Shown here piece after piece: positions 1 to 64,000 of a stretch of DNA of 64,000 bases. Both the position numbers and the translations under genes were made by a program. How positions within the stretch are numbered: the first letter of the stretch is position 1; each line of letters begins with the position of its first letter. The notes beneath the pieces were generated by a model. The model searched no databases. It saw only the letters and a list, made by a program, of their open reading frames with translations, and was not told where the DNA came from. The DNA comes from Hujiaoplasma nucleasis (GTDB lineage: Bacteria; Bacillota_I; Bacilli_A; Izemoplasmatales; Hujiaoplasmataceae): the NCBI RefSeq assembly GCF_013745115.1, contig NZ_CP051151.1, forward strand, positions 496,001 through 560,000, written 5' to 3'.

Positions 1-1734
1 GATTTGGGATAGTAAATCATTGAGTTTATCTAGATAAACACTAAAACCATAATATTGAATGACTGATTTATAATTGCTTATATCGATCAATAAGACACCA
101 TGATTTTGATTTTTCTTCCATTCTAAATCTTGTTCATTAAGATTGTTTTCTTTGACTTCTTCTACCAAAAGATAGATATCATAATCTAATAAAAACGACC
201 AGAGTCTAAGTTCATCTTGCTTATAAGAGACTTGCCAAGACTTTGCTTGGATCAGTTGGTCTAGATAGAGCATAGGACTCATTTCTTTTTGAATTTCATT
301 GAAGGCAACCATATCTTTTTCTAAATTTAATATTTTTTTTGCTTGTTGATTCAAGAAAATCATCTGATGATTCTTTATTTTTACCAATCCTAAATCTTTC
401 ATATCCATGAATGATTTAAGGGCATGAAGTTCCATATCTTGATTGTTTTTCAATTGATATTGGCGTAATTTCCCGGATAAGATTAGAGCACTTAAAATAG
501 TTATTTTTTTTCCTAAATCAAAGTTATCTTTTCTTGTATAGCTTAGGAGAAATTCATTTTCTTGCACTTTTTCTACAAAGATATAATCTGTAGTATCATC
601 AACAAAGATAAAAGTATCCATTAACATTCTTGGATAAGTATTTTTATAGTCATCTTTTAAAATATCATCAATAATTAGATGATAATCTTCATAAGTTTTT
701 TCTAATAATAAATTTTTAGAAAAATGCAATAATTCTACTTTTGCATTTATTATTTTTAAATAAACTAACTTATTAAAAACCTTACTTCGATCTAAGTCTA
801 TAAATGTTTGACGTATAATTTCTCTTTCTTTAAGGTATATTTGTTGGTCTTTTAATTGAGACAGTAAAATTTGATAATAATTAAAATCATCAAAATGGAT
901 ACTCTCTCTTTGCTTTAACTCATTTAAGTAGTTATTTGCTTCTATATAGGCTTGTGAATTAAGTTCTTTTAATAAGGGCAAAGCTGAAGAGAAAAAATTG
1001 ATTTTTGCTTGAATGGATGCTTGATTGATGACTTTATCAAGATATCTTTTATAAAATTCATAAGCATCTGTATATCTTTCTAATCCTATAGATAAACGAA
1101 TAAAGCGGTTTAAATATGATAACTTTCGCTGACTTTTGATAAAGAAGTCTTCATAGATTTTCATGGAATCAATCAATCCGTTTTCTTGATAAGCAAGATC
1201 TGATTCAACCAATAAAAACATTTCGTTTGCTTTGTTTTTATCAAAATTAAGGGCATATGTATAAGCGTTCTTTGCTTGTGATATGTCTTTTTCTTGGATG
1301 TATAATAAAGCAAGTTTCAAATATTTATTAATAATATTTTGAGATGAGATATGATCTTCTATAGCCTCTAAGGCTTGGATAGCATCTTTAATACGTTGCA
1401 GTCCTTCATAACAAATGGCCAAATAAAATTGATGGATGGTTTTACTTTTTTTTGTTTCTAGGTATTTTTCTTTAGATATAAGAATATTAAGTAATGAAGG
1501 ATAATCTTCAATTTCAAGTAGAATTTCTATATATAAATCATGCAATTTAATTAAATCTTCGTGTTTGTTTAATGGACCATGGTTTTTAATATCATTTAAA
1601 TAATCAATAGCTTCTTTATAAAGCTTTTCTTTAAATAGACTTCTAAAGTATGTATCAACTTGGTCCATCAATAAAAAACCCTTATCATCTAAAGGTATTT
1701 TATGATCATTCACCTTTGGTTTTATATCAGTCAT
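1..1734 (-). CDS. TPR-like regulatory protein with C-terminal GGDEF-like start (partial, runs off window)
   Basis: The frame is open from an ATG at 1734 down to base 1 with no stop, so at least 578 residues are present and the C-terminus is outside the window. The start overlaps the stop of the upstream phosphodiesterase gene by 8 bases and has an AGGT ribosome site inside that gene. Roughly residues 20-290 are helical repeats of TPR type (alternating Tyr/Leu/Ala helices such as YLAICYEGL and AKNAYTYALNFD). A mixed middle part follows that could be GAF- or PAS-like. The last visible residues, LLIDISNYKSVIQYYG, resemble the first strand and helix of a GGDEF domain (usual form DIDxFKxINDxxGH) in degenerate form. 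A sensor or regulator of cyclic-di-GMP signalling is a reasonable inference. The catalytic motif is not visible, so activity cannot be judged. Confidence 0.72.
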   Translation of the reverse strand, partial: MTDIKPKVNDHKIPLDDKGFLLMDQVDTYFRSLFKEKLYKEAIDYLNDIKNHGPLNKHEDLIKLHDLYIEILLEIEDYPSLLNILISKEKYLETKKSKTIHQFYLAICYEGLQRIKDAIQALEAIEDHISSQNIINKYLKLALLYIQEKDISQAKNAYTYALNFDKNKANEMFLLVESDLAYQENGLIDSMKIYEDFFIKSQRKLSYLNRFIRLSIGLERYTDAYEFYKRYLDKVINQASIQAKINFFSSALPLLKELNSQAYIEANNYLNELKQRESIHFDDFNYYQILLSQLKDQQIYLKEREIIRQTFIDLDRSKVFNKLVYLKIINAKVELLHFSKNLLLEKTYEDYHLIIDDILKDDYKNTYPRMLMDTFIFVDDTTDYIFVEKVQENEFLLSYTRKDNFDLGKKITILSALILSGKLRQYQLKNNQDMELHALKSFMDMKDLGLVKIKNHQMIFLNQQAKKILNLEKDMVAFNEIQKEMSPMLYLDQLIQAKSWQVSYKQDELRLWSFLLDYDIYLLVEEVKENNLNEQDLEWKKNQNHGVLLIDISNYKSVIQYYGFSVYLDKLNDLLSQI

Positions 1735-2236
1735 GCTTAACCTCATGTAATTCTTGAAAGACTTCTTGGGTCTTTAGGTTAATTAAATAGATATGAATTT
1801 TATAATCTTCTATAATCATTTTAGCATAAGATGGAAAAAGATGGGATCTTGAATAAGATAAAGCACCCGGATTTAATAAAATTAATTGATTTTCTTGAAT
1901 CAACTTAGCTTTGTGTGTGTGACCATAAAGGGCTAAATCCATTCTTAAGATTTTTGCTTTTTCCTTTAAATTTGATAAACCAAATTTAACAAAATATCGG
2001 TGACCATGAGTTAAAAACAAGGAAAAAGCTCCTAAATTTTCAACAATATCAAAAGGCACTTTTGGCCCAAAAGGATAATTGCCTCTTACTGAAGATATAT
2101 TTTCTTCTTCAAGAAATTCAAGTGAAAAGCCTGAATCACCTAAACAATATATCTTATCTATATTTTGTTCATATAAACGCATTTCTTGATAGGCTTGTAA
2201 GTCTCCATGTGTATCAGAAAAGATCAGGATATTCAT
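1727..2236 (-). CDS. YfcE/MJ0936-type metallophosphoesterase
   Basis: This 169-residue protein is a complete small calcineurin-like phosphodiesterase. Metal ligands are all visible: D8 and H10 in SDTH, G33-D34 in CLGDS, G52-N53 in RGN, H77 and H79 in THGH, and H106/H108 in YGHTH, followed by NPG near 122. Members of this family hydrolyse phosphodiesters in vitro, and their physiological substrate is generally unknown. The gene overlaps rdgB at its start by 23 bases and the TPR/GGDEF-like gene at its end by 8 bases, so the three are probably co-translated. B. subtilis also places a YsnB-type phosphoesterase next to the RdgB homologue YsnA, which supports the pairing. Confidence 0.9.
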   Translation of the reverse strand: MNILIFSDTHGDLQAYQEMRLYEQNIDKIYCLGDSGFSLEFLEEENISSVRGNYPFGPKVPFDIVENLGAFSLFLTHGHRYFVKFGLSNLKEKAKILRMDLALYGHTHKAKLIQENQLILLNPGALSYSRSHLFPSYAKMIIEDYKIHIYLINLKTQEVFQELHEVKHD

Positions 2237-2804
2237 TTTTCAAGTCCTTTATTAGTAAATCCATGGCTTTGGCCCGGTGGGAAAATTTATTTTTTTCTTG
2301 GATGTCTAATTGAGCTAAAGTTTGGTTAAGTTCATTAATTTTAAAGATTGGGTCATAGCCAAAACCATGGTGACCTTGAGGTTGGTCAATAATTTCTCCA
2401 TGGACTTGACCTTCATAAAATCTAGGTTTTTCAAATGGTAGGATTAAACAGATACTTGTATGAAAATAGGCTTTACGATTTTCTATACCTTTAAGCTTCT
2501 TTATCAATAGTTTATTATTGGCTTCATCAGTCATTTGTATTGAAAATCGTTTTGAGTGGACACCAAGTTCGTCTGGTAAACTTTCTACAACCAAACCTGA
2601 ATCATCAGCTATACAAGCTTTATTCGTCATTCGATGAACTGTATCAGCTTTTAAAAAAGCGTTTTGACGAAAAGTTTTACCTGTTTCAGGTATATCTTCT
2701 ATGGGAAGGATATTTTTATATGGAATCAATTTAATTGGTTTTAACTTATCTTGATATTCTTTGATTTTGCCAGGATTATCGCTGACGATAATAATTTCCA
2801 TCAT
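2214..2804 (-). CDS. rdgB: XTP/dITP pyrophosphatase (RdgB/Ham1 family)
   Basis: This 196-residue enzyme belongs to the house-cleaning family that hydrolyses XTP, dITP and ITP to monophosphates, keeping deaminated purines out of nucleic acids. Family signatures are present in order: SDNPGK at 8-13 (usual T-x-N-x-x-K), TFRQNA at 44-49, ADDSGL at 66-71, GFGYDPIF at 147-154 and SHRAKA near 175. The start codon (ATGATG) has no recognisable ribosome site. It sits about a dozen bases after the T-run of an apparent terminator behind ktrA, so expression may depend on read-through. Function is assigned from strong family resemblance. Confidence 0.94.
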   Translation of the reverse strand: MMEIIIVSDNPGKIKEYQDKLKPIKLIPYKNILPIEDIPETGKTFRQNAFLKADTVHRMTNKACIADDSGLVVESLPDELGVHSKRFSIQMTDEANNKLLIKKLKGIENRKAYFHTSICLILPFEKPRFYEGQVHGEIIDQPQGHHGFGYDPIFKINELNQTLAQLDIQEKNKFSHRAKAMDLLIKDLKNEYPDLF

Positions 2805-2807
2805 ATA

Positions 2808-2834
2808 GAAAAAAAGTTAAGTATTAACTTAACT
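2808..2834 (-). terminator. Terminator-like hairpin behind ktrA
   Basis: An 8-bp perfect stem (AGTTAAGT/ACTTAACT, 2815-2822 and 2827-2834) with a 4-base loop is followed on the minus strand by seven T. The ktrA stop codon lies in the loop and stem. The stem is A/T-rich and therefore weak. Confidence 0.55.
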
Positions 2835-3507
2835 TAATCTTTCTCCCATTTAACCATTTAGAAAATTTCTTAGAATTATCATTGTGACCTACAAACAATA
2901 ACTCATCCCCTTCTATAAATGGTGTTTCTGATGAAGGTATAATGATTTTATCATTACGTCTTATAGCCACAATATTAACATTAAAATTTCGACGAACATC
3001 TAATTCTAATAAGTTTTTACCAATCACTTTATCAGTTGCTTTTAAGGTAATAAAAGAATAATCATCATCAAGTTCAAAATAATCTAAAAAACTATTGGAT
3101 ACTAATATCTTAGCCAATCTAATTCCAGTCGATCTTTCAGGCCATATTAAGTGTTCATGATCAACCCCGAGTTTTTCAACGACTTTTGCATGGTATTCTG
3201 ATTGAATTTTAACATAAACCTCTTTAACCCCTAAGTCTTTTAGAATTAAAGTTGTTAAAATTGAGCTATCAACATCCATACCAGTTGCGACAACGACTTT
3301 ATCATAGTTCGATATCCCAACTTCTCTTAAAGCCTCTACATCAGTAGAATCTAAGCATACAGTATTTGTTAAGGCTTTACCTATTTTCTCGATTTTTTCA
3401 TAGTCTTTGTCTATAACTAAGACTTCAGCTTCTAACTTCATTAATTCTTCAACTAAAGCCCTACCGAATCGACCTAAGCCAATCACTGCAAATGATGGTT
3501 TTGCCAT
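2824..3507 (-). CDS. ktrA: KtrA/TrkA-type potassium channel regulatory subunit
   Basis: This is a 227-residue cytoplasmic RCK protein. The N-terminal Rossmann domain carries GLGRFG at 10-15 and an acidic ribose-binding D33, as expected for NAD(H)/ATP binding. A TrkA_C (RCK_C) domain occupies roughly residues 140-220, ending in the FVGH motif. Such subunits form octameric rings that gate KtrB/TrkH potassium channels. No channel gene is adjacent. The ATG at 3507 is chosen because AGGATG lies just upstream; a GTG at 3516 would bury that site inside the gene. A strong promoter precedes it in the divergent gap to the CPBP gene. Confidence 0.9.
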   Translation of the reverse strand: MAKPSFAVIGLGRFGRALVEELMKLEAEVLVIDKDYEKIEKIGKALTNTVCLDSTDVEALREVGISNYDKVVVATGMDVDSSILTTLILKDLGVKEVYVKIQSEYHAKVVEKLGVDHEHLIWPERSTGIRLAKILVSNSFLDYFELDDDYSFITLKATDKVIGKNLLELDVRRNFNVNIVAIRRNDKIIIPSSETPFIEGDELLFVGHNDNSKKFSKWLNGRKIKLS

Positions 3508-3537
3508 ATAAATCACATCCTAACTTTTATAGTATTT

Positions 3538-3565
3538 ATTATACTTGAATATGCGGTTTTGTCAA
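3538..3565 (-). promoter_or_regulatory. Promoter of ktrA
   Basis: On the minus strand TTGACA (3560-3565) and TATAAT (3538-3543) are separated by 16 bases. Both boxes match the sigma-70/sigmaA consensus fully. The start codon follows about 30 bases downstream. Confidence 0.82.
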
Positions 3566-3615
3566 TCATCTAAGCATTAAAAAGCTAGAGTCTATACATT
3601 TTATTTGTTTTAAGT

Positions 3616-3621
3616 TATAAT
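3616..3621 (+). promoter_or_regulatory. -10 box of the CPBP protease gene
   Basis: A perfect TATAAT lies about 30 bases before the chosen ATG of the plus-strand gene. I do not see a convincing -35 box at the right spacing, so this is a partial promoter call. Confidence 0.5.
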
Positions 3622-3649
3622 ATTTATATTACAAGTTTTGGGGAGTCCT

Positions 3650-4636
3650 ATGGAAGAAAACAGAGTTTTAAATCAAAAACATAAATTTGTTAATATTATC
3701 ATTTTAATAGCCTATCTAATCTACCTAGTCACCTCTTCATTAGTTTCTGGAATTATTTCAGATAACCACGTTGAAAAAACAAAAGATTGGGTGAGTGATG
3801 CATTTGATTATACATGGGTTCAAACTGAAGAAGGTTATGATTTACATTATCAAGCAGTGATTTCTAATCATACCAGTGGTCTTATCGATCTTGTGAATCT
3901 ACGTTTTTTACTTCTTGATGAAGAAGGTGAAGTTATCGCTGGTTTCATCCATCGATACGAAGATTTGCAGGCTGGTGAAAATAGGTTGGTTGAGAATACT
4001 CATAGTTTTTCTGAAAAATCAACGATCATTGAACAAAGTACTTATGTTCCTTTTAATAACCAATTAAGTAATCTAATACAATTTTCTTTTGGTTTTCTAT
4101 TCTTAATTCCTTTGTTTTTCATCAATAGAAAATCTTATGTAGATGATTTTATCACTTTTAAAAATGATCCTAAAAAACATATTGGCCATATTTTTTCTGG
4201 TTTCTTATTGGTTTATTTAATGGCTTTTATAGCTCAAGTCATCATGATAAGCTTAAATGTTCAAGAAACATCCATGAATGAATTAGCGATTCAATCAATG
4301 TTCACCTCTGATTGGATTTCAATTATAACCCTATTCTTCTCCTTGGTTATTTTTGCGCCAATTATTGAAGAAACTGTCTTTAGAAAAAGTTTATATAATA
4401 TTGTCCAACCAAGGTTTGGACATATAGGGGCTGTCATTATTTCCGGGCTTATCTTTGGCTTCTTACATGTGGCTGGATGGGGAGATTTTATCCAAATCAT
4501 TCCATATGCCTTTATGGGCTTATCATTCTCTTATATTTATTACTATTCAGGAAGAAATGTTTATGTTGTGATTGGCATTCACGCCTTAAACAACTTAATA
4601 CCTTATTTAACCTATACAAGCAGGTTATTTGAATAA
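3650..4636 (+). CDS. CPBP family intramembrane metalloprotease (CAAX protease-like)
   Basis: The protein has about 328 residues. One membrane segment lies near residues 15-35, then a soluble extracellular part of about 100 residues, then at least six further hydrophobic segments. The three motifs of the Abi/CPBP family are all present: EETVFR (EExxxR) near residue 240, FGFLHV (FxxxH) near 268 and GIHALNN (HxxxN) near 308. These form the intramembrane metal or glutamate active site of Rce1-like proteases. Bacterial substrates are mostly unknown; roles include processing of membrane proteins and self-immunity to bacteriocins. The ATG at 3650 has GGGGAG four bases upstream, better than the in-frame TTG at 3638. 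It is one of only three plus-strand genes. Confidence 0.88.
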   Translation: MEENRVLNQKHKFVNIIILIAYLIYLVTSSLVSGIISDNHVEKTKDWVSDAFDYTWVQTEEGYDLHYQAVISNHTSGLIDLVNLRFLLLDEEGEVIAGFIHRYEDLQAGENRLVENTHSFSEKSTIIEQSTYVPFNNQLSNLIQFSFGFLFLIPLFFINRKSYVDDFITFKNDPKKHIGHIFSGFLLVYLMAFIAQVIMISLNVQETSMNELAIQSMFTSDWISIITLFFSLVIFAPIIEETVFRKSLYNIVQPRFGHIGAVIISGLIFGFLHVAGWGDFIQIIPYAFMGLSFSYIYYYSGRNVYVVIGIHALNNLIPYLTYTSRLFE

Positions 4637-4642
4637 AGAAGA

Positions 4643-4673
4643 AAAAGGCGATTCAATCGCCTTTTATTTTTTT
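4643..4673. terminator. Bidirectional terminator between the CPBP gene and phoR
   Basis: A perfect 10-bp stem AAAAGGCGAT/ATCGCCTTTT (4643-4652, 4656-4665) has a 3-base loop and a T-run on the plus side. The converging phoR stop codon is inside the hairpin, and the minus-strand side also ends in T-rich sequence. Confidence 0.88.
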
Positions 4674-6364
4674 ATTAATGGAAGTTGAATATTGATACTT
4701 GTCCCTTGAGAAACTTGACTCTTTATTTGATAGTGTCCATGGTAATTAATTAGGATATGTTTGACAATAGATAAACCTAAACCAGTACCACCAATCATTT
4801 TTGATCTTGCTTTATCAACTCGGTAGAATCTTTCAAAAATCCTTGTTTGTTCTTCCTTAGCTATGCCAATCCCATCATCTTTAATTAGAATATTTATATA
4901 GTCATTTTCTTCAAATATGTCTATCCATACATGACCATTATCTTTATTGTATTTAACAGCATTTTCAACTAAATTTTTAATGAGTTGGAATAAATCTTCT
5001 TCATTCATTTGGTATGTTTTTACTTGTATGTTTCTATGAATTTCTATGTTTTGCTTGTCAATATCATAACTTAAATTGGTCAAAACATCATCGACTAATT
5101 TATCCAAATCTATTGTCGACATTTTGTCTTGTGTTAGCTTATTTTCAACCTCTGATAACATCAACATATCCATAACCAAAAGGTTCATTCTTACAGCTTC
5201 ATTATGAATCCTTTCTATGAGGTCTTTTTGGGTAGCTTCATCTTTAATCATATCTTGTAAAATTAAATCTGCAGATCCTATGATTGATGTTAAAGGAGAT
5301 TTTAATTCATGAGAAGCATTGACAAAGAAATCTCTTTTTAATATTTCGATTTCTTTCATATTGCTTACATCATTATAAATAATAATCACTGAAGACTCAT
5401 TGGTCCAATGGGTCTTTCTATAGCTTATAGAAACGTTATAGAAAGCATCTTTAATTTGAGTGATAATTTGTGAATCCTCTTTGTTTTCAAAAGCTTTTTC
5501 AATGGCTTTTTGAACTAATTCATCTCTAAACAAGAAACGATAATCCTTATGCATGTTTAAATTTATATTGAAATTATAAAGTTCTTTTAAATGATGATTT
5601 AACAAGATGATTTGCTTTTGTTTATTTAAAACACATAAACCTTGGTTCATATGCTCTAATAGGAAGTCTGTTTTGGATTTTTCTGATTTCAATGAAGAAA
5701 TATTATTTGATATAGAAGCACTTATTTTATTAATTTCTTGAATGAATCCATTGATCTCATCGTATTTTTCTAAGGGTAGAATCTCACGATATTGTCCTTC
5801 ATTAATATCTTCTAATATGAGTAAAATATCTTTTAATGGTTTTAAAGATTGTTTAATCAAGACAGAGGTTAACATAATTGATAATACAATAATAATGATC
5901 CCTACAACGATGGCTAAACCGATAAAATCATTAAGAAATTGTAAAATCGAGGCTGATGGAATTGCTAGCCTTAAATAATCACCATTATCTAGTTGGTTTG
6001 CTAGATACATCATGTCAATCTTTAAGGTGTCAGAATATCGAATACTGACTTCACCGATGTTTTGTATTTCTGGTCGATTTATGTGGTTGTCTAAGTTTGT
6101 CGCAAGTGAATCAGCTAAAACCACGCCATTTTCATCAATAAAGCTAATTCTTAAGTATTGATTTAAGGATTCGTACTTATCTATGATGGATTGATAATCA
6201 CTGTTCTGATTGGCTTCAATCTCAAGCATATCTTGATAGTGATTTAGATTAAGTTCTGTTAGATTGTTTAATGAATTTCTTGCGATTAATGATGCGCCAA
6301 TAATAAAAATAACGATGGCTATTAAAATCATCAATACAAATTCGAAATTTATTTTTCTTCTCAT
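4664..6364 (-). CDS. phoR: PhoR-type sensor histidine kinase of the phosphate regulon
   Basis: This 566-residue membrane kinase has a transmembrane helix near 10-30, an extracytoplasmic sensor of about 115 residues, a second helix near 148-170, a HAMP-like region to about 225 and a PAS domain near 230-330. The HisKA box HELKSPLTSI follows, with the phosphorylated His near 351, and then a HATPase domain with the N box NAVKYN near 466, the G1 box DDGIGI and the G2 box GTGLGLS. It overlaps phoP by 4 bases and sits last in the pst operon, which is the basis for calling it PhoR and not another kinase. It should phosphorylate PhoP under phosphate limitation, with PhoU and PstB as expected inhibitory partners. 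Confidence 0.92.
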   Translation of the reverse strand: MRRKINFEFVLMILIAIVIFIIGASLIARNSLNNLTELNLNHYQDMLEIEANQNSDYQSIIDKYESLNQYLRISFIDENGVVLADSLATNLDNHINRPEIQNIGEVSIRYSDTLKIDMMYLANQLDNGDYLRLAIPSASILQFLNDFIGLAIVVGIIIIVLSIMLTSVLIKQSLKPLKDILLILEDINEGQYREILPLEKYDEINGFIQEINKISASISNNISSLKSEKSKTDFLLEHMNQGLCVLNKQKQIILLNHHLKELYNFNINLNMHKDYRFLFRDELVQKAIEKAFENKEDSQIITQIKDAFYNVSISYRKTHWTNESSVIIIYNDVSNMKEIEILKRDFFVNASHELKSPLTSIIGSADLILQDMIKDEATQKDLIERIHNEAVRMNLLVMDMLMLSEVENKLTQDKMSTIDLDKLVDDVLTNLSYDIDKQNIEIHRNIQVKTYQMNEEDLFQLIKNLVENAVKYNKDNGHVWIDIFEENDYINILIKDDGIGIAKEEQTRIFERFYRVDKARSKMIGGTGLGLSIVKHILINYHGHYQIKSQVSQGTSINIQLPLIKK

Positions 6365-7047
6365 AGGCTTATCTTAAATCCTATTCCGTGAATGGTTTCA
6401 ATCCACTCTTTATTTTGGCTAATTAAATATACTTTTTTTCTAAGTTCTTTTATATGAACATCAAGTGTCCGACTTTCACCATAAAAATCATAACCCCAAA
6501 CTTCACTCATAAGAAAATCTCTACTTAAAACTTCATCAGGATGTTTCATCATTGTTTTTAATAACTCATATTGTTTATTGGTCAAAGATATAGATTGTGA
6601 ATGATAAGCAAGTTTATGGGTTTTCTCAGAGAGAATATAATCATGAACACATAAGTCTTGGTTATCTTCATCAGGCATCTGTCTTCTTAATAAGGCCTTA
6701 ACTCTTGAGATTAATTCTAATACTCCAAAGGGTTTGATTAAATAATCATCAGCGCCTATATCTAAGCCCATAACCTTATCTAATTCACTTGATTTTGCGG
6801 ATACAATCATGATTCCTATGTCTTTATATTGTGAAGATTTTTTTAACTTTTGGATGATTTCTAAACCATCCATTCCTGGCAACATGATGTCAACAATCAA
6901 TAAGTGAGGAATTCTTTTTTCTAGTTGGTGAAACATGGTTTTCCCATCAAGAAAAGTCTCAACTTCATATTGAGCATTCTTTAAAGCGATTTTAATCACG
7001 TTTTGTATATTTGGATCATCTTCTACAATATAAATCAATGCTTTCAT
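6361..7047 (-). CDS. phoP: PhoP/PhoB-type response regulator
   Basis: This 228-residue OmpR-family regulator has a receiver domain with acidic pocket E9/D10/D11, phosphoacceptor D53 in VDIMLPG, S83 and K105 in IKPFG. It is followed by a winged-helix DNA-binding domain (residues about 130-226) with the typical VWGYDFYGESRTLDVHI segment. The start has an AGGGGG ribosome site. It lies between phoU and phoR in one transcription unit, so it probably controls the pst operon itself. The three TTACAT repeats upstream of pstS are a plausible binding site. Confidence 0.93.
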   Translation of the reverse strand: MKALIYIVEDDPNIQNVIKIALKNAQYEVETFLDGKTMFHQLEKRIPHLLIVDIMLPGMDGLEIIQKLKKSSQYKDIGIMIVSAKSSELDKVMGLDIGADDYLIKPFGVLELISRVKALLRRQMPDEDNQDLCVHDYILSEKTHKLAYHSQSISLTNKQYELLKTMMKHPDEVLSRDFLMSEVWGYDFYGESRTLDVHIKELRKKVYLISQNKEWIETIHGIGFKISL

Positions 7048-7056
7048 TCTTGCCCC

Positions 7057-7710
7057 CTAATCAGATATATGTTTACCTGTAATTGAAAATATAACCCATT
7101 CAGCAAGGTTAACTGCATGATCACCAATACGTTCTAAGTATTTGGCAACCATCATTAAGTAAATGGCATAATCTGCATCAATATGACTTTCTCTAATTGC
7201 CTTAGCAACCAATTGTCTTATGGCATAAAAATCTTGGTCTACTAAGTCATCTTTTTTTATGACTTCTTCAGCAATCACTAAGTCTTGATTTACAAAAGAC
7301 TCTAATGCTTGTTTAATCATTTCTTCAGAAGTTTTTACCATGGAATGAATTTCAATAACTTCAAAAGGTTCTTGGGTTTTTTCCATAAAAATCGTCAATT
7401 TTGAAATATCAACCGCGTGGTCACCAATTCTTTCTAAATCAGTTATCATTTTTAAAATAGATGTAATCAGTCTTAAGTCCTTAGCTACCGGTTGTTCTCT
7501 TAAGATAATTCTCATGCATTCTTTTTCAATGGCATGTTCCATATCGTTGACTTCTTTGTCTTTCTTAATCATTTCTTCTGCTTGTTGGGCATTCATTTTT
7601 AAGAAGGTTTCTAAAGAACGATGGATATGTTTGGTGACTAAGTCACCCATTTTTATTAAAGATATTTTTAATTCTTCTAATTCTTGGTCAAATCTTATTC
7701 TATAGGTCAT
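7057..7710 (-). CDS. phoU: Phosphate signalling regulator PhoU
   Basis: The protein has 217 residues in two three-helix PhoU repeats. Each repeat carries the metal-binding signature ERIGDHA (near residues 92-98 and 193-199). PhoU couples the state of the Pst transporter to PhoR and limits phosphate uptake. Position directly after pstB and before phoP/phoR fits that role. The ribosome site AAGGAG is well placed. Confidence 0.95.
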   Translation of the reverse strand: MTYRIRFDQELEELKISLIKMGDLVTKHIHRSLETFLKMNAQQAEEMIKKDKEVNDMEHAIEKECMRIILREQPVAKDLRLITSILKMITDLERIGDHAVDISKLTIFMEKTQEPFEVIEIHSMVKTSEEMIKQALESFVNQDLVIAEEVIKKDDLVDQDFYAIRQLVAKAIRESHIDADYAIYLMMVAKYLERIGDHAVNLAEWVIFSITGKHISD

Positions 7711-7756
7711 CTTTTTCTCCTTTTATTATAGCCGATTATGATTATTTATACAATTT

Positions 7757-8512
7757 TTATCCAAATCTTCCAGTAATATAATCTTCAGTTTCCTTTTTCT
7801 TGGGATTGGAAAAGATTTTATCTGTTTCATCAAACTCTATGAGTTCTCCCATTAAAAAGAAAGCTGTCTGATCAGATATTCTAGCTGCTTGTTGCATTGA
7901 GTGGGTCACAATGACTATGGCATAGTTTTGTTTGAGTTCATTCATTAATTCTTCAATTTTTAAAGTCGCAATTGGATCTAAAGCTGATGTGGGTTCATCC
8001 ATAAGAATGACTTCAGGTTCCATTGCGATGGCTCTAGCAATACATAGTCTTTGTTGCTGGCCACCAGATAAGTCTAAGGCAGAATCTTTTAATCTATCCT
8101 TGACTTCATCCCAAAGGGCCGCTTTCTTTAAAGATGTTTCAACGATTCTTTCTAATTCGTTTTTATTTTTTATCCCTTGACACTTAGGACCATAAATCAC
8201 ATTGTCATAGATGCTCATGGGAAAGGGATTTGGTTTTTGGAAAACCATACCTACTTTAGTTCTTAACGATATAACATCATAATTTTTTTGATAGATGTTT
8301 TCTTGATGGTACTTGACTTCGCCATCGATACTGACCTCATCAATTAAATCATTCATGCGATTTAAGGTTCTTAAGAAGGTTGATTTTCCACAACCCGATG
8401 GACCAATAAGGGCAGTGACTTTATTTTTTTCTAAGTTTAAAGTGATGTTTTTTAAGGCTTGAAATTTTCCGTAATATAAATTTAAATCATTAATTGAAAA
8501 TACTTCATTCAT
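7757..8512 (-). CDS. pstB: Phosphate ABC transporter ATP-binding protein PstB
   Basis: This 251-residue ATPase has Walker [10 protein letters not shown] at 37-45, the Q-loop in [10 protein letters not shown], which is characteristic of PstB, the signature LSGGQQQRL near 150 and Walker [14 protein letters not shown] near 167. It should form the nucleotide-binding dimer under PstC and PstA. The gene follows pstA after 13 bases and is preceded by AAGGAG. Confidence 0.97.
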
Positions 8513-8525
8513 GATGGTTATCTCC

Positions 8526-9728
8526 TTAAGCTAATTTCTTGAGATACTGATGACTTATCAGTTTCACAATAAGATTTAATAATAATACAATGACTAATAT
8601 GATTAAAGCTATGGTAGAGGCCAATTCAATATTGGCTGGTTCATCAGTCATTAAAGACCATATATGTACAGATAAGGTCGTAGATCTGCCAAAGATTGTT
8701 ATATTATCTTTAACCGCAGTACCAATGGCAAATATTAAGGCAGCGGATTCTCCGATGATTCTCCCAATAGATAAGATGGTGGCTGTTAAAATACCAGGCA
8801 AGGCAGATGGTAAAACAGCTTTAAATGTCGTTTGCGTCCGATTGGCTCCTAAGGCCAAGGATGCCTGTCTATAATCATCAGGTACGACTTTTAATGACTC
8901 TTCAGTGGCTTTAATAATTACTGGTAATAAAATAACAGCCAAGGTTAAACTACCTGATATGAGGTTGGCTGATGTTGCTGGTGTGTATTTTACCGTTAAG
9001 GGAACAAATACAGCTAAACCCATTAACCCATAGATAATACTTGGGACACCTGTAAGTGTTTCTATCATTGACCGAATCATCTGGTTTATTTTATTTTTTC
9101 TTGATAGTTCATTTAAATAAATGGCTGAAAAAATTCCAATGGGTAAGGCAATTGCTAGTGTGATACCAATAATATAAAGGGTGGTGATTAAAGAACCGCG
9201 GATACCACCGCCTAGTGAAGAGAATACTATTTCTCTAAATTGATTGGATTCATTTAATATTTGAATCATGTGCTGGGCTCCATAAACACTTAAGGCAGAT
9301 GCTTTATCTTCGAACTTTATAGATGATATGAGATTTCCCTTTTCAATCATAAATTCATCATTATCATCATTGTTTTTATCATAGATTTGATAAAGTGGAG
9401 AATCTTCAGATATGTATGATACGATGACCATAGCTTTACCTTCTCTGTCTAAATCATCTCTTAAGGCTATTCCCCATTTTTCTGAATAATAATCTTCATC
9501 ACTAAGATGACTTGGTCTTTGTGTTTTAGAAAATTCAGTGACTTCTTCAATACCTCCATTATAGAATTTGGCATGATAGTCATTGGTGATTAAATCTATA
9601 TTTAATAAACCAAAGCCATTTTTGAAAACAAAAATAATGATAAAAAGCAAGATAATAGCGGCGATGGAAGCTGAAAAGTAGGTTATTCCTTTTAATAAAT
9701 TATCAATTCTTTTTCGTTTATTTGACAT
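8526..9728 (-). CDS. pstA: Phosphate ABC transporter permease PstA with large extracellular insertion
   Basis: The core is a normal PstA permease: five or more membrane helices in residues 150-400 and the cytoplasmic EAA-like loop with ALGANRTQT near 290. At 400 residues it is about 100 longer than usual PstA. The extra length is a hydrophilic block between the first helix (about 15-37) and the second (about 160), including charged segments such as [11 protein letters not shown] and [10 protein letters not shown]; topology puts this outside the cell. The second ATG (9728) is preferred because AGGT lies 7-8 bases upstream, whereas only two bases separate it from the ATG at 9734. It overlaps pstC by 11 bases. 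Confidence 0.92.
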
Positions 9729-10683
9729 AGACATTACCTATTTTCTTTTTCACAAAGTTTAATGTGAGGTTTGTGATTAAAATAACAACAATTAAAACAA
9801 TCCCAACTGAGAAACGAATATCATAATCTATACCTATGGTTTCTTTAAGCCCTTGTAACATCGTAGATGTTAAAGTGGCTGTTGTTTCAAAGAAGGCAAA
9901 TGTTGGTCCACTTCTTGCATTACCTGCGACCAAACTAACAGCGGTTGCTTCTCCAAGGGCTCTCCCAACGCCTAATATAGCTGCAGTAAATATACCTGAC
10001 TTCGCTGATGTTAAAACCACTTTAAAGTGAGTTTGAGTTTTTGTGGCTCCTAAGGCTAAAGATCCTAATTCTATATCTTTATTCACAGATCTAATGGCTA
10101 CTTCAGATAAGGCAGTGATGGTTGGTAAAATCATTAATGATAAAACCATCACTGTAGCTAAAACTGAATTTCCACCCTTGGATTGTACACCAAAGATTTT
10201 CGCCATTTCATAAATGATTTTTAAAATAACACCACTACCAAAAAGACCATAAACTATTGAAGGAATGGCAGCCAACAATTCAATAATTGTTCTTAAGACA
10301 CTGGCCAATCTTTTTGGGGCTATTTTTGCTATAAATAAAGCAGTTAAAACTCCAATAGGAAGGGACAAAAACAATGATAAAAAAGCGATGTATAAGGTGT
10401 TAATGATGATAAAACCGACACCGTATAAGTTGGATTGAAAAGTTTGTCCTTCTAGCCAAGTTGTACCCATTAAAAAGCGAATAAGATTGACCCGACCAAT
10501 CCCATCATAATCATCGATAAAGGGTCTAATACCTTCTCTTAAAATAAAGATAGCGATAATAACAATAAAGGAAGCTGATATGAGGGTTGTTAAAAAGAAT
10601 AATGCTTTCACAAAGATATCAATATAGTCTTTTTTATGTTTAGATTGTAATTTGATTTTGATTGTATTAAATATTTTCAACAT
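9718..10683 (-). CDS. pstC: Phosphate ABC transporter permease PstC
   Basis: This is a 321-residue permease with an N-terminal helix near 27-50, a short extracellular loop with RFLMGTTW, and five further helices. The EAA-type coupling loop LGATKTQTHFKVVL is near residue 208. PstC pairs with PstA to form the translocation channel. A weak hairpin separates it from pstS, and AGGAG precedes the ATG. Confidence 0.95.
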   Translation of the reverse strand: MLKIFNTIKIKLQSKHKKDYIDIFVKALFFLTTLISASFIVIIAIFILREGIRPFIDDYDGIGRVNLIRFLMGTTWLEGQTFQSNLYGVGFIIINTLYIAFLSLFLSLPIGVLTALFIAKIAPKRLASVLRTIIELLAAIPSIVYGLFGSGVILKIIYEMAKIFGVQSKGGNSVLATVMVLSLMILPTITALSEVAIRSVNKDIELGSLALGATKTQTHFKVVLTSAKSGIFTAAILGVGRALGEATAVSLVAGNARSGPTFAFFETTATLTSTMLQGLKETIGIDYDIRFSVGIVLIVVILITNLTLNFVKKKIGNVYVK

Positions 10684-10701
10684 AAGGCTCCTAACGACAA
10701 A

Positions 10702-10721
10702 ATTGCCCTATAAAGGGCAAT
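10702..10721 (-). terminator. Intra-operon hairpin between pstS and pstC
   Basis: ATTGCCC and GGGCAAT (10702-10708, 10715-10721) form a 7-bp stem followed on the minus strand by only four T. It could be a leaky terminator or an RNA end-stabilising structure that leaves more pstS than pstC message, as is common in binding-protein operons. Confidence 0.55.
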
Positions 10722-10735
10722 CTTATTCAATTTTT

Positions 10736-11653
10736 TTATAGTAATTCATCCCAAGTTAAGAAGTCACCACGATAGATTTTCTTAATTTCTTCTGCTGTTA
10801 AATTATTGACTAAATTTTCTTTATGTACGATAACAACGATTGCATCCCAAGCCAATTGACCTTGTGTGCCTTCTGAACCTACTTCTGAATCTTTAAATGG
10901 ACGACTTGCAAAACCTACATGTTTGTAATTGTCACCATCTTTTTCTGAACCTTGTGTTCTTTTAAAACCATCTGATGATCCTGTGTGTTCATGTTCAGGA
11001 ACAAAGTTACCACATTTTGGAGCGAATGATTCTGTTAAGGCTAAAGCAATTTTTTCAATCGAATCAGAACCTCCGAATTTAATGGTGATTGATGAATTAT
11101 CTAATGAACATACCGGATGTTGATCTTTAATATCATCCCATGTACCATTGCTTGATAGAGAAATTGCACCTTCATTGGTAATAATATCTGCACCATCAGA
11201 TGTATTCAAGAAAGCAACAAAAGCTAAAGTAATGTCTCTTTCTGTGTCATTAGCGAAATCGTCTAACGAACGGATTATATAATTGAATGGTCTTTTTAAT
11301 CCATAAGTATTGTTAACAACATTTTGTTTGGTTGGATCAACACCTTCAAATTGTAAACCTTTTACCTTGTCATTTAAACTTGCTAATGAAATGTAACCTA
11401 TACCATATTGATCAACTTCAATTGATGATAAAATCCCTGTGTTGTCTTTGATTAAGAATCCATCAACCAATAGGCCATCATTTTCAGCGGCGTCTGAGAA
11501 ATCTATACCTTCCATAAAACCAGCTCTGGTCCCACTTGATGTGTCTCTAGTATAGACGGTGATATTTTTACTTGAATCCCATGCATCATCATTTGTACAT
11601 GCAGATACTGATAAGACTAATGCTAGTAAGAATACTAATAATATTTTTTTCAT
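10736..11653 (-). CDS. pstS: Phosphate-binding lipoprotein PstS, apparently circularly permuted
   Basis: This 305-residue lipoprotein has the signal MKKILLVFLLALVLSVSAC, with lipobox Cys19. The order of modules is unusual. Residues 30-166 (ITVYTRDTSSGTR, then GIGYISL, VKGLQFEGVDPT and an AFLNTSDGADII segment) match what is normally the second half of PstS. Residues 187-305 (a GGSDSIEKIA phosphate-loop-like segment, VGFASR, AIVVIVHKENLVNNLT, IYRGDFLTWDELL) match what is normally the first half. Both halves are complete in a single frame. Phosphate binding is inferred from these motifs and from the pst operon. The start has AAGGAAGAGG upstream. Two cysteines (182, 214) flank the second module. 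Confidence 0.9.
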   Translation of the reverse strand: MKKILLVFLLALVLSVSACTNDDAWDSSKNITVYTRDTSSGTRAGFMEGIDFSDAAENDGLLVDGFLIKDNTGILSSIEVDQYGIGYISLASLNDKVKGLQFEGVDPTKQNVVNNTYGLKRPFNYIIRSLDDFANDTERDITLAFVAFLNTSDGADIITNEGAISLSSNGTWDDIKDQHPVCSLDNSSITIKFGGSDSIEKIALALTESFAPKCGNFVPEHEHTGSSDGFKRTQGSEKDGDNYKHVGFASRPFKDSEVGSEGTQGQLAWDAIVVIVHKENLVNNLTAEEIKKIYRGDFLTWDELL

Positions 11654-11722
11654 TTATTTACCTCTTCCTTTTTAAAATCACTTAAAGTTTATCCTAAAAT
11701 ATATTTTCTAAATATCATAAAG

Positions 11723-11749
11723 ATGTAAGTAAATGTAAAAAAAATGTAA
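11723..11749 (-). promoter_or_regulatory. Putative PhoP box: three TTACAT direct repeats upstream of pstS
   Basis: On the minus strand TTACAT occurs at 11744-11749, 11733-11738 and 11723-11728, with repeat periods of 11 and 10 bases. Bacillus PhoP binds TT(A/T/C)A(C/T)A-type repeats at about 11-base spacing. A possible -10 box TATGAT lies just downstream (11714-11719). The first repeat overlaps the T-run of the hup terminator. Confidence 0.68.
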
Positions 11750-11778
11750 AAAAAAGAGCTATGGAATCTCCATAGCTC
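11748..11778 (-). terminator. Terminator of hup
   Basis: A perfect 10-bp stem GAGCTATGGA/TCCATAGCTC (11756-11765, 11769-11778) has a 3-base loop and is followed on the minus strand by eight T. Confidence 0.92.
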
Positions 11779-11796
11779 AATTCAGGAATTAAAAAA

Positions 11797-12069
11797 CTAT
11801 CTTACTTTTTCTTTTAAAACTTTACCTGCTTTAAAAGTAGGTGCTTGTAAAGCTGGAATATGAATTTCTTCACCAGTTCTAGGATCGTGTCCTTTTCTAG
11901 CTTTTCTTGTTTTAACTGCAAATGTACCAAATCCAGTTAATACAACTTTTTCTCCTTGTACCAATGCTTCTTCGATTGCTAAAACTGTAGAGTTTAAAGC
12001 TTTCTCAGCATCTTTTTTTGAAAGTTCTGCTAAATCTGCGATTCTTGCGACTAATTCTGATTTATTCAT
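11797..12069 (-). CDS. hup: DNA-binding protein HU
   Basis: The protein has 90 residues, the usual length of HU. It begins MNKSELVARIADLA, has the dimerisation helices in residues 1-45, and the DNA-clasping arm with GFGTF, ARKGHDPRTGEEI and the intercalating-proline region IPA. HU bends and compacts DNA without strict sequence preference. The ATG at 12069 is preceded by AAAGGAGG; longer upstream starts are not justified. Its position after der matches Bacillus, where gpsA lies between the two genes. It has its own promoter and terminator. Confidence 0.97.
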   Translation of the reverse strand: MNKSELVARIADLAELSKKDAEKALNSTVLAIEEALVQGEKVVLTGFGTFAVKTRKARKGHDPRTGEEIHIPALQAPTFKAGKVLKEKVR

Positions 12070-12097
12070 TTCATTTCCTCCTTTAAAATATATGACC

Positions 12098-12126
12098 ATT
12101 ATATAAGAAAATTCGATAAAAAACAA
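12098..12126 (-). promoter_or_regulatory. Promoter of hup
   Basis: TTGTTT (12121-12126) and TATAAT (12098-12103) are 17 bases apart on the minus strand. The -10 is perfect and the -35 matches four of six positions. The message would start about 20 bases before the ribosome site. Confidence 0.7.
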
Positions 12127-12171
12127 GGTATTTAGCCAAAAAATTAGATTTTTATCTGTTTTTTTTTGAAT

Positions 12172-13479
12172 TTATTCTCGATTTCTAAGAATTATGCTAA
12201 TTGGTGTACCAAAAAAGTCAAATTTTTCCCTTAATTTGTTCTCTAAATACCGACCATACGAGAAGTGCATAATCTTAGTATCGTTAACAAATAAGACAAA
12301 AGTAGGACATTTAGCCTTTACTTGTGTTACGTAATAAACTTTTAGTAATTTTTGTTTATGTGGTTTGGGTGGGTTTAGAATCATAGCATCTTGGATAACT
12401 TCATTTAACATAGAAGTTGATACGCGTTTAGAGTAATTATCATAGGCTTGCTTAATCACAGGGAATAAAGATTTGATTCTAGCCTTGGTTAAGGCTGATA
12501 AAAAGACGATAGGGATATATTTTAAGAACTTAAATTCTGTTCTGATCTTATCTTCCCACTCATTCATGGTGTATTGGTCTCTTTCAATGGCATCCCACTT
12601 ATTGACGACCACAATCATGGCTTTTTTATTCTCAATGGCATAACCTGCTATATTTTTATCTAATTGTCTAATCCCATCTTTAGCATCTAGGACCAACAAA
12701 GAGACATCTGAACGATCAATGGCTTGCATGGCTCTTAAATTGGCATATTTATCTAATTTTTCATAGATTTTACCACGTTTTTTCATACCAGCTGTATCAA
12801 TCACAACATATTTTTGATCATCCAAGGTAAAAGGTGTATCCACTGAATCTGTAGTGGTACCTTCAATATCTGATACAATAACCCTGTCATAACCTAAAAT
12901 AGCATTGGTTAATGATGATTTTCCAACATTAGGTCTACCTATGATAGATAAGAGTATATCATCTTCTTCATAGGGTTCATCCTCTATTTCAGGAAAATGT
13001 TTAACCACTTCATCCAATAAATCACCAATACCAGTCCCATGAACACTAGATATATTAATAACATGGGTAGCCCCAAATTCATAAAAATCATAGATAGCTT
13101 CTTGGTATTTGGGGTTATCTACTTTATTGACAGCTATAATAATAGGTTTGTTTGAATTATAAAGCATGGCCATAACATCTCTATCACCTGGTAGTAATCC
13201 ATCTTTAGCATCAACTGTAAAGATTATGACATCAGCTTCATTTATAGCAATTTCAGCTTGGGCTTTGATTTCAGTTAAAAAAGGCGCATCGGTTAATTCG
13301 ATGCCCCCTGTATCTATTAATCTAAACTCTCGATTTAACCAGGTTGCCTTGCTGTAGATACGGTCTCTGGTAACACCTGGTAAATCATCTGTAATCGAGA
13401 TGCGTTCTTCAACAATACGATTAAAGAGGGTAGATTTACCAACATTGGGTCGGCCAACAATTGCGACAATTGGCAACAT
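12172..13479 (-). CDS. der: Ribosome-assembly GTPase Der (EngA)
   Basis: This 435-residue protein has the tandem GTPase domains unique to Der. The first has GRPNVGKST near 10-18, DTGG and NKVD; the second has GRPNVGKSS near 183, DTAGM and NKWD. A C-terminal KH-like domain follows (residues about 350-435). Der acts in 50S subunit maturation. AGGTGA before the ATG at 13479 supports that start over a GTG nine bases upstream. It follows the S1-domain gene directly in the cmk/rpsA/der unit, as in Bacillus. Confidence 0.97.
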
Positions 13480-13494
13480 AGTTATCACCTATCT

Positions 13495-14901
13495 TTATTT
13501 TTTAAATTTTTTAAATAAGTCTTCTAAACTTTGATTTGAAGATACATTTTCTTTAAGTTCAGATTCAAAAGCTTCTCTAGCTTTTCTTTCTTGAACATTT
13601 TTCTTAGAAACAAGTAAATGCCATCTTTTCGGATTAAAATCAGTGACTTCAACAGTAATGATATCTTCTTCTTTAAGTTCATTGTCAACACTTGAAACAT
13701 GTTCAGTTGAAATTTCACCAATAGGTAAAAAGCCTTCAACATCTTCAACTTTTACGACAGCACCGTTTTCTTCTAAACGGATAACTTCAGCTGATACATG
13801 GTCACCCTTGTTTAATTTTAAGTCTGCCCATGGATTGTATTCTAAATGTTTTTTAGAAACAGAGAATTGTTTTTTCTTTTTATTGATTGAAGTGATTTCG
13901 ACTTCTAAAGTTTGACCAACTTCAACTTCACCAGCTAAATTTTCATTAGGGTTCCATGAATAATCAAAACGATTCAATAAACCAACAACTTCTTTTTCTA
14001 CTTCTAGTAACATACCAAATTGCATTTTTCTAACAATGGTTCCCATCACTTTATCCCCAACTTTGTATTTGCTTAGGAATTCATCCCAAGGGGTTGGTTT
14101 TAAAGCTTTTAAAGATAAAGAAACTTTTTTGCCTTTAATTTTAATGATTTTAGCTTCAACTTCATCACCTTCATGTAAATACTCATTAATATCTTTTACA
14201 TGGTAATGAGAAATTTCAGAAATATGAATTAAACCATCGATATGGTCAGATATCTTAGCAAAAGCACCGAAGTCTTTAATTCTTTCGATGGTAACTTTGA
14301 TGATTTGACCTTCTTCGATGTTTTCGAATTCAGCTTGTTTTTGAGCTTTTTTCTCTTCATAAGCAACTTGCTTACGGTTAGCGATTAAATTGATGTTTCT
14401 TCCTTCAATTTTTTTCTCAATTAATTCAGCTTGAATGGTTTTTCCAACAATATTTTCTTTATTTTCGTCTTCTTCTCTTAAGAAGATTAAAGATTCAGGT
14501 AAGAATACTTCTAAACCTTGGTAATCAAGTAATAATCCGCCTTTAACGGCTTTTTTAACTTTAAAATCGTATTGTTTTCCAACTTCTAATTGTTCAAGAT
14601 TTTCTTGTTTTTGTTCGGTTCTTAAAATGTCTTTTCTTGATAAAAGTGGTACTGTTACGCCATCTTTGGTTTCATTATATTTAACAACCTTAACCTTGAT
14701 TTCATCTCCTTGTTTTAATATATCTTTGGCTGAATTGACCTTGTCTAAGCCAAGGTGTTCTTTGTAAATAACCCCTTCACTAATAAAGCCAATATCGACC
14801 AATACTTCCTCATCAGTAACTCTGATGACTGTACCAGTAACGATTTTTCCAGGTCTTGGTTTTGTAGGACTTGTGTAATTCGGTGTTTGTTTGTCCGTCA
14901 T
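13495..14901 (-). CDS. Ribosomal protein S1-like RNA-binding protein with five S1 domains
   Basis: The protein has 468 residues with five OB-fold S1 repeats beginning near residues 18, 103, 190, 277 and 363, recognisable by repeated G-x(4-6)-G-x-V and FGAF/GLLLD strands. The third repeat (IERIKDFGAFAKI, DGLIHISEIS) is the most typical. It corresponds to Bacillus YpfD, an S1 homologue also located between cmk and der. It probably binds mRNA on the ribosome. The ATG at 14901 has AAGGAGA upstream; an in-frame ATG at 14919 would include the ribosome site in the gene and overlap the cmk stop. Confidence 0.94.
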   Translation of the reverse strand: MTDKQTPNYTSPTKPRPGKIVTGTVIRVTDEEVLVDIGFISEGVIYKEHLGLDKVNSAKDILKQGDEIKVKVVKYNETKDGVTVPLLSRKDILRTEQKQENLEQLEVGKQYDFKVKKAVKGGLLLDYQGLEVFLPESLIFLREEDENKENIVGKTIQAELIEKKIEGRNINLIANRKQVAYEEKKAQKQAEFENIEEGQIIKVTIERIKDFGAFAKISDHIDGLIHISEISHYHVKDINEYLHEGDEVEAKIIKIKGKKVSLSLKALKPTPWDEFLSKYKVGDKVMGTIVRKMQFGMLLEVEKEVVGLLNRFDYSWNPNENLAGEVEVGQTLEVEITSINKKKKQFSVSKKHLEYNPWADLKLNKGDHVSAEVIRLEENGAVVKVEDVEGFLPIGEISTEHVSSVDNELKEEDIITVEVTDFNPKRWHLLVSKKNVQERKAREAFESELKENVSSNQSLEDLFKKFKK

Positions 14902-14902
14902 G

Positions 14903-15571
14903 TTATAACTCTCCTTCATTAACTATCTTAATATATTTTTTATATAATAAATCAACAACTTCACGTATATCTTTATCTGAAGTGTCGATTTCAATCGCAT
15001 CTTGTGCTTTTCGAAGAGGATTATATGATCTTGTAGAATCATATTTATCTCTTCTTTCGATATCTTTTTCAATATCTTCTAAAGTAATTATTCTTCCAGC
15101 ATTCTTTAATTCTTCGTATCTTCTTTTGGCTCTAACCTTTACAGAGGCTGTTAAAAATACCTTTAATTGAGCATGGGTTAAAACCACAGTTCCGATGTCT
15201 CTTCCATCCATAACCACATGATTGTTTTCAGCAATCTCTTGTTGCAAAGAAACCAGTTTATTCCTTACTGGAATATGTGAGGCTACTAAGGATACATTAT
15301 CCGCAACTTCTTTTGAACGATTCAGTTTTGTCATGTTGGTGCCATCCATATAAAGTTCACCGTTTTTAAAAACAAAATCAGTGATGTTTAAAAAAGAAAA
15401 ACTTTCAGGATCTATTAGATCGACACCTAGGTTAAGAGCCTTATAAGTTGTTGCTCGATACATTGCGCCAGTATCTATGTAAGTATAATTTAATTTTTTT
15501 GCAAGTAATTTGGCGATGGTTGACTTACCAGCGCCCGCCGGTCCATCGATTGCAATTGCATGATAAGACAT
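14903..15571 (-). CDS. cmk: Cytidylate kinase
   Basis: This 223-residue kinase phosphorylates CMP and dCMP. It has the P-loop GPAGAGKST at 10-18, DTGAMYR in the CMP-binding part near 32, the DGRDIGT motif near 155 and the lid segment with RRYEEL. The ATG at 15571 is chosen because AAGGAGGT is seven bases upstream, while longer frames include this site. Four genes, rluB-cmk-rpsA-der, are packed head to tail. Confidence 0.97.
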   Translation of the reverse strand: MSYHAIAIDGPAGAGKSTIAKLLAKKLNYTYIDTGAMYRATTYKALNLGVDLIDPESFSFLNITDFVFKNGELYMDGTNMTKLNRSKEVADNVSLVASHIPVRNKLVSLQQEIAENNHVVMDGRDIGTVVLTHAQLKVFLTASVKVRAKRRYEELKNAGRIITLEDIEKDIERRDKYDSTRSYNPLRKAQDAIEIDTSDKDIREVVDLLYKKYIKIVNEGEL

Positions 15572-15648
15572 TGAAACCTCCTTAACCTTAAACATTATAT
15601 CATATTTTTGAAATATGACCATCATAAATCGCTGGTTTTTTTAATAAA

Positions 15649-16368
15649 TTATCCATTTTTTGATAAGTGATACAATGTTTTAATTTCATGAGGCTTTAAT
15701 AAGCGAAATTCACCTTTATTTAAACCCTCTAAGGTCACTGGTCCAAAGCGAACTCGCTTTAACTTAATAACCTCGTGACCTAAGGATGCAAACATTTTTT
15801 TTACTTGATGGTTTTTTCCTTCAGTCATCACGATGTTTAAAAAAGTAGATTCTTTCTTTTCATCATATTCTACATTGTAAACCTTAGCCGGCATGGCTTG
15901 TATACCTTCATAGACAATACCCTTAGCGAGTTGTATAGAAGATTCTCTTCTTAATAAACCTTTGACTCTAACATAATATTCTTTTTCTATCTTATATCTA
16001 GGATGAATCATATGATTGGCAAAGTCGCCATCATTGGTCAACAAGAGTAGACCTGAAGTATCATAGTCTAGACGACCAATAGGAAATATTTGTTCTTTTG
16101 CGTGAATTAAATCAACCACCGTAGGACGATCAAATTGATCGGTTACAGCTGAAATATATCCCTCTGGTTTATATAATACAAAGTATACTTTTTCTTCTCT
16201 TAGAATTTTCTTTCCATTGACTCTGATATCATCAGAAAAAGTGGCTTTTGATCCAAGTTCAGTGATAACTTGTCCATTGACAGTTACTTGACCATTGGTA
16301 ATCATTTCTTCAGCCTTTCTTCGAGAAGCTACACCTGCTTTTTGGATTATTTTTTGTAGTCTTTCCAT
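15649..16368 (-). CDS. rluB: 23S rRNA pseudouridine synthase, RluB/RsuA family
   Basis: The protein has 239 residues. An N-terminal S4 RNA-binding domain occupies residues 3-60 (QKAGVASRRKAEEMI, VNGQ). The synthase domain follows, with catalytic D101 in GRLDYDTSGLLLLTNDGD. The RsuA/RluB group modifies 23S or 16S rRNA; the exact site cannot be read from sequence, but the closest Bacillus relative is RluB. AAAGGAG precedes the ATG. A strong hairpin separates it from the CorC-like gene. Confidence 0.93.
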   Translation of the reverse strand: MERLQKIIQKAGVASRRKAEEMITNGQVTVNGQVITELGSKATFSDDIRVNGKKILREEKVYFVLYKPEGYISAVTDQFDRPTVVDLIHAKEQIFPIGRLDYDTSGLLLLTNDGDFANHMIHPRYKIEKEYYVRVKGLLRRESSIQLAKGIVYEGIQAMPAKVYNVEYDEKKESTFLNIVMTEGKNHQVKKMFASLGHEVIKLKRVRFGPVTLEGLNKGEFRLLKPHEIKTLYHLSKNG

Positions 16369-16381
16369 AATACTCCTTTCG

Positions 16382-16422
16382 AAAAAAATTGAGGATCTTA
16401 TTCTTCAGTATCCTCAATTTTT
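16382..16422 (-). terminator. Terminator-like hairpin after the CorC-family gene
   Basis: AAAAATTGAGGAT and ATCCTCAATTTTT (16384-16396, 16410-16422) form a 13-bp perfect stem around a 13-base loop. T-rich sequence follows on the minus strand. The CorC-family stop codon is inside the hairpin. It would reduce read-through into rluB. Confidence 0.78.
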
Positions 16423-17780
16423 ATAGTCATTAAAACGGATTTAATCCGTCTCTTTTTTACTTTTAAAATTTTAAAGACGAGTTTTGCTTTATCTTCATTA
16501 ATCAGTTCTGATAATTCATCATATTCCTGATTATACCTAACTTCATATTCAATTTCTTCATCAACTTCAGGTATATCTTGAAACATTTCAAATAACCACC
16601 CACCCACAGATGTTGAATCTGATAATGGTGGTTTACCTAAATTGAGATCTTCAAACAAGTCTTCTAAATCGTAGTCAGCGTTGATTAAATAATGATAGTC
16701 ATCTTTTTTAGTAATCGTTTCAATAACATCATCATGTTCATCATAGATTTCCCCAACCAATTCTTCTAGGGCATCCTCCATGGTAACAATACCATCAACA
16801 CCACCATATTCATCAACGACTATAGCCAAATGAGTATTCTTATTTTGTAACAAAGTAATTAAAGTATCCACTTTGGTTGAGGTTGGAATAAATAAGGCTG
16901 GTCTAACCATACGTCTTAAATTAACAGCTTGTTTTTTTATAACTTTTGTGTAAAAGTCTCTTTCTGATAAAACCCCAATAATGTTATCAATGTTATCATC
17001 ATAAACAGGGATTCTTGAAAATTTGTTTTTAAAAAAGGTGTCTTTGATTTCTTTAACTGAGTCATTAACTTCAATCGCAATCATATCAACCCTTGGTGTC
17101 ATTATTTCTTCGACACTGATATCTGATAAGGCCAATACAGACTGAAGCATGTCAGCTTCACCTACTTGAATTTGTCCTTCTTCTTCCATGGTATCGATAA
17201 TGGTTTCTAAATCACTTTCTGTGACAGATACTTGTTTATCTGGTTGAATACGTTCTGTAACCCTACGATTTAAACGAATAAATAAGAAGGTTAAAGGTGT
17301 CATCATCTTAATCAAGAAATAGATAAACCTTGACATTCTTAAAGAAAATTTCTCTGCAGAATGTTTAGCGGCGGATTTAGGAATAATCTCACCAAAAATT
17401 AAAATGATAACGGTCATTACACCAGTATTCATTAAAGATACAACGGTTTGTAAGCGGGTTGGATCTTCTATATATGAAAATAAACCATTAAAAAAGATAA
17501 CAGATACGGTTGCTAAACCAATATTTGCTAAATTATTACCTACCAATAAAGTTGTAAGAGTTTTATCGAAATTATCGACAATCCATAAAGCTTTTTTTGA
17601 TCCTGCTTTATTGAGTTCGACAAGTGTTTTTAATCTTAGTCTCCCAACGGAGGAATAGGCGGTTTCAGTCGATGAGAAAAACGCTGAAACCAAAATCAAT
17701 GCGAACATTAACACAAGTAATCCTGGGTTAAGTTCGACTTTTAAAACTAGCCACATCTGACTAACTTCCAAAAAAATCAC
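16398..17780 (-). CDS. CNNM/CorC-type membrane protein with CBS pair (hemolysin C family)
   Basis: This protein of about 460 residues (452 from the ATG at 17756) has an N-terminal DUF21/CNNM membrane domain of three to four helices (residues 15-180), a CBS-domain pair (about 210-330, with EIMTPRVDM and IVVDEYGGVDGIVTMEDALEELVGEI) and a C-terminal CorC_HlyC domain. Relatives take part in magnesium export or homeostasis. The start is uncertain: the GTG at 17780 has a very close AAAGGA, and the ATG at 17756 has only a weak GGAAG. It follows efp after five bases. Confidence 0.9.
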   Translation of the reverse strand: MIFLEVSQMWLVLKVELNPGLLVLMFALILVSAFFSSTETAYSSVGRLRLKTLVELNKAGSKKALWIVDNFDKTLTTLLVGNNLANIGLATVSVIFFNGLFSYIEDPTRLQTVVSLMNTGVMTVIILIFGEIIPKSAAKHSAEKFSLRMSRFIYFLIKMMTPLTFLFIRLNRRVTERIQPDKQVSVTESDLETIIDTMEEEGQIQVGEADMLQSVLALSDISVEEIMTPRVDMIAIEVNDSVKEIKDTFFKNKFSRIPVYDDNIDNIIGVLSERDFYTKVIKKQAVNLRRMVRPALFIPTSTKVDTLITLLQNKNTHLAIVVDEYGGVDGIVTMEDALEELVGEIYDEHDDVIETITKKDDYHYLINADYDLEDLFEDLNLGKPPLSDSTSVGGWLFEMFQDIPEVDEEIEYEVRYNQEYDELSELINEDKAKLVFKILKVKKRRIKSVLMTIKIEDTEE

Positions 17781-17785
17781 GTCCT

Positions 17786-18349
17786 TTATTCTTTATATCT
17801 AGTATCGTACTTTCCTGTTTCTGTTGATACGACGATTTTATCGCCTTCGTTAATAAATAGGGGTACTGATAATCTTAATCCTGTATTTGTGGTAGCTTCT
17901 TTGGTTGCGTTTGAAGCAGTGTTTCCTTTAGCCCCACCTGGTGTTTCAACAATTTCTAGAACCACTTTATCTGGTAGTTCTATACCAAGAATTTCTTTAC
18001 CATAAGAAATAATTTTAATATCCATTCCTTCTGTAATGAATTCTATTTTTCCTTCTAATTGGCTTTCATGTAATTCTAATTGTTCAAAAGTGTCATTGTT
18101 CATAAAAACATGTGTTTCCCCATTTTGGTATAAATATTGCATTGGATTTTTTTCAATCATTGCAGTTTCTATTTTAATACCTGAGTTGAATGTTTTATCA
18201 ATAACTGAATTTGTTCTTAAATTTCTTAGTTTCGTTCTAACAAATGCAGCACCTTTTCCTGGTTTAACATGTTGGAATTCAATGACTTGATAAATGTCAC
18301 CTTCATATTCAATGGTGACGCCTGTTTTAAAATCGTTTGTTGTAATCAT
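17786..18349 (-). CDS. efp: Translation elongation factor P
   Basis: This 187-residue EF-P has the three OB-like domains and the acceptor loop PGKG with K32 at the tip, which in Firmicutes is modified or left unmodified depending on the species. EF-P relieves ribosome stalling at proline runs. The first sensible start is ATG 18349. The only clear ribosome site, GAAAGGAGC, lies about 33 bases further upstream, with a perfect inverted repeat in between. A TTG nine bases upstream of the ATG is no closer to a useful spacing. Confidence 0.95.
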   Translation of the reverse strand: MITTNDFKTGVTIEYEGDIYQVIEFQHVKPGKGAAFVRTKLRNLRTNSVIDKTFNSGIKIETAMIEKNPMQYLYQNGETHVFMNNDTFEQLELHESQLEGKIEFITEGMDIKIISYGKEILGIELPDKVVLEIVETPGGAKGNTASNATKEATTNTGLRLSVPLFINEGDKIVVSTETGKYDTRYKE

Positions 18350-18356
18350 AAGTATC

Positions 18357-18379
18357 AATAATAAATTGAATTTATTATT
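18357..18379 (-). repeat. Perfect inverted repeat between the efp ribosome site and start codon
   Basis: AATAATAAATT and AATTTATTATT (18357-18367, 18369-18379) flank one base. Folded in RNA they would form an all-A/U hairpin of about eight to nine pairs, exactly filling the gap between GAAAGGAGC (18382-18390) and the ATG at 18349. Confidence 0.7.
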
Positions 18380-18410
18380 TTGCTCCTTTCAAATAATATC
18401 TAACGCAAAT

Positions 18411-18439
18411 ATTATAATATAAAATCGCTTTATTGACAA
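18411..18439 (-). promoter_or_regulatory. Promoter of the efp operon
   Basis: TTGTCA (18434-18439) and TATAAT (18411-18416) on the minus strand are 17 bases apart. The -35 matches five of six positions and the -10 is perfect. It shares DNA with the divergent rhodanese-gene control region. Confidence 0.8.
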
Positions 18440-18442
18440 TAG

Positions 18443-18471
18443 TTTTCACTTCTACTATAATATTAGTAGTC
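18443..18471 (+). promoter_or_regulatory. Promoter of the rhodanese-like gene
   Basis: TATAAT (18466-18471) is perfect. The -35 at the correct 17-base spacing is TTTTCA (18443-18448), four of six. AGGTGA (18478-18483) and the ATG follow shortly. Confidence 0.6.
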
Positions 18472-18487
18472 AAAATGAGGTGAAAAC

Positions 18488-18880
18488 ATGATTTTAGCAA
18501 TTCAAGATTGGATTTGGCCAATCGTTTTAGGTCTTTCGTTAGGTTTTTTAATCGCTTTTGCCAGAAATAAAAAAGGTAAGGGTTCTATTCTTGTCTTAGA
18601 AGCAGATGAATTTAGAAAAAATATGCGTCGTGGACAACTTATTGATATTCGTTCTGAAGATGATTATCTTAAAGAAAAAATCAATGGTAGTCGTAATTAT
18701 CCTAAAAAGCAAGTTTTTCAAAATCTTTATTTATTAAGAACCGATCAACCCGTATTTATTTATGGTGATGAGGATAAAGGTTTGGTCAAAAAAGTAGGTA
18801 AAAAATTAATTTCTAAGGGTTACTACCCTGTTTATCTTTTAAAAGGCGGTTTAAATGAATGGCCTTTCCCAAAAAAATAA
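18488..18880 (+). CDS. Membrane-anchored rhodanese-like protein without catalytic cysteine
   Basis: The protein has 130 residues: an N-terminal membrane helix (about 10-25, IVLGLSLGFLIAF), a basic linker and a rhodanese domain (about 35-128, with LIDIRSEDDYLKEKINGSRNYP and KGGLNEW). The place of the active-site Cys loop reads IYGDEDKG, with no cysteine in the whole protein, so sulfur transfer is unlikely. Bacillus YqhL-type proteins are similar. A binding or scaffold role is an inference. The ribosome site is AGGTGA. Confidence 0.85.
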   Translation: MILAIQDWIWPIVLGLSLGFLIAFARNKKGKGSILVLEADEFRKNMRRGQLIDIRSEDDYLKEKINGSRNYPKKQVFQNLYLLRTDQPVFIYGDEDKGLVKKVGKKLISKGYYPVYLLKGGLNEWPFPKK

Positions 18881-18885
18881 TCTTT

Positions 18886-19773
18886 TTATAAATCCATCTT
18901 CGGATGGGTTTTTTTTATGGTTTCAATCACTTGCTTAATGGTTTGATCAAAATTTTCAATATGAATATCAAACCATAAGACATCCATTTTATTCCTAAAC
19001 CATGTCATTTGTCTTTTAGCATAACGTCTTGAATTTCTTTGTATTAAAGCAATGGCTTCTTGAAGATCTATTTGCCCATCAAAATATTCATATAATTCTT
19101 TATAACCTATGGCTTGAGTCGCTTGAGAATGAACCTTGGCGTCATATAGTTTTTTTACTTCATCAAGTAATCCCTTATTCACCATATCAATCACTCTTTG
19201 GTCAATTCTTTGATATAGGTCTTCTCGAGGACTTCTTAAACCAATAACCATAAAATCTTTATAATAATCTTTAGGATTTTTTTGGAATTGATCTTCACTT
19301 TTTTCAAGTGCTCGAATCAGTCTTCTTTTATTTTGCATATCTATTTCATGGACTAAATCAGGATGTTTCATCTTCAATAATGATTGAAGTTGTGATAAGT
19401 CCATATTTTCATATAAATCATGTCTTTGAGGACCCTTAAATTGATAATCTTTGATAATTGATTGAAGATAGAGTCCTGATCCACCCACTAGAATAGGTGT
19501 TTTATTTTTTTCTCTTATTTCTTCAATTTTATGTCTTACAATCTTTTGATAGTCAGCCACAGAAAAACTTTCTTGAGGGTCAAGGATATCTAATAAATGA
19601 TGGGGAACTAATGCTTGTTCTTCTTTACTGGCTTTGGCTGTTCCTATATCTAAACCCTTATAGAATTGAAAAGCATCTCCTGATATAATTTCAGCATTGA
19701 TTTTTTTTGCAAGCTCAATGGATAATTTAGTTTTACCAACAGCGGTTGGTCCAAGTATACAAATTAAATCCAT
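18886..19773 (-). CDS. miaA: tRNA dimethylallyltransferase MiaA
   Basis: This 295-residue enzyme adds the isopentenyl group to A37 of tRNAs reading UNN codons. It has the P-loop GPTAVGKT at 8-15, the catalytic D34 in SGDAFQFYKGLDIGTAK (usual SxDSxQvYkxldIGTaK), VGGSGLY near 98 and the tRNA-binding RRYAKRQMTWFRN motif near 255. The start lies one base after the mutL stop. MiaB, acting on the MiaA product, is encoded in the same block. Confidence 0.96.
   Translation of the reverse strand: MDLICILGPTAVGKTKLSIELAKKINAEIISGDAFQFYKGLDIGTAKASKEEQALVPHHLLDILDPQESFSVADYQKIVRHKIEEIREKNKTPILVGGSGLYLQSIIKDYQFKGPQRHDLYENMDLSQLQSLLKMKHPDLVHEIDMQNKRRLIRALEKSEDQFQKNPKDYYKDFMVIGLRSPREDLYQRIDQRVIDMVNKGLLDEVKKLYDAKVHSQATQAIGYKELYEYFDGQIDLQEAIALIQRNSRRYAKRQMTWFRNKMDVLWFDIHIENFDQTIKQVIETIKKTHPKMDL
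18891..18916 (+). terminator. UUCG-loop terminator of the rhodanese-like gene
   Basis: AATCCATC-TTCG-GATGGGTT (18891-18910) forms an 8-bp stem with one G-U pair and a UUCG tetraloop, followed by a run of T to 18916. It lies inside the 3' end of the convergent miaA coding sequence. Confidence 0.88.
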
Positions 19774-19774
19774 T

Positions 19775-21466
19775 TTATATCACCCGGTTAAACCAATGTT
19801 CAACTTGTGAATGCTTGATTTCTACAATGATTGGTCGTCCATGAGGACAAGTATAAGGTTTTTGGCATTGTCTTAAATCTTTAATCAAATGGTCTGCCTC
19901 AGCTTTAGTAATATAATGGTTGGCTTTTAAAGAATGCTTACAAGCTAATAAGATGGCTAAGTCGTCAATTAATTCTTTTTTTGAAGTACGCTTATCTTCA
20001 GAAAATTGATCAATGATGGTTTCCATATAAATGTCTTCATAATTTTTAGGAAACCATAAAGGAATTTCTTTGACTAAAAGATGGTCGTCATTAATGTCAA
20101 ATTTGATACCAATATTTTCTATATCATCTTTATGATTTTTAAGCTTGGTTAAGACATCAGCAGGAAAATCCATTCTTATAGGAAATATGGTTGTTTGAAT
20201 CATTTGATTGTTAATTTGCATTTCCTTGGCATAGCGTTCATATCTTATTCTTTCTGCCGCAGCGTGTTGGTCAACCATGTATAAACCTTGATCGTTTTGA
20301 AAAAGTAGATATGTTCCACTATATTGGCCAATATATGATAAATCAGGTATAATTTTTCTTTTTTCTTCTTGAATATTTATAGTATCATTCTCATAAAAAG
20401 TTTGATTTTCTTCTTTTATTTCTAAGCCTTGTGTAAAATCAATGGTCGTTTGAATATCCTCATTCTTGACTTCTTGAAAAATCGGTTTATCTTTAACCAC
20501 CTCAGATATACTTGAACGAATTAAATCGATTAAGGCTTGCTTTTCTGAAAATTTAACTTCTTGTTTTCTCGGATGAACATTGACATCAATCAATAAGGGA
20601 TCAACATCAATATATAATACTGTGATTGGATATCTTTGTTTTGGAATTAATTGGTCATAAGATTCTAAAATTGCTTGAACAATTTCAGTGTCTTGAATGA
20701 CTCGATGATTGACAATAATATGGATATATTGACGATTGGAACGATTAATCACAGGTTTTGTGGTTTTTCCATAGATCTTGAAATCTCTTGTTTGACCTTG
20801 AAAATCCAATAAAGCCGAACCCACATTGATCCCATAAATTTGTGCCATTAGATTTTTAATTGAACCTTGGCCATTGGATGAAAATAATAATTTTTGATTA
20901 TTACTTAACCTAAAGGAAATATTAGGATATGATAAGGCGAATTGGTAAATGAGTGCTTGTATTAAGGCTAGTTCGTATTGTTCAGACTTTAAATATTTAA
21001 AACGAGCAGGTGTATAGTAAAATATTTTTTCTACTTCAACCATGGTTCCTTGATTTAAAGAAGCATCTTTGATTTCTATAAATTGACCATTATCAAAAAC
21101 CACGGCTTTGGCCGAGTCTTTTAGATTGCTGGTGATGGTCATTTTTGAAATTGAGGCAATGGATGGGATGGCTTCACCCCTAAAGCCTAAAGATTTTATT
21201 CTAAATAAATCATTAACTGAACTGATTTTTGATGTTGCATGTCTTTCAAAAGCAGCCAGCAAATCATCTTCATCCATACCTAAGCCATCATCAATAACCC
21301 TCATCATTTTTAAGCCAGAATCTTGTAATTCTATATCGATTTTTTTTGCTTGGGCATCAATAGCATTTTCTACAAGTTCTTTAATGACATTGGCTAGTTT
21401 TTCAATGACTTCTCCAGCAGCTATTTTATTAGCTATAATTGGATCTAGTTTTTTTATAAGTCCCAT
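19775..21466 (-). CDS. mutL: DNA mismatch repair protein MutL
   Basis: This 563-residue protein has the GHKL ATPase domain at the N-terminus (IAAGEVIEKLANVIKELVENAIDA near 15-40, DDGLGMD near 59, GFRGEA near 93). The C-terminal domain has the endonuclease metal motif DQHAAAERIR near 397, plus ACKHSLKA and CPHGRP near its end. The motif marks it as a nicking MutL, as in bacteria without MutH. AAAGGA precedes the ATG, two bases after mutS. Confidence 0.96.
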   Translation of the reverse strand: MGLIKKLDPIIANKIAAGEVIEKLANVIKELVENAIDAQAKKIDIELQDSGLKMMRVIDDGLGMDEDDLLAAFERHATSKISSVNDLFRIKSLGFRGEAIPSIASISKMTITSNLKDSAKAVVFDNGQFIEIKDASLNQGTMVEVEKIFYYTPARFKYLKSEQYELALIQALIYQFALSYPNISFRLSNNQKLLFSSNGQGSIKNLMAQIYGINVGSALLDFQGQTRDFKIYGKTTKPVINRSNRQYIHIIVNHRVIQDTEIVQAILESYDQLIPKQRYPITVLYIDVDPLLIDVNVHPRKQEVKFSEKQALIDLIRSSISEVVKDKPIFQEVKNEDIQTTIDFTQGLEIKEENQTFYENDTINIQEEKRKIIPDLSYIGQYSGTYLLFQNDQGLYMVDQHAAAERIRYERYAKEMQINNQMIQTTIFPIRMDFPADVLTKLKNHKDDIENIGIKFDINDDHLLVKEIPLWFPKNYEDIYMETIIDQFSEDKRTSKKELIDDLAILLACKHSLKANHYITKAEADHLIKDLRQCQKPYTCPHGRPIIVEIKHSQVEHWFNRVI

Positions 21467-21468
21467 AA

Positions 21469-24057
21469 TTAATCCTTTTTATCAATGGTTTTAATGGCTT
21501 CAATGAGTTCATTTAAGATATTCATGGCATTCAAAGGTGTAATATCTAAGATATCTATTTTTTTAATTTGATCAATCACTGATTGGTATTTTTCTTCTTC
21601 TACATCTTTTTCAATGCTTTCCATATAATTAAATAAATCTATAGTTTGGGCTTTAATGACATTGTAGCCATGGTTTTTTTCTAACTCGTCTAAGATAGAC
21701 TTGGCTCTTTCAATGACCACTTTAGGCATTTTAGCTAACTTAGCCACATGAATACCATAAGATCTATCCGTTGGTCCATCGACAACCTTATGCAAGAAAA
21801 CTATATCTCCCTTTTCTTCTTTGGCTTTAACATGAACATTTCTTAAAGATTTTAAATCATCTTCAAGGTGTGTTAATTCATGGTAATGTGTCGAAAATAA
21901 AACTTTGGCTTTTAGTTTATGGTGACTGTATTCTATAATTGCTTGGGCTAAGGCCATACCATCATAAGTGGCTGTTCCTCTTCCTATTTCATCAAATAAA
22001 ATTAAAGAATTTGATGTCGCGTTTCTTAAGGCATAGTTGACTTCATTCATTTCCACCATAAAGGTTGATTGACCCGTAGAAATATCATCACTAGCACCTA
22101 TTCGAGTAAATATTTGATCAACAATAAAGAGTTTCGCTGATTTTGCAGGAACAAAACAACCCATTTGAGCCATGATAACAATTAAAGCACTTTGTCTCAT
22201 GAAAGTCGATTTACCACTCATGTTAGGACCAGTAATTAATAATATTTGGTTTTTTTCATCCATATAGAGTGAATTTTCAATAAAAACTTGATCAGAAATA
22301 GCTTCGACTACAGGGTGTCTTCCATCAATAATTTCTAATTTCTTTTCTTCGATTAATTGAGGTTTTATATATCTTTTTTCCATAGAAATTTTGGAAAATG
22401 CTATAAGCATATCTATAAAAGCTAGGTCTCTAGCAATACTTTGTAAATGTACTGTTTCTTTTTGAACCTGATCTCTAATTTCTATAAACAAATCATATTC
22501 TAATTGTTCGATTTTTTCTTTAGAACCTAAAATTATTGATTCTTTTTCTTTTAGTTCATCAGTGATAAATCTTTCTGAATTGGTAAGGGTTTGTTTTCTA
22601 TCATAAGCAAATTCATCTTTAACTTGTGAAAGTTGTCCCTTAGAAATTTCTATATAATAACCAAAAACCCTATTAAAACCAACTTTTAAGTTTTTAATAC
22701 CGGTTTTTTTTCTTTCTCTTTCAACAAAATCATCTAACCATGATTTTGCATTGGCAGAAATATCTTTAATTTCATCTAATCTTTGAGAGTAGCCTTCTTT
22801 AATAAAACCACCTTCCTTGATGGTTAATGGTGGTTGATCAACGATGGCTTGGTCTATTAAATCTACAATAGTTTGGACATCAGGTATATTTTCAACCAAA
22901 GTTTGACCATATATATTATTTAAAGCCAATAGGTTTTCTTTAATGCTTGGTAATGTTTTTAGTGAATTTTTTAGATTAACTAAATCTTTTGCATTACAAT
23001 TACCAAAAGATAACCTACCAACAATTCTCTCTAGGTCATAGACTTTCTTAAGTTCATTGATTATTTCTTCTTTTTCAATAAAATGGTCATTGAATGATTC
23101 AACCAAAGAATATCTCTGTTGGATTTTGTCTTTATCAATCAATGGCCTTTGGATATTTTGTTTTAAAAATCTAGAACCCATGGCTGTTTTACAGTGGTCT
23201 AAAAGCCAGAATAAAGTCGATTTTTCAGACTTAGACATCATGGTTCTCGTTAATTCTAAATTCATCTTAGAGGCATTGTCTATTCTTAAGTAAGATTGTG
23301 ATGAAAAAACTTGTACTTTTTGTAAGTGTAATAATTCTTTCTTTTGGGTTTTTTCAAGATAATTGATTAATCTCGCAAAAGCTTTTAGTAAATGCTTATC
23401 ATAAATATCAGAGATTAAAGAACGATAATAGGATTTTAAATCTGTATTATCTTCTAATGATATAGTTAATTGATGGTTCTTTAAATAATGTTCGATGTCT
23501 TGATGATTAAATTTAGAATCCACCACCACTTCTCTTACATTTAAAGAAATGATTTCATTGAATAAAATATCAATATCATTGGGTAATATTTGTAAGAAAT
23601 TTTCTCCTGTTGTTAAATCTGAATAAGCCAGTATAAAACCATTTTTATCATCAGAAATGGCCACAATATAATTATTGTCTTTTTGATTAATAAGTGATTC
23701 TTCAATTAAGGTCCCTGGTGTGACTAATTTAACAATTTCTCTTTCAACAATTTGTCCTTTAACTGGTTCAGTCGTTTGTTCTGCAATAGCAACCTTATAG
23801 CCCTTATCAATGAGTTTTTCTATGTATATATTGGCTGAATGATAAGGAACGCCACACATAGGTACTTTTTCCTCAGCACCTGCATCTCTTCCTGTTAAGA
23901 CTATTTCTAGTTCTTTAGAAGCAACAATGGCATCTTGGAAAAACATTTCATAGAAGTCTCCAAGTCGAAAAAAGACTATATAGTCACTATAGTCTTTTTT
24001 TATCTTAAGATATTGTTGCATCATGGGTGTGTATTGTATTATTGTGTCTTTTTTCAA
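21469..24057 (-). CDS. mutS: DNA mismatch recognition protein MutS
   Basis: The protein has 862 residues, full length. The mismatch-reading domain begins MMQQYLKIKKDYSDYIVFFRLGDFYEMF, with the Phe-x-Glu equivalent at FYEMF. Connector, lever and clamp domains follow, then the ATPase with GPNMSGKST near 610, DEIGRGTATYDG and STHYHEL. The start is a TTG at 24057, supported by AAGGAG eight bases upstream. It is coupled to mutL in one unit. Confidence 0.96.
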   Translation of the reverse strand: MKKDTIIQYTPMMQQYLKIKKDYSDYIVFFRLGDFYEMFFQDAIVASKELEIVLTGRDAGAEEKVPMCGVPYHSANIYIEKLIDKGYKVAIAEQTTEPVKGQIVEREIVKLVTPGTLIEESLINQKDNNYIVAISDDKNGFILAYSDLTTGENFLQILPNDIDILFNEIISLNVREVVVDSKFNHQDIEHYLKNHQLTISLEDNTDLKSYYRSLISDIYDKHLLKAFARLINYLEKTQKKELLHLQKVQVFSSQSYLRIDNASKMNLELTRTMMSKSEKSTLFWLLDHCKTAMGSRFLKQNIQRPLIDKDKIQQRYSLVESFNDHFIEKEEIINELKKVYDLERIVGRLSFGNCNAKDLVNLKNSLKTLPSIKENLLALNNIYGQTLVENIPDVQTIVDLIDQAIVDQPPLTIKEGGFIKEGYSQRLDEIKDISANAKSWLDDFVERERKKTGIKNLKVGFNRVFGYYIEISKGQLSQVKDEFAYDRKQTLTNSERFITDELKEKESIILGSKEKIEQLEYDLFIEIRDQVQKETVHLQSIARDLAFIDMLIAFSKISMEKRYIKPQLIEEKKLEIIDGRHPVVEAISDQVFIENSLYMDEKNQILLITGPNMSGKSTFMRQSALIVIMAQMGCFVPAKSAKLFIVDQIFTRIGASDDISTGQSTFMVEMNEVNYALRNATSNSLILFDEIGRGTATYDGMALAQAIIEYSHHKLKAKVLFSTHYHELTHLEDDLKSLRNVHVKAKEEKGDIVFLHKVVDGPTDRSYGIHVAKLAKMPKVVIERAKSILDELEKNHGYNVIKAQTIDLFNYMESIEKDVEEEKYQSVIDQIKKIDILDITPLNAMNILNELIEAIKTIDKKD

Positions 24058-24077
24058 GTGTTACTCCTTCTAATTGC

Positions 24078-25400
24078 TTATTTCCAGAAAACTGGGATAT
24101 TAAAAGGAAGATTTCCTTCATCTATATACAAGTAATGGATGACTGAATATGCCACAAAGGCAAGGACCAATATAAGTAGGGTAAAGAATATAACTTTAAA
24201 TACTTTTCTACGTTTTTTCTTCTTATGGTATTTACGGATAATATAAGCAATTTTTTCATCTAGTAATTCTTTTTCTTCTTCAGTTAATAAATCAGTATCA
24301 ACAAGTTCTAATGGAAGGTCTTTTTCTTCTTCCTCAATTTCTTCTTTAATTTCTTGCTTAGGTTCTTTTTTAAGATCTTTTTTGACTTCTTTCTTAACTT
24401 GAACTTCTTCTTCTTTAATTTCTTCAATTTCGTGAGTTTCTTGAATGGCTATTTCTTCCTCTATTTCTTCTTCTTCAGGAATATCTTCGATGATGATATC
24501 ATCTTCAGCTGGTTCTTCAGGAATAATAACATCTTCAATAACCTCATCTTTAACTTCTTCGATTTCTTCTTCAAGCTCTTCTTCAAGTTTTGGAATTGGT
24601 ATATTGTAATTGTAATTATCATTTGGAATGTCTTTATGGTACATGCCAAGTGAGAATTTTATAAACTCTATCATATCTCTTTTCTTAAGATCAGTAGAAA
24701 TTCTAAAGCCTTTATCCTTAGCATATATTTCAATATCAAGGATGCTCTTGGTAGAAAGATGAGCAACTTCTTCTTCAGTTAATCTTAATTTAGCCGCAAG
24801 GATTTCGATCAAGCGGTTTTTATTGATGCGTCTAGGGACTTTGATACCATATTTTTGACCTAAGTCTTTTAGGTCACCTAGGGTATGTGAAGTAAGGGTT
24901 TCATCTGTCCAATCATTTGAATGAATACCATCGATGTAACCTGTTGTTTGGAATAAGCGGTTTTCAATCAATTGGTAAAACTCATCATATGACATTCTTT
25001 CTACTTGTAACTCATAGTGATCTTTTAATTCAATGATTTGATCAAAGAATGAACGATCTATATCTTTGGTGTCTTTATTTAAGTATAAGAAATTAAATAG
25101 CATTTCTTTAAATTTAGGCAAATCAAAAGGTAATTCATACTGATGAATTAATTTATCAAGTAAAAAGATTGAATGCATATCATAGTTTCTTAAACGATAT
25201 TGCAATTCATCGGTATATGACTGATATCTTTTACTTTCAAAAACCTCATCTCTTATCGTTTCTTTTAATAAAAAACGATAAATGAAAAGTGGTAATTTGA
25301 TGTGATGTTCCTTCATCCTTTCAACGATATCTTTGATAGGTACCACAACCATGTTTACTGAAAAATCAAAAAACTCTTGGTTATTATTAAATTTACTCAT
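24078..25400 (-). CDS. Unrecognised tail-anchored acidic protein with two SAP/Rho_N-like motifs
   Basis: I do not recognise this 440-residue protein as a named family. Residues 1-165 are helical and charged. At about 170-255 there are two helix-extended-loop-helix segments resembling SAP or Rho_N motifs: LGDLKDLGQKYGIKVPRRINKNRLIEIL and, in looser form, DIEIYAKDKGFRI with KKRDMIEFI. Residues about 275-375 are a low-complexity Glu/Lys-rich stretch, and a hydrophobic segment near 412-430 follows the basic KKKKRRK and ends close to the C-terminus. It looks like a membrane-tethered nucleic-acid-binding protein. It sits between miaB and mutS. ATG 25400 is preferred, with AGGGTGG upstream; GTG 25409 would include it. 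Confidence 0.8.
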   Translation of the reverse strand: MSKFNNNQEFFDFSVNMVVVPIKDIVERMKEHHIKLPLFIYRFLLKETIRDEVFESKRYQSYTDELQYRLRNYDMHSIFLLDKLIHQYELPFDLPKFKEMLFNFLYLNKDTKDIDRSFFDQIIELKDHYELQVERMSYDEFYQLIENRLFQTTGYIDGIHSNDWTDETLTSHTLGDLKDLGQKYGIKVPRRINKNRLIEILAAKLRLTEEEVAHLSTKSILDIEIYAKDKGFRISTDLKKRDMIEFIKFSLGMYHKDIPNDNYNYNIPIPKLEEELEEEIEEVKDEVIEDVIIPEEPAEDDIIIEDIPEEEEIEEEIAIQETHEIEEIKEEEVQVKKEVKKDLKKEPKQEIKEEIEEEEKDLPLELVDTDLLTEEEKELLDEKIAYIIRKYHKKKKRRKVFKVIFFTLLILVLAFVAYSVIHYLYIDEGNLPFNIPVFWK

Positions 25401-25433
25401 AAATACCACCCTTTACTTATATATTATAGGTTC

Positions 25434-25462
25434 ATTTTACACCATTAAAATAAATATTTCAA
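25434..25462 (-). promoter_or_regulatory. Possible promoter before the acidic protein gene and mutSL
   Basis: TTGAAA (25457-25462) and TAAAAT (25434-25439) are 17 bases apart on the minus strand, five of six matches each. A perfect TATAAT also occurs at 25423-25428 but lacks a good -35. Confidence 0.5.
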
Positions 25463-25499
25463 TAACATTGGTTATATTTTTAGCGATTTCCATATATTT

Positions 25500-26927
25500 T
25501 TATGAATTTTTGATGATTCCGTCCAAAGACCACGTTTTTGCTTCTTCAATATATACTTCAATGATTTTTCCTACTAAAGATTCTGGTCCTTTAAAGTTAA
25601 CAAGTTTATTGTTTTCTGTATAGCCTGATAAAACATCTGGTCTAGTTTTTGAAGGTCCTTCAACTAAGACTTTAACTGTTTGGTGTTCAAAACGCTTATT
25701 GCCTCTTAAATATCCTTCATTGACTAGTTTATTTAATTGATATAACCGTGATTTGGCTTCTTCTTCAGAAATATTGTTTTCATAAGAAGCGGCTGGTGTT
25801 CCTTTTCTTGGTGAATATATAAAGGTATAAGCGCCTTCAAAACGAGCTTTTTCAACCAAGTCTAAGGTCTCTTTAAAATCATCTTCTGTTTCACTAGGAA
25901 AAGCAACAATAATATCTGTGGTTAATGATACGTTAGGAATTTTATCATATATTTTTTCAACCAAAGTCAGATACTCTTCTTTAGTGTACTTACGATTCAT
26001 CTTCTTTAAGACTGAATTAGATCCTGATTGAACAGGTAGATGTATAAAAGGCATAATATTGTCATATTTTGAAATAATATCAATAATATCATCTGAGAAA
26101 TCTTTAGGATGTGAGGTTGTAAATTTTATTCTAGGGACATCTAACTTGGCTAAATCTTCTAAAAGATTAGCAAAACTATAGTCTATATTATCAAAATCTA
26201 AACCATAGGAATTTACATTTTGACCTAAAAGTGTTATTTCTTTATAACCTCTTTTAACTAAATTTTTAACTTCTTTAATGATATAGTCTTTTTGTCTAGA
26301 TCTTTCTTTACCTCTTGTATAAGGTACAATACAGTAAGTACAAAACTCATCACAACCATACATAATGTTGACCCAGGCTTTAAAACGATGATCTCTTGCT
26401 TGAGGAAGGTTTTCAATAATGTCTCCTTCTTTAGAGAAGACTTCAATCAAGCGCTTCTTTTCAACCATGACATAGTGTAAGTATTCAATGAATTGCGAGA
26501 CATTGTGAGTACCAAATACAATATCAACATGTTTGTATTTATTGAGTATTCTCTCAACAACAGCTTCTTCTTGAGGCATACAACCAGCCACGGCAATGAT
26601 CATATTAGGATTAACTTTTTTATAACTTTTAAGTCTTCCTAATTCACCAAAAACCTTATTTTCTGCATTTTCTCTTATGGCACAGGTATTAATAATTAAG
26701 ACATCTGTTTCCTCAATAATATCAGTTTTTGTAAAGGCTTGATCTTCTAATAAACCTGCAAGGACTTCTGTATCAGCTTCATTGGCTTGACATCCATGGG
26801 TTTGAATTAAATATTTTTTACCTAGACCTAGGTTAATGATTTCTGTTTTTTGATATTCTTTTGTTTCTATATGTTCTTTAGATCTTTTTCTAGCAAGTTT
26901 AAGATCTGGTTTATGAAGTTTTTCCAT
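25500..26927 (-). CDS. miaB: tRNA methylthiotransferase MiaB
   Basis: This 475-residue radical-SAM enzyme converts i6A37 to ms2i6A37 in tRNA. The N-terminal cluster domain begins at TQGCQANEADTE (residues about 63-75; the usual THGCQxN is THGCQAN here), with further cysteines at NTCAIRENA and AGCMPQ. The radical-SAM CxxxCxxC lies in YGCDEFCTYCIVPYTRG near 190-206. A TRAM domain closes the protein. Its substrate maker MiaA is encoded 7 kb downstream in the same cluster. It overlaps ymdB by 17 bases and has AGGGGAG upstream. Confidence 0.96.
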   Translation of the reverse strand: MEKLHKPDLKLARKRSKEHIETKEYQKTEIINLGLGKKYLIQTHGCQANEADTEVLAGLLEDQAFTKTDIIEETDVLIINTCAIRENAENKVFGELGRLKSYKKVNPNMIIAVAGCMPQEEAVVERILNKYKHVDIVFGTHNVSQFIEYLHYVMVEKKRLIEVFSKEGDIIENLPQARDHRFKAWVNIMYGCDEFCTYCIVPYTRGKERSRQKDYIIKEVKNLVKRGYKEITLLGQNVNSYGLDFDNIDYSFANLLEDLAKLDVPRIKFTTSHPKDFSDDIIDIISKYDNIMPFIHLPVQSGSNSVLKKMNRKYTKEEYLTLVEKIYDKIPNVSLTTDIIVAFPSETEDDFKETLDLVEKARFEGAYTFIYSPRKGTPAASYENNISEEEAKSRLYQLNKLVNEGYLRGNKRFEHQTVKVLVEGPSKTRPDVLSGYTENNKLVNFKGPESLVGKIIEVYIEEAKTWSLDGIIKNS

Positions 26928-27693
26928 AGTTTCTCCCCTCGAATATGTTAATTCTTTCTATTGTTTTTAAGTCTAAATCCATGATACAAGCATTAAATTG
27001 TAAGGGTGAAGCACTTTCAGGTTTTACCCTTTCAGGCATGCCTGAAACGAATTTTCTAATGGCTTGATTAATTTCTCCGCCGATGACAGAAAATTGCGCA
27101 CCTGTCATGCCCACATCTGATAAAAATAAAGTCCCTTTAGGCAAAACCATATTATCAGCTGTTGGGACATGGGTATGGGTTCCTATGACGGCATCCACCC
27201 GACCATCAAGATAATGGGCAAGAGCATATTTTTCTGAACTTGCTTCAGCGTGAAAGTCAAGGATGATATAGTCAGCTTTGATTTTTGAGAGTATCTCATC
27301 AGCTTTCATAAAAGGATTATCAATTGGATCATGCATAAAGATTCTTCCTAATAAATTAATAACCACTATTTTTTTACCATTATAATTATATTCAACCCAT
27401 TCTTTACCAGGTGTACCTGGCCCATAGTTGGCTGGTCGACAAACATAGTCTAAATCTAAGACTTCTCTGGCATCATTCCTAGAGAATGCATGGTTACCAA
27501 GGGTAAATACATTCACACCTTGTTCCAAGTATTCCTTATAGATTTTTTTACTGAGTCCATTGCCTTTTTCTATATTTTCGCCATTGACGATGATGAAATG
27601 GGGTTTATACTCACTCTTAACCATTTGGAAATACTTATTAAAAGCTTGTTGGCCAAGTTCCATATAAATATCACCTATAAATAATATTTTCAT
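26911..27693 (-). CDS. ymdB: YmdB-type metallophosphoesterase
   Basis: This 260-residue protein has the di-iron phosphoesterase motifs GDIYMELG (near 7), NGENIEKGNG (near 37), GNHAFSRND (near 66), DFHAEASSEK (near 146) and GTHTHVPTAD (near 171). Bacillus YmdB hydrolyses 2',3'-cyclic nucleotides and affects biofilm and motility decisions. It is located near rny as in Bacillus (rny-ymdB), with only the Nudix gene between them. The stop overlaps the miaB start. Confidence 0.93.
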   Translation of the reverse strand: MKILFIGDIYMELGQQAFNKYFQMVKSEYKPHFIIVNGENIEKGNGLSKKIYKEYLEQGVNVFTLGNHAFSRNDAREVLDLDYVCRPANYGPGTPGKEWVEYNYNGKKIVVINLLGRIFMHDPIDNPFMKADEILSKIKADYIILDFHAEASSEKYALAHYLDGRVDAVIGTHTHVPTADNMVLPKGTLFLSDVGMTGAQFSVIGGEINQAIRKFVSGMPERVKPESASPLQFNACIMDLDLKTIERINIFEGRNYGKTS

Positions 27694-27694
27694 T

Positions 27695-28204
27695 TTAGCT
27701 TCTTTCTAGAATATCAAAATAATTTTCATGAACTGTCTTATAGTTCCAAAATTGAAAGTCTTTGATCATCTGTTCTATTAAATCTTTACTTGCATACTTG
27801 ACATCTTTTACTTCTATAGGATCTATCATTATTTGATCTAAATCTATATCTTTTTCTAATAAATAAACATCAATAATATGATTAGCAAAATCATCTTCGA
27901 CAATAATAGAATCTCTAAAAATGAGTTCATGTGAATTGATGAATAATGATAGTTCTTCCTTAGCCTCTCTAAGAACAGCCATCATTGATGTTTCACCTTT
28001 TTTTACACAACCTGCAGTAGGTGCCCATTGATATGGATAAGTATCAGAGGCTTTATTTCTTTGTTGGATTAAATACTGGTTTTTTGAATTTCTAATCCAC
28101 AATTGGACGATTTTATGATATTCGCCTTCTTTTGTTGGTTGGCCACGATAGATTTCTTTATTAATTTTTTGATTTTTATTGTTGTATAAGTCAAATATTT
28201 CCAT
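27695..28204 (-). CDS. Nudix hydrolase, isopentenyl-diphosphate-isomerase-like subgroup
   Basis: The 169-residue protein has the Nudix box GCVKKGETSMMAVLREAKEEL near residue 70 (one mismatch in the G-x5-E-x7-REUxEE pattern). The N-terminal half, with GQPTKEGEYHKIVQLWI and QRNKASDTYPYQWA, matches the YfcD/IDI-like Nudix group. Substrate cannot be predicted; isopentenyl diphosphate isomerase is possible but unsupported. ATG 28204 with TGGAGT upstream is preferred over an in-frame start at 28231, which lies within the rny terminator hairpin. Confidence 0.88.
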   Translation of the reverse strand: MEIFDLYNNKNQKINKEIYRGQPTKEGEYHKIVQLWIRNSKNQYLIQQRNKASDTYPYQWAPTAGCVKKGETSMMAVLREAKEELSLFINSHELIFRDSIIVEDDFANHIIDVYLLEKDIDLDQIMIDPIEVKDVKYASKDLIEQMIKDFQFWNYKTVHENYFDILERS

Positions 28205-28212
28205 GCTTACTC

Positions 28213-28243
28213 CAAAAAGATAGCCTTCCAAAAAGGAAGGCTA
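28213..28243 (-). terminator. Terminator of rny
   Basis: TAGCCTTCC and GGAAGGCTA (28221-28229, 28235-28243) form a perfect 9-bp stem with a 5-base loop, followed on the minus strand by ATCTTTTT. It stands between rny and the Nudix gene and touches the latter's ribosome site. Confidence 0.85.
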
Positions 28244-28250
28244 AGTTTAA

Positions 28251-29816
28251 TTATTTTGCTATATCTTCTGCACGGGTTTCTCTGATAACCGTGACTTTGA
28301 TGGTGCCTGGATAGCTTAGCTTAGCTTCGATTTCGTTTTTTATTTCTCTAGCAACAATATGTGCTCTTTCATCATTAACCTCGTTAGGTTTTACAATGAC
28401 ACGCACCTCACGTCCAGCTTGGATAGCGAACGCTTGTTCAACACCTTTAACATTAGAAGAAATTTCTTCTAATTGAGTTAAACGGTTAATATAGTTTTCT
28501 AAAGACTCCGATCTAGCTCCAGGTCTAGCAGCTGATAATGCATCTGCAGCAGCTACCAATACACCGATAATTGTTTGGGCTTCATGGTCTCCATGATGAG
28601 ATCCAATAGCATCTAAGACAGCCAATGGTTCATTATGCCTTTTTGCAATGGAAATACCAATATCAACATGTGATCCTTCCATTTCATGGTCAACAGCTTT
28701 ACCGATATCATGAAGTAATCCAGCACGTTTTGCTAAATTTTCATTTTCACCAAGTTCAACAGCCATTTTCCCAGCTAAGAAAGCAGTTTCCATTGAGTGT
28801 TTTAAAGCGTTTTGTCCATAAGAAGATCTAAAATGTAAACGTCCAATAAGTTTGGTTAAATCTGGATGAACACGGCCAACACCACATTCAAAGACAGCTT
28901 CATCCCCTTTATCCCGAATAAATTGGTCAACTTCAACTCTTGTTTTTTCAACCATTTCTTCAATTCTTGCTGGATGGATTCTTCCATCAGCAATCAATGC
29001 TTCTAAAGTTTTCTTGGCAATTTCTCTTCGAATAGGATCAAATCCTGATAGAACGACTGCTTCAGGTGTGTCATCAATAATTAAATCCACACCAGTCATG
29101 GCTTCTAAGGTACGAATGTTACGTCCTTCTCTACCAATAATTCTACCTTTCATTTCATCATTTGGTAATGTTACAACTGAAACTGTGGTTTCCGCAGTAA
29201 CATCTTGAGCTAATTTTTGTATAGCGCCCGTTATAATTTCTCTTGCTTTTCTTTGTGCTTCATTTCTTGCTTTTTCTTCTTCATCTCTGATAAACATATC
29301 AATTTCTTTGGTCATGTCATCTTTAACACGTTCAAGAATAATGTCACGCGCTTGTTCATTACTTAAGTTCGCGACCTCGTACAGTTTATCATTTTGTTCT
29401 TTGATTATTCTTTCCAATTCAAGGTCTTTTTCTTCTAGAGCGGATTTTTTCTGTTCTAAATTTTCTTCTTTTCTATCTAAATTTACTTCACGTTTGTCTA
29501 AATTTGCGGCTCTACGCTCCGCCATTTCCTCACGCTGATGTGCCTTATTTTCAAGAACAGCGACGACTTCTCGCTTTTCTTTTAATAATTTATCATTTTC
29601 TAAATTTAGATTATGAATTTCTTGTTTTGCTTCTAACAGTTTTTCTTTTTTAATACGTTCCGCTTGTAAAGTTGCTTGGTCAATTATTTCTTGTGACTGG
29701 TTTTTGGCTGTTTGAAAGCCTTTTTCCACCATCGCAACACGAATGATGAATCCCACAAGACCACCGATAAGTAAACCTAATAAACTGGAAATAATAATAA
29801 TTACAGTATCGTCCAT
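28251..29816 (-). CDS. rny: Ribonuclease Y
   Basis: This 521-residue endoribonuclease starts mRNA decay at the membrane. It has an N-terminal membrane helix (about 5-27), a long coiled coil (30-205), a KH domain (about 210-275, with [12 protein letters not shown]) and an HD domain (about 335-430, [15 protein letters not shown]). Length and order are as in Bacillus. AAAGGAG precedes the ATG, and a good promoter and terminator bracket the gene. Confidence 0.97.
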
Positions 29817-29887
29817 ATTATTATCTCCTTTTCTTTGATTAAATTGTATCTATATACATTAATATTTATAAACAATTTGTCTATTTT

Positions 29888-29916
29888 ATTATATATTAAA
29901 TAGGCTTATTAGTCAA
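29888..29916 (-). promoter_or_regulatory. Promoter of rny
   Basis: TTGACT (29911-29916) and TATAAT (29888-29893) are 17 bases apart on the minus strand. The untranslated leader would be about 65 bases. Confidence 0.78.
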
Positions 29917-29936
29917 AAGGTTTCCTCGAAAAATAG

Positions 29937-29961
29937 AAAAAAGTGCCTAAGCACTTTTTTT
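29937..29961 (-). terminator. Terminator of recA
   Basis: AAAAAAGTGC-CTAA-GCACTTTTTT (29937-29960) is a 10-bp stem with a 4-base loop; the A arm gives a U-tail on the minus strand. It follows the recA stop by five bases. Confidence 0.88.
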
Positions 29962-29965
29962 GTCT

Positions 29966-30976
29966 TTATTTAAGGGATTCTGCTTGATCGTCTTGAAGTT
30001 TAACCATAATTTTATCAAGAATTTCCTTGTATAAATCAGGGTTTTGTTCAAGGTATGTTTTGGTGTTTTCTCTACCTTGACCCAATTTGTCTCCATTGTA
30101 AGAATACCAAGCTCCAGACTTGTTAATGATGTCTAATTCTGCACCTATATCAACGATTTCCCCAGTTTTAGAGATACCCTTACCGAATATAATATCGATT
30201 TCTGTCGTTTTAAAAGGAGCTGCGACCTTATTTTTAACAACTTTTACTTTTGCTTGATTACCTATAGCATCTGTACCATCTTTAATTTGAGATGATTTTC
30301 TAATTTCTAAACGAATAGATGCATAGAATTTTAAGGCCCTACCCCCTGGTGTGACTTCAGGGTTACCAAACATGATTCCTACTTTTTCTCTAATTTGATT
30401 AATGAATATGGCAATACATTTGCTTTTTGATAAAGCCCCTGAAAGCTTTCTCATAGCCTGAGACATTAAACGTGCTTGTAAACCAACATGCGAATCTCCC
30501 ATTTCGCCTCTAATTTCTGCTTCAGGTACCAAAGCAGCTACAGAGTCAATAACAATCATATCCACAGCGTTTGAACGAATAAGTGCTTCTGCGATTTCTA
30601 AAGCTTGTTCACCCGTATCTGGTTGAGATAAGATTAGATCATCAATATTAACACCCAAACGTTTAGCGTATTGGGCATCTAATGCATGTTCAGCATCAAT
30701 AAAAGCAGCGTATCCACCTGCTTTTTGTGCTTCAGCGATGGCATGTAATGCCAAGGTTGTCTTCCCTGATGATTCAGGTCCATAAATTTCTATAATTCTT
30801 CCCTTAGGATAACCAAAAACACCCAAGGCTCTATCAACTGCCAAAGATCCTGTAGAAATGGTTTCAACATTCATAATCTCGTTTTCGCCGAGAATCATGA
30901 CTGAGCCTTTACCGTATTCTTTTTCAATTGATTTTAATGCTGCATCTAAATTTTTTCTTCTTTCCTTATTTTCCAT
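29966..30976 (-). CDS. recA: Recombinase RecA
   Basis: This 336-residue protein carries out strand exchange and SOS co-protease activity. It has Walker A GPESSGKT at 65-72, Walker [11 protein letters not shown] near 140, loop 1 ([15 protein letters not shown]) and loop 2 with [17 protein letters not shown]. The C-terminal tail is short. AGGAGG precedes the ATG. I see no CGAAC-N4-GTTCG LexA box upstream; instead a 7-bp inverted repeat abuts the ribosome site. No cinA gene lies between pgsA and recA, unlike Bacillus. Confidence 0.98.
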
Positions 30977-30986
30977 AAATCCTCCT

Positions 30987-31011
30987 AGCCTATCAATATA
31001 TTACATAGGCT
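30987..31011 (-). repeat. Inverted repeat abutting the recA ribosome site
   Basis: AGCCTAT and ATAGGCT (30987-30993, 31005-31011) surround 11 bases. The inner end touches TAGGAGG. It lacks a T-run, so a terminator is unlikely. An operator or a weak leader structure is possible. Confidence 0.5.
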
Positions 31012-31024
31012 CTTTGATTTTTCT

Positions 31025-31603
31025 TTAAATTGATTTGGTAATTATTTTATAATTCTTGATAAAGTAATCTATCATTGAAATCAAGGTCAATAAGACTGAA
31101 ATTCCCACAAAGATTATTCCAATGATTTGTATAACTTGTGTATCAATAGGCATGATAAAGAAATAATAAGTAATGGTTGCCATGGTGAAGAATGTTTTAT
31201 ATTTTCCCAATTGGCTGGCTGCTAAAACAGTTCCATCTTCCATAGCCACAAGCCGAATACTGGTCACTAATAATTCTCTAATCACCACAATTAATACGAC
31301 CCAAAAAGGCATCCAATAGGTCATTGTGAAACCATTTAAGGCATACATGTCTGATAAGACAAACAAGGCTGTAATGACCAAAAGTTTATCAGCCAATGGA
31401 TCAACAAATTTTCCAAAGGTAGTCACCAAGTTATGTTTTCTTGCCAAGTAACCATCAAAGAAGTCAGTTAATGACGCAATCACAAAAATAGCTCCAAGTA
31501 TATAAACATATGGTGATCCTATGATATCTTTTAATACATAGATGATGATAAATAAGATAATCATCAACATTCTTCCTAGAGTTAACTTGTTGGGAAGATT
31601 CAT
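31025..31603 (-). CDS. pgsA: CDP-diacylglycerol-glycerol-3-phosphate 3-phosphatidyltransferase
   Basis: This 192-residue membrane enzyme makes phosphatidylglycerol-phosphate, the committed step to phosphatidylglycerol. It has the CDP-alcohol transferase motif DFFDGYLARKHNLVTTFGKFVDPLADK near 47-73 in the correct D-x2-DG-x2-AR-x8-G-x3-D-x3-D spacing, and about five membrane helices. It adjoins recA closely, as in Bacillus. The ribosome site is GAGGA. Confidence 0.95.
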   Translation of the reverse strand: MNLPNKLTLGRMLMIILFIIIYVLKDIIGSPYVYILGAIFVIASLTDFFDGYLARKHNLVTTFGKFVDPLADKLLVITALFVLSDMYALNGFTMTYWMPFWVVLIVVIRELLVTSIRLVAMEDGTVLAASQLGKYKTFFTMATITYYFFIMPIDTQVIQIIGIIFVGISVLLTLISMIDYFIKNYKIITKSI

Positions 31604-31604
31604 T

Positions 31605-32327
31605 TTATTCCTCTATCTCAACATTGTGATAAACATCTTGGATGTCTTCAACATCTTCTGTAAGGGCTAAAAATTTTTTAAATCTTTCTAAATCATCTTC
31701 AGACAATTGAATGGTGTTATTTGGTAACCATAAGACTTCATCTTTATAAAATTCTAATTCTTTTCCTGTGGCTTGTAAGGCTTCCTTAATGTCATCTAAG
31801 GCTCCTTGGTCTCCAAGGATGGTAATCACATCATCATCAACCCTAATATCTGAAATATCTACTTCAGCCATAATTAAGGCTTCTAAAGCTTCATCTTCAC
31901 TTAGACCTGAAAATTCTAAATAAGCCACATATTGGTATTGATAGGTCACTGTATTTTGTTTACCCATATTGCCACCAATTTTAGTAAAGCAATTTCTAAC
32001 TTCACTAACAGTACGGTTAACATTATCAGATATACATTCAACAATCATGGTTGATCCTCCAGGACCAAAACCTTCATATCTTACTGGAAAATAATCTTCT
32101 CCACCCACACTTTGAGATTTTTCAATGTTTTTTTCAATAACATGGGCTGGTACTTGATTTTGTTTAGCTCTTTCTACCAAACGTTTTAACTCTAAATTGG
32201 AGTCTAAATCAGGTCCACCTGTTTTAGCTGCCATATAAATTTCTTTACCGAATTTAGAATATAATTTTGATTTTTGTTTACTGGTTTTCTCCATCGCTAC
32301 TTTTCTTACTTCGTGTGCTCTTCCCAT
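31605..32327 (-). CDS. YebC/PmpR family protein
   Basis: This is a 240-residue member of the YebC/TACO1 family. The N-terminus MGRAHEVRKVAMEKTSKQKSKLYSKFGKEI is characteristic, followed by GPDLDSNLELKRLV and YEGFGPGGSTMIVE near 88. Relatives have been described as transcription regulators and, more recently, as translation factors helping at difficult proline-type sequences. EF-P is encoded in this window too. AAAGGTGA precedes the ATG. Confidence 0.94.
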   Translation of the reverse strand: MGRAHEVRKVAMEKTSKQKSKLYSKFGKEIYMAAKTGGPDLDSNLELKRLVERAKQNQVPAHVIEKNIEKSQSVGGEDYFPVRYEGFGPGGSTMIVECISDNVNRTVSEVRNCFTKIGGNMGKQNTVTYQYQYVAYLEFSGLSEDEALEALIMAEVDISDIRVDDDVITILGDQGALDDIKEALQATGKELEFYKDEVLWLPNNTIQLSEDDLERFKKFLALTEDVEDIQDVYHNVEIEE

Positions 32328-32331
32328 AAAA

Positions 32332-33174
32332 TCACCTTTTTAATTTAGTTTGAGTCTTCTCCAACTCAACATGTCCTTCTTTATATAATTTACCTAATGC
32401 TCTTTTAAATGCTGATTTAGACATATGAAATACTTTTGAAATGATTAATGGATCTGTTTTATCTGTGTATTTCATTAGTCCATCATTTTTATTCAAATAA
32501 TCTAAAATCACTTGGGCATCATTGTCAAGCATTAATTCTTTTTGTTCAATCAATTGACCTGAGAAATTTCGTTCATTCTTTTGAATGATATGAACACTCA
32601 CCTTTTCTCCAAGTCTTAGTCTTCTACGATAATTATTTCGATGAATAAAAACTTCATGACCTAAATCAGAATATCCCAACACACCATTTTCTAATATAAA
32701 CATGATGGTAATTTCGATATTTTCTATATCATCATGTCTTTTAATATGTCTAAAACGATCACTCATTTCATTTCTAGATAATATATGAGCAAACAACCTA
32801 TCCTTACTTTCTTTCATCGTCACAAATAAGTGATCACCCACTTGAGGCCATTCATCTTTGGTCCCGGGCAAGTCATCCAAACTTAAAAGTAAATCTTTGA
32901 CCAAACCAAAATTTAAAAAGACACCATATTTTGGATTTAAACCAACAATTTCTAATTTAGCAAAACCCCCTTTTTCTAACAAGGGTGTCTTGGTCGAAGC
33001 AGTCAGTCTTCCTTCGTTGTCTTTATAAACAAAGACATCAATTTCTTGATGGTCTTCGTAGGCTTGAAGCGCTTCTTTTTTATGTAAAAAAACTTCTTCT
33101 AAACCATCTGTTAATAAATAAGAAATATCTGTCTCTCTTAATACTCTTAAAGTATTTGTTTTTCCTAATTCCAT
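32332..33174 (-). CDS. cvfB: CvfB-type S1-like RNA-binding protein
   Basis: The 280-residue protein matches the CvfB/YitL family: tandem S1-like OB folds (about residues 70-135, with GLNPKYGVFLNFGLVKDLLL, and 150-215) and a C-terminal winged helix (about 220-280, with LMKYTDKTDP, FHMSKSAFKRALGKLYKEG). CvfB influences virulence-factor and stress gene expression in Staphylococcus and binds RNA. The yebC gene starts four bases after its stop. A possible extended -10 promoter lies upstream. Confidence 0.9.
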   Translation of the reverse strand: MELGKTNTLRVLRETDISYLLTDGLEEVFLHKKEALQAYEDHQEIDVFVYKDNEGRLTASTKTPLLEKGGFAKLEIVGLNPKYGVFLNFGLVKDLLLSLDDLPGTKDEWPQVGDHLFVTMKESKDRLFAHILSRNEMSDRFRHIKRHDDIENIEITIMFILENGVLGYSDLGHEVFIHRNNYRRRLRLGEKVSVHIIQKNERNFSGQLIEQKELMLDNDAQVILDYLNKNDGLMKYTDKTDPLIISKVFHMSKSAFKRALGKLYKEGHVELEKTQTKLKR

Positions 33175-33213
33175 GCTTTATAACCTCTAATCTTTTTAAA
33201 AAAACCTCTTCTA

Positions 33214-33222
33214 ATTATACCA
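33214..33222 (-). promoter_or_regulatory. Extended -10 promoter of cvfB
   Basis: TGGTATAAT is an extended -10 (TGnTATAAT) on the minus strand. The -35 at 17 bases is a weak TTTACT. The ATG is about 40 bases downstream. Confidence 0.58.
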
Positions 33223-33265
33223 AAAAACCTTTAATAAGTAAAAAGAAACTCGTCAAAACTTAAAT

Positions 33266-34312
33266 TTAATATTTTCTTACCTTTTCTTCTTCATCTAAAA
33301 GCTCTAATGATAGTTTTTGATAGGCTTTAATTTGATCTTTTAATGATAAATGAGTTTCCTTATACGCAGACTTAAAGCCTTCCAAAACATAATCTCTAAA
33401 TAATTCAGTCAATGGTCTTTCTTCATAGGCAATAATTGAAAATACTGTCTCATATTCCTTGTTTATAATAATTAATTGATTGTATAAGCCAGCAGCCTTA
33501 TATCCACCAAATTCATTGATCCAAAATTGATAACCATAACCATGTTTATTGAGTTTGATTTTTTCTGAAGAAGTATCTACTTGTTTTTGGCTAGCCATTC
33601 TTAAATATGATTTTGAAACAATTTGCTTTCCATCCCATTGGCCATCATTTAAAAGGAATAAACCAAATCTTGCCATATCCTTAACTGAAATTCTTAAACC
33701 TGTACAGCCTAAAGTGTAGCCACCAAATTGTGGCCATTCAGTTTTTTCTATACCTATAACAGAGTATAATTCTTCTTGAAGAAAATCATCCAATAATTTA
33801 CCGGTAGTTTTAGTGACAATGGCAGACAATATTAAAGAATCAAAATTTGAATAAGCAAAATGAAGACCAGGTTCATAAGCAAGTTCTGTATTAAAATAAA
33901 TTTCTATAGGATTATGTTGAGGTGTTAAACCATGAAAACGATCTGTTTTTTGACCTGAGGTCATGGTTAATAAATGTTTTAATTGTAACTTTTCATATCC
34001 TGGATCGTATTTTTTTAAGTCTTCACTAAAATACAACAAGACATAATCATCCAGTTTTAATAAACCCTTATCAATGAGTATACCAATAGCTATAGAGGTA
34101 AAAGATTTAGATACTGAATATACATTTTCTAGTTGATCTTTCTTACCATCAGCATACATTTCAAAAATCATTGAACCTTGATAGCTTAAATGCATTTGGT
34201 GGATATTAATTTTTTCTCTATTGATTTTTTCTAACATTTCATATAAGTAATGCTTATCAATATTAGCGTCCCTACATGATATTTTATTAAAGTCATTTTT
34301 TGGAAAATTCAT
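33266..34312 (-). CDS. Serine beta-lactamase-fold hydrolase
   Basis: The 348-residue protein has the class C beta-lactamase/esterase fold: SxxK in YSVSKSFTSIAIG near residue 70, YxN as YSNFDS near 155, and a GYQFW-type segment near 265. There is no signal peptide, so it is probably cytoplasmic or non-classically located. Family members include esterases, D-aminopeptidases and penicillin-binding-like enzymes. It ends the addB-led operon, next to an M20 peptidase, which suggests a peptidase or amidase function. This last step is inference. AGGAGG precedes the ATG. Confidence 0.83.
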   Translation of the reverse strand: MNFPKNDFNKISCRDANIDKHYLYEMLEKINREKINIHQMHLSYQGSMIFEMYADGKKDQLENVYSVSKSFTSIAIGILIDKGLLKLDDYVLLYFSEDLKKYDPGYEKLQLKHLLTMTSGQKTDRFHGLTPQHNPIEIYFNTELAYEPGLHFAYSNFDSLILSAIVTKTTGKLLDDFLQEELYSVIGIEKTEWPQFGGYTLGCTGLRISVKDMARFGLFLLNDGQWDGKQIVSKSYLRMASQKQVDTSSEKIKLNKHGYGYQFWINEFGGYKAAGLYNQLIIINKEYETVFSIIAYEERPLTELFRDYVLEGFKSAYKETHLSLKDQIKAYQKLSLELLDEEEKVRKY

Positions 34313-34321
34313 ATGAGCCTC

Positions 34322-35758
34322 CTAATGGTGATTTTTTATAATATTTTGATAAAATTGCACAGCTTCAACTAAGGTTGAAATTTTAATAGATTCATTATGT
34401 CCATGCATTTTTGATAATTCACTTTGATCCATTCTAATGGGTGAAAATCTTAAAACACCTGAAGAAATATCATTGAAAAATCTTGAATCTGTTCCGCCCA
34501 ACATGACATAAGGTGATACATCAACGTCTTTAAATGATAATTTAATCATTTCTTCTAGATATTGATAGGCTTCAGAATTGATGTCCGTCATGGCTGAAGC
34601 CTCTCTATGTTCTAAAAGTTCAACTTCAACTTGATATTTTTTGGCCAAGTCTTCAATAACCTTAAAAGATTCATTCACATTTTGAATAGGATGGGTCCTT
34701 AAATTAGCAATTATATAAGCCTCTGATGGAATCACATTGGCTTGATCACTGGCCTTGGCCATGGTAAAAGCAATGGTGGTAGATAGTAAGGCCCTACCAT
34801 AAGGACTTACTTTGGGTAATAAATTTACAATCAAAGGTTTAAAAAGCCAAAGATTGACAAACATAAATCTTAGAATTCCCTTCATGTAAGGGCCTGCTTT
34901 TTCGAAGATAGCTTGGACCTCAGGAATCATTTGACTTTTAAAAGGAAAATGGTCTTCTATATCACTCACCAACTTAGATAATCGAACAAGAGGGGTATTT
35001 TTGGGAGGTGTTGATGAATGTCCACCCAAAGACTTTGCACTTAACTTAATATTGGCATATCCTTTTTCAAGGATCCCCACCATGGCTAAGGCTTGTTTGA
35101 CACTGGGTAAAGCGTTGGTAACAATAGCCCCACCTTCATCTAAAACCATATAAGGATGAATATTTTTTTCCTTTAAGTATTCAACTGCATATCCTGCCCC
35201 TGGACCTGATGTTTCTTCATTGGTTGAAGAGTATAAATAGATATCTTGATCAGGGATATAAGCTTGATTGATTAAGTCTTCACAGGCTTGATAAAAAGCA
35301 AAGACCGTTGACTTGGTATCTAAAGAACCCCTACCATAAATTTGACCCTCTTTGATTGTGCCAGAAAATGGTGGGTAATCCCAAGCTTTTTCTTCCACAT
35401 CAACCACATCTAAGTGGCTCATTAATACAATTGGTTTATTTTGATTTTTCCCTGGCCAATGCATTAACAAACCTTGTCCAGGAAAATCCATTCTTTCCAT
35501 AGTTTCAAAAACCTTAGGGAATAATGAAACCATAACTTCTTTTAATTCAATAAAGGCAGCCTCATTATTAAGCTTAGAATCATAGGATAAGCTTTTGACT
35601 TGTATCATCTTCGCTAGACCTAAAGCATACTTTTTTGCTTGACTTTGGTCTATTTCAGCTGGTTCTTGAATGTGATCTTCTTTGATCAATAAAAACCTTA
35701 TAAAAGCAATCGAAAAAAATAGTATTAATAAAGCAGCCAATATATATACAAAGATCAT
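34322..35758 (-). CDS. M20 family metallopeptidase with N-terminal membrane anchor
   Basis: This 478-residue protein has a single N-terminal hydrophobic segment (about 2-22) followed by the M20 di-zinc hydrolase domain. Metal ligands are in MSHLDVVDV (near 114), GRGSLDTKS (near 145), SSTNEETSGPGAG (near 180), LGGTDSRF near 425 and a late HGHNES. The dimerisation (lid) domain lies in between. It resembles carboxypeptidase S/PM20D1. It overlaps the preceding membrane-protein gene by 4 bases (ATGA). Confidence 0.9.
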   Translation of the reverse strand: MIFVYILAALLILFFSIAFIRFLLIKEDHIQEPAEIDQSQAKKYALGLAKMIQVKSLSYDSKLNNEAAFIELKEVMVSLFPKVFETMERMDFPGQGLLMHWPGKNQNKPIVLMSHLDVVDVEEKAWDYPPFSGTIKEGQIYGRGSLDTKSTVFAFYQACEDLINQAYIPDQDIYLYSSTNEETSGPGAGYAVEYLKEKNIHPYMVLDEGGAIVTNALPSVKQALAMVGILEKGYANIKLSAKSLGGHSSTPPKNTPLVRLSKLVSDIEDHFPFKSQMIPEVQAIFEKAGPYMKGILRFMFVNLWLFKPLIVNLLPKVSPYGRALLSTTIAFTMAKASDQANVIPSEAYIIANLRTHPIQNVNESFKVIEDLAKKYQVEVELLEHREASAMTDINSEAYQYLEEMIKLSFKDVDVSPYVMLGGTDSRFFNDISSGVLRFSPIRMDQSELSKMHGHNESIKISTLVEAVQFYQNIIKNHH

Positions 35759-36423
35759 TGGACTTCTCCTTTTTTCATTTCTTTATTATAAATAAGTCTT
35801 GCAAATACAATTGCAATGATTGCGGCGATTAATATTACAATCACGACATTAGCTTGTACAAAGTCAGGTATAAAGATTGATAAAACAATGACAACCACCA
35901 TAGGTGCTATGGTGTACTTAATATGTCCTTTAAAATACTTATAAGCTAAAGCACCAAATAAGGCTGAAATAACCCAGTTAAAAGCAGGTTTTAAAAGTTC
36001 TGATTCTAAAATAGGTTTTAAGGGTAAGAGCATTAAAACACCTAAACCCATAATCAAAATAGTCGTCACCGTTGATGAAGCAACAGCGATGGTAGAGATG
36101 ACTTCATTTTCTTCAGTATTAATTTGGGTTTTAGCTATTTCTCTTGCATTCATTACACAGGGTATTTTTAAATTAACTAAATTCCCAGTAATAAAAGCTA
36201 AATAAGTACCAGATGTCCCTAAAATAGGTCCATAGGTTAATACTTCAACAATACCCCCAGGTAAAAAGATTATCGATAAGGCAAGGACACCTGTTGCGAC
36301 CCTAGTAAAATCAGGACCAATACCCGTCACTATCCAAGTCACCACAGGAATTAAAAACATCACAAAAATACCTAAAACTGTAAATATACGACCATAGAAA
36401 TGCATCTTAGAACGATAATCCAT
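35755..36423 (-). CDS. Conserved multi-spanning membrane protein, partner of the DUF5058-like protein
   Basis: This 222-residue protein has about six hydrophobic helices and little soluble sequence. It includes GPILGTSGTYLAFITGNLVNLKIPCVMNA, a conserved-looking re-entrant or loop segment. The ATG at 36423 overlaps the stop of the DUF5058-like gene (TAATG) and has AGGAGGT upstream. A longer frame from 36507 would overlap that gene without support. The tight coupling suggests the two form one membrane complex, perhaps a transporter for the substrates of the adjoining peptidase. I do not know a verified function. Confidence 0.8.
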   Translation of the reverse strand: MDYRSKMHFYGRIFTVLGIFVMFLIPVVTWIVTGIGPDFTRVATGVLALSIIFLPGGIVEVLTYGPILGTSGTYLAFITGNLVNLKIPCVMNAREIAKTQINTEENEVISTIAVASSTVTTILIMGLGVLMLLPLKPILESELLKPAFNWVISALFGALAYKYFKGHIKYTIAPMVVVIVLSIFIPDFVQANVVIVILIAAIIAIVFARLIYNKEMKKGEVQ

Positions 36424-37196
36424 TAGTAGATACCTCCTATGCCTAAAAGAACAGCCAGAGTCATGGCCATAACCATTGATAAGGATAATTGAATATTTTC
36501 CAACCAAGTCATTTTTTTCTTTTGAATGAGATAATCAAAGGCCGCCATAAAAATAAAGGCAGAAACAAAAACGATGATTGGCACAAAGGTTGATCCTTCT
36601 ATTTCGTTTCCTGTATATAGTCCATTTTGAATTTCTTTGATATCATAAGAAAATATCTTAGAAAAAGCATCACCAAAAAAGGCAGATACTAAGCCAATAA
36701 AGACTGATTGAAACAATAAATTAGCAAAAGATTTTTTATTGGAAGTATCAACTTTATCAATAACCTTGGATTGGTATTTTTTAAAGAAAAACAAGGTAAA
36801 TAAAGCGCCCCAGATAATAGCAATAGTCATCACAAAGGCTATGGTCACAAAATCTTCAATATTTAAACTTAAGACTGTGATTCCATCTGTCGCTATTTTT
36901 ACAGCTAATAGTTCATAGTGTAAGGCCCCTAAAACAGATAATCTAACCCAAGGCAAGGGAATACCTAAAAGTCCTGCCATGGTGATAACACCAATAAAGA
37001 TACCAATGGATGGCAATATAGAAAATGATACAGATGAAATCACTGTTTTTTTAATCATTTCTTTGCCCATCTTTAATTCTTTAGATCTAATGTATGCTTT
37101 TTTCGCAAAGAATAAAGCACCACCGATAATAAACAATGATACTAAGACACCAATAAGGTAAAGCCACCATGCTTCTTTAAGTGTTTGAATATCCAT
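36423..37196 (-). CDS. DUF5058-like membrane protein
   Basis: The protein has 257 residues with six to seven hydrophobic helices. The segment KKTVISSVSFSILPSIGIFIGVI followed by GIPLPWVRLSVLGALHYELLA strongly resembles the DUF5058 family of Firmicutes, which I recall as membrane proteins often next to peptidases or amidohydrolases. The ATG at 37196 has AAGGAGA; the TTG at 37211 is less likely. It overlaps the 3' end of the Sel1-repeat gene by 20 bases. Confidence 0.78.
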   Translation of the reverse strand: MDIQTLKEAWWLYLIGVLVSLFIIGGALFFAKKAYIRSKELKMGKEMIKKTVISSVSFSILPSIGIFIGVITMAGLLGIPLPWVRLSVLGALHYELLAVKIATDGITVLSLNIEDFVTIAFVMTIAIIWGALFTLFFFKKYQSKVIDKVDTSNKKSFANLLFQSVFIGLVSAFFGDAFSKIFSYDIKEIQNGLYTGNEIEGSTFVPIIVFVSAFIFMAAFDYLIQKKKMTWLENIQLSLSMVMAMTLAVLLGIGGIY

Positions 37197-38904
37197 TTGA
37201 TTCTCCTTCAAAAGTTATTTTTTCTAAGGCTAATTTATTGTTTAATTTCGCTGACATGGCTAAAAACTTTTCAGCTTTAACATGGTCTTTAGTCATGCCA
37301 TGTAAACCTTGTTCGTATATAAGAGACATGATGTAATAAGCTTCACCATCCAAGCCAGAATCACAAGCTTTTTGAAGCCAAGCAAGAGCTGTTTGTATAT
37401 CTTCTTCTATATAAATTTCATAGAGTCTATTCATGGCTTTACTATAGCCGTTTTCAGCTGCCAATTCGTAATAATAACGAGAAATCTTTGGAGATGATTT
37501 TGAATAGATTGGATCTTTAAAGATATCAGCCAATAAATACATGGCTTTTAAACGATTGTCTGAATCAACGGTTTCGATATAGGTCAATAAGAGTATTTTT
37601 ATTTCTTCAAAAATTTGGTCAGTTTTTCGTTTGGATATGGACTGTTTTTTTAAATTCCGATAGAGTAAATAAGCCAATTTATACCTTGAAGCATTATTGC
37701 CTAATTGAATGGCTTTCTTATAGGCTTCAATACTTTGGTTATAATCTTGATCAACGCCAATACCAAGTTCATAATACAAACCCAACCAAAAGTAAGCCTT
37801 AGGACTCTCTTGTTTACATGCCCTTTCTATATAAGTAAATGCTTGAAGGGGATTGGCATGATGAATCTGTTTCCGGTAATGCATTAAACTTAAATGCACT
37901 AAGGCATCTACTTGATTCTCTTCGGCAGCTCCAATATAATGTTCCTTGGCCAATTGATAATCTGCTTTTACTCCCCAGCCATTCCGGTAGATATCTCCTA
38001 ATAAGCTTTTGGCTTGCCCATTATTTCTCGAAGCAGCGATTTCTAAATAATCTTTAGCCATATCATAATCTTTGGAAGTCCCTAAGCCATAAAGGTAAGC
38101 CTTACCTAAACCTAAGTAACCTTCCACTACTTCTAATTCATGTAATATTCGATAATATTCAAAGGCTTTTTGATAATTAACCTGTAAGTAAGTCCTACCT
38201 TCTTCATAGGCTTTAGCGACTAAGATTAAGGCATCAAGGTCTTTGGTCTTAGCCAAAATTTCTTGATAATGAAACTTCATTTCGTCCAAATATAAGGATG
38301 ATTTTTTACTTAAATACTCATGGGGTTGATCATACATTTCAATCATCTTTTTTATGGATGGTACATGGTGCATATGAGCTGCTTTATCCAACCAATAATA
38401 AGCGGTTTCATGTTCCTTATCTTTGTTTTTTTGTTTAAAATAAAGCAAGGCTAAACCATACATACCATTGACTTGATTGTTAGAAGCAGATAAATTATAG
38501 TATTCAAAAGCTTTTTCAAGGTTGCTTTTAACACCAATACCTTCTTCATACATCCTTGCGAGTTTATGGTAAACTTCAACATCATGGGTATCCGCAGCTG
38601 CTTTTACATATTTAAAAGCTTTCTTGTAAGACTTATGGACCCCATTGCCATAAAAATACATATCAAAGAGTTTCATATATGCTGGTGAATAAGATAAATC
38701 AGTTGCCTTTTTAAAGAGTTTAAAAGCCTTTTTATAATCTTCTTTAACATAGTAATAAAGCCCTAAATTATATAAACCCACAGGATTATTCATATCAGCT
38801 GCTTCTTTATAATAGGTGTAAGCCAATTCTATGTTTTTTTCTTGATTGATTCCATAAAAAGCCTTATCACCTAAATCATTTAAATCTTTGGGTGTTTTCC
38901 TCAT
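37177..38904 (-). CDS. Sel1-repeat protein (large)
   Basis: The 575-residue protein consists almost wholly of Sel1-like (SLR/TPR-like) helical repeats, about 36 residues each, with recurring A-x-x-x-Y/L-G-x-x-Y-x-x-G-x-G-V/T-x-K-D-Y-x-K-A pattern, for example LARMYEEGIGVKSNLEKAFEYY and LGLYYELGIGVDQDYNQSI. No signal peptide is seen, so it is likely a cytoplasmic adaptor. Sel1 proteins scaffold complexes or act in signalling. A second Sel1 gene precedes it by one base, and both are in the addAB operon. Confidence 0.88.
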   Translation of the reverse strand: MRKTPKDLNDLGDKAFYGINQEKNIELAYTYYKEAADMNNPVGLYNLGLYYYVKEDYKKAFKLFKKATDLSYSPAYMKLFDMYFYGNGVHKSYKKAFKYVKAAADTHDVEVYHKLARMYEEGIGVKSNLEKAFEYYNLSASNNQVNGMYGLALLYFKQKNKDKEHETAYYWLDKAAHMHHVPSIKKMIEMYDQPHEYLSKKSSLYLDEMKFHYQEILAKTKDLDALILVAKAYEEGRTYLQVNYQKAFEYYRILHELEVVEGYLGLGKAYLYGLGTSKDYDMAKDYLEIAASRNNGQAKSLLGDIYRNGWGVKADYQLAKEHYIGAAEENQVDALVHLSLMHYRKQIHHANPLQAFTYIERACKQESPKAYFWLGLYYELGIGVDQDYNQSIEAYKKAIQLGNNASRYKLAYLLYRNLKKQSISKRKTDQIFEEIKILLLTYIETVDSDNRLKAMYLLADIFKDPIYSKSSPKISRYYYELAAENGYSKAMNRLYEIYIEEDIQTALAWLQKACDSGLDGEAYYIMSLIYEQGLHGMTKDHVKAEKFLAMSAKLNNKLALEKITFEGESNGYSNT

Positions 38905-38905
38905 A

Positions 38906-39832
38906 TCAATACCCCCTCAATTCAAGCAAGGCTTCTTTAGCTTCATAATGACCCTTATTGGCAGCTTTTTCATAAAATAAAGCTGCCTTGTAATATGAAG
39001 ACACAGTTCCTAAGCCATGCTCATAAAAATATGCCAAACGATAGTCAATGTCTTTATGATCTAATGATTGGTGTTTTAATAATAATTTAAAGGCTTTTTC
39101 CAAATCTTTTTCAAATAAATTTCCTTGGATATATTGATCAACCAAAATCATTAAAGCTTCAACTGATTCCTCTTTAATAGCCAATTCTAAAAAAGACATG
39201 GCATACTCGACTTGTTTTTTATCGATGGCTGACTTGGCTTGTCTTAGTATATCATCCGTAGACCTAAAATCAGTTGAAGGTTTGGACCCTATCATCCGGA
39301 AATAATTGACAGCTAAAACATGATTTTCCGCCAAGGCTTTTTGAAGCCATTGGTAACCTTGATTCATATTTTGTTTTAAACCCTCACCACTTAAATAAAA
39401 TCTTCCTATTTTATACATCGCGTAAGCATGTCCTTGTTTTTGACAATCATTATAAAGTCTTATGGCTTTAACAAGATCTTTAGGAACGATGATACCCTCT
39501 TCATAAAATTGAGCTAACTTGATTTTAGCGTTGATAGAATCTCTAGCAGCTTGATAGAGTTTAAAGGCTTGATTTAAGTCAACTTTGACCCCTATACCTT
39601 CTTGGTAACACATACCCAACATGTATATACCTTCATGAAATAAGCCTTCCCAAGATTTTTTAAAATAAGAAAATGCCTTATCATCACTTTGTTTAACCCC
39701 TAAACCATGTAAATAATGCAAGCCTAAAAAATAGCTTGCTTCTGCATCAGGGCTAAGGTTTTTAAATAAAGAAAAACTTTCTTTATACTTTTTAGCATGA
39801 AATTGTTCTTTAGCTTTGATTAATGCTTCCAT
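38906..39832 (-). CDS. Sel1-repeat protein (small)
   Basis: The 308-residue protein has roughly six to eight Sel1-like repeats, for example LGLHYLHGLGVKQSDDKAFSYF and LGMCYQEGIGVKVDLNQAFKLY. No signal peptide or catalytic domain is visible. It may have arisen by duplication with its larger neighbour. It follows addA by seven bases with AGGT upstream, so it is co-transcribed with the recombination nuclease. A functional link to AddAB is possible but unproven. Confidence 0.88.
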   Translation of the reverse strand: MEALIKAKEQFHAKKYKESFSLFKNLSPDAEASYFLGLHYLHGLGVKQSDDKAFSYFKKSWEGLFHEGIYMLGMCYQEGIGVKVDLNQAFKLYQAARDSINAKIKLAQFYEEGIIVPKDLVKAIRLYNDCQKQGHAYAMYKIGRFYLSGEGLKQNMNQGYQWLQKALAENHVLAVNYFRMIGSKPSTDFRSTDDILRQAKSAIDKKQVEYAMSFLELAIKEESVEALMILVDQYIQGNLFEKDLEKAFKLLLKHQSLDHKDIDYRLAYFYEHGLGTVSSYYKAALFYEKAANKGHYEAKEALLELRGY

Positions 39833-39839
39833 AAATACC

Positions 39840-42800
39840 TCAAATCATTTGCTTTAATTCTTGGTCTATTAATGAGTATAAATACCCATAAATTGGCTTA
39901 TCTGTCATTTTTTTTAAGTAAGATTCATAGCCCTTTAATTGGTCATAATAAGCTAAATCATCAATATTTTTTAACTTATAGTCAATGATAATAACCTTAT
40001 CTATATCCATAATTAATAAGTCTATAATACCTTGTCTTAATTGATCTGATTCTTGATCGATAAATTCATATTCTTTATAAAAAGTAGGTTCTTTTAAAGA
40101 TTTAAATAAAGATGAATCACTTAAAACTATCATACTTTTTCTAATATTTTCAGGTAAAGTATCCATGCTTTGATCTAAATGGTTAAAATCAATAGATTCT
40201 AAGAGACTATGGATATTTTGTCCATAGTTTAAAGCAACTTTAACTTGATCAGTAAAGAAGGTATTTTCTGCTTTTGAATAACTTCCTTGATCAATGATAT
40301 CTTCAGTAAAATCAAATTTTTTGTAAGAAATGGATTTTTGTTGATAGTCTTGATCTGAAGTCACTTGAATTTCAGGATTTTCAATATCCATGATGATATC
40401 TGTAGGTTCTAAATGATAAGCATCATAAAGCATCTCTAGATAATTATTGTAGGTTGTTTTTACAAGATTTAATTCTTCTTTGGCTTCTAAGACTAAATTT
40501 ATTTCTTCTTTAGCTCTGGTTAAAGCCACATAGAATAATCTAATTTTTTCAGAACTATCTTCTGCTTTGGCTTTCTTAAAAAATAATCTTTCTAAGAAAT
40601 TACGATAGATTCCTTGATCATTTGAATAAGTTAAAATACCATAATCAGGTGAGAAATTAAAGACTTCTTTATTTTCAGTAAAGTTAAATTTCTTAGATAA
40701 GCCAATCATATAAAGCACAGGAAACTGTAAGCCTTTTGACTGATGAATACTCATGAGTTTAATGGCTTGGATATTTTCCTTACTTTCCTTATATTCTATA
40801 TCTAAATCACTTCTTTGGTCAATAAAAGCTAAGTAATCGATCATATCTTCAAATTTCTTTTCTTTTTGTGAACCAATTAAATGTCTAAAATATTCTAATT
40901 TCTTAGCCCTATTTTTAGGCTTATCTAAATAAGCTATTTTTTCATATATTTTGGTTTTTTGATAAATCATATCAATCAAATTCACATTGGGCTTAATGTT
41001 AATGAATTCTAATAAACTTAATAAATCATTTTTTATTAGATCAAAAGTTTGATCCTTTAAAAAAGCTTGTATGTCAGCCTTAGTGCTTATTAAAAAATGA
41101 ATGATTTCTTGGTCAGGAATACCATAAACAAAAGATCTTGCGACTGCATATAAACTTTGTTTAAAGGCTTGAGAATCATTATTTCTTAACTTATTTAGCA
41201 AAATTAAAAATTGATGGATAAAAATCATTTCCTCTGATTGAATAAATGATGTTTTATCATAGATATCTACAGGTATTTGATAAGCACCTAAAACCTTAGC
41301 GTAAGTGTCAAAAGCATTTTTCCTATCAACTAATATGGTGATATCTGAATACTCGATAGGACGATATGCTTTGCCTGTAAAAATCCTTTGTCTTTTTTTC
41401 ATTTTTCTAAGTATATCTTTAGCCACGATATGGGCTTCTATTTGGTCTTTGCTTAAGTCTTCTTGTTTGATTTTAATGGTTTTAGGGTCATAGTAATGGA
41501 TATGAAGTGGATCGTTCTTTTGATTTAATCCAAAGTCATCATCATAACCCGATACAAGTTGATGGTTATCAGAATAATTAACCCCACCCTTGTCTATGGT
41601 CATGATTTCTAGGAACATATCATTAATTTTTTCTAGTACATATTTATTGGATCTAAAATTCTCTATTAAGTTAATCGCCATACCTTGATTCATTTTTTGA
41701 TACTCTTCAAGGATACGCATGAAGTTTTTAGGATTGGCATCCCTAAAACGATAGATGGATTGTTTAACATCTCCAACCATAAAAACATTATTATTGGCAA
41801 TCAAAGATATCAAATAATCTTGTAAATCATTGGTATCTTGATATTCATCGATTAAAATTTCATTAATATTTTCTTGATATTTTTGACGAATATCTTGATG
41901 ATTTTTAAACAAGTCAATGGCAAAAGCCATGATATCATCAAAGGAATATAGATTTTTTTGAATTTGAACTTGTCTTAATTTTAATAAATATTGATGGGTC
42001 ATCTTTAAAATGACTTGAACCCTGTCTAAAGTATTTTCCCAGGTTTTTATATAGGCCTTGTCTTGGCCTAATTGACTAGCTTGTATTTCTTCTTTAATCT
42101 TTTTAATCAGTTTTTTACCTTGATCAAAAGATTCTAACCAATCATCAGTGTTTCTAGGTTTAACAGGTTTTCTTGGCAAAAAAAACTCATCCAATAAGTC
42201 CATGATTGTTTGTGGGTCTTCTTCCTTGGCCAAGGCATTATAAATAGATAAGCATTGATCAAGATAAAGATCACAATCAAGAGAATAAGACCGGTAATTA
42301 TCTTGATAATAATCATAAAATTTATCTCTTATTACTTGTAAGTCTTGGTGTATAAAAGCAAAAAATTCATCATAGGCTTTTTCAAGCATAGAAGGCTTGA
42401 AATGTTGATCATAAGATTCAATGAATGCAAAGTAATTCGGAATTTTTTTAAAGGCTCTAGCAAGATTTAAAATGCCTTGTTCGAGAAAATGGTCATTACC
42501 AGAAAATAACAATTTAACCAATTGTCTAAATTCTTGAGTATTTTCTAAGTAAAAATCTTTAATAACTTCTTGAAGAATTATATCAGACTCCATTTGAATT
42601 AATAAGGTATCTGAAATTTGAATGTCTGCGGGTAGTTTTAATAAGTAATGATATTCTCTAACCAATCTTAAAGTAAAGGCATCAAAAGTAGAGATAATTG
42701 CATTATCAAGTTTTACCAATTGATGATCCATATGGTTTTTCTTTAATTCATCAATAATTCTTGATTTCATTTCAGCCGCAGCGGCTTCAGTAAAAGTTAA

Positions 42801-42953
42801 AATAATGAGTTGATCAATATCAACTCCATCATTTAACTTTCTTAATACCCGAGCTTTTAAGACACCGGTTTTACCTGAACCAGCGCTGGCAGAAACAAGG
42901 ATATTTTCTCCTTCATGATTGATGGCTTTATTCTGATGTTTGGTATAGATCAT
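39840..42953 (-). CDS. addA: ATP-dependent helicase/nuclease subunit A (AddA)
   Basis: This 1037-residue protein has UvrD-type helicase motifs: Walker A SASAGSGKT near 20, the TFTEAAAAEM motif Ia, DEYQDTNDLQ (motif II, near 352), VGDVKQSIYRFRDANP, LMSIHQSKGLQFPVL and LFYVALTRAKEE. The C-terminal RecB-like nuclease retains IIDYKLKNID. AddAB processes double-strand ends for RecA loading. ATG 42953 is selected for GAGGAG upstream, and longer frames are excluded. It overlaps addB by 26 bases. Confidence 0.95.
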   Translation of the reverse strand: MIYTKHQNKAINHEGENILVSASAGSGKTGVLKARVLRKLNDGVDIDQLIILTFTEAAAAEMKSRIIDELKKNHMDHQLVKLDNAIISTFDAFTLRLVREYHYLLKLPADIQISDTLLIQMESDIILQEVIKDFYLENTQEFRQLVKLLFSGNDHFLEQGILNLARAFKKIPNYFAFIESYDQHFKPSMLEKAYDEFFAFIHQDLQVIRDKFYDYYQDNYRSYSLDCDLYLDQCLSIYNALAKEEDPQTIMDLLDEFFLPRKPVKPRNTDDWLESFDQGKKLIKKIKEEIQASQLGQDKAYIKTWENTLDRVQVILKMTHQYLLKLRQVQIQKNLYSFDDIMAFAIDLFKNHQDIRQKYQENINEILIDEYQDTNDLQDYLISLIANNNVFMVGDVKQSIYRFRDANPKNFMRILEEYQKMNQGMAINLIENFRSNKYVLEKINDMFLEIMTIDKGGVNYSDNHQLVSGYDDDFGLNQKNDPLHIHYYDPKTIKIKQEDLSKDQIEAHIVAKDILRKMKKRQRIFTGKAYRPIEYSDITILVDRKNAFDTYAKVLGAYQIPVDIYDKTSFIQSEEMIFIHQFLILLNKLRNNDSQAFKQSLYAVARSFVYGIPDQEIIHFLISTKADIQAFLKDQTFDLIKNDLLSLLEFINIKPNVNLIDMIYQKTKIYEKIAYLDKPKNRAKKLEYFRHLIGSQKEKKFEDMIDYLAFIDQRSDLDIEYKESKENIQAIKLMSIHQSKGLQFPVLYMIGLSKKFNFTENKEVFNFSPDYGILTYSNDQGIYRNFLERLFFKKAKAEDSSEKIRLFYVALTRAKEEINLVLEAKEELNLVKTTYNNYLEMLYDAYHLEPTDIIMDIENPEIQVTSDQDYQQKSISYKKFDFTEDIIDQGSYSKAENTFFTDQVKVALNYGQNIHSLLESIDFNHLDQSMDTLPENIRKSMIVLSDSSLFKSLKEPTFYKEYEFIDQESDQLRQGIIDLLIMDIDKVIIIDYKLKNIDDLAYYDQLKGYESYLKKMTDKPIYGYLYSLIDQELKQMI

Positions 42954-45189
42954 CTGTAGGCTCCTCAATGATTTGATTCTTTGAATAACATAGGTGGGCA
43001 AATGAACAATAGCGGCATGATTTAGCTTCTTTTTGATCCATATCACCTATATTAGGTTCTATAGGAAAATGACCTTTTTCAATCAAGGCACTTGTTTGAT
43101 AAATCATGTTTTCCATTAAATCCATCATTTTATCAAAATCAGATTCACTAATATTAGACCCATAATTCCATAAGCCTTGATTGGTGAATTTTAATGATTT
43201 AATATGTTTTTCTTGGGGGTCTAAGCGGCGCATTTGATTGGCATCATTTAAAAAGACACCATTCATACGATAATCAGCTTCTTGGTCAGCCTTTTCTTTT
43301 TTAACCCCGGATTGTCGATAGAAAATACCACTTGCTTTTAAATCATGGTTTTTGTTAAAGACATATAGATAAAAAGGTAACTGTAATTTTTGTCCTTTTT
43401 CCATTTCTTTCATTGAAAAGGACTTTTGAGAATATTTATAATCAACAATTATATAATGTCCTGTTTCTTCATCAATCATAACCTTATCAATAATACCATT
43501 GATTAAAAATTGATCTTCTTCTTTGATTTTTTCAGAAAACTTATATTCTGTTAAGATTTTCTTATAAGCTGAATGCTCTATAAAATCTAAGACAACTTTT
43601 GATATTTTATCAATATTTTCAATTAAAATTTCTTGGTATAAATTCTTTTTATATTGGATATCTTCAGGAAAATCAGTAGAATCATTGATCATAGATACAT
43701 AATCATATGATGAATTTTTGACTAGATTTTCTAAAGACTGATGAATTTTATTGCCAAAATATAAATAATGATTATCTTCAAATTCTTCAAAATCTAATAA
43801 GTACTTTAGAAGATACTGAAAAGGACAGAGTTTATAGGTCTCTATCTTGGTCCCGGTGATAGTGTATTTTTTCTTAAGTAAAGCTTGTAAATCTTCTGGG
43901 TATATGCCTGTAAATTGCTTGTTGAAGGGACGATATAATGACTGATAATGATTCTTTAAAATAGGATAATCTTCTTTTTCAATCATATAATTATCTTTTA
44001 AGTCCTTATGACTGGCATATCTTAAAAGATCATCAGTAGGCAGGTAGGATTCTTCTTTGACTAAGTACTTGTATTTAATTTCCTTATATCTTCTTGATAA
44101 TTTTAAATTAGCGAGTCTGGTTTCATCAATGGTAACTTTTGGGTAAAACAAATATAAATTCTTCAAGCCATTGAATAAGTGTTCATAAGCATGGATTCTA
44201 TATTGATTGATATCTTCAGACCTTGGATAATTGATGATTTCTTTCTCTTTGTTTGATAAATAATCATTATCGATATCTTTTCTAGGGAAAACCTCATCCA
44301 TATAATTCATCATTAAATAATGATGATTTAAATCTGTGATTTGATCTACTTCAATAATTTCAACAGCATTCTTAAGTCTTTTTGGATTAATTTTGACTTG
44401 GTCTAATTGATGGATAAAAACATCCAAATGCTTTTGAATATCTGAATCAAGATATAAATTAAAGTGATGGATGCAGGCATTGACTAAGTCATTATGTTGA
44501 AATCTTAAGTCTAACAAGAGATTTTTAGTTTCTTCTAAGCCATGGTTGATTAAAGACATCTTGATGTCTTTATAAAGCGGGTATTGTTGAATACTTACAG
44601 GTTTTCTAATGGATAAAGGAACATTAGCATCGTTAAAAAGCCTTTGTAAATGATAATCATCTTCTGAATTGGTATTGACAATTTTTATTTGTGATAAAGG
44701 CACTTGCATTTCAATTAAGGAAATAACCTTTTCAAAACAAGCATAGACTTGTTCATTAACATCTTTGCTTTGGAAAACTTCAATATCTGTATCTATGGCC
44801 TTAATGAAATTAATTTCTTCATCTACCCTTATACCCTTAGGAACAAAAGCCTTGTCTAAGACTAAAATTTTATCATATTGATTCAGATTTTCTTGAATAA
44901 GCACTTTATGTTCTAGTAAAGATTTTTTTATTTTTTGTAAAAGTATCAGTTTATGATTATGATAATTTTCATCCATCTTAATGTAATCAAAATAGGGGAT
45001 CAACCTTTTCGATAAGTCCGGAGAAATTTGATAATGTTCATAGATAAAAAACGGATAATTGTTTTTAACTTGTGTTAAAGGCATTAATCCGTTTTTATAC
45101 TTGTAAGTTTGAAAGTCTTTTGTTTGTGCAAGATTTAATAAATGATTGATTTTTGCGTAGTTCTCCGAAAAAACAAGTCTTTGTTTCAC
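42928..45189 (-). CDS. addB: ATP-dependent nuclease subunit B (AddB), short form
   Basis: This 753-residue protein is recognised by its C-terminal nuclease with iron-sulfur cysteines: CPFQYLL near 457 and the triplet CRYCSFAHLC near 728, plus the active-site IIVDYKYSQ near 595. Bacillus AddB is about 1160 residues and starts with a Walker A that stabilises but does not hydrolyse in the unwinding path. Here no such motif is found in the N-terminal residues, and about 400 residues are missing overall. It probably still has nuclease and cluster functions. The GTG start at 45189 has AGGGTGAT upstream. Confidence 0.88.
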   Translation of the reverse strand: MKQRLVFSENYAKINHLLNLAQTKDFQTYKYKNGLMPLTQVKNNYPFFIYEHYQISPDLSKRLIPYFDYIKMDENYHNHKLILLQKIKKSLLEHKVLIQENLNQYDKILVLDKAFVPKGIRVDEEINFIKAIDTDIEVFQSKDVNEQVYACFEKVISLIEMQVPLSQIKIVNTNSEDDYHLQRLFNDANVPLSIRKPVSIQQYPLYKDIKMSLINHGLEETKNLLLDLRFQHNDLVNACIHHFNLYLDSDIQKHLDVFIHQLDQVKINPKRLKNAVEIIEVDQITDLNHHYLMMNYMDEVFPRKDIDNDYLSNKEKEIINYPRSEDINQYRIHAYEHLFNGLKNLYLFYPKVTIDETRLANLKLSRRYKEIKYKYLVKEESYLPTDDLLRYASHKDLKDNYMIEKEDYPILKNHYQSLYRPFNKQFTGIYPEDLQALLKKKYTITGTKIETYKLCPFQYLLKYLLDFEEFEDNHYLYFGNKIHQSLENLVKNSSYDYVSMINDSTDFPEDIQYKKNLYQEILIENIDKISKVVLDFIEHSAYKKILTEYKFSEKIKEEDQFLINGIIDKVMIDEETGHYIIVDYKYSQKSFSMKEMEKGQKLQLPFYLYVFNKNHDLKASGIFYRQSGVKKEKADQEADYRMNGVFLNDANQMRRLDPQEKHIKSLKFTNQGLWNYGSNISESDFDKMMDLMENMIYQTSALIEKGHFPIEPNIGDMDQKEAKSCRYCSFAHLCYSKNQIIEEPTDDLYQTSE

Positions 45190-45246
45190 TTCATGATCAC
45201 CCTATTTTATTATATCACGTTGGCCTTGTCTTATAAATCAAAAATC

Positions 45247-45274
45247 AAAAAAACTAGTTCAAAATGAACTAGTT
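45247..45274 (-). terminator. Terminator of the LtaS-like gene
   Basis: AACTAGTTC and GAACTAGTT (45252-45260, 45266-45274) form a 9-bp stem with a 5-base loop followed on the minus strand by seven T. The stop codon of the LtaS-like gene lies in the stem. Confidence 0.88.
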
Positions 45275-47176
45275 CGCTTTTGGTTTTCTTGTATATATAT
45301 AATAATCATTAATCCATTGTAACTTTTCGATAATTCTATTGGATTGATAAGTAAATTCCTCCAAATAAGTATCTGAGACAATCCCCTTTTGAAAGACTAT
45401 ATCATAACCATTATCTGAATATAAACGATCTGTAAAGAAAGTGGTTAATTTATGAGAATAAAAGACATGTTCTAACTTATTAAATAAAGAGTCTCCAATC
45501 ATAAAATTTTGATTGTAAGAATGGCCCAAAAGGTCAAGAACAGTAGGGACAATCATATAAGGTGATGATACTTTTGAAATACGATTAGAATTATTGCTTA
45601 AAAGATAGGTATCCGTTAGTTTTTGATTATATAATAAGCCAAGTGTGGTATATAATTCCATTTCATAATAAGGTTCATCAATATTATCATTATCTAAAAC
45701 AATATGATTGAACTTTTCATAGTAGGCCGTATGGTCACCATATATTACAAATAAGGTATTATCATATTCACCTTGGGCTTTTAAAGCATCCATAATTAAG
45801 CCTAAACCCTTATCGAAGTCCATCATCGCAGCTTGGTAATATTTCATCTTTTGATGGATTACATCAGCGTCACTTTCTTGATAAGAAGCTATTGGACTTA
45901 CCCAATCACCATTAGCTTCAGCTTGGTCTATTTGAGCATAATAACCTAAATCAATAAATTTTTGTCTATTTAGGTCACCCTCATCATAAGGACCGTGGGT
46001 TAATAGTGTGGTCCAAAAATAATAAAAAGGATCATCTGTCACAAACATGTTTTCAACTATCTTCTCAGCGGTTAGAGAATCTAGGGTTAAATTCCCATCC
46101 CACTCCCAACGTGCTTCATCAGGATATAAGTCATCATGGAAATAAAGGTGTTCAAATCCAAGCATTGAATAGATTTCTCCTCTTGAATAAAAAACAGGAT
46201 AATTATCGTGGAAATATGCAGTTTCATATTGGTCAGATAATATCAAAGGTAAAGATGATTCAAATTCATAATCATAAAGTAATGAATCAAAAGTATTGGG
46301 TGGATAGTGTCCTATCATACCAATCACTTCAGACACATTGGTTTTATTCTCAGAATAGTGGTTTTCTAAATATAAACCTTGGTTCATCATAAGATATAAA
46401 TTCGGTGTTAAGACTTCATTAATAGCGTATTCTTCACCTGATTCAATCATAATGGTAAAGACATTATAACCTTCTAACAAACCAAAATACCTGGTTTCTT
46501 TATTAGGTGTATAAATATATTTAAAACCATCACTAGGTTCATTTCTAAAATAAATAAGTTCTGCTTCTTTATAATAATAAGCCAACAAGCCATAACGTTT
46601 CATAGATTCTCTTTTCAAAGTCGTTAGGGTTTGGTCTTCATTATATTCATAAAAAGTTTCAAATTCTTGGGTAGAAAAGATCATGACTAAAGAAAAAATC
46701 AAAAGCGTAAATAATGCCAAAACATTAAAATAATGTTTTTTATGAATTTGAATTCTTTCAATAAATAAATTCTTATTCAAGTATTTCATTAAATAAACAA
46801 AAAGACCAATTAAAACAAAAAAAACAATAAAGGCAGTCACAGACATATAAGTGAAGTTTAAGATATCAGTGGCTTCACCAAGCAATTTAAACTGTTCTAA
46901 GGTAAATAACTCAAAATATGCATTGAATGTATTGGCATTGGTCACAAATAGGGCATTAACAAAAAAGAGCCAAACAGACATGTAAATAATTGACCACTTA
47001 TGTGAAGGAATAATCAGTATGGGCAAAGAAACAATCGCCACAAAGATGAAGTCAACTAAAAAAGATCGGGGAAAAACAGAAAATCCAATCCATAAAAAAG
47101 CGATTATCTCAATCACATAATAAAAAAATATAAAAATACCTATGAGTATAAATTTTTGTCTTAAATATGTATTCAT
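45269..47176 (-). CDS. LtaS-like sulfatase-family membrane protein
   Basis: The 635-residue protein has about five N-terminal membrane helices (residues 10-175) and a large extracellular sulfatase/alkaline-phosphatase-fold domain. Motifs follow lipoteichoic acid synthase order: TIMIESGEE near 245 (metal-binding Glu), SENKTNVSEV near 282 with a candidate nucleophile Thr, and IYGDHTAYY near 485. LtaS-type enzymes transfer glycerol-phosphate from phosphatidylglycerol. PgsA, which makes the donor, is in this window. Whether this protein makes a polymer or modifies lipids is not determinable here. Confidence 0.87.
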   Translation of the reverse strand: MNTYLRQKFILIGIFIFFYYVIEIIAFLWIGFSVFPRSFLVDFIFVAIVSLPILIIPSHKWSIIYMSVWLFFVNALFVTNANTFNAYFELFTLEQFKLLGEATDILNFTYMSVTAFIVFFVLIGLFVYLMKYLNKNLFIERIQIHKKHYFNVLALFTLLIFSLVMIFSTQEFETFYEYNEDQTLTTLKRESMKRYGLLAYYYKEAELIYFRNEPSDGFKYIYTPNKETRYFGLLEGYNVFTIMIESGEEYAINEVLTPNLYLMMNQGLYLENHYSENKTNVSEVIGMIGHYPPNTFDSLLYDYEFESSLPLILSDQYETAYFHDNYPVFYSRGEIYSMLGFEHLYFHDDLYPDEARWEWDGNLTLDSLTAEKIVENMFVTDDPFYYFWTTLLTHGPYDEGDLNRQKFIDLGYYAQIDQAEANGDWVSPIASYQESDADVIHQKMKYYQAAMMDFDKGLGLIMDALKAQGEYDNTLFVIYGDHTAYYEKFNHIVLDNDNIDEPYYEMELYTTLGLLYNQKLTDTYLLSNNSNRISKVSSPYMIVPTVLDLLGHSYNQNFMIGDSLFNKLEHVFYSHKLTTFFTDRLYSDNGYDIVFQKGIVSDTYLEEFTYQSNRIIEKLQWINDYYIYTRKPKAN

Positions 47177-47191
47177 AAATTCACCATAATG

Positions 47192-47200
47192 ATTATACCA
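47192..47200 (-). promoter_or_regulatory. Extended -10 promoter of the LtaS-like gene
   Basis: TGGTATAAT on the minus strand is an extended -10 box. The -35 is weak. The ATG follows about 15-20 bases later, so the leader is short. Confidence 0.55.
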
Positions 47201-47235
47201 TATTCAAATAAAATCAAAAACTCTTTTAAAGCAAA

Positions 47236-47269
47236 AAAAATGATAGGGGAATTAAACCCTATCATTTTT
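47236..47269 (-). terminator. Terminator of hsp20
   Basis: AAAAATGATAGGG and CCCTATCATTTTT (47236-47248, 47257-47269) form a 13-bp perfect stem. T-rich sequence continues on the minus strand below 47236. Confidence 0.9.
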
Positions 47270-47271
47270 AA

Positions 47272-47685
47272 TTATTGAATTTCTATGTATTTCTTTTCTT
47301 TAACATTGGTTCCTTGTTTAGGAACAGTAAGTTTTAACATGCCTTTATCATAATTTGCTTGTATATCTTCTTCAGAAATATCTTCACCAACATAGAATGA
47401 TCTTGCAGATGCGCCAACATAGCGTTCTCTTTTAAGGTAATGAGTGTTTTTGTTTTCTTGAGTTTTTTCTACTTGAGCTTCAACAGTTAAATAACCATTG
47501 TCTAAAGAGATTTTAATATCTTCTTTTGAAAAGCCAGGTACATCAATTTGTAACTCATACTCATTGTCTTTGTCTAAAATATCTGTTTTCATGCATGATT
47601 GGTTTCTTTTGTTTGGTGTGAAGAAGTCATCAAAGAAATCATCGAAAAATGATAAAGCATTGTTTCTCTTAATAATGTTTGCCAT
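47272..47685 (-). CDS. Small heat-shock protein Hsp20
   Basis: This 137-residue alpha-crystallin-type holdase has an N-terminal arm with FDDFFDDFF, an alpha-crystallin domain with DVPGFSKEDIKISLDNGYLTVEA near 48-70, and the GMLKLTVPK strand near 113. It binds unfolding proteins without ATP. AAGGGGG precedes the ATG. Two CIRCE-type operators overlap the promoter, so control by the HrcA repressor is likely although hrcA is not in this window. Confidence 0.95.
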   Translation of the reverse strand: MANIIKRNNALSFFDDFFDDFFTPNKRNQSCMKTDILDKDNEYELQIDVPGFSKEDIKISLDNGYLTVEAQVEKTQENKNTHYLKRERYVGASARSFYVGEDISEEDIQANYDKGMLKLTVPKQGTNVKEKKYIEIQ

Positions 47686-47710
47686 TTTTCATTCCCCCTT
47701 TATAATTATA

Positions 47711-47737
47711 TTAGCACTCTACTACTTCGAGTGACAA
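47711..47737 (-). promoter_or_regulatory. CIRCE operator 1 of hsp20
   Basis: TTAGCACTC-N9-GAGTGACAA matches the CIRCE consensus TTAGCACTC-N9-GAGTGCTAA at 16 of 18 positions. It lies just downstream of the -10 box, around or after the start of transcription. Confidence 0.86.
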
Positions 47738-47741
47738 TTAT

Positions 47742-47769
47742 ATTATAACACATATTTTAGCAGTGTCAA
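47742..47769 (-). promoter_or_regulatory. Promoter of hsp20
   Basis: TTGACA (47764-47769) and TATAAT (47742-47747) are both perfect and 16 bases apart on the minus strand. Confidence 0.88.
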
Positions 47770-47783
47770 GGGTTAAGTGCTAA
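47757..47783 (-). promoter_or_regulatory. Second CIRCE-like operator of hsp20
   Basis: TTAGCAGTG-N9-AAGTGCTAA matches the CIRCE consensus at 15 of 18 positions with the correct spacer. It overlaps the -35 box. Together with operator 1 it brackets the core promoter. Confidence 0.72.
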
Positions 47784-47795
47784 AAAATATTTAAT

Positions 47796-48716
47796 TTATT
47801 CAAAGACACCTGTAGAAAAGTATTTTTCCCCTGAATCAGGACAAATAACGACTATATTCTTATTGATAATTTTCTCTTTTTTTATATAATTTACAGCCGC
47901 TTGTAAAGCGGCGCCTGAAGATATACCTATAGAAATTGCTTCTAAAGGCACAAAACATTTTGTCATTTTCCAAGCTTCCTCACTGGAAACAGAGACCACT
48001 TGGTCCACATAAGCAGAACGATAATTTTCCGGAATAAATCCTGGTGATATACCAGCTATCTTATGGGGATGAGCAGCTTGACCCTGCAAGACTTGAGACT
48101 CACTAGGTTCAATAGCAATAATCTTCGTTTTCGATGAATGTTCATTAAAGTATTGGCCAATACCAGAGATAGTGCCTCCAGTACCAACACCAATAAAAAT
48201 ATAATCAATATCTGGAAGATCATCTAAGAGTTCCTTGCCTGTATGTAAATAATGAGCCCTTGGATTTTCTTGGTTTTCAAATTGACTTGGAATCACCACT
48301 AAGGGATTCTCAGCCAGTTCATTGGCTTTGTTTTTAGAACCTTGAATTCCTTGTTCTGCCGGAGTTAGGATGACTTGACCACCGTAATGTTTAATAAGAT
48401 CTATCCGTTCTTTAGATACTTTTTCTGGCATGACGATGATGGTTTTATTTTTAAAATAAGCACCCATCATTGCTAAGCCTATCCCAGTATTCCCTGAAGT
48501 CGCTTCAACAATAATAGAATCCTTGGTCATGATTTTACTTTTATATAATTGCGAAATCATTTGGTAAGCAGGCCTTGTTTTTACATTATTACCCGGATTA
48601 AAACTTTCAAGTTTGGCATAAATTTGATTCTTTAAATCAAATGCTTCTTCAAATTGATGTAATCTAACAAGAGGGGTGTTCCCTATGGTTTCTAAGATAT
48701 TATCATATAGACTCAT
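47796..48716 (-). CDS. cysK: Cysteine synthase (O-acetylserine sulfhydrylase)
   Basis: The 306-residue PLP enzyme makes cysteine from O-acetylserine and sulfide. It has NTPLVRL near 13, the PLP lysine in NPGNNVKTRPA near 47, the TSGNTGIGLAM loop near 70 and GTGGTISG near 178. The Lys environment differs slightly from the common NPG-S-VKDR. The gene overlaps cysE by 14 bases, fitting the SAT-OASS complex known for these partners. Confidence 0.94.
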   Translation of the reverse strand: MSLYDNILETIGNTPLVRLHQFEEAFDLKNQIYAKLESFNPGNNVKTRPAYQMISQLYKSKIMTKDSIIVEATSGNTGIGLAMMGAYFKNKTIIVMPEKVSKERIDLIKHYGGQVILTPAEQGIQGSKNKANELAENPLVVIPSQFENQENPRAHYLHTGKELLDDLPDIDYIFIGVGTGGTISGIGQYFNEHSSKTKIIAIEPSESQVLQGQAAHPHKIAGISPGFIPENYRSAYVDQVVSVSSEEAWKMTKCFVPLEAISIGISSGAALQAAVNYIKKEKIINKNIVVICPDSGEKYFSTGVFE

Positions 48717-49599
48717 CGACTCTGTTCTCCCTTGTTTCTAATTCCATTTGTTTCATTGATACTATTGATTTTTTTGGAATTGATCCTGTAATGAAGACAT
48801 TGGCCCCAATAATTGAATAATCACCTATTACAGATTGTCCACCCAAGATAGAAGCTCCTGCATAAATCGTAACATGGTTACCAATGGTAGGATGACGTTT
48901 AATACCCTTTAAGGCTTGACCTTTTCTTAAAGACATTGCCCCTAGGGTTACACCTTGATAAATTTTAACATGATGTCCTATTTCACTGGTTTCACCAATC
49001 ACAATACCAGTCCCATGGTCCATAAAGAAATATTCACCAATTTTCGCCTTAGGATTAATATCAATGCCAGTCACCCTATGGGCATATTCACTCATCATTC
49101 TTGGAATCACTTTGACGCCTAAATCATCTAATTCATTGGCCATCCGATAAATGACTGTTGCATATAATCCTGGATAAGAAATTATGACTTGATCTCGGTT
49201 AAAAGCAGCTGGATCTCCTAAATAATGAGCTTCTACATCCTTGTAGACTAATTCTCTTATTTTAGGAATTCGATTGATAAAATCTATACATAAGACACAT
49301 GATGCTTTGGCTATTTGTTTACTTTTCTCTTCATCAGCTAAATATAATAAAGCATATTTTATTTGTCTTTTTAAAATTTTATGTAGTTTTTTCACCAATC
49401 TTTTTGTGGTTGATTTATTGGATGTTTCTGTTAAGTGTTTGGTAGAAAAATAACCTGGAAAGATAATTTCTTTGGTTAAACGGATGATTTTCCTAACTTC
49501 TTCATTTTGAGGTATCTTACAAGAACAATGATCTTTTTTAATGGTCGTTTCTTGATAAGATTCTAAGATATTTTCAATAGGTTTTTTTAATTTTTTCAT
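48703..49599 (-). CDS. cysE: Serine O-acetyltransferase (long N-terminal form)
   Basis: The protein has 298 residues. A helical N-terminal region of about 120 residues precedes DVEAHYLGDPAAFNRDQV and the left-handed beta-helix domain with hexapeptide repeats GIDINPKAKIGEYFFMDHGTG, IVIGETSEIGHHVKIYQGVTLGA and IGNHVTIYAGASILG. It makes O-acetylserine for CysK. The C-terminus ends MELETRENRVDESI. ATG 49599 has GGAGG six bases upstream; TTG 49605 is less likely. The longer N-terminus is like the Bacteroides/protist group and not the short Bacillus CysE. Confidence 0.93.
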   Translation of the reverse strand: MKKLKKPIENILESYQETTIKKDHCSCKIPQNEEVRKIIRLTKEIIFPGYFSTKHLTETSNKSTTKRLVKKLHKILKRQIKYALLYLADEEKSKQIAKASCVLCIDFINRIPKIRELVYKDVEAHYLGDPAAFNRDQVIISYPGLYATVIYRMANELDDLGVKVIPRMMSEYAHRVTGIDINPKAKIGEYFFMDHGTGIVIGETSEIGHHVKIYQGVTLGAMSLRKGQALKGIKRHPTIGNHVTIYAGASILGGQSVIGDYSIIGANVFITGSIPKKSIVSMKQMELETRENRVDESI

Positions 49600-49628
49600 T
49601 TTCAACCTCCAGGACTATTATATCATAT

Positions 49629-49660
49629 TAAAAAACCTTAGCATTTAAAAACGCTAAGGT
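49629..49660 (-). terminator. Hairpin after the thioredoxin-like gene
   Basis: ACCTTAGC and GCTAAGGT (49635-49642, 49653-49660) form an 8-bp stem around a 10-base loop, followed on the minus strand by about six T. The thioredoxin-like stop codon is in the stem. It may attenuate between the first two and last two genes of the sulfur cluster. Confidence 0.75.
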
Positions 49661-49907
49661 ATTGATTAGATAATTGATTTAATTCTTTTTTAGATTTTTC
49701 TCCAACAATTCTCAAGACTTCTTTTTGATCTTGATAAAAAATGACAAGGGGTAAAATATTCCCAACTTGATAAGTTTCAATATCATCTTCATCAAAATCT
49801 AAGTCAAGGACTTGATCAATATCAAAACTTTTAAAAAATTCATCATATCTTTTTTTCATCACTAAACAAGACATGCACCAAATCGCACTAATTCTAACAA
49901 CTTTCAT
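49638..49907 (-). CDS. Thioredoxin-like protein with WCMSC motif
   Basis: A small protein of about 89 residues has ISAIWCMSCLVM at its start, giving CxxC at the end of the first strand, and a PLVIFYQDQKEVLRIVG segment that fits the cis-Pro strand of a thioredoxin fold. It lacks the usual C-terminal helix length. The cis-Pro and CxxC are in place, so a dithiol or disulfide role is likely, but the WCMSC motif is unusual. The ATG at 49907 (or the one at 49910) follows GGAGG. It overlaps the cysteine desulfurase gene by about 14 bases. Confidence 0.75.
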   Translation of the reverse strand: MKVVRISAIWCMSCLVMKKRYDEFFKSFDIDQVLDLDFDEDDIETYQVGNILPLVIFYQDQKEVLRIVGEKSKKELNQLSNQYLSVFKC

Positions 49908-51009
49908 CATAAGCCTCCAAAGCATTAATTAAGGCATCAATTTCAGTTTTTTCACTTAAATGTGATATAGAGACCCTAATGGAAGATTGACTTCTTAAGT
50001 CATCCTTGGTTAAGACCTTAACCACTCTTGAAAAGCCTTGGTTTGAAGAACAAGCTGAAGTAGTTGAAACATAAATCTCTTTATCAGACAAGTATTTTTG
50101 GACTTGGTGAGAAGTTGATGAAATTAATGAGAAATTTAAGATATTGGCTAAGGCATTCATAGGTGAGTTAATAAAGACATTTTTAATGGTTTTTAACTGA
50201 TTTCTTAAATATAAATTTAATTTCTTAACTTTTTCTTCTTTTTCTTCAAAGTTTTTATAAATATCTTCTAAAGCAATGGCCAAAGAATAGATTAAAGATG
50301 TTGGTGGCGTTCCTCCCCGATATTTAGAAAGTGATTTACCCCCATGGATAAGCGGTCTTAAGTCAATGTTTTTACGGTGTATTAAGGCACCTATACCCTT
50401 AAAGCCATAAATTTTATGTCCTGAAAAAGATAGCAAATCAACCACAGAAAAATCTGTCTTGATTTTTCCAACAGCCTGAGTCATATCACTATGAAAAGTG
50501 ATATTAGGATATTGACTTGTGATATCTTTTATTTTTTTTAGGTCTTGAATGATTCCTAATTCAGAATTAACTGCACCTATACTTACAAGTATGGTTTGAT
50601 CAGTGATCAAGGATTGTAAGTGCCTTAAATCAACTTGACCTTGGTCATCAATATCAACAATATCTATTTCAAAACCTTGGTTGGCCAAATAATTTAAACA
50701 AGATACGATAGAACCATGTTCAAAAGCTGTGGTGATGATATGTTTACCCTGTTCTTTATTTATATAAGCAATACCCTTTAAAGCCAAATTATTAGACTCA
50801 GTTGCGCCTGATGTATAAGTGATTGAGTAATCCTTTAAATTTAATTTATCTAGGATTGTATTTGTGGCTTTATCAACTTCTTCTAAGGCTGCTTTACCTA
50901 AGGCATGGATAGAATTACAATTAGCGAAAGAACGCTGATGAAACAAGGCATCTTCTTCTAAAACTTTTCTTGATACAGGTGTGGTCGCAGAATAATCTAA
51001 ATAAATCAT
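49894..51009 (-). CDS. Cysteine desulfurase, NifS/IscS-like
   Basis: The 371-residue PLP enzyme removes sulfur from cysteine for Fe-S cluster or thiolation pathways. It has LDYSATTPV at the N-terminus, TSGATESNNLALKG near 65, SGHKIYGFKGIG with the PLP Lys near 198, and the mobile-loop cysteine in TTSACSS near 325. No IscU or MnmA gene is next to it. The ATG at 51009 has AGGTGAT; a start at 51057 has no support. It begins a cluster with thioredoxin-like, cysE and cysK genes. Confidence 0.92.
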   Translation of the reverse strand: MIYLDYSATTPVSRKVLEEDALFHQRSFANCNSIHALGKAALEEVDKATNTILDKLNLKDYSITYTSGATESNNLALKGIAYINKEQGKHIITTAFEHGSIVSCLNYLANQGFEIDIVDIDDQGQVDLRHLQSLITDQTILVSIGAVNSELGIIQDLKKIKDITSQYPNITFHSDMTQAVGKIKTDFSVVDLLSFSGHKIYGFKGIGALIHRKNIDLRPLIHGGKSLSKYRGGTPPTSLIYSLAIALEDIYKNFEEKEEKVKKLNLYLRNQLKTIKNVFINSPMNALANILNFSLISSTSHQVQKYLSDKEIYVSTTSACSSNQGFSRVVKVLTKDDLRSQSSIRVSISHLSEKTEIDALINALEAYDESC

Positions 51010-51097
51010 ATTAATCACCTCAATATTCATTATACAACTTTCATCTATATTTTTCATTATAAAATCTTATGACTTTCAAGAAAACAAGACTTGTAAT

Positions 51098-51129
51098 CAA
51101 AAAAAAGACACGTTCATGAGAACGTGTCT
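51098..51129 (-). terminator. Terminator of the RCC1-repeat gene
   Basis: AGACACGTTC-ATGA-GAACGTGTCT (51106-51129) is a 10-bp perfect stem with a 4-base loop, followed on the minus strand by eight T. Confidence 0.92.
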
Positions 51130-51143
51130 AGATATAATAAATT

Positions 51144-52403
51144 TTAAAAAGGTCCGTAACTTTCAAAAGAACCATCTTCATAGATGACAAGATAAACTTC
51201 CTTAGCTATGACCATATCAATGATGGTTTGATCTTTAAAAGCTTGATTAACTAACAATGTCGGAATTTGAACTAAAGCATTATTCTCTAAGCCTAATTGA
51301 TAATTAAAATTATAACCAAATACATAGGTTCCGGTTTGTCCAATCACTGCAGAAGAATCATGGTTAAAATTAAGTTTTACAATATTGCCAACCCCATTCA
51401 CAGCATCACTTATTTCAAGAGGTTCACTTGAATGTGTTAAATCAGTCACACCCAATTGATTAAACATATTATCTCCAAATACAAAAACACGATTATTTGA
51501 AGATAAAACACCTGAGTGATTATAACCCACTGATATATCAATGATGGTTTCTGGTGACACAGAGAATATATGGGTAATTTTGGTAGGCACTAGGACTTCT
51601 TCATCTTCCACACCTAATTGTCCAACTTCATTAGAACCCCAAACAAAAACTTGTCCAAGATAAGATAAAGCCATTGAATGGTTATTACCAAGTTCTATCT
51701 TAATGATAAAATCATCATCAGCTAAGTCAAAAGCTTGAGTAATATCTTGCGGCATATAAATGGTTTCTTCCCAAGGGTTATTTTTTTCTCCAGTTCCTAA
51801 TTGACCATAAGCATTAACACCCCAAGTAAAGACTCTTCCTTCACTGGTAATCACTGCATTATGGTCTCTACCAACGGCTATATAGATAATTTGTTCATCT
51901 ACATTTAGATTAAATTCATTGGTAATGTTAACAGGTAGAGAATGGTTACTACCACTAGGCAAACCTAGTTTTCCATAAGCATTATGTCCCCAAGCAAATA
52001 CTTGACCTTTTCCACTTAAGGCTAAGGCATGGTATTCACCTAAAGCTACAGAAATAATTTGATCATCAGTCAAAGCAAAAGCATCTGTGATTTCTACAAA
52101 ACCTTGGTGTTCAACAAAATCACCAGCTCCTAATTGGCCATTTTTGTTTTCACCTTTGGTATAAACTTCGCCATCTTCAATATAAATGGTATTTAATCTG
52201 TGAACATCAGCCATCTGATCAAGAACTAAATCTTCAATTTGAACTTGTTCAGTTGTTGGTTCTTCTGTTGTTGGTTCAAGAGTTGTTGGCTCAACTGTAG
52301 TTGATTCAATTGTAGTTGATTCTGTTGTTTGGTCTGCACAAGCAACCAAAGCACCAACAGCAAAAAACATCATAAAAACAAGTAACATTTTTTTTCTTTT
52401 CAT
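51144..52403 (-). CDS. RCC1-repeat surface lipoprotein
   Basis: The 419-residue protein starts MKRKKMLLVFMMFFAVGALVACA, with a lipobox cysteine near residue 22. A Thr/Glu/Pro-rich linker of repeated TTxEPTT units follows (about 23-55), and then seven or so RCC1-type blades, each with a GxxH-x-ALS/V-x-G-x-VFxWG-x-N-x-xGQLG pattern. It should form a beta-propeller anchored to the membrane outside the cell. RCC1 propellers mediate protein binding; a specific role is unknown. GAGGTGAG precedes the ATG. No other part of a secreted complex is adjacent. Confidence 0.9.
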   Translation of the reverse strand: MKRKKMLLVFMMFFAVGALVACADQTTESTTIESTTVEPTTLEPTTEEPTTEQVQIEDLVLDQMADVHRLNTIYIEDGEVYTKGENKNGQLGAGDFVEHQGFVEITDAFALTDDQIISVALGEYHALALSGKGQVFAWGHNAYGKLGLPSGSNHSLPVNITNEFNLNVDEQIIYIAVGRDHNAVITSEGRVFTWGVNAYGQLGTGEKNNPWEETIYMPQDITQAFDLADDDFIIKIELGNNHSMALSYLGQVFVWGSNEVGQLGVEDEEVLVPTKITHIFSVSPETIIDISVGYNHSGVLSSNNRVFVFGDNMFNQLGVTDLTHSSEPLEISDAVNGVGNIVKLNFNHDSSAVIGQTGTYVFGYNFNYQLGLENNALVQIPTLLVNQAFKDQTIIDMVIAKEVYLVIYEDGSFESYGPF

Positions 52404-52421
52404 TTCCCTCACCTCAATTTT

Positions 52422-52451
52422 ATTATACCACTGCATAGATACGATTGACAA
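52422..52451 (-). promoter_or_regulatory. Promoter of the RCC1-repeat gene
   Basis: TTGTCA (52446-52451) and an extended -10 TGGTATAAT (TATAAT 52422-52427) are 18 bases apart on the minus strand. Confidence 0.72.
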
Positions 52452-52466
52452 GATTTTGCATTAACC

Positions 52467-52496
52467 AAAAAAAATAAGCGAAGAAATTCGCTTATT
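52467..52496 (-). terminator. Terminator of lpd
   Basis: AATAAGCGAA-GAAA-TTCGCTTATT (52473-52496) is a 10-bp stem with a 4-base loop; eight T follow on the minus strand. The lpd stop codon is inside the stem. Confidence 0.9.
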
Positions 52497-53871
52497 CTAT
52501 ATAATGTATTGCCAATCCATCCAAGCCTAAGGCAGATTCATGAACCAATTCTTGAATGGTAGGATGGGCAAAGATGGTTTCATATACATCTTTAGCCTCT
52601 AAATGATTTTGAATGGCTAAGGTATAAGTCGCAATTAGATTTTCTGCTTCTTTACCTAAAATCATCGCTCCTATCAATTGTTTTGATTTTGCATGTCTTA
52701 ATAATTTAATATAACCCTTATCCCCATTTAAGATTAAAGCCTTTCCATTGGCTGAATAAGGTGTTTTAATGACCTCGTAGTCTATTGCTTTCTCTTTAGC
52801 TTCTTCTTCAGTGATACCAACCGTCGCAATCGTAGGTGAAGTAAAAATCACTGAAGGTACATTGGTTTTATCAAAGTGGGCATCTTTACCTAAAATATGA
52901 TCAACTGCCACAAAAGCTTGATGAGATGCTACATGAGCCAGTTGCATGATATTATTAACATCACCAATAGCGTATACATGATCTAGATTGGTCTTCATGG
53001 CTGAATTAACTAAAATACCACTTCTATGGTCAAAGTCTATACTTGTATTGTCTAAAGCAAGACCCTCCATTTGTGGTCCACGGCCAATGGCTTCTAAAAC
53101 CAAGTCTGCCTCCACAAAAGCTTCTTGATCATTTTTTTGATAATAAACTTTTTTTATTCCCTTATCTTCTATAACTTTAACAACTTTAGCATTTGTGATA
53201 ATATTCATACCTGCTTTTTTGGCATAAGGCATTAAACGTTGTGCCAACTCCTTATCAATACCAGGTAAAATCCTAGGTAAAAACTCTATGACTGTCACAT
53301 CAACACCCATATTTTGATAGATAAAAGCAAACTCCATCCCAATAATACCGCCACCAATCACTGTCATTGATTTAGGCAATTGGTCATGATCTAAAATTTG
53401 TCTCGAGTCCATCATCAATTCTTTTCCTTGGATAGGAAGATGTTTACTCTTAGAACCTGTGGCGATGATGATATGATCTGCTTGAATTTCATGGTCATTG
53501 ACCCTGACCACATGATCATCAATAAAAGATGCTTGCCCCTTAATGACTTGAATATCATGTTTCTTTAACAGAAACTCTATACCCGCAACCAAGCGGTCCT
53601 TAACATCATTTTTCTTAGCAATGACTTTTTTTAAATTGATATTTAAAGAGTCATATTCAATACCTAAATCTTCATTAATTAAATCATGGTATAGTTCACT
53701 CGATCTTACCAAAGACTTGGTAGGAATACAACCAACATTTAAACAAGTCCCTCCAACCCATTCTTTATCAATGAGAATTGGATTTAAACCTTGTTTTTTT
53801 GCATAAATACTAGCCACATAACCCCCAGGTCCTGCGCCTATCACCAGTAAATCTGTTTTGATTTTTTCCAT
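52492..53871 (-). CDS. lpd: Dihydrolipoamide dehydrogenase
   Basis: This 459-residue flavoprotein has the FAD motif IGAGPGGYVA near 9-18, the redox disulfide in GGTCLNVGCIPTK near 37-49, the NAD motif GGGIIGMEFA near 174, and the catalytic HPTIQE near 435. It should reoxidise lipoyl domains of 2-oxoacid dehydrogenases or the glycine cleavage system. None of those partner genes are here. ATG 53871 has GGAGG upstream. It stands alone with its own promoter and terminator. Confidence 0.95.
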   Translation of the reverse strand: MEKIKTDLLVIGAGPGGYVASIYAKKQGLNPILIDKEWVGGTCLNVGCIPTKSLVRSSELYHDLINEDLGIEYDSLNINLKKVIAKKNDVKDRLVAGIEFLLKKHDIQVIKGQASFIDDHVVRVNDHEIQADHIIIATGSKSKHLPIQGKELMMDSRQILDHDQLPKSMTVIGGGIIGMEFAFIYQNMGVDVTVIEFLPRILPGIDKELAQRLMPYAKKAGMNIITNAKVVKVIEDKGIKKVYYQKNDQEAFVEADLVLEAIGRGPQMEGLALDNTSIDFDHRSGILVNSAMKTNLDHVYAIGDVNNIMQLAHVASHQAFVAVDHILGKDAHFDKTNVPSVIFTSPTIATVGITEEEAKEKAIDYEVIKTPYSANGKALILNGDKGYIKLLRHAKSKQLIGAMILGKEAENLIATYTLAIQNHLEAKDVYETIFAHPTIQELVHESALGLDGLAIHYIE

Positions 53872-53891
53872 TATAAACCTCCAACACAACC

Positions 53892-53920
53892 ATTATATCA
53901 ATGATAAAATCAAATTACAA
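53892..53920 (-). promoter_or_regulatory. Promoter of lpd
   Basis: TTGTAA (53915-53920) and TATAAT (53892-53897) are 17 bases apart on the minus strand. The -35 matches four of six positions. Confidence 0.68.
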
Positions 53921-53931
53921 CCATTCATTTA

Positions 53932-53958
53932 TTAGCACTCTTCTATTGACTCTGCTAA
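53932..53958 (+). promoter_or_regulatory. CIRCE-like operator of clpB
   Basis: TTAGCACTC-N9-CTCTGCTAA has a perfect left arm and 6 of 9 in the right arm of the CIRCE consensus. It overlaps the -35 box of clpB, a position suited to HrcA repression. Confidence 0.76.
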
Positions 53959-53974
53959 TTGATTGTTATATAAT
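53946..53974 (+). promoter_or_regulatory. Promoter of clpB
   Basis: TTGACT (53946-53951) and TATAAT (53969-53974) are 17 bases apart. AAAGGAAGTGAT follows before the ATG at 54017. Confidence 0.83.
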
Positions 53975-54016
53975 ATAGATGGAATAAAAACGTTTCATAA
54001 TAAAGGAAGTGATCTT

Positions 54017-56137
54017 ATGCAAGCTAATATGAATTATGACCAAGACCAAGATATTTTAGAAAAATTTGGTCGGATTATTAATGACCAAGTTAAAGAAGGA
54101 AAAATAGATCCTGTCATTGGTCGTGAAGAAGAAATTAGACGGATTATAAAAATCTTATCAAGAAGAACAAAAAATAATCCAGTACTCATTGGTGAACCAG
54201 GTATTGGTAAAACAGCTATTGTTGAAGGCTTGGCTAAAAGAATCGTTGATAAGGATGTTCCACTGACTTTAAAAGACAAAATCATCTATGAACTAGATTT
54301 AGCCGCCTTAGTTGCTGGAGCTAAGTATCGAGGTGAGTTTGAAGAAAGATTAAAGGCTGTCTTAAACAAAATCAAGGCTTCTGATGGTCAAATCATACTA
54401 TTTATCGATGAAATTCACATGATTGTTGGTGCTGGTAAGGTTGAAGGAGCCATGGATGCATCTAACATGCTTAAACCTATGTTGGCTAGGGGCGAATTAC
54501 ATACCATCGGCGCAACCACCCTTAATGAATACAGAAAATATATAGAAAAAGATTCTGCCTTAGAAAGACGTCTTCAAAGAGTCATTATTAAAGAACCTTC
54601 TATCGAAGATACCATCAGTATTTTAAGAGGACTTAAGGAGAAATTTGAAACCCATCATGGCGTTTTTATCCATGATGAAGCCATCATTCAAGCAGCCATC
54701 TTATCAAACCGTTATATCACTGATCGTTTCTTACCTGATAAAGCCATTGATCTTATCGATGAAGCCTCTGCTTCTATTCGTATGGAAATAGATTCAATGC
54801 CAGCTGAACTCGATAACATTACCAGAAAAATCATGCAACTAGAAATTGAAAAAAGAGCCTTAGAGAAAGAAATAGATGCTCATTCCAAGGAAAGATTATC
54901 CTTATTAAATGATGAATTAAAATCATATAAAAAACAAGAAAAAGACATTAGAAAACAATGGGAAAAAGAAAAATCTGAACTGAATGAAGTTAAACAGTTA
55001 AAAACTAAATTAGATTCTTTAAAAAACGACTTACAAAACGCCTTTAACAATTCAGATTATTCAAAAGCCGCAGAACTTCAATATTCAATCATTCCTAAAC
55101 TAGAACAAAATATTGAAAGCATGACTAAGAATGAAAACCATCAACTAATATCAGAATCTGTTGGTGAAGAAGATATTGCTGAAGTGGTTGCTAAATGGAC
55201 CAATATTCCAGTCACTAAACTTATGGAAGGTGATAAAGAAAGACTCATCCACTTAGATGAACACTTAAAAGAAAGAGTCATTGGTCAAGATGAAGCAATA
55301 AGATTAGTGAGTGATGCAATTATTAGACAACGTGCTGGTATTAAAAACGAAAATAGACCCATTGGATCATTTATGTTTTTAGGACCCACTGGTGTCGGTA
55401 AAACCGAACTAGCTAAAGCCCTAGCTGAACAACTATTCGCCAGTGAAAAACACATCGTAAGAATTGATATGTCAGAATATATGGAAAAATTCTCTGTCTC
55501 TCGTCTGATCGGTGCCCCTCCAGGTTATGTAGGTTATGATGAAGGCGGACAACTAACAGAAGCCATTCGTCGTAAACCTTATTCAATTGTCTTATTTGAT
55601 GAAATCGAAAAAGCCCATAGTGAAGTCTTTAACTTATTATTACAAATACTAGATGATGGTAGATTAACAGATTCACAAGGTAGGGTCGTCGATTTTAGAA
55701 ACACCATTATTATCATGACTTCAAACTTAGGTTCAAGATATTTAGTTGAAGACCAAAAAGATGGTAAAAACAAGGTCTTATCTATGGTTAAAGAAAACTT
55801 TAAACCAGAATTTATCAATCGTATTGATGAACTTATCGTATTTAATCCTTTATCTAAAGAAGTTCAATATCAAATCGTTGATAAATTACTTGCAGAATTA
55901 GAGACTAGACTCAAAGAACATCAATTAGAATTTAACTTTACTTCTTCATTAAAAGACTATATCCTAGAATCTGCTTATGATATTTCTTATGGTGCCAGAC
56001 CTTTAAAAAGATTTATCCAACATCATATAGAATCCATGATTGCTAGAGAAATGGTTAATGACAAATTAAAGGCCAAGGGTCAATATTTATTAGATTATCA
56101 AAATGAAATTATAATCAAAGAAAAAAGCGAAGCTTAA
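54017..56137 (+). CDS. clpB: Disaggregase ClpB lacking the N-terminal substrate domain
   Basis: The 706-residue protein has AAA+ domain 1 (GEPGIGKT 59-66, FIDEIHMI near 129), a ClpB-type middle coiled coil (about 285-405, entered by [14 protein letters not shown]) and AAA+ domain 2 (GPTGVGKT near 457, LFDEIEKAH). It starts directly with residues preceding the first AAA+ module; the ~150-residue N-domain found in most ClpB is absent, as in some other small-genome ClpB. ClpB rescues aggregates with DnaK, neither encoded here. Expression is probably HrcA-controlled. ATG 54017 with AAAGGAAG is chosen; an upstream in-frame ATG at 53963 lies within the promoter. Confidence 0.95.
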
Positions 56138-56159
56138 TCCATTTTAAGCTTCGCTTTTT
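56122..56159. terminator. Bidirectional terminator between clpB and the PAS-GGDEF gene
   Basis: A perfect 16-bp stem (56122-56137, 56144-56159) has a 6-base loop, an A-rich left arm and a T-rich right arm. It serves the convergent genes, and both their stop codons lie within the stem. Confidence 0.94.
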
Positions 56160-58795
56160 ATCATTCCTATAAAATCATCGACCAATTCTGGATCAAAGGA
56201 TATATTTTTTTCTTCTTCTAAATAAGAAAAGACATTTTCTTTTGACTCACCCAATAACATTCTTCTTGAATAAGTCGCCGCAATCGATATCATTCTTGAA
56301 GCCAAAGGAATTTTATGTCCTTCTAACTTAGCAGGATAACCTAAACCATTAAACTTTTCATGATGGTGCAAAATAGCCATGGCTATTCTTTCATTACGAT
56401 AAGTGGCTAAGATAATTCGATATCCATTTTCTACATGTTTACGGTATTCTATCTCAGCGTATTTTTCAAATTTTCTTTCTTCATTGAATATTTCATTCCT
56501 AATAGAGAATATCCCGATATTATAATATTGACTTGCGATTTCTATCACTGACCTAGTTTCAGGATCAAGATCTAAATAATGAGATAATTTCATGGATAGT
56601 TCATGAACTTTATTGACTACTTTTCCTTCAAAAGGATTTTGTTTAAAGAATTCATGGCGAATACTCTTTAAGATCTCTAATCTTGTGTCCTTACCTGAAA
56701 ACTTTTGTTGGTACATTTTTGAATCTGCCATATCCTTAATTTGATGTAAGGTAAATCTTTGGTTAAACTTAACTTCGACGCCATAAGATATGGAAATAGG
56801 TATATTAGCAACTCTTTCTTCGCTTAAGGCTTCTTCTATAAGTTTAAATCTTGTTTCCGCATGTTCTATAGGTGTGTTTGGCATAATCATGACAAACTCA
56901 TCACCACCAATCCTAGCTAATACATCCGATTCCTTGGCAAATGATGACATGACATTACTTGTCTTCACAAGTAAATCATCACCCACAGAATGGCTCAATG
57001 CATCATTAAATACTTTTAAACCATTGACATCAATAATAGCCAAGGATATAGGTAAAAACTTATCTTGGTCTAACTCATCCATTTTTTCATGGTAGGCTCT
57101 TAAATTATATAGTTTCGTCAACTGATCATGCATAGACAAGAACTTAATCTCTTCATCTTTTAACTTATGGTGGGTAATATCTTGATAAGTTCCAGATATG
57201 ATAAGGGGTATATTATCCACCAATTGAACTGCCTTACCCCTAACCATCCACCAACGATAATTCCCCATAGCGTCCCTAATTCTAACTTCTACAGAAAAAT
57301 AAGGAATTTCACATTTAAAATATGAGGTCAATTGCTGATATAAGATTGTTCTATCATCAGGGTGGAAATAATTCATGATTTTTTCTGGGTTGGTGATTTC
57401 TTGATCATCATAATCATAACCTAAAATATCAAAAGTACGTTTTTCATAAATAAGTTTGTTTTTTGAACGATCCCATGTCCAAATCATGGTATCAGTTGCT
57501 TCTAAGATTTCATCTAAGGTTTGTTTTTCTTCTTGATACTTACGAATAAGTTCTTTCTCTTTAGTGACATCGGTCATTTGCACAATTAATTCTTTTTCAT
57601 TGTTATAGTAAAAAAGACATTGTAAATACTTCTTGCTTGTAGGCTGATATATTTCTTTTACCAAGGGTTTTTCATCTTGATGATTAAATATTTCTTGATA
57701 ATTTTCTTTAATTAAAAGATCAAATAAATTGCTAAATTTATGGTAGGTTAAATTCTTAAATTGATCATATAACAAATCAGAAAATTTCATATTAGCATAG
57801 ACTAACTTAGCATCCAATTCATCAGGTATGGGTTGAAAGACCGCTAACCCTTCGTGCATGTATAAGATTAAATCACGGTTTCTTCTTTCTGTTTTAAGTA
57901 GTCTTTGAGAAAATGCTCTTTCGTCATCTTTTTCTAAGATTAATACATTAACAAACATTTGTCCATCCTCAAAGAAAGGAACACCTTCAATGTTGGCTAT
58001 GACACTTGTTCCATCAAATCTTTTTAATTTATATAGGGTAGATAAATTAGACGTTTTCGTTTCTTGGAGTCTAGCAAATCTTGATTTAAATAAGTCATGA
58101 TATGATTCATCAATCATTTCTATAGGTTTCATCTTTAAGATTTGATCCTTTGATGATGCCCTAAAGAAATTAATGGCTGAGTGGTTAATATCAATGATTT
58201 GATTTTCTTGAATCACAACAATAGGAAAATCTAAGTCTTCAAACAAGGATTGATATTTTGCCTTATATTGATTGTTATCTGCTAGCATCCTTTTATAAAA
58301 ATCGATACCATAGATAAAACCATCAATGGCTAAGGGTCTTCCAAGAGAATCATAAATTATATGACCATCTTCCCTAACCCATTTTTCTTGATTGTCTTTA
58401 TCAATTATCATGTATTCTAATTGAATGTCTTGATGATTATGAATAGCTTCAATATATTTGTCTCTTACAAAGTTCCTAAACTTAGGGTGGATGATATCAC
58501 TATAAGTTATATGTTTTCCTTGTAATATTTCATCACTGGTATAACCAAATATTTTATAAGCATTTGAAGATACATAAGTCATGGTCCATTCTTCATTGAT
58601 TAAACAAGAAAAAGCCATGCCTTCATAGTTTTCAAGCACTCTTAAAGGAGAAAAATCATCGATTTTTTCTCTTTTATTTTGCTTTTTTTCATAAATTAAG
58701 TAGGCATAGAAAGAAATACTGACTAAGACCATTCCAATCACAAACCCTAAAGAAAGTCCTTCTAAGGTGATTTGGATGAAGTATTGATTAAGCAT
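56144..58795 (-). CDS. Membrane PAS-GGDEF protein with degenerate HD-GYP-like domain
   Basis: The 883-residue protein has one N-terminal membrane helix (about 10-32), several PAS domains (about 45-165, 180-290, 300-410 and 435-555, the last with a PAC-like WWMVRGKAVQL), a GGDEF domain with intact catalytic RIGGDEFVMI near 628, and an HD-GYP-like C-terminal domain (about 700-880) with HHHEKFNGLGYPAKL. The expected HD dyad (LHDIGK) reads YYNIGI, so phosphodiesterase activity is doubtful. It probably makes cyclic di-GMP. ATG 58795 has GAGGGAG; it overlaps the EAL gene by 8 bases, so synthesis and breakdown are translated from one message. Confidence 0.9.
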   Translation of the reverse strand: MLNQYFIQITLEGLSLGFVIGMVLVSISFYAYLIYEKKQNKREKIDDFSPLRVLENYEGMAFSCLINEEWTMTYVSSNAYKIFGYTSDEILQGKHITYSDIIHPKFRNFVRDKYIEAIHNHQDIQLEYMIIDKDNQEKWVREDGHIIYDSLGRPLAIDGFIYGIDFYKRMLADNNQYKAKYQSLFEDLDFPIVVIQENQIIDINHSAINFFRASSKDQILKMKPIEMIDESYHDLFKSRFARLQETKTSNLSTLYKLKRFDGTSVIANIEGVPFFEDGQMFVNVLILEKDDERAFSQRLLKTERRNRDLILYMHEGLAVFQPIPDELDAKLVYANMKFSDLLYDQFKNLTYHKFSNLFDLLIKENYQEIFNHQDEKPLVKEIYQPTSKKYLQCLFYYNNEKELIVQMTDVTKEKELIRKYQEEKQTLDEILEATDTMIWTWDRSKNKLIYEKRTFDILGYDYDDQEITNPEKIMNYFHPDDRTILYQQLTSYFKCEIPYFSVEVRIRDAMGNYRWWMVRGKAVQLVDNIPLIISGTYQDITHHKLKDEEIKFLSMHDQLTKLYNLRAYHEKMDELDQDKFLPISLAIIDVNGLKVFNDALSHSVGDDLLVKTSNVMSSFAKESDVLARIGGDEFVMIMPNTPIEHAETRFKLIEEALSEERVANIPISISYGVEVKFNQRFTLHQIKDMADSKMYQQKFSGKDTRLEILKSIRHEFFKQNPFEGKVVNKVHELSMKLSHYLDLDPETRSVIEIASQYYNIGIFSIRNEIFNEERKFEKYAEIEYRKHVENGYRIILATYRNERIAMAILHHHEKFNGLGYPAKLEGHKIPLASRMISIAATYSRRMLLGESKENVFSYLEEEKNISFDPELVDDFIGMIKSEA

Positions 58796-61385
58796 TTTTC
58801 TCTCCCTCATCAGCAAGTATAAATCTATCGATCATGGTTTGAATGTCTGTTGGCCTCGACACATAATATCCTTGAATCATTTCACATTGACAAGCCCTAC
58901 AAAAATCGACTTGTTCTTTACTTTCCGTACCCTCTACTATGATTTCTTTATTTAACCCTTGGATTAATCGAGCAATGGTTCTAAACATTTGACCATGGTC
59001 TTTCTCTGGGTAGTTTTCAATAAATATTTTGTCTATTTTTACTTGGTCAACATGGATAGATCTTAAAGAATTAATGGATGAATATCCCGTACCAAAGTCA
59101 TCAATAGCAATCACAAATCCTTTGTTATGTAAGTCATCTAATATTTTATTGGTTTTCTCTATATTGTCTAAATAGTTACTTTCAGTGATTTCAAAGGCAA
59201 AATATTGATTTGGAATGATTGAACTTTCAATGATTTCAGTAATCTTATTGATGATATGAGCATTATTAAAATCAAAGTTACTTAGGTTAATAGAAACCCT
59301 AAATCCTTCAGGCAAGGATTTGTAGAATTTTTTCAAATCATCAATCACATTTTGAACCACCATAATGGTTAACTGGTTGATATAAAAACTATCTTCAATA
59401 ATGGGTATAAATTCATTAGGTCCTATCATACCCAACTTTTTATTGTTCCATCTTATTAAGGCTTCACAGCCTACATAAGAATTATCAATTAAAGACTTTT
59501 GAATTTGATATTCAATATAAAATTCCTTATTGGTAAAGGCTGAGTCGAGTTCTTCTTGGATTTCTTTTTCTCTAATTAAAATATCCTTCATTTCATTTGT
59601 ATAATGATGGTGTTTTAATTGAGGTTTATGTTTTGATAATTCTAAAACCGTAAATATAGAATCTATTAAAGCACTAATGGACCTAAGCTTTTCACTGGCT
59701 TGAGAAACAACCACTGTTTGACTTATGGTGTGGTCAGAATCTGGCAAGTGCTTATATTGATCAATGAGTTGATCAACTTGATTTATCGTATCTTCTTGTA
59801 AGTCTTTATCTTGGTTTAAATAAATCATTAAATAATTATTTTTTGGTACCGCAATAATAGCTTGTTTATCCAATTTACGTTTTACAAATTTAGCAAAATG
59901 ATAGATATCAACAGGATGGATTTTTACCATGATTAACATGGATTGATCTATTTTAAAATCATAATTAATAAATACTTTTGAAATTTCACTAATGGTTTGA
60001 TCTTTAACTTTTGAATATTTTACATAATCATCTATTTCTATTCTAGGTTCAGAATAAATCCCTATGTAATGTCTTATTTTTCCTGAAGTTGTCGATTCAT
60101 TCTTAATTCTTAAATACTTTAATATTCTAATATCATCTTTCGTTTTATTCCAAATATGTCCTTCAAAATATTTATTATATTCTCTCATTTGGAAATCTAT
60201 AGGTAAACCTGTTTCTCCAATCACATCTCTTGGATTTTTATGGATTAATTCTTCAATCTTATAACCATAAAAACTTTCAAATGCTTGGTTAACATAGTGA
60301 ACACGAATGTCTTTATCAGTAATCATCACCCCATCAACATTGTTATCAGATAAATACATGTTTGCGTTTAATAAGATTTTATCTGCACTTTTACTTTTGA
60401 TGACATAGGCAAAATACATAATAAAAATTAAAGACATAATATTGATTATATAGATCATCCACGGATATTTTAATGATAAACTTTGACTGGTCGCTATGGC
60501 AGAATCCATATCTATCCTTGAAAATATAATAAATCCTGCTTCATCTAAAACATAATAATAATGGTCATCATCTCCATGAAAATTGAGTTTAATTGATGGC
60601 GTATAAGGATCTTCCTCAATATAATTAATATATTCATTGATTTTTTGACTATTAGTTTCTTGATATAAAGATTGGCTACTTTGATCAATAAGCCATATCT
60701 TTTGATTATTAAGCATACCTAATGATAAATAATTATTATTAGAAGAATAAAGACTAAAAACCGATAAAAAAGAATCAGCTAAATAATCTATTTTAATAAA
60801 ATGAATTAACTCATCATTATTAAAAACGGGAGCTATGAGGGTTAGAATAGGTATGTCATTCACAAGTTCAATTCCGCTTATGAATAATACTTGATGGTCA
60901 AAAGAAGATACTACAGAGAAATAGTCTTCTTGATTATAGGATCTTAATGCACTTTCTTCTTCAATGATTAATGATTCACCATCTCTAGTAATTCTAAATA
61001 TTTCTTGACCATCACTATCGATTAAAGATGAATGTAAAAAAGCTTTTTTATTAGAAGCTATCCGATAAACCAAATCTCTAAATTCAATTAAACTCTCACT
61101 TGTAGAATCTGCTAAATATTTAGAGGTCTCATTGGCTTCTAAAATGACATGAATATCATTATGAACAGACTCTAAATGTGTCGTAATATATAAATCAATA
61201 TTGTTGAGTTCTTGAGTCGCCGTAGAGAGATTTTTTGATTCTATGGCTTGTCTTTGTGCATTAGACGTAGAAAAAAAACTCCAATTAATGATTATGAAAA
61301 TTGGAATCAACACTAAAGTAAACCATCCAAAGTGTCCTATGGTTTCTTTAAAATGATAAAAAATTTTATTAAATCGTTCTTTCAT
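58788..61385 (-). CDS. Membrane sensor-PAS-degenerate GGDEF-EAL phosphodiesterase
   Basis: The 865-residue protein has a membrane helix near 17-35, an extracellular sensor (about 36-305, possibly dCache-like), a second helix near 310-332, a PAS domain (about 340-460), a GGDEF-fold region without the catalytic motif (about 470-600), and an EAL domain. EAL motifs are intact: CEALIRW near 635, INLSNFDF near 703 and AIDDFGTGYSS near 762, followed by VDQVKID. It is predicted to hydrolyse cyclic di-GMP. It precedes the GGDEF gene and overlaps it by 8 bases. AAGGA precedes the ATG. Confidence 0.91.
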   Translation of the reverse strand: MKERFNKIFYHFKETIGHFGWFTLVLIPIFIIINWSFFSTSNAQRQAIESKNLSTATQELNNIDLYITTHLESVHNDIHVILEANETSKYLADSTSESLIEFRDLVYRIASNKKAFLHSSLIDSDGQEIFRITRDGESLIIEEESALRSYNQEDYFSVVSSFDHQVLFISGIELVNDIPILTLIAPVFNNDELIHFIKIDYLADSFLSVFSLYSSNNNYLSLGMLNNQKIWLIDQSSQSLYQETNSQKINEYINYIEEDPYTPSIKLNFHGDDDHYYYVLDEAGFIIFSRIDMDSAIATSQSLSLKYPWMIYIINIMSLIFIMYFAYVIKSKSADKILLNANMYLSDNNVDGVMITDKDIRVHYVNQAFESFYGYKIEELIHKNPRDVIGETGLPIDFQMREYNKYFEGHIWNKTKDDIRILKYLRIKNESTTSGKIRHYIGIYSEPRIEIDDYVKYSKVKDQTISEISKVFINYDFKIDQSMLIMVKIHPVDIYHFAKFVKRKLDKQAIIAVPKNNYLMIYLNQDKDLQEDTINQVDQLIDQYKHLPDSDHTISQTVVVSQASEKLRSISALIDSIFTVLELSKHKPQLKHHHYTNEMKDILIREKEIQEELDSAFTNKEFYIEYQIQKSLIDNSYVGCEALIRWNNKKLGMIGPNEFIPIIEDSFYINQLTIMVVQNVIDDLKKFYKSLPEGFRVSINLSNFDFNNAHIINKITEIIESSIIPNQYFAFEITESNYLDNIEKTNKILDDLHNKGFVIAIDDFGTGYSSINSLRSIHVDQVKIDKIFIENYPEKDHGQMFRTIARLIQGLNKEIIVEGTESKEQVDFCRACQCEMIQGYYVSRPTDIQTMIDRFILADEGEKNA

Positions 61386-61411
61386 ATTTATTCCTTAACT
61401 ATATTAATTTT

Positions 61412-61420
61412 ATTATACCA
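61412..61420 (-). promoter_or_regulatory. Extended -10 promoter of the EAL gene
   Basis: TGGTATAAT on the minus strand is an extended -10 box. No good -35 is seen at the proper spacing. Confidence 0.58.
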
Positions 61421-61446
61421 CAAAAGACCTAATCTACCTTCAAACT

Positions 61447-61476
61447 AAAAAAAAATAAGCAGTAAAAACTGCTTAT
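61447..61476 (-). terminator. Terminator of mscL
   Basis: ATAAGCAGT-AAAA-ACTGCTTAT (61455-61476) is a 9-bp stem with a 4-base loop, followed on the minus strand by about nine T. Confidence 0.9.
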
Positions 61477-61483
61477 CCTTAAT

Positions 61484-61885
61484 TTATTCTTCTTTCACTT
61501 CTTCTTTATCTGGATAAATACGTTGTTTTAACCCATCCAATCTTCCTTGAATTCTAGAGAAAACTCTAATAATCACAAAAATGGTCAGAGCAATGATGAA
61601 AAAGTTAATCACTTCATTTATGAAGTTTCCATAATACATCACAACGGCATTTTCACTAAAGACTGTCTCTCCAGTCACTGGATTAAAAGCAGATGAACCT
61701 TTCATGACCCAATAAAGGTTGGTTGTATCTTTACCGAACACTAAACTCACAATAGGCATCAAAATATCATTGACCAATGATTTAACGATGGCATTAAATG
61801 CAGCACCAATGATAAATGCAACTGCTAAATCTAATACGTTACCTTTAGCGATAAAGGCGCGAAAATCTTTAAAGAAGTTTTTCAT
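61484..61885 (-). CDS. mscL: Large-conductance mechanosensitive channel
   Basis: This 133-residue MscL has the amphipathic N-terminal helix MKNFFKDFRAFIAKGN, a pore helix with VLDLAVAFIIGAAFNAIVKSLVNDI (16-40), an extracellular loop and a second helix near 85-108. It opens under membrane tension and releases solutes in osmotic down-shock. The start is four bases after the rubredoxin stop, with no clear ribosome site of its own, so translation may be coupled. Confidence 0.96.
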   Translation of the reverse strand: MKNFFKDFRAFIAKGNVLDLAVAFIIGAAFNAIVKSLVNDILMPIVSLVFGKDTTNLYWVMKGSSAFNPVTGETVFSENAVVMYYGNFINEVINFFIIALTIFVIIRVFSRIQGRLDGLKQRIYPDKEEVKEE

Positions 61886-61889
61886 TTTC

Positions 61890-62051
61890 TTAGTCTAATG
61901 GGCTAAAGTTTTCTTTAGTCACTCCACATTCAGGGCAAACCCAATCTTCAGGAATATCTTCGAAAGCTGTTCCAGCTTCAATCCCGCCATCTGGATCTCC
62001 TATTTCAGGATCATAGATATATCCACATACGTCACAAACATATTTTTGCAT
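61890..62051 (-). CDS. Rubredoxin
   Basis: A 53-residue protein beginning [16 protein letters not shown] has two iron-ligand pairs, C6-x2-C9 and C39-x2-C42 in WVCPECG, the exact rubredoxin layout. It is a one-electron carrier often serving superoxide reductase, rubrerythrin or alkane or NAD(P)H systems. AAAGGAGG is seven bases before the ATG. Partners are not in this window. Presence hints at an anaerobic or microaerophilic lifestyle. Confidence 0.95.
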
Positions 62052-62084
62052 ATTATTTCCTCCTTTTTTATTTATCTTAATAGT

Positions 62085-62090
62085 ATTATA
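62085..62090 (-). promoter_or_regulatory. -10 box of the rubredoxin-mscL unit
   Basis: A perfect TATAAT lies about 35 bases upstream of the rubredoxin start on the minus strand, with no convincing -35. This is a weak promoter call. Confidence 0.45.
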
Positions 62091-62142
62091 TCAAATAAAA
62101 ACTATTATTTCATTATCCTTTTTACTTTTTATTAATTTTATC

Positions 62143-62661
62143 TTATTTGATGACCAATCGATAGACCAATTGGTCCTTATCTGGTTTTAAAGAAATATCA
62201 TCATGTTCAATTAACTTAAAGCCAATTGATTGATATATACCGATTAGATTCTTATTCTTATCAGTAGTAAGGATATCAATGCTTCTAATTTCAGTAGTGA
62301 TCCTTGCGTAATTAATCACGTGGTTTAACATATGTTCTTCAGTCCCTATACCTAAATAGTCCTTCAAGACATTAATATCTAAAACAACATTACCTTCGAG
62401 TGACTTATCTCTATGATAGATACCTCCACTGGCAACGATTTGATTTTTCACTTTTCCAATAAATAGTTTTGAGGTAACTTTATTCTTTAATTCAGTTAAA
62501 TAAGTTTCTTGTTCCTCAAGAGTTTTATGCAAACCAGAATCCTTAAGTACAATAAATTCATTTTCTTCTTGGACTTGACTTAAAAACACCAATAAATCTT
62601 TGGCATCTTTAACCTTAGCTTCAGCTATATCTAAAATTTGATTGTCTTTTAAAAACTTCAT
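62143..62661 (-). CDS. GNAT-fold acetyltransferase
   Basis: The 172-residue protein has the GNAT acetyl-CoA core: a beta strand GNVVLDINVLKDYLGIGTEEHMLNHVINYA near 90-120, with the Q/RxxGxG/A-type pyrophosphate loop read as YLGIGTE, and an NLIGIYQSIGFKLIEHD C-terminal strand near 150. Substrate is unknown. AAAGGAG precedes the ATG, and it has its own promoter. Confidence 0.85.
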   Translation of the reverse strand: MKFLKDNQILDIAEAKVKDAKDLLVFLSQVQEENEFIVLKDSGLHKTLEEQETYLTELKNKVTSKLFIGKVKNQIVASGGIYHRDKSLEGNVVLDINVLKDYLGIGTEEHMLNHVINYARITTEIRSIDILTTDKNKNLIGIYQSIGFKLIEHDDISLKPDKDQLVYRLVIK

Positions 62662-62684
62662 AAATCGCTCCTTTCACCAGCCAT

Positions 62685-62713
62685 ATTATAACCTAAAAAT
62701 AAATATATTTCAA
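62685..62713 (-). promoter_or_regulatory. Promoter of the GNAT gene
   Basis: TTGAAA (62708-62713) and TATAAT (62685-62690) are 17 bases apart on the minus strand. Confidence 0.76.
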
Positions 62714-62730
62714 TAATCAATCCAAAGATG

Positions 62731-62767
62731 AAAAAACAGAAATCCCAAATAGGAATTTCTGTTTTTA
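62731..62767. terminator. Terminator of the acidic membrane protein gene
   Basis: A stem built on ACAGAAAT/ATTTCTGT with a single C-A mismatch and two further G-C pairs (62736-62762) is flanked by A-rich and T-rich runs on both strands. It ends the minus-strand gene from 62808 and could also act on the other strand. Confidence 0.75.
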
Positions 62768-62784
62768 AGAGGAATTTATGTCAA

Positions 62785-62796
62785 CTCGCTAGCGAG
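62785..62796. repeat. Perfect 12-bp palindrome between terminator and stop
   Basis: CTCGCTAGCGAG is a perfect 12-base palindrome and is notably GC-rich for this genome. It lies between the acidic membrane protein gene's stop and its terminator. TGTCA occurs on both sides. It could help end the message or bind a dimeric protein. Confidence 0.5.
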
Positions 62797-62807
62797 ATTG
62801 TCATACC

Positions 62808-63983
62808 TTATTTACCATTATTGCTTTTGTCTTCTTTGTCATCTTTGTCTTTGTCTTCTTTATATTCATCTTCGGTGTTTTCAGTGACTTGACTTGAAGG
62901 TTCATCTTCTTCTTCATCTTCACCATCTACGTCATTTTCATCTTCATCATCATCTTCGTCATCATCATCTTCGTCATCAATATCATCATCTTTAGGTTCA
63001 TTAGCTTTTTTATCATCATCGAATTCATATTCTTCTTCAATGTCACCCTCTTCAATCATATAACGATAAATGATTTGTCCATCGACAATAGATTCAGTAA
63101 TTCTTCCTTCACCCTCAACACCATCAATATCATATTCTAGTTTATAGGTAATTGTATCACCAATTTCTTTTGTTAACTCATAAGAGTTTTCGTTTTCTAT
63201 CATTTCTAATTTGACTTCATTATTTTCATACTTTAAGTCAATTTCTATATTCCTAAATATACCATTGATCATTTCTTCTATTTGATATTCTTTTTTGCTT
63301 TCATCTGATTCTATCTTTGATTCATATGCTATTTTGATATAGTCTTGTCCAGATTCAGCTAAGATTTCAACCTCTAAAGACTCATCATCTTTTTCTATTT
63401 TACCAGTGACATTTAATGTGATATCTCTAACAATCATTTGCCCAATAATTGATGTTGAATTTAAATGCGAATATTTAAATGAATAGGTTTCTTCTTGAAC
63501 TTGATAATTAATTTGATAATCATAAGTATCATCTTCAAGTTCTATAACTTCAAAAGTAGAAAAGTCTTCTTGGTCAATAAAAGGCTTTAACATTTGAAAA
63601 TATTGATCAAAACTTTGAGAATAATCTTTAAACTTAGTACTCAATTCATAATAAGCCATAGCGCTTATTGAAGGTTGTAAGCTATTCACAATAATATTTC
63701 CTGAAAGATAAGTTGTTTCCACAATTTTTTGTTGGTCTTCATGACTCATTTCAACCACAGATACCACAGGGTTTGGTTGAGGTTTATCAGGTTGATCAAA
63801 CAATGAAATTCCTATGACTATCATTATAATGAAAGAGAAAATTGATAAAATTAGTTTAAATCTAACTTGAGTGAAGATAGAAAAAATACTTTTCTTTTCT
63901 TCAATATGATTAAGAACATAGTCCATGTTTCTAATTTTAGCTTCATGAATTTTATGTTCATCTATATCTCTATTATATTTCAT
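62808..63983 (-). CDS. Unrecognised single-pass membrane protein with acidic C-terminal tail
   Basis: I do not recognise this 391-residue protein. It has a cytoplasmic N-terminus of about 40 charged residues, one membrane helix (about 43-62), an extracellular domain of beta-rich, repeated YDYQI/YEFDDD-like character (about 75-320), and a C-terminal run of Asp/Glu with Ser and Lys. The architecture resembles anti-sigma-factor-like anchored proteins (short cytosolic N-terminus, single helix, large outer domain), but no RsgI or zinc-binding motif is present. The start overlaps, by four bases (ATGA), a frame coming from beyond 64000, as expected if a sigma factor or regulator gene precedes it. 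GAAGGAGGTG is the ribosome site. Confidence 0.75.
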   Translation of the reverse strand: MKYNRDIDEHKIHEAKIRNMDYVLNHIEEKKSIFSIFTQVRFKLILSIFSFIIMIVIGISLFDQPDKPQPNPVVSVVEMSHEDQQKIVETTYLSGNIIVNSLQPSISAMAYYELSTKFKDYSQSFDQYFQMLKPFIDQEDFSTFEVIELEDDTYDYQINYQVQEETYSFKYSHLNSTSIIGQMIVRDITLNVTGKIEKDDESLEVEILAESGQDYIKIAYESKIESDESKKEYQIEEMINGIFRNIEIDLKYENNEVKLEMIENENSYELTKEIGDTITYKLEYDIDGVEGEGRITESIVDGQIIYRYMIEEGDIEEEYEFDDDKKANEPKDDDIDDEDDDDEDDDEDENDVDGEDEEEDEPSSQVTENTEDEYKEDKDKDDKEDKSNNGK

Positions 63984-64000
63984 TGCTCTCCACCTCCTTC
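63980..64000 (-). CDS. Possible 3' end of an upstream gene
   Basis: A frame open from the window edge (reading Glu-Gly-Gly-Gly-Glu-Gln) ends in TGA that shares ATGA with the next gene's start. With only six codons no identity can be given. The arrangement suggests translational coupling. Confidence 0.3.
   Translation of the reverse strand, partial: EGGGEQ

Follow-up and report, generated by a model that had tools for sequence, protein, structure and literature searches.

A circularly permuted phosphate-binding protein, PstS, in Hujiaoplasma nucleasis and its relatives

TpMglB-2 (Tp0684) of Treponema pallidum is a membrane-anchored substrate-binding protein of an ABC importer and a natural circular permutant; it has homologues in Gram-positive bacteria, and a link to tethering was suggested by its authors (PMC4990184). 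Glycine-betaine-binding proteins (OpuAC) are reported to share a structural circular-permutation family with molybdate-binding proteins and CysB (PMC2395249). Ordinary phosphate-binding proteins of the TIGR02136 type, such as those of Clostridium perfringens (PDB entries 4gd5 and 4q8r) and Vibrio cholerae (1twy), share both halves, the site motifs, and the operon position with the PstS analyzed here, while their half order is reversed relative to it. The closest known system is PstS2 of Streptococcus pneumoniae (SP_2084), released in 2012 as entry 4h1x, which has the same half order, cut point, and full-length fold. No paper naming this entry, or relevantly linking PstS to circular permutation, was found in a partial literature search, most subscription papers lying outside it.

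The window analyzed is a stretch of 64,000 nucleotides from Hujiaoplasma nucleasis (contig NZ_CP051151.1, positions 496,001 to 560,000), where pstS lies directly upstream of pstC-pstA-pstB-phoU (Table 1). The preliminary description was aware of no described permuted PstS; the arrangement is not unique, given the solved structure 4h1x and the wide occurrence of the order in the lineage.

Order of the halves in the window protein

Table 1. Features of the pst operon in the window and segments of the PstS and PstA proteins.
Feature	Position	Strand	Evidence or remark
pstS, circularly permuted phosphate-binding lipoprotein, 305 aa	10736..11653	(-)	ATG start, single open frame
Lipoprotein signal peptide and lipobox Cys, PstS residues 1-19	11597..11653	(-)	sequence MKKILLVFLLALVLSVSAC
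C-half of ordinary PstS, first in chain, residues 28-166	11156..11572	(-)	contains phosphate-loop motif RDTSSGTR
Linker from old C-terminus to old N-terminus, residues 167-187	11093..11155	(-)	modelled as short helices
N-half of ordinary PstS, second in chain, residues 188-304	10742..11092	(-)	motifs GGSDS, GSSDG, FASR
pstC permease, ordinary length	9718..10683	(-)	TIGR02138, 230.7 bits, above cut-off
pstA permease, 402 aa	8526..9734	(-)	TIGR00974, 238.9 bits, above cut-off
PstA extracytoplasmic insert, 122 residues, PstA residues 47-168	9231..9596	(-)	between first transmembrane segment and conserved core
pstB ATPase	7757..8512	(-)	TIGR00972, 430.9 bits
phoU	7057..7710	(-)	TIGR02135, 209.7 bits
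phoP/phoR-type response regulator (6361-7047) and histidine kinase (4664-6364)	4664..7047	(-)	ORF translations; putative names

Both halves of the window protein were homologous to PstS profiles and structures, and their chain order was C-half followed by N-half (C-N), against the N-C order of the PstS family. The profiles TIGR02136 and PF12849 each matched in two swapped stretches, where residues 188-303 corresponded to positions 39-154 of 295 in the former and residues 190-303 to positions 11-125 of 267 in the latter. Similarly, a phmmer search of PDB sequences matched ordinary PstS 4q8r in two pieces (query 189-304 to chain 4-113, and query 31-166 to chain 120-245). When residues 188-305 were placed ahead of residues 28-170, the two partial matches merged into one and the scores rose, from 110.5 to 122 bits for TIGR02136 (profile positions 40-291 of 295), from 68.9 to 82.7 bits for PF12849, and from 87.7 to 99.7 for 4q8r. 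The control 4h1x behaved in the opposite way: it was matched by the native order in a single stretch (query 27-304 to chain 7-264) and by the reordered protein over one half only. The native protein scored above the PF12849 cut-off of 27 bits, while the TIGR02136 cut-off of 206.6 bits was missed in either order, and thus the halves have diverged in sequence as well.

The same arrangement emerged from structure prediction. A single-sequence AlphaFold2 run gave a pLDDT of 33.5, and an alignment of 80 sequences was used instead, for which the mean pLDDT was 93.5 and the pTM 0.82. The best PDB match of this model by Foldseek was 4h1x (E 1.6e-23), and VIA-align superposed the two over 252 residues (model 29-305 to chain 35-291) with a Z of 27.8, a deviation of 3.1 A, and an identity of 27%. 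In contrast, the ordinary PstS structures 4gd5, 4q8r, and 1twy were aligned over 131-133 residues only, which comprised the C-half alone (2.0-3.4 A). A profile of the permuted relatives matched 31 PDB sequences, and of these only 4h1x at full length in a single stretch. The window protein is predicted to have the fold of ordinary PstS in another chain order. Reordering, profile searches, model, and structural alignment concurred with the permutation proposed in the preliminary description, including its cut point, which separates "..IYRGDFLTW" from "ITVYTRDTSSGTR".

Relative to an ordinary class II phosphate-binding protein, the two halves are joined in reverse, with a linker of approximately 21 residues bridging the old C- and N-termini and the new ends falling in the loop that normally connects the halves. 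The linker has 21-23 residues in most window-type relatives and is shorter in 4h1x. Cys19 of the lipobox was retained in at least 90% of the 80 aligned relatives, and the signal had a weak match, under the cut-off, to the Pfam family LPAM_1.

Distribution, operon context, and origin of the swapped order

Of 394 genomes drawn evenly from the class, a group identical to that of the phylum-level draw, 141 had a match to the window protein; by a count of the printed rows, approximately 108 were collinear with it and approximately 32 were either weak or showed the ordinary split. Separate scoring of the halves in the fetched loci, with duplicates removed, yielded 134 C-N, 22 N-C, five tandem C-N-C-N, and one C-N-C form. 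C-N is the standard order among Izemoplasmatales, Acholeplasmataceae, and many Erysipelotrichales-like genomes, and its named carriers included Candidatus Izimaplasma/Izemoplasma, Mycoplasmatota bacterium zrk2, Acholeplasma laidlawii, A. oculi, Paracholeplasma vituli, Peloplasma aerotolerans, and Erysipelotrichaceae MAGs. The spread beyond the class is known from plasmid records and the PDB only: plasmids of Monoglobus pectinilyticus and Treponema saccharophilum encode PstS of the same order, adjoining pstCAB-phoU.

Several individual loci departed from the common pattern. Tenericutes bacterium MO-XQ (L141 and L174) has two pstS copies approximately 99 kb apart on one chromosome with the same match scores, which equal those of G570:C1 at 1631916 and 1730846, pointing to a large duplication or an assembly repeat. 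A MAG titled Staphylococcus epidermidis (L184) contains a mollicute-type permuted PstS and is probably a misnamed bin. Additionally, one operon (L052 of genome G137, 3997-6015, (-) strand) holds two separate permuted pstS genes that lie side by side and have diverged.

Permuted PstS proteins annotated by NCBI beside pstC were named only "substrate-binding domain-containing protein". A systematic annotation gap is likely, and probably exists because the family profile was built for the other half order. The plasmid proteins (L107, 4465-5280, and L108, 4923-5792), which lie beside pstCAB-phoU, bear the same name.

The gene order was identical beside permuted, tandem, and re-cut pstS forms, and homologous response regulator and histidine kinase genes recurred beside pst in related loci. 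One locus (L083) has a second PhoU-like ORF upstream of pstS, besides the one after pstB. The remainder of the window operon had been described as normal, which is accurate in that the pst set is complete, but PstA bears an extracytoplasmic insert of approximately 120 residues. Counted as loci, with repeats of the same genomes included, a profile of this insert was present in 152 C-N loci, all five C-N-C-N loci, and the C-N-C locus; all 20 N-C loci lacked it. The C-N loci without the insert also numbered 20, of which 11 represented the 4h1x-like clade and eight were taken as truncated at a contig end (only partly checked); the last, L082, holds a PstA of the longer size. Searches of Pfam, NCBIfam, and PDB sequences yielded no confident match for the insert. 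The insert occurs only with permuted PstS of the window type. This association may reflect a single event, and the insert, which may serve the permuted receptor, is hence a lead, and not proof, on the docking of a binding protein whose anchored end has moved.

Two clades of permuted PstS were distinguished: P1, the 4h1x type, which includes S. pneumoniae PstS2, Monoglobus, Treponema saccharophilum, and some relatives within the class, and P2, the window's clade, which has the PstA insert. A single swap, passed on vertically with some horizontal spread and followed by the addition of the PstA insert in the window's clade, is the somewhat more probable history. The cut point is shared between the clades, P1 members occur in several phyla, plasmids included, and a single permuted clade was not rejected by AU tests on either the PstC+PstA+PstB tree (p 0.276) or the PstS-half tree (p 0.584). 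Against it, both trees placed P1 apart from P2 when left free and needed two changes, with the free backbone tree splitting P2 from the canonical operons plus P1. Two independent swaps, cut at the same loop in P1 and P2, appear somewhat improbable. They would account for the position of P1 and P2 as separate clades of the PstC+PstA+PstB tree (SH-aLRT 99 and 97) with ordinary operons in between, as well as for the shorter C-to-N linkers and the missing PstA insert in P1, but they are met by the same AU result on that tree, by an identical cut point, and by a PstS-half tree whose likelihood was higher when the permuted forms were held together.

Tandem and re-cut forms of the permuted receptor

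In five genomes (G210, G119, G181, G304, and G222; loci L047, L048, L049, L050, and L051), the gene directly upstream of pstC encodes a single C-N-C-N chain of 593-678 amino acids, both units of which keep both motif sets. Within one chain, the bodies of the units were 84-99% identical, while the last 25 or so residues of the N-halves shared only 40-77%. Between G119 and G181, the bodies were 67% identical, and the first-unit tails resembled each other more (48%) than in the crosswise comparison (36%). Near-identical bodies with differing tails suggest, short as the tails are, an old duplication whose bodies were homogenised by gene conversion. G616 (locus L233), a congener of G119 with a single-contig genome, has a C-N-C-N pstS broken across two frames, which represents either decay or a sequencing error.

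The tandem chains could in principle fold as an ordinary unit (N1-C2) nested inside a permuted one (C1...N2). The N1-to-C2 junction is short, with 8-10 residues in the coordinates used here, close to the 4-6 of ordinary PstS, and the best Pfam stretch in G210 was exactly the middle N1-C2 portion (residues 193-434). Such nesting is nonetheless the less likely fold, as the units were homogenised as C-N repeats, to the 84-99% given above, and the model of one C-N unit by itself is confident.

A third order, C'-N-C, with a new cut point, was observed in one genome only, G257 (L053, 3846-4790, (-) strand), which belongs to the same genus as G210. Its pstS is an intact ORF with a lipobox and is followed by pstC. 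After the signal and lipobox, the chain runs in order through the final helix segment of the C-half (DYTKAEKEELIVKAFVSFM...), a linker, the N-half, and the remaining C-half, and it ends in KRPFMFVTRY-stop; relative to the units of G210, no segment is missing and none is doubled. A C-N-C-N ancestor trimmed at both ends would explain this order simply. In the tree of PstC, the PstA core, and PstB, the sister of G257 was the C-N-C-N genome G210 (SH-aLRT 99), as predicted by permutation through tandem duplication and trimming.

By the same route, the first permutation most likely would have proceeded through a tandem duplication of pstS, an in-frame fusion, and the trimming of both ends. The permuted gene would later have been duplicated in tandem in this lineage, and the tandem of one genome trimmed again into the third order; we infer this direction of the duplication and trimming steps. 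A fused N-C-N-C chain was not seen in the related loci, where only adjacent, separate ordinary pstS genes were found, and the first permutation step is therefore left without a surviving intermediate in the sampled loci. A fusion of ordinary tandem pstS genes was considered in G345 and G115 and rejected, as each contains two separate ORFs.

Natural circular permutants are usually seen as end products only. The presence of ordinary, permuted, tandem, and re-cut receptors at one operon position makes the duplication-and-trimming route directly testable. As a tentative proposal, one receptor family may keep most steps of a permutation, with N-C, C-N, C-N-C-N in three tree groups, and C'-N-C precisely re-permuted from the tandem, and a new extracytoplasmic domain of PstA that docks the permuted receptor may have co-evolved with it in the window's clade.

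Function and relation to known binding proteins

The preliminary description had excluded a frameshift or truncation, and this view was borne out: PstS is one intact ORF, and its order, which recurred in approximately 80 loci of named genome records and in many further ones at identities as low as approximately 30%, is therefore no sequencing or assembly accident. An artefact, whether by frameshift, by misassembly, or by a chimeric joining of two pstS pieces, has no supporting point and a negligible probability, given the intact single frame, its conservation in dozens of independently assembled genomes, and the crystal structure with this order.

The residues R36 and S40-G41-T42 (RDTSSGTR) of the C-half and G195, S196, S198, S226, and S250 of the N-half were invariant in 26 permuted relatives with identities down to 29%. 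These conserved residues belong to the established phosphate-site motifs of PstS. A PF12849 search of the 1.81-Mb single-contig genome found no second PBP_like_2 protein, and the window protein is the only detected receptor of its pst operon. Being the sole PstS detected, at the head of a complete pst-phoU-phoPR-type operon, it almost certainly works as a phosphate receptor, most likely in the ordinary role of high-affinity capture for PstCAB; phosphate binding is expected on the grounds of homology and operon context.

The two-lobed body and the phosphate site would be retained in the permuted protein, with phosphate passed on to PstC, PstA, and PstB as usual. The start of the C-half corresponds to residue 127 of E. 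coli PstS, which by the domain boundaries of that protein would fall within domain II. With the lipid-anchored end moved in this way, the membrane tether should be attached to the opposite lobe from that of ordinary PstS. Taken together, the window protein is very probably a functional, circularly permuted PstS that keeps its fold and site, feeds PstCAB, and most likely arose through duplication and trimming.

Among the known systems, the operons sampled from the 4h1x clade, which come from carriers other than S. pneumoniae, have no PstA insert. The mollicute phosphate-binding profile TIGR04505 (PtsS_plasma) is of the ordinary order and matched the C-half weakly (27.6 bits, profile positions 200-333 of 334), far under its cut-off of 175. 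Among full-length collinear matches to the model, OpuAC ranked next after 4h1x (Z 11.6), but represents a distant family with another ligand and approximately 10% identity. Unlike the window protein, TpMglB-2 has a type I sugar-binding fold with another cut and belongs to an unrelated family. Natural permutation of binding proteins was already known, for TpMglB-2 and, across families, for glycine-betaine-binding proteins, and the window protein is a PstS by descent, almost surely a PstS by work, and permuted in its order.
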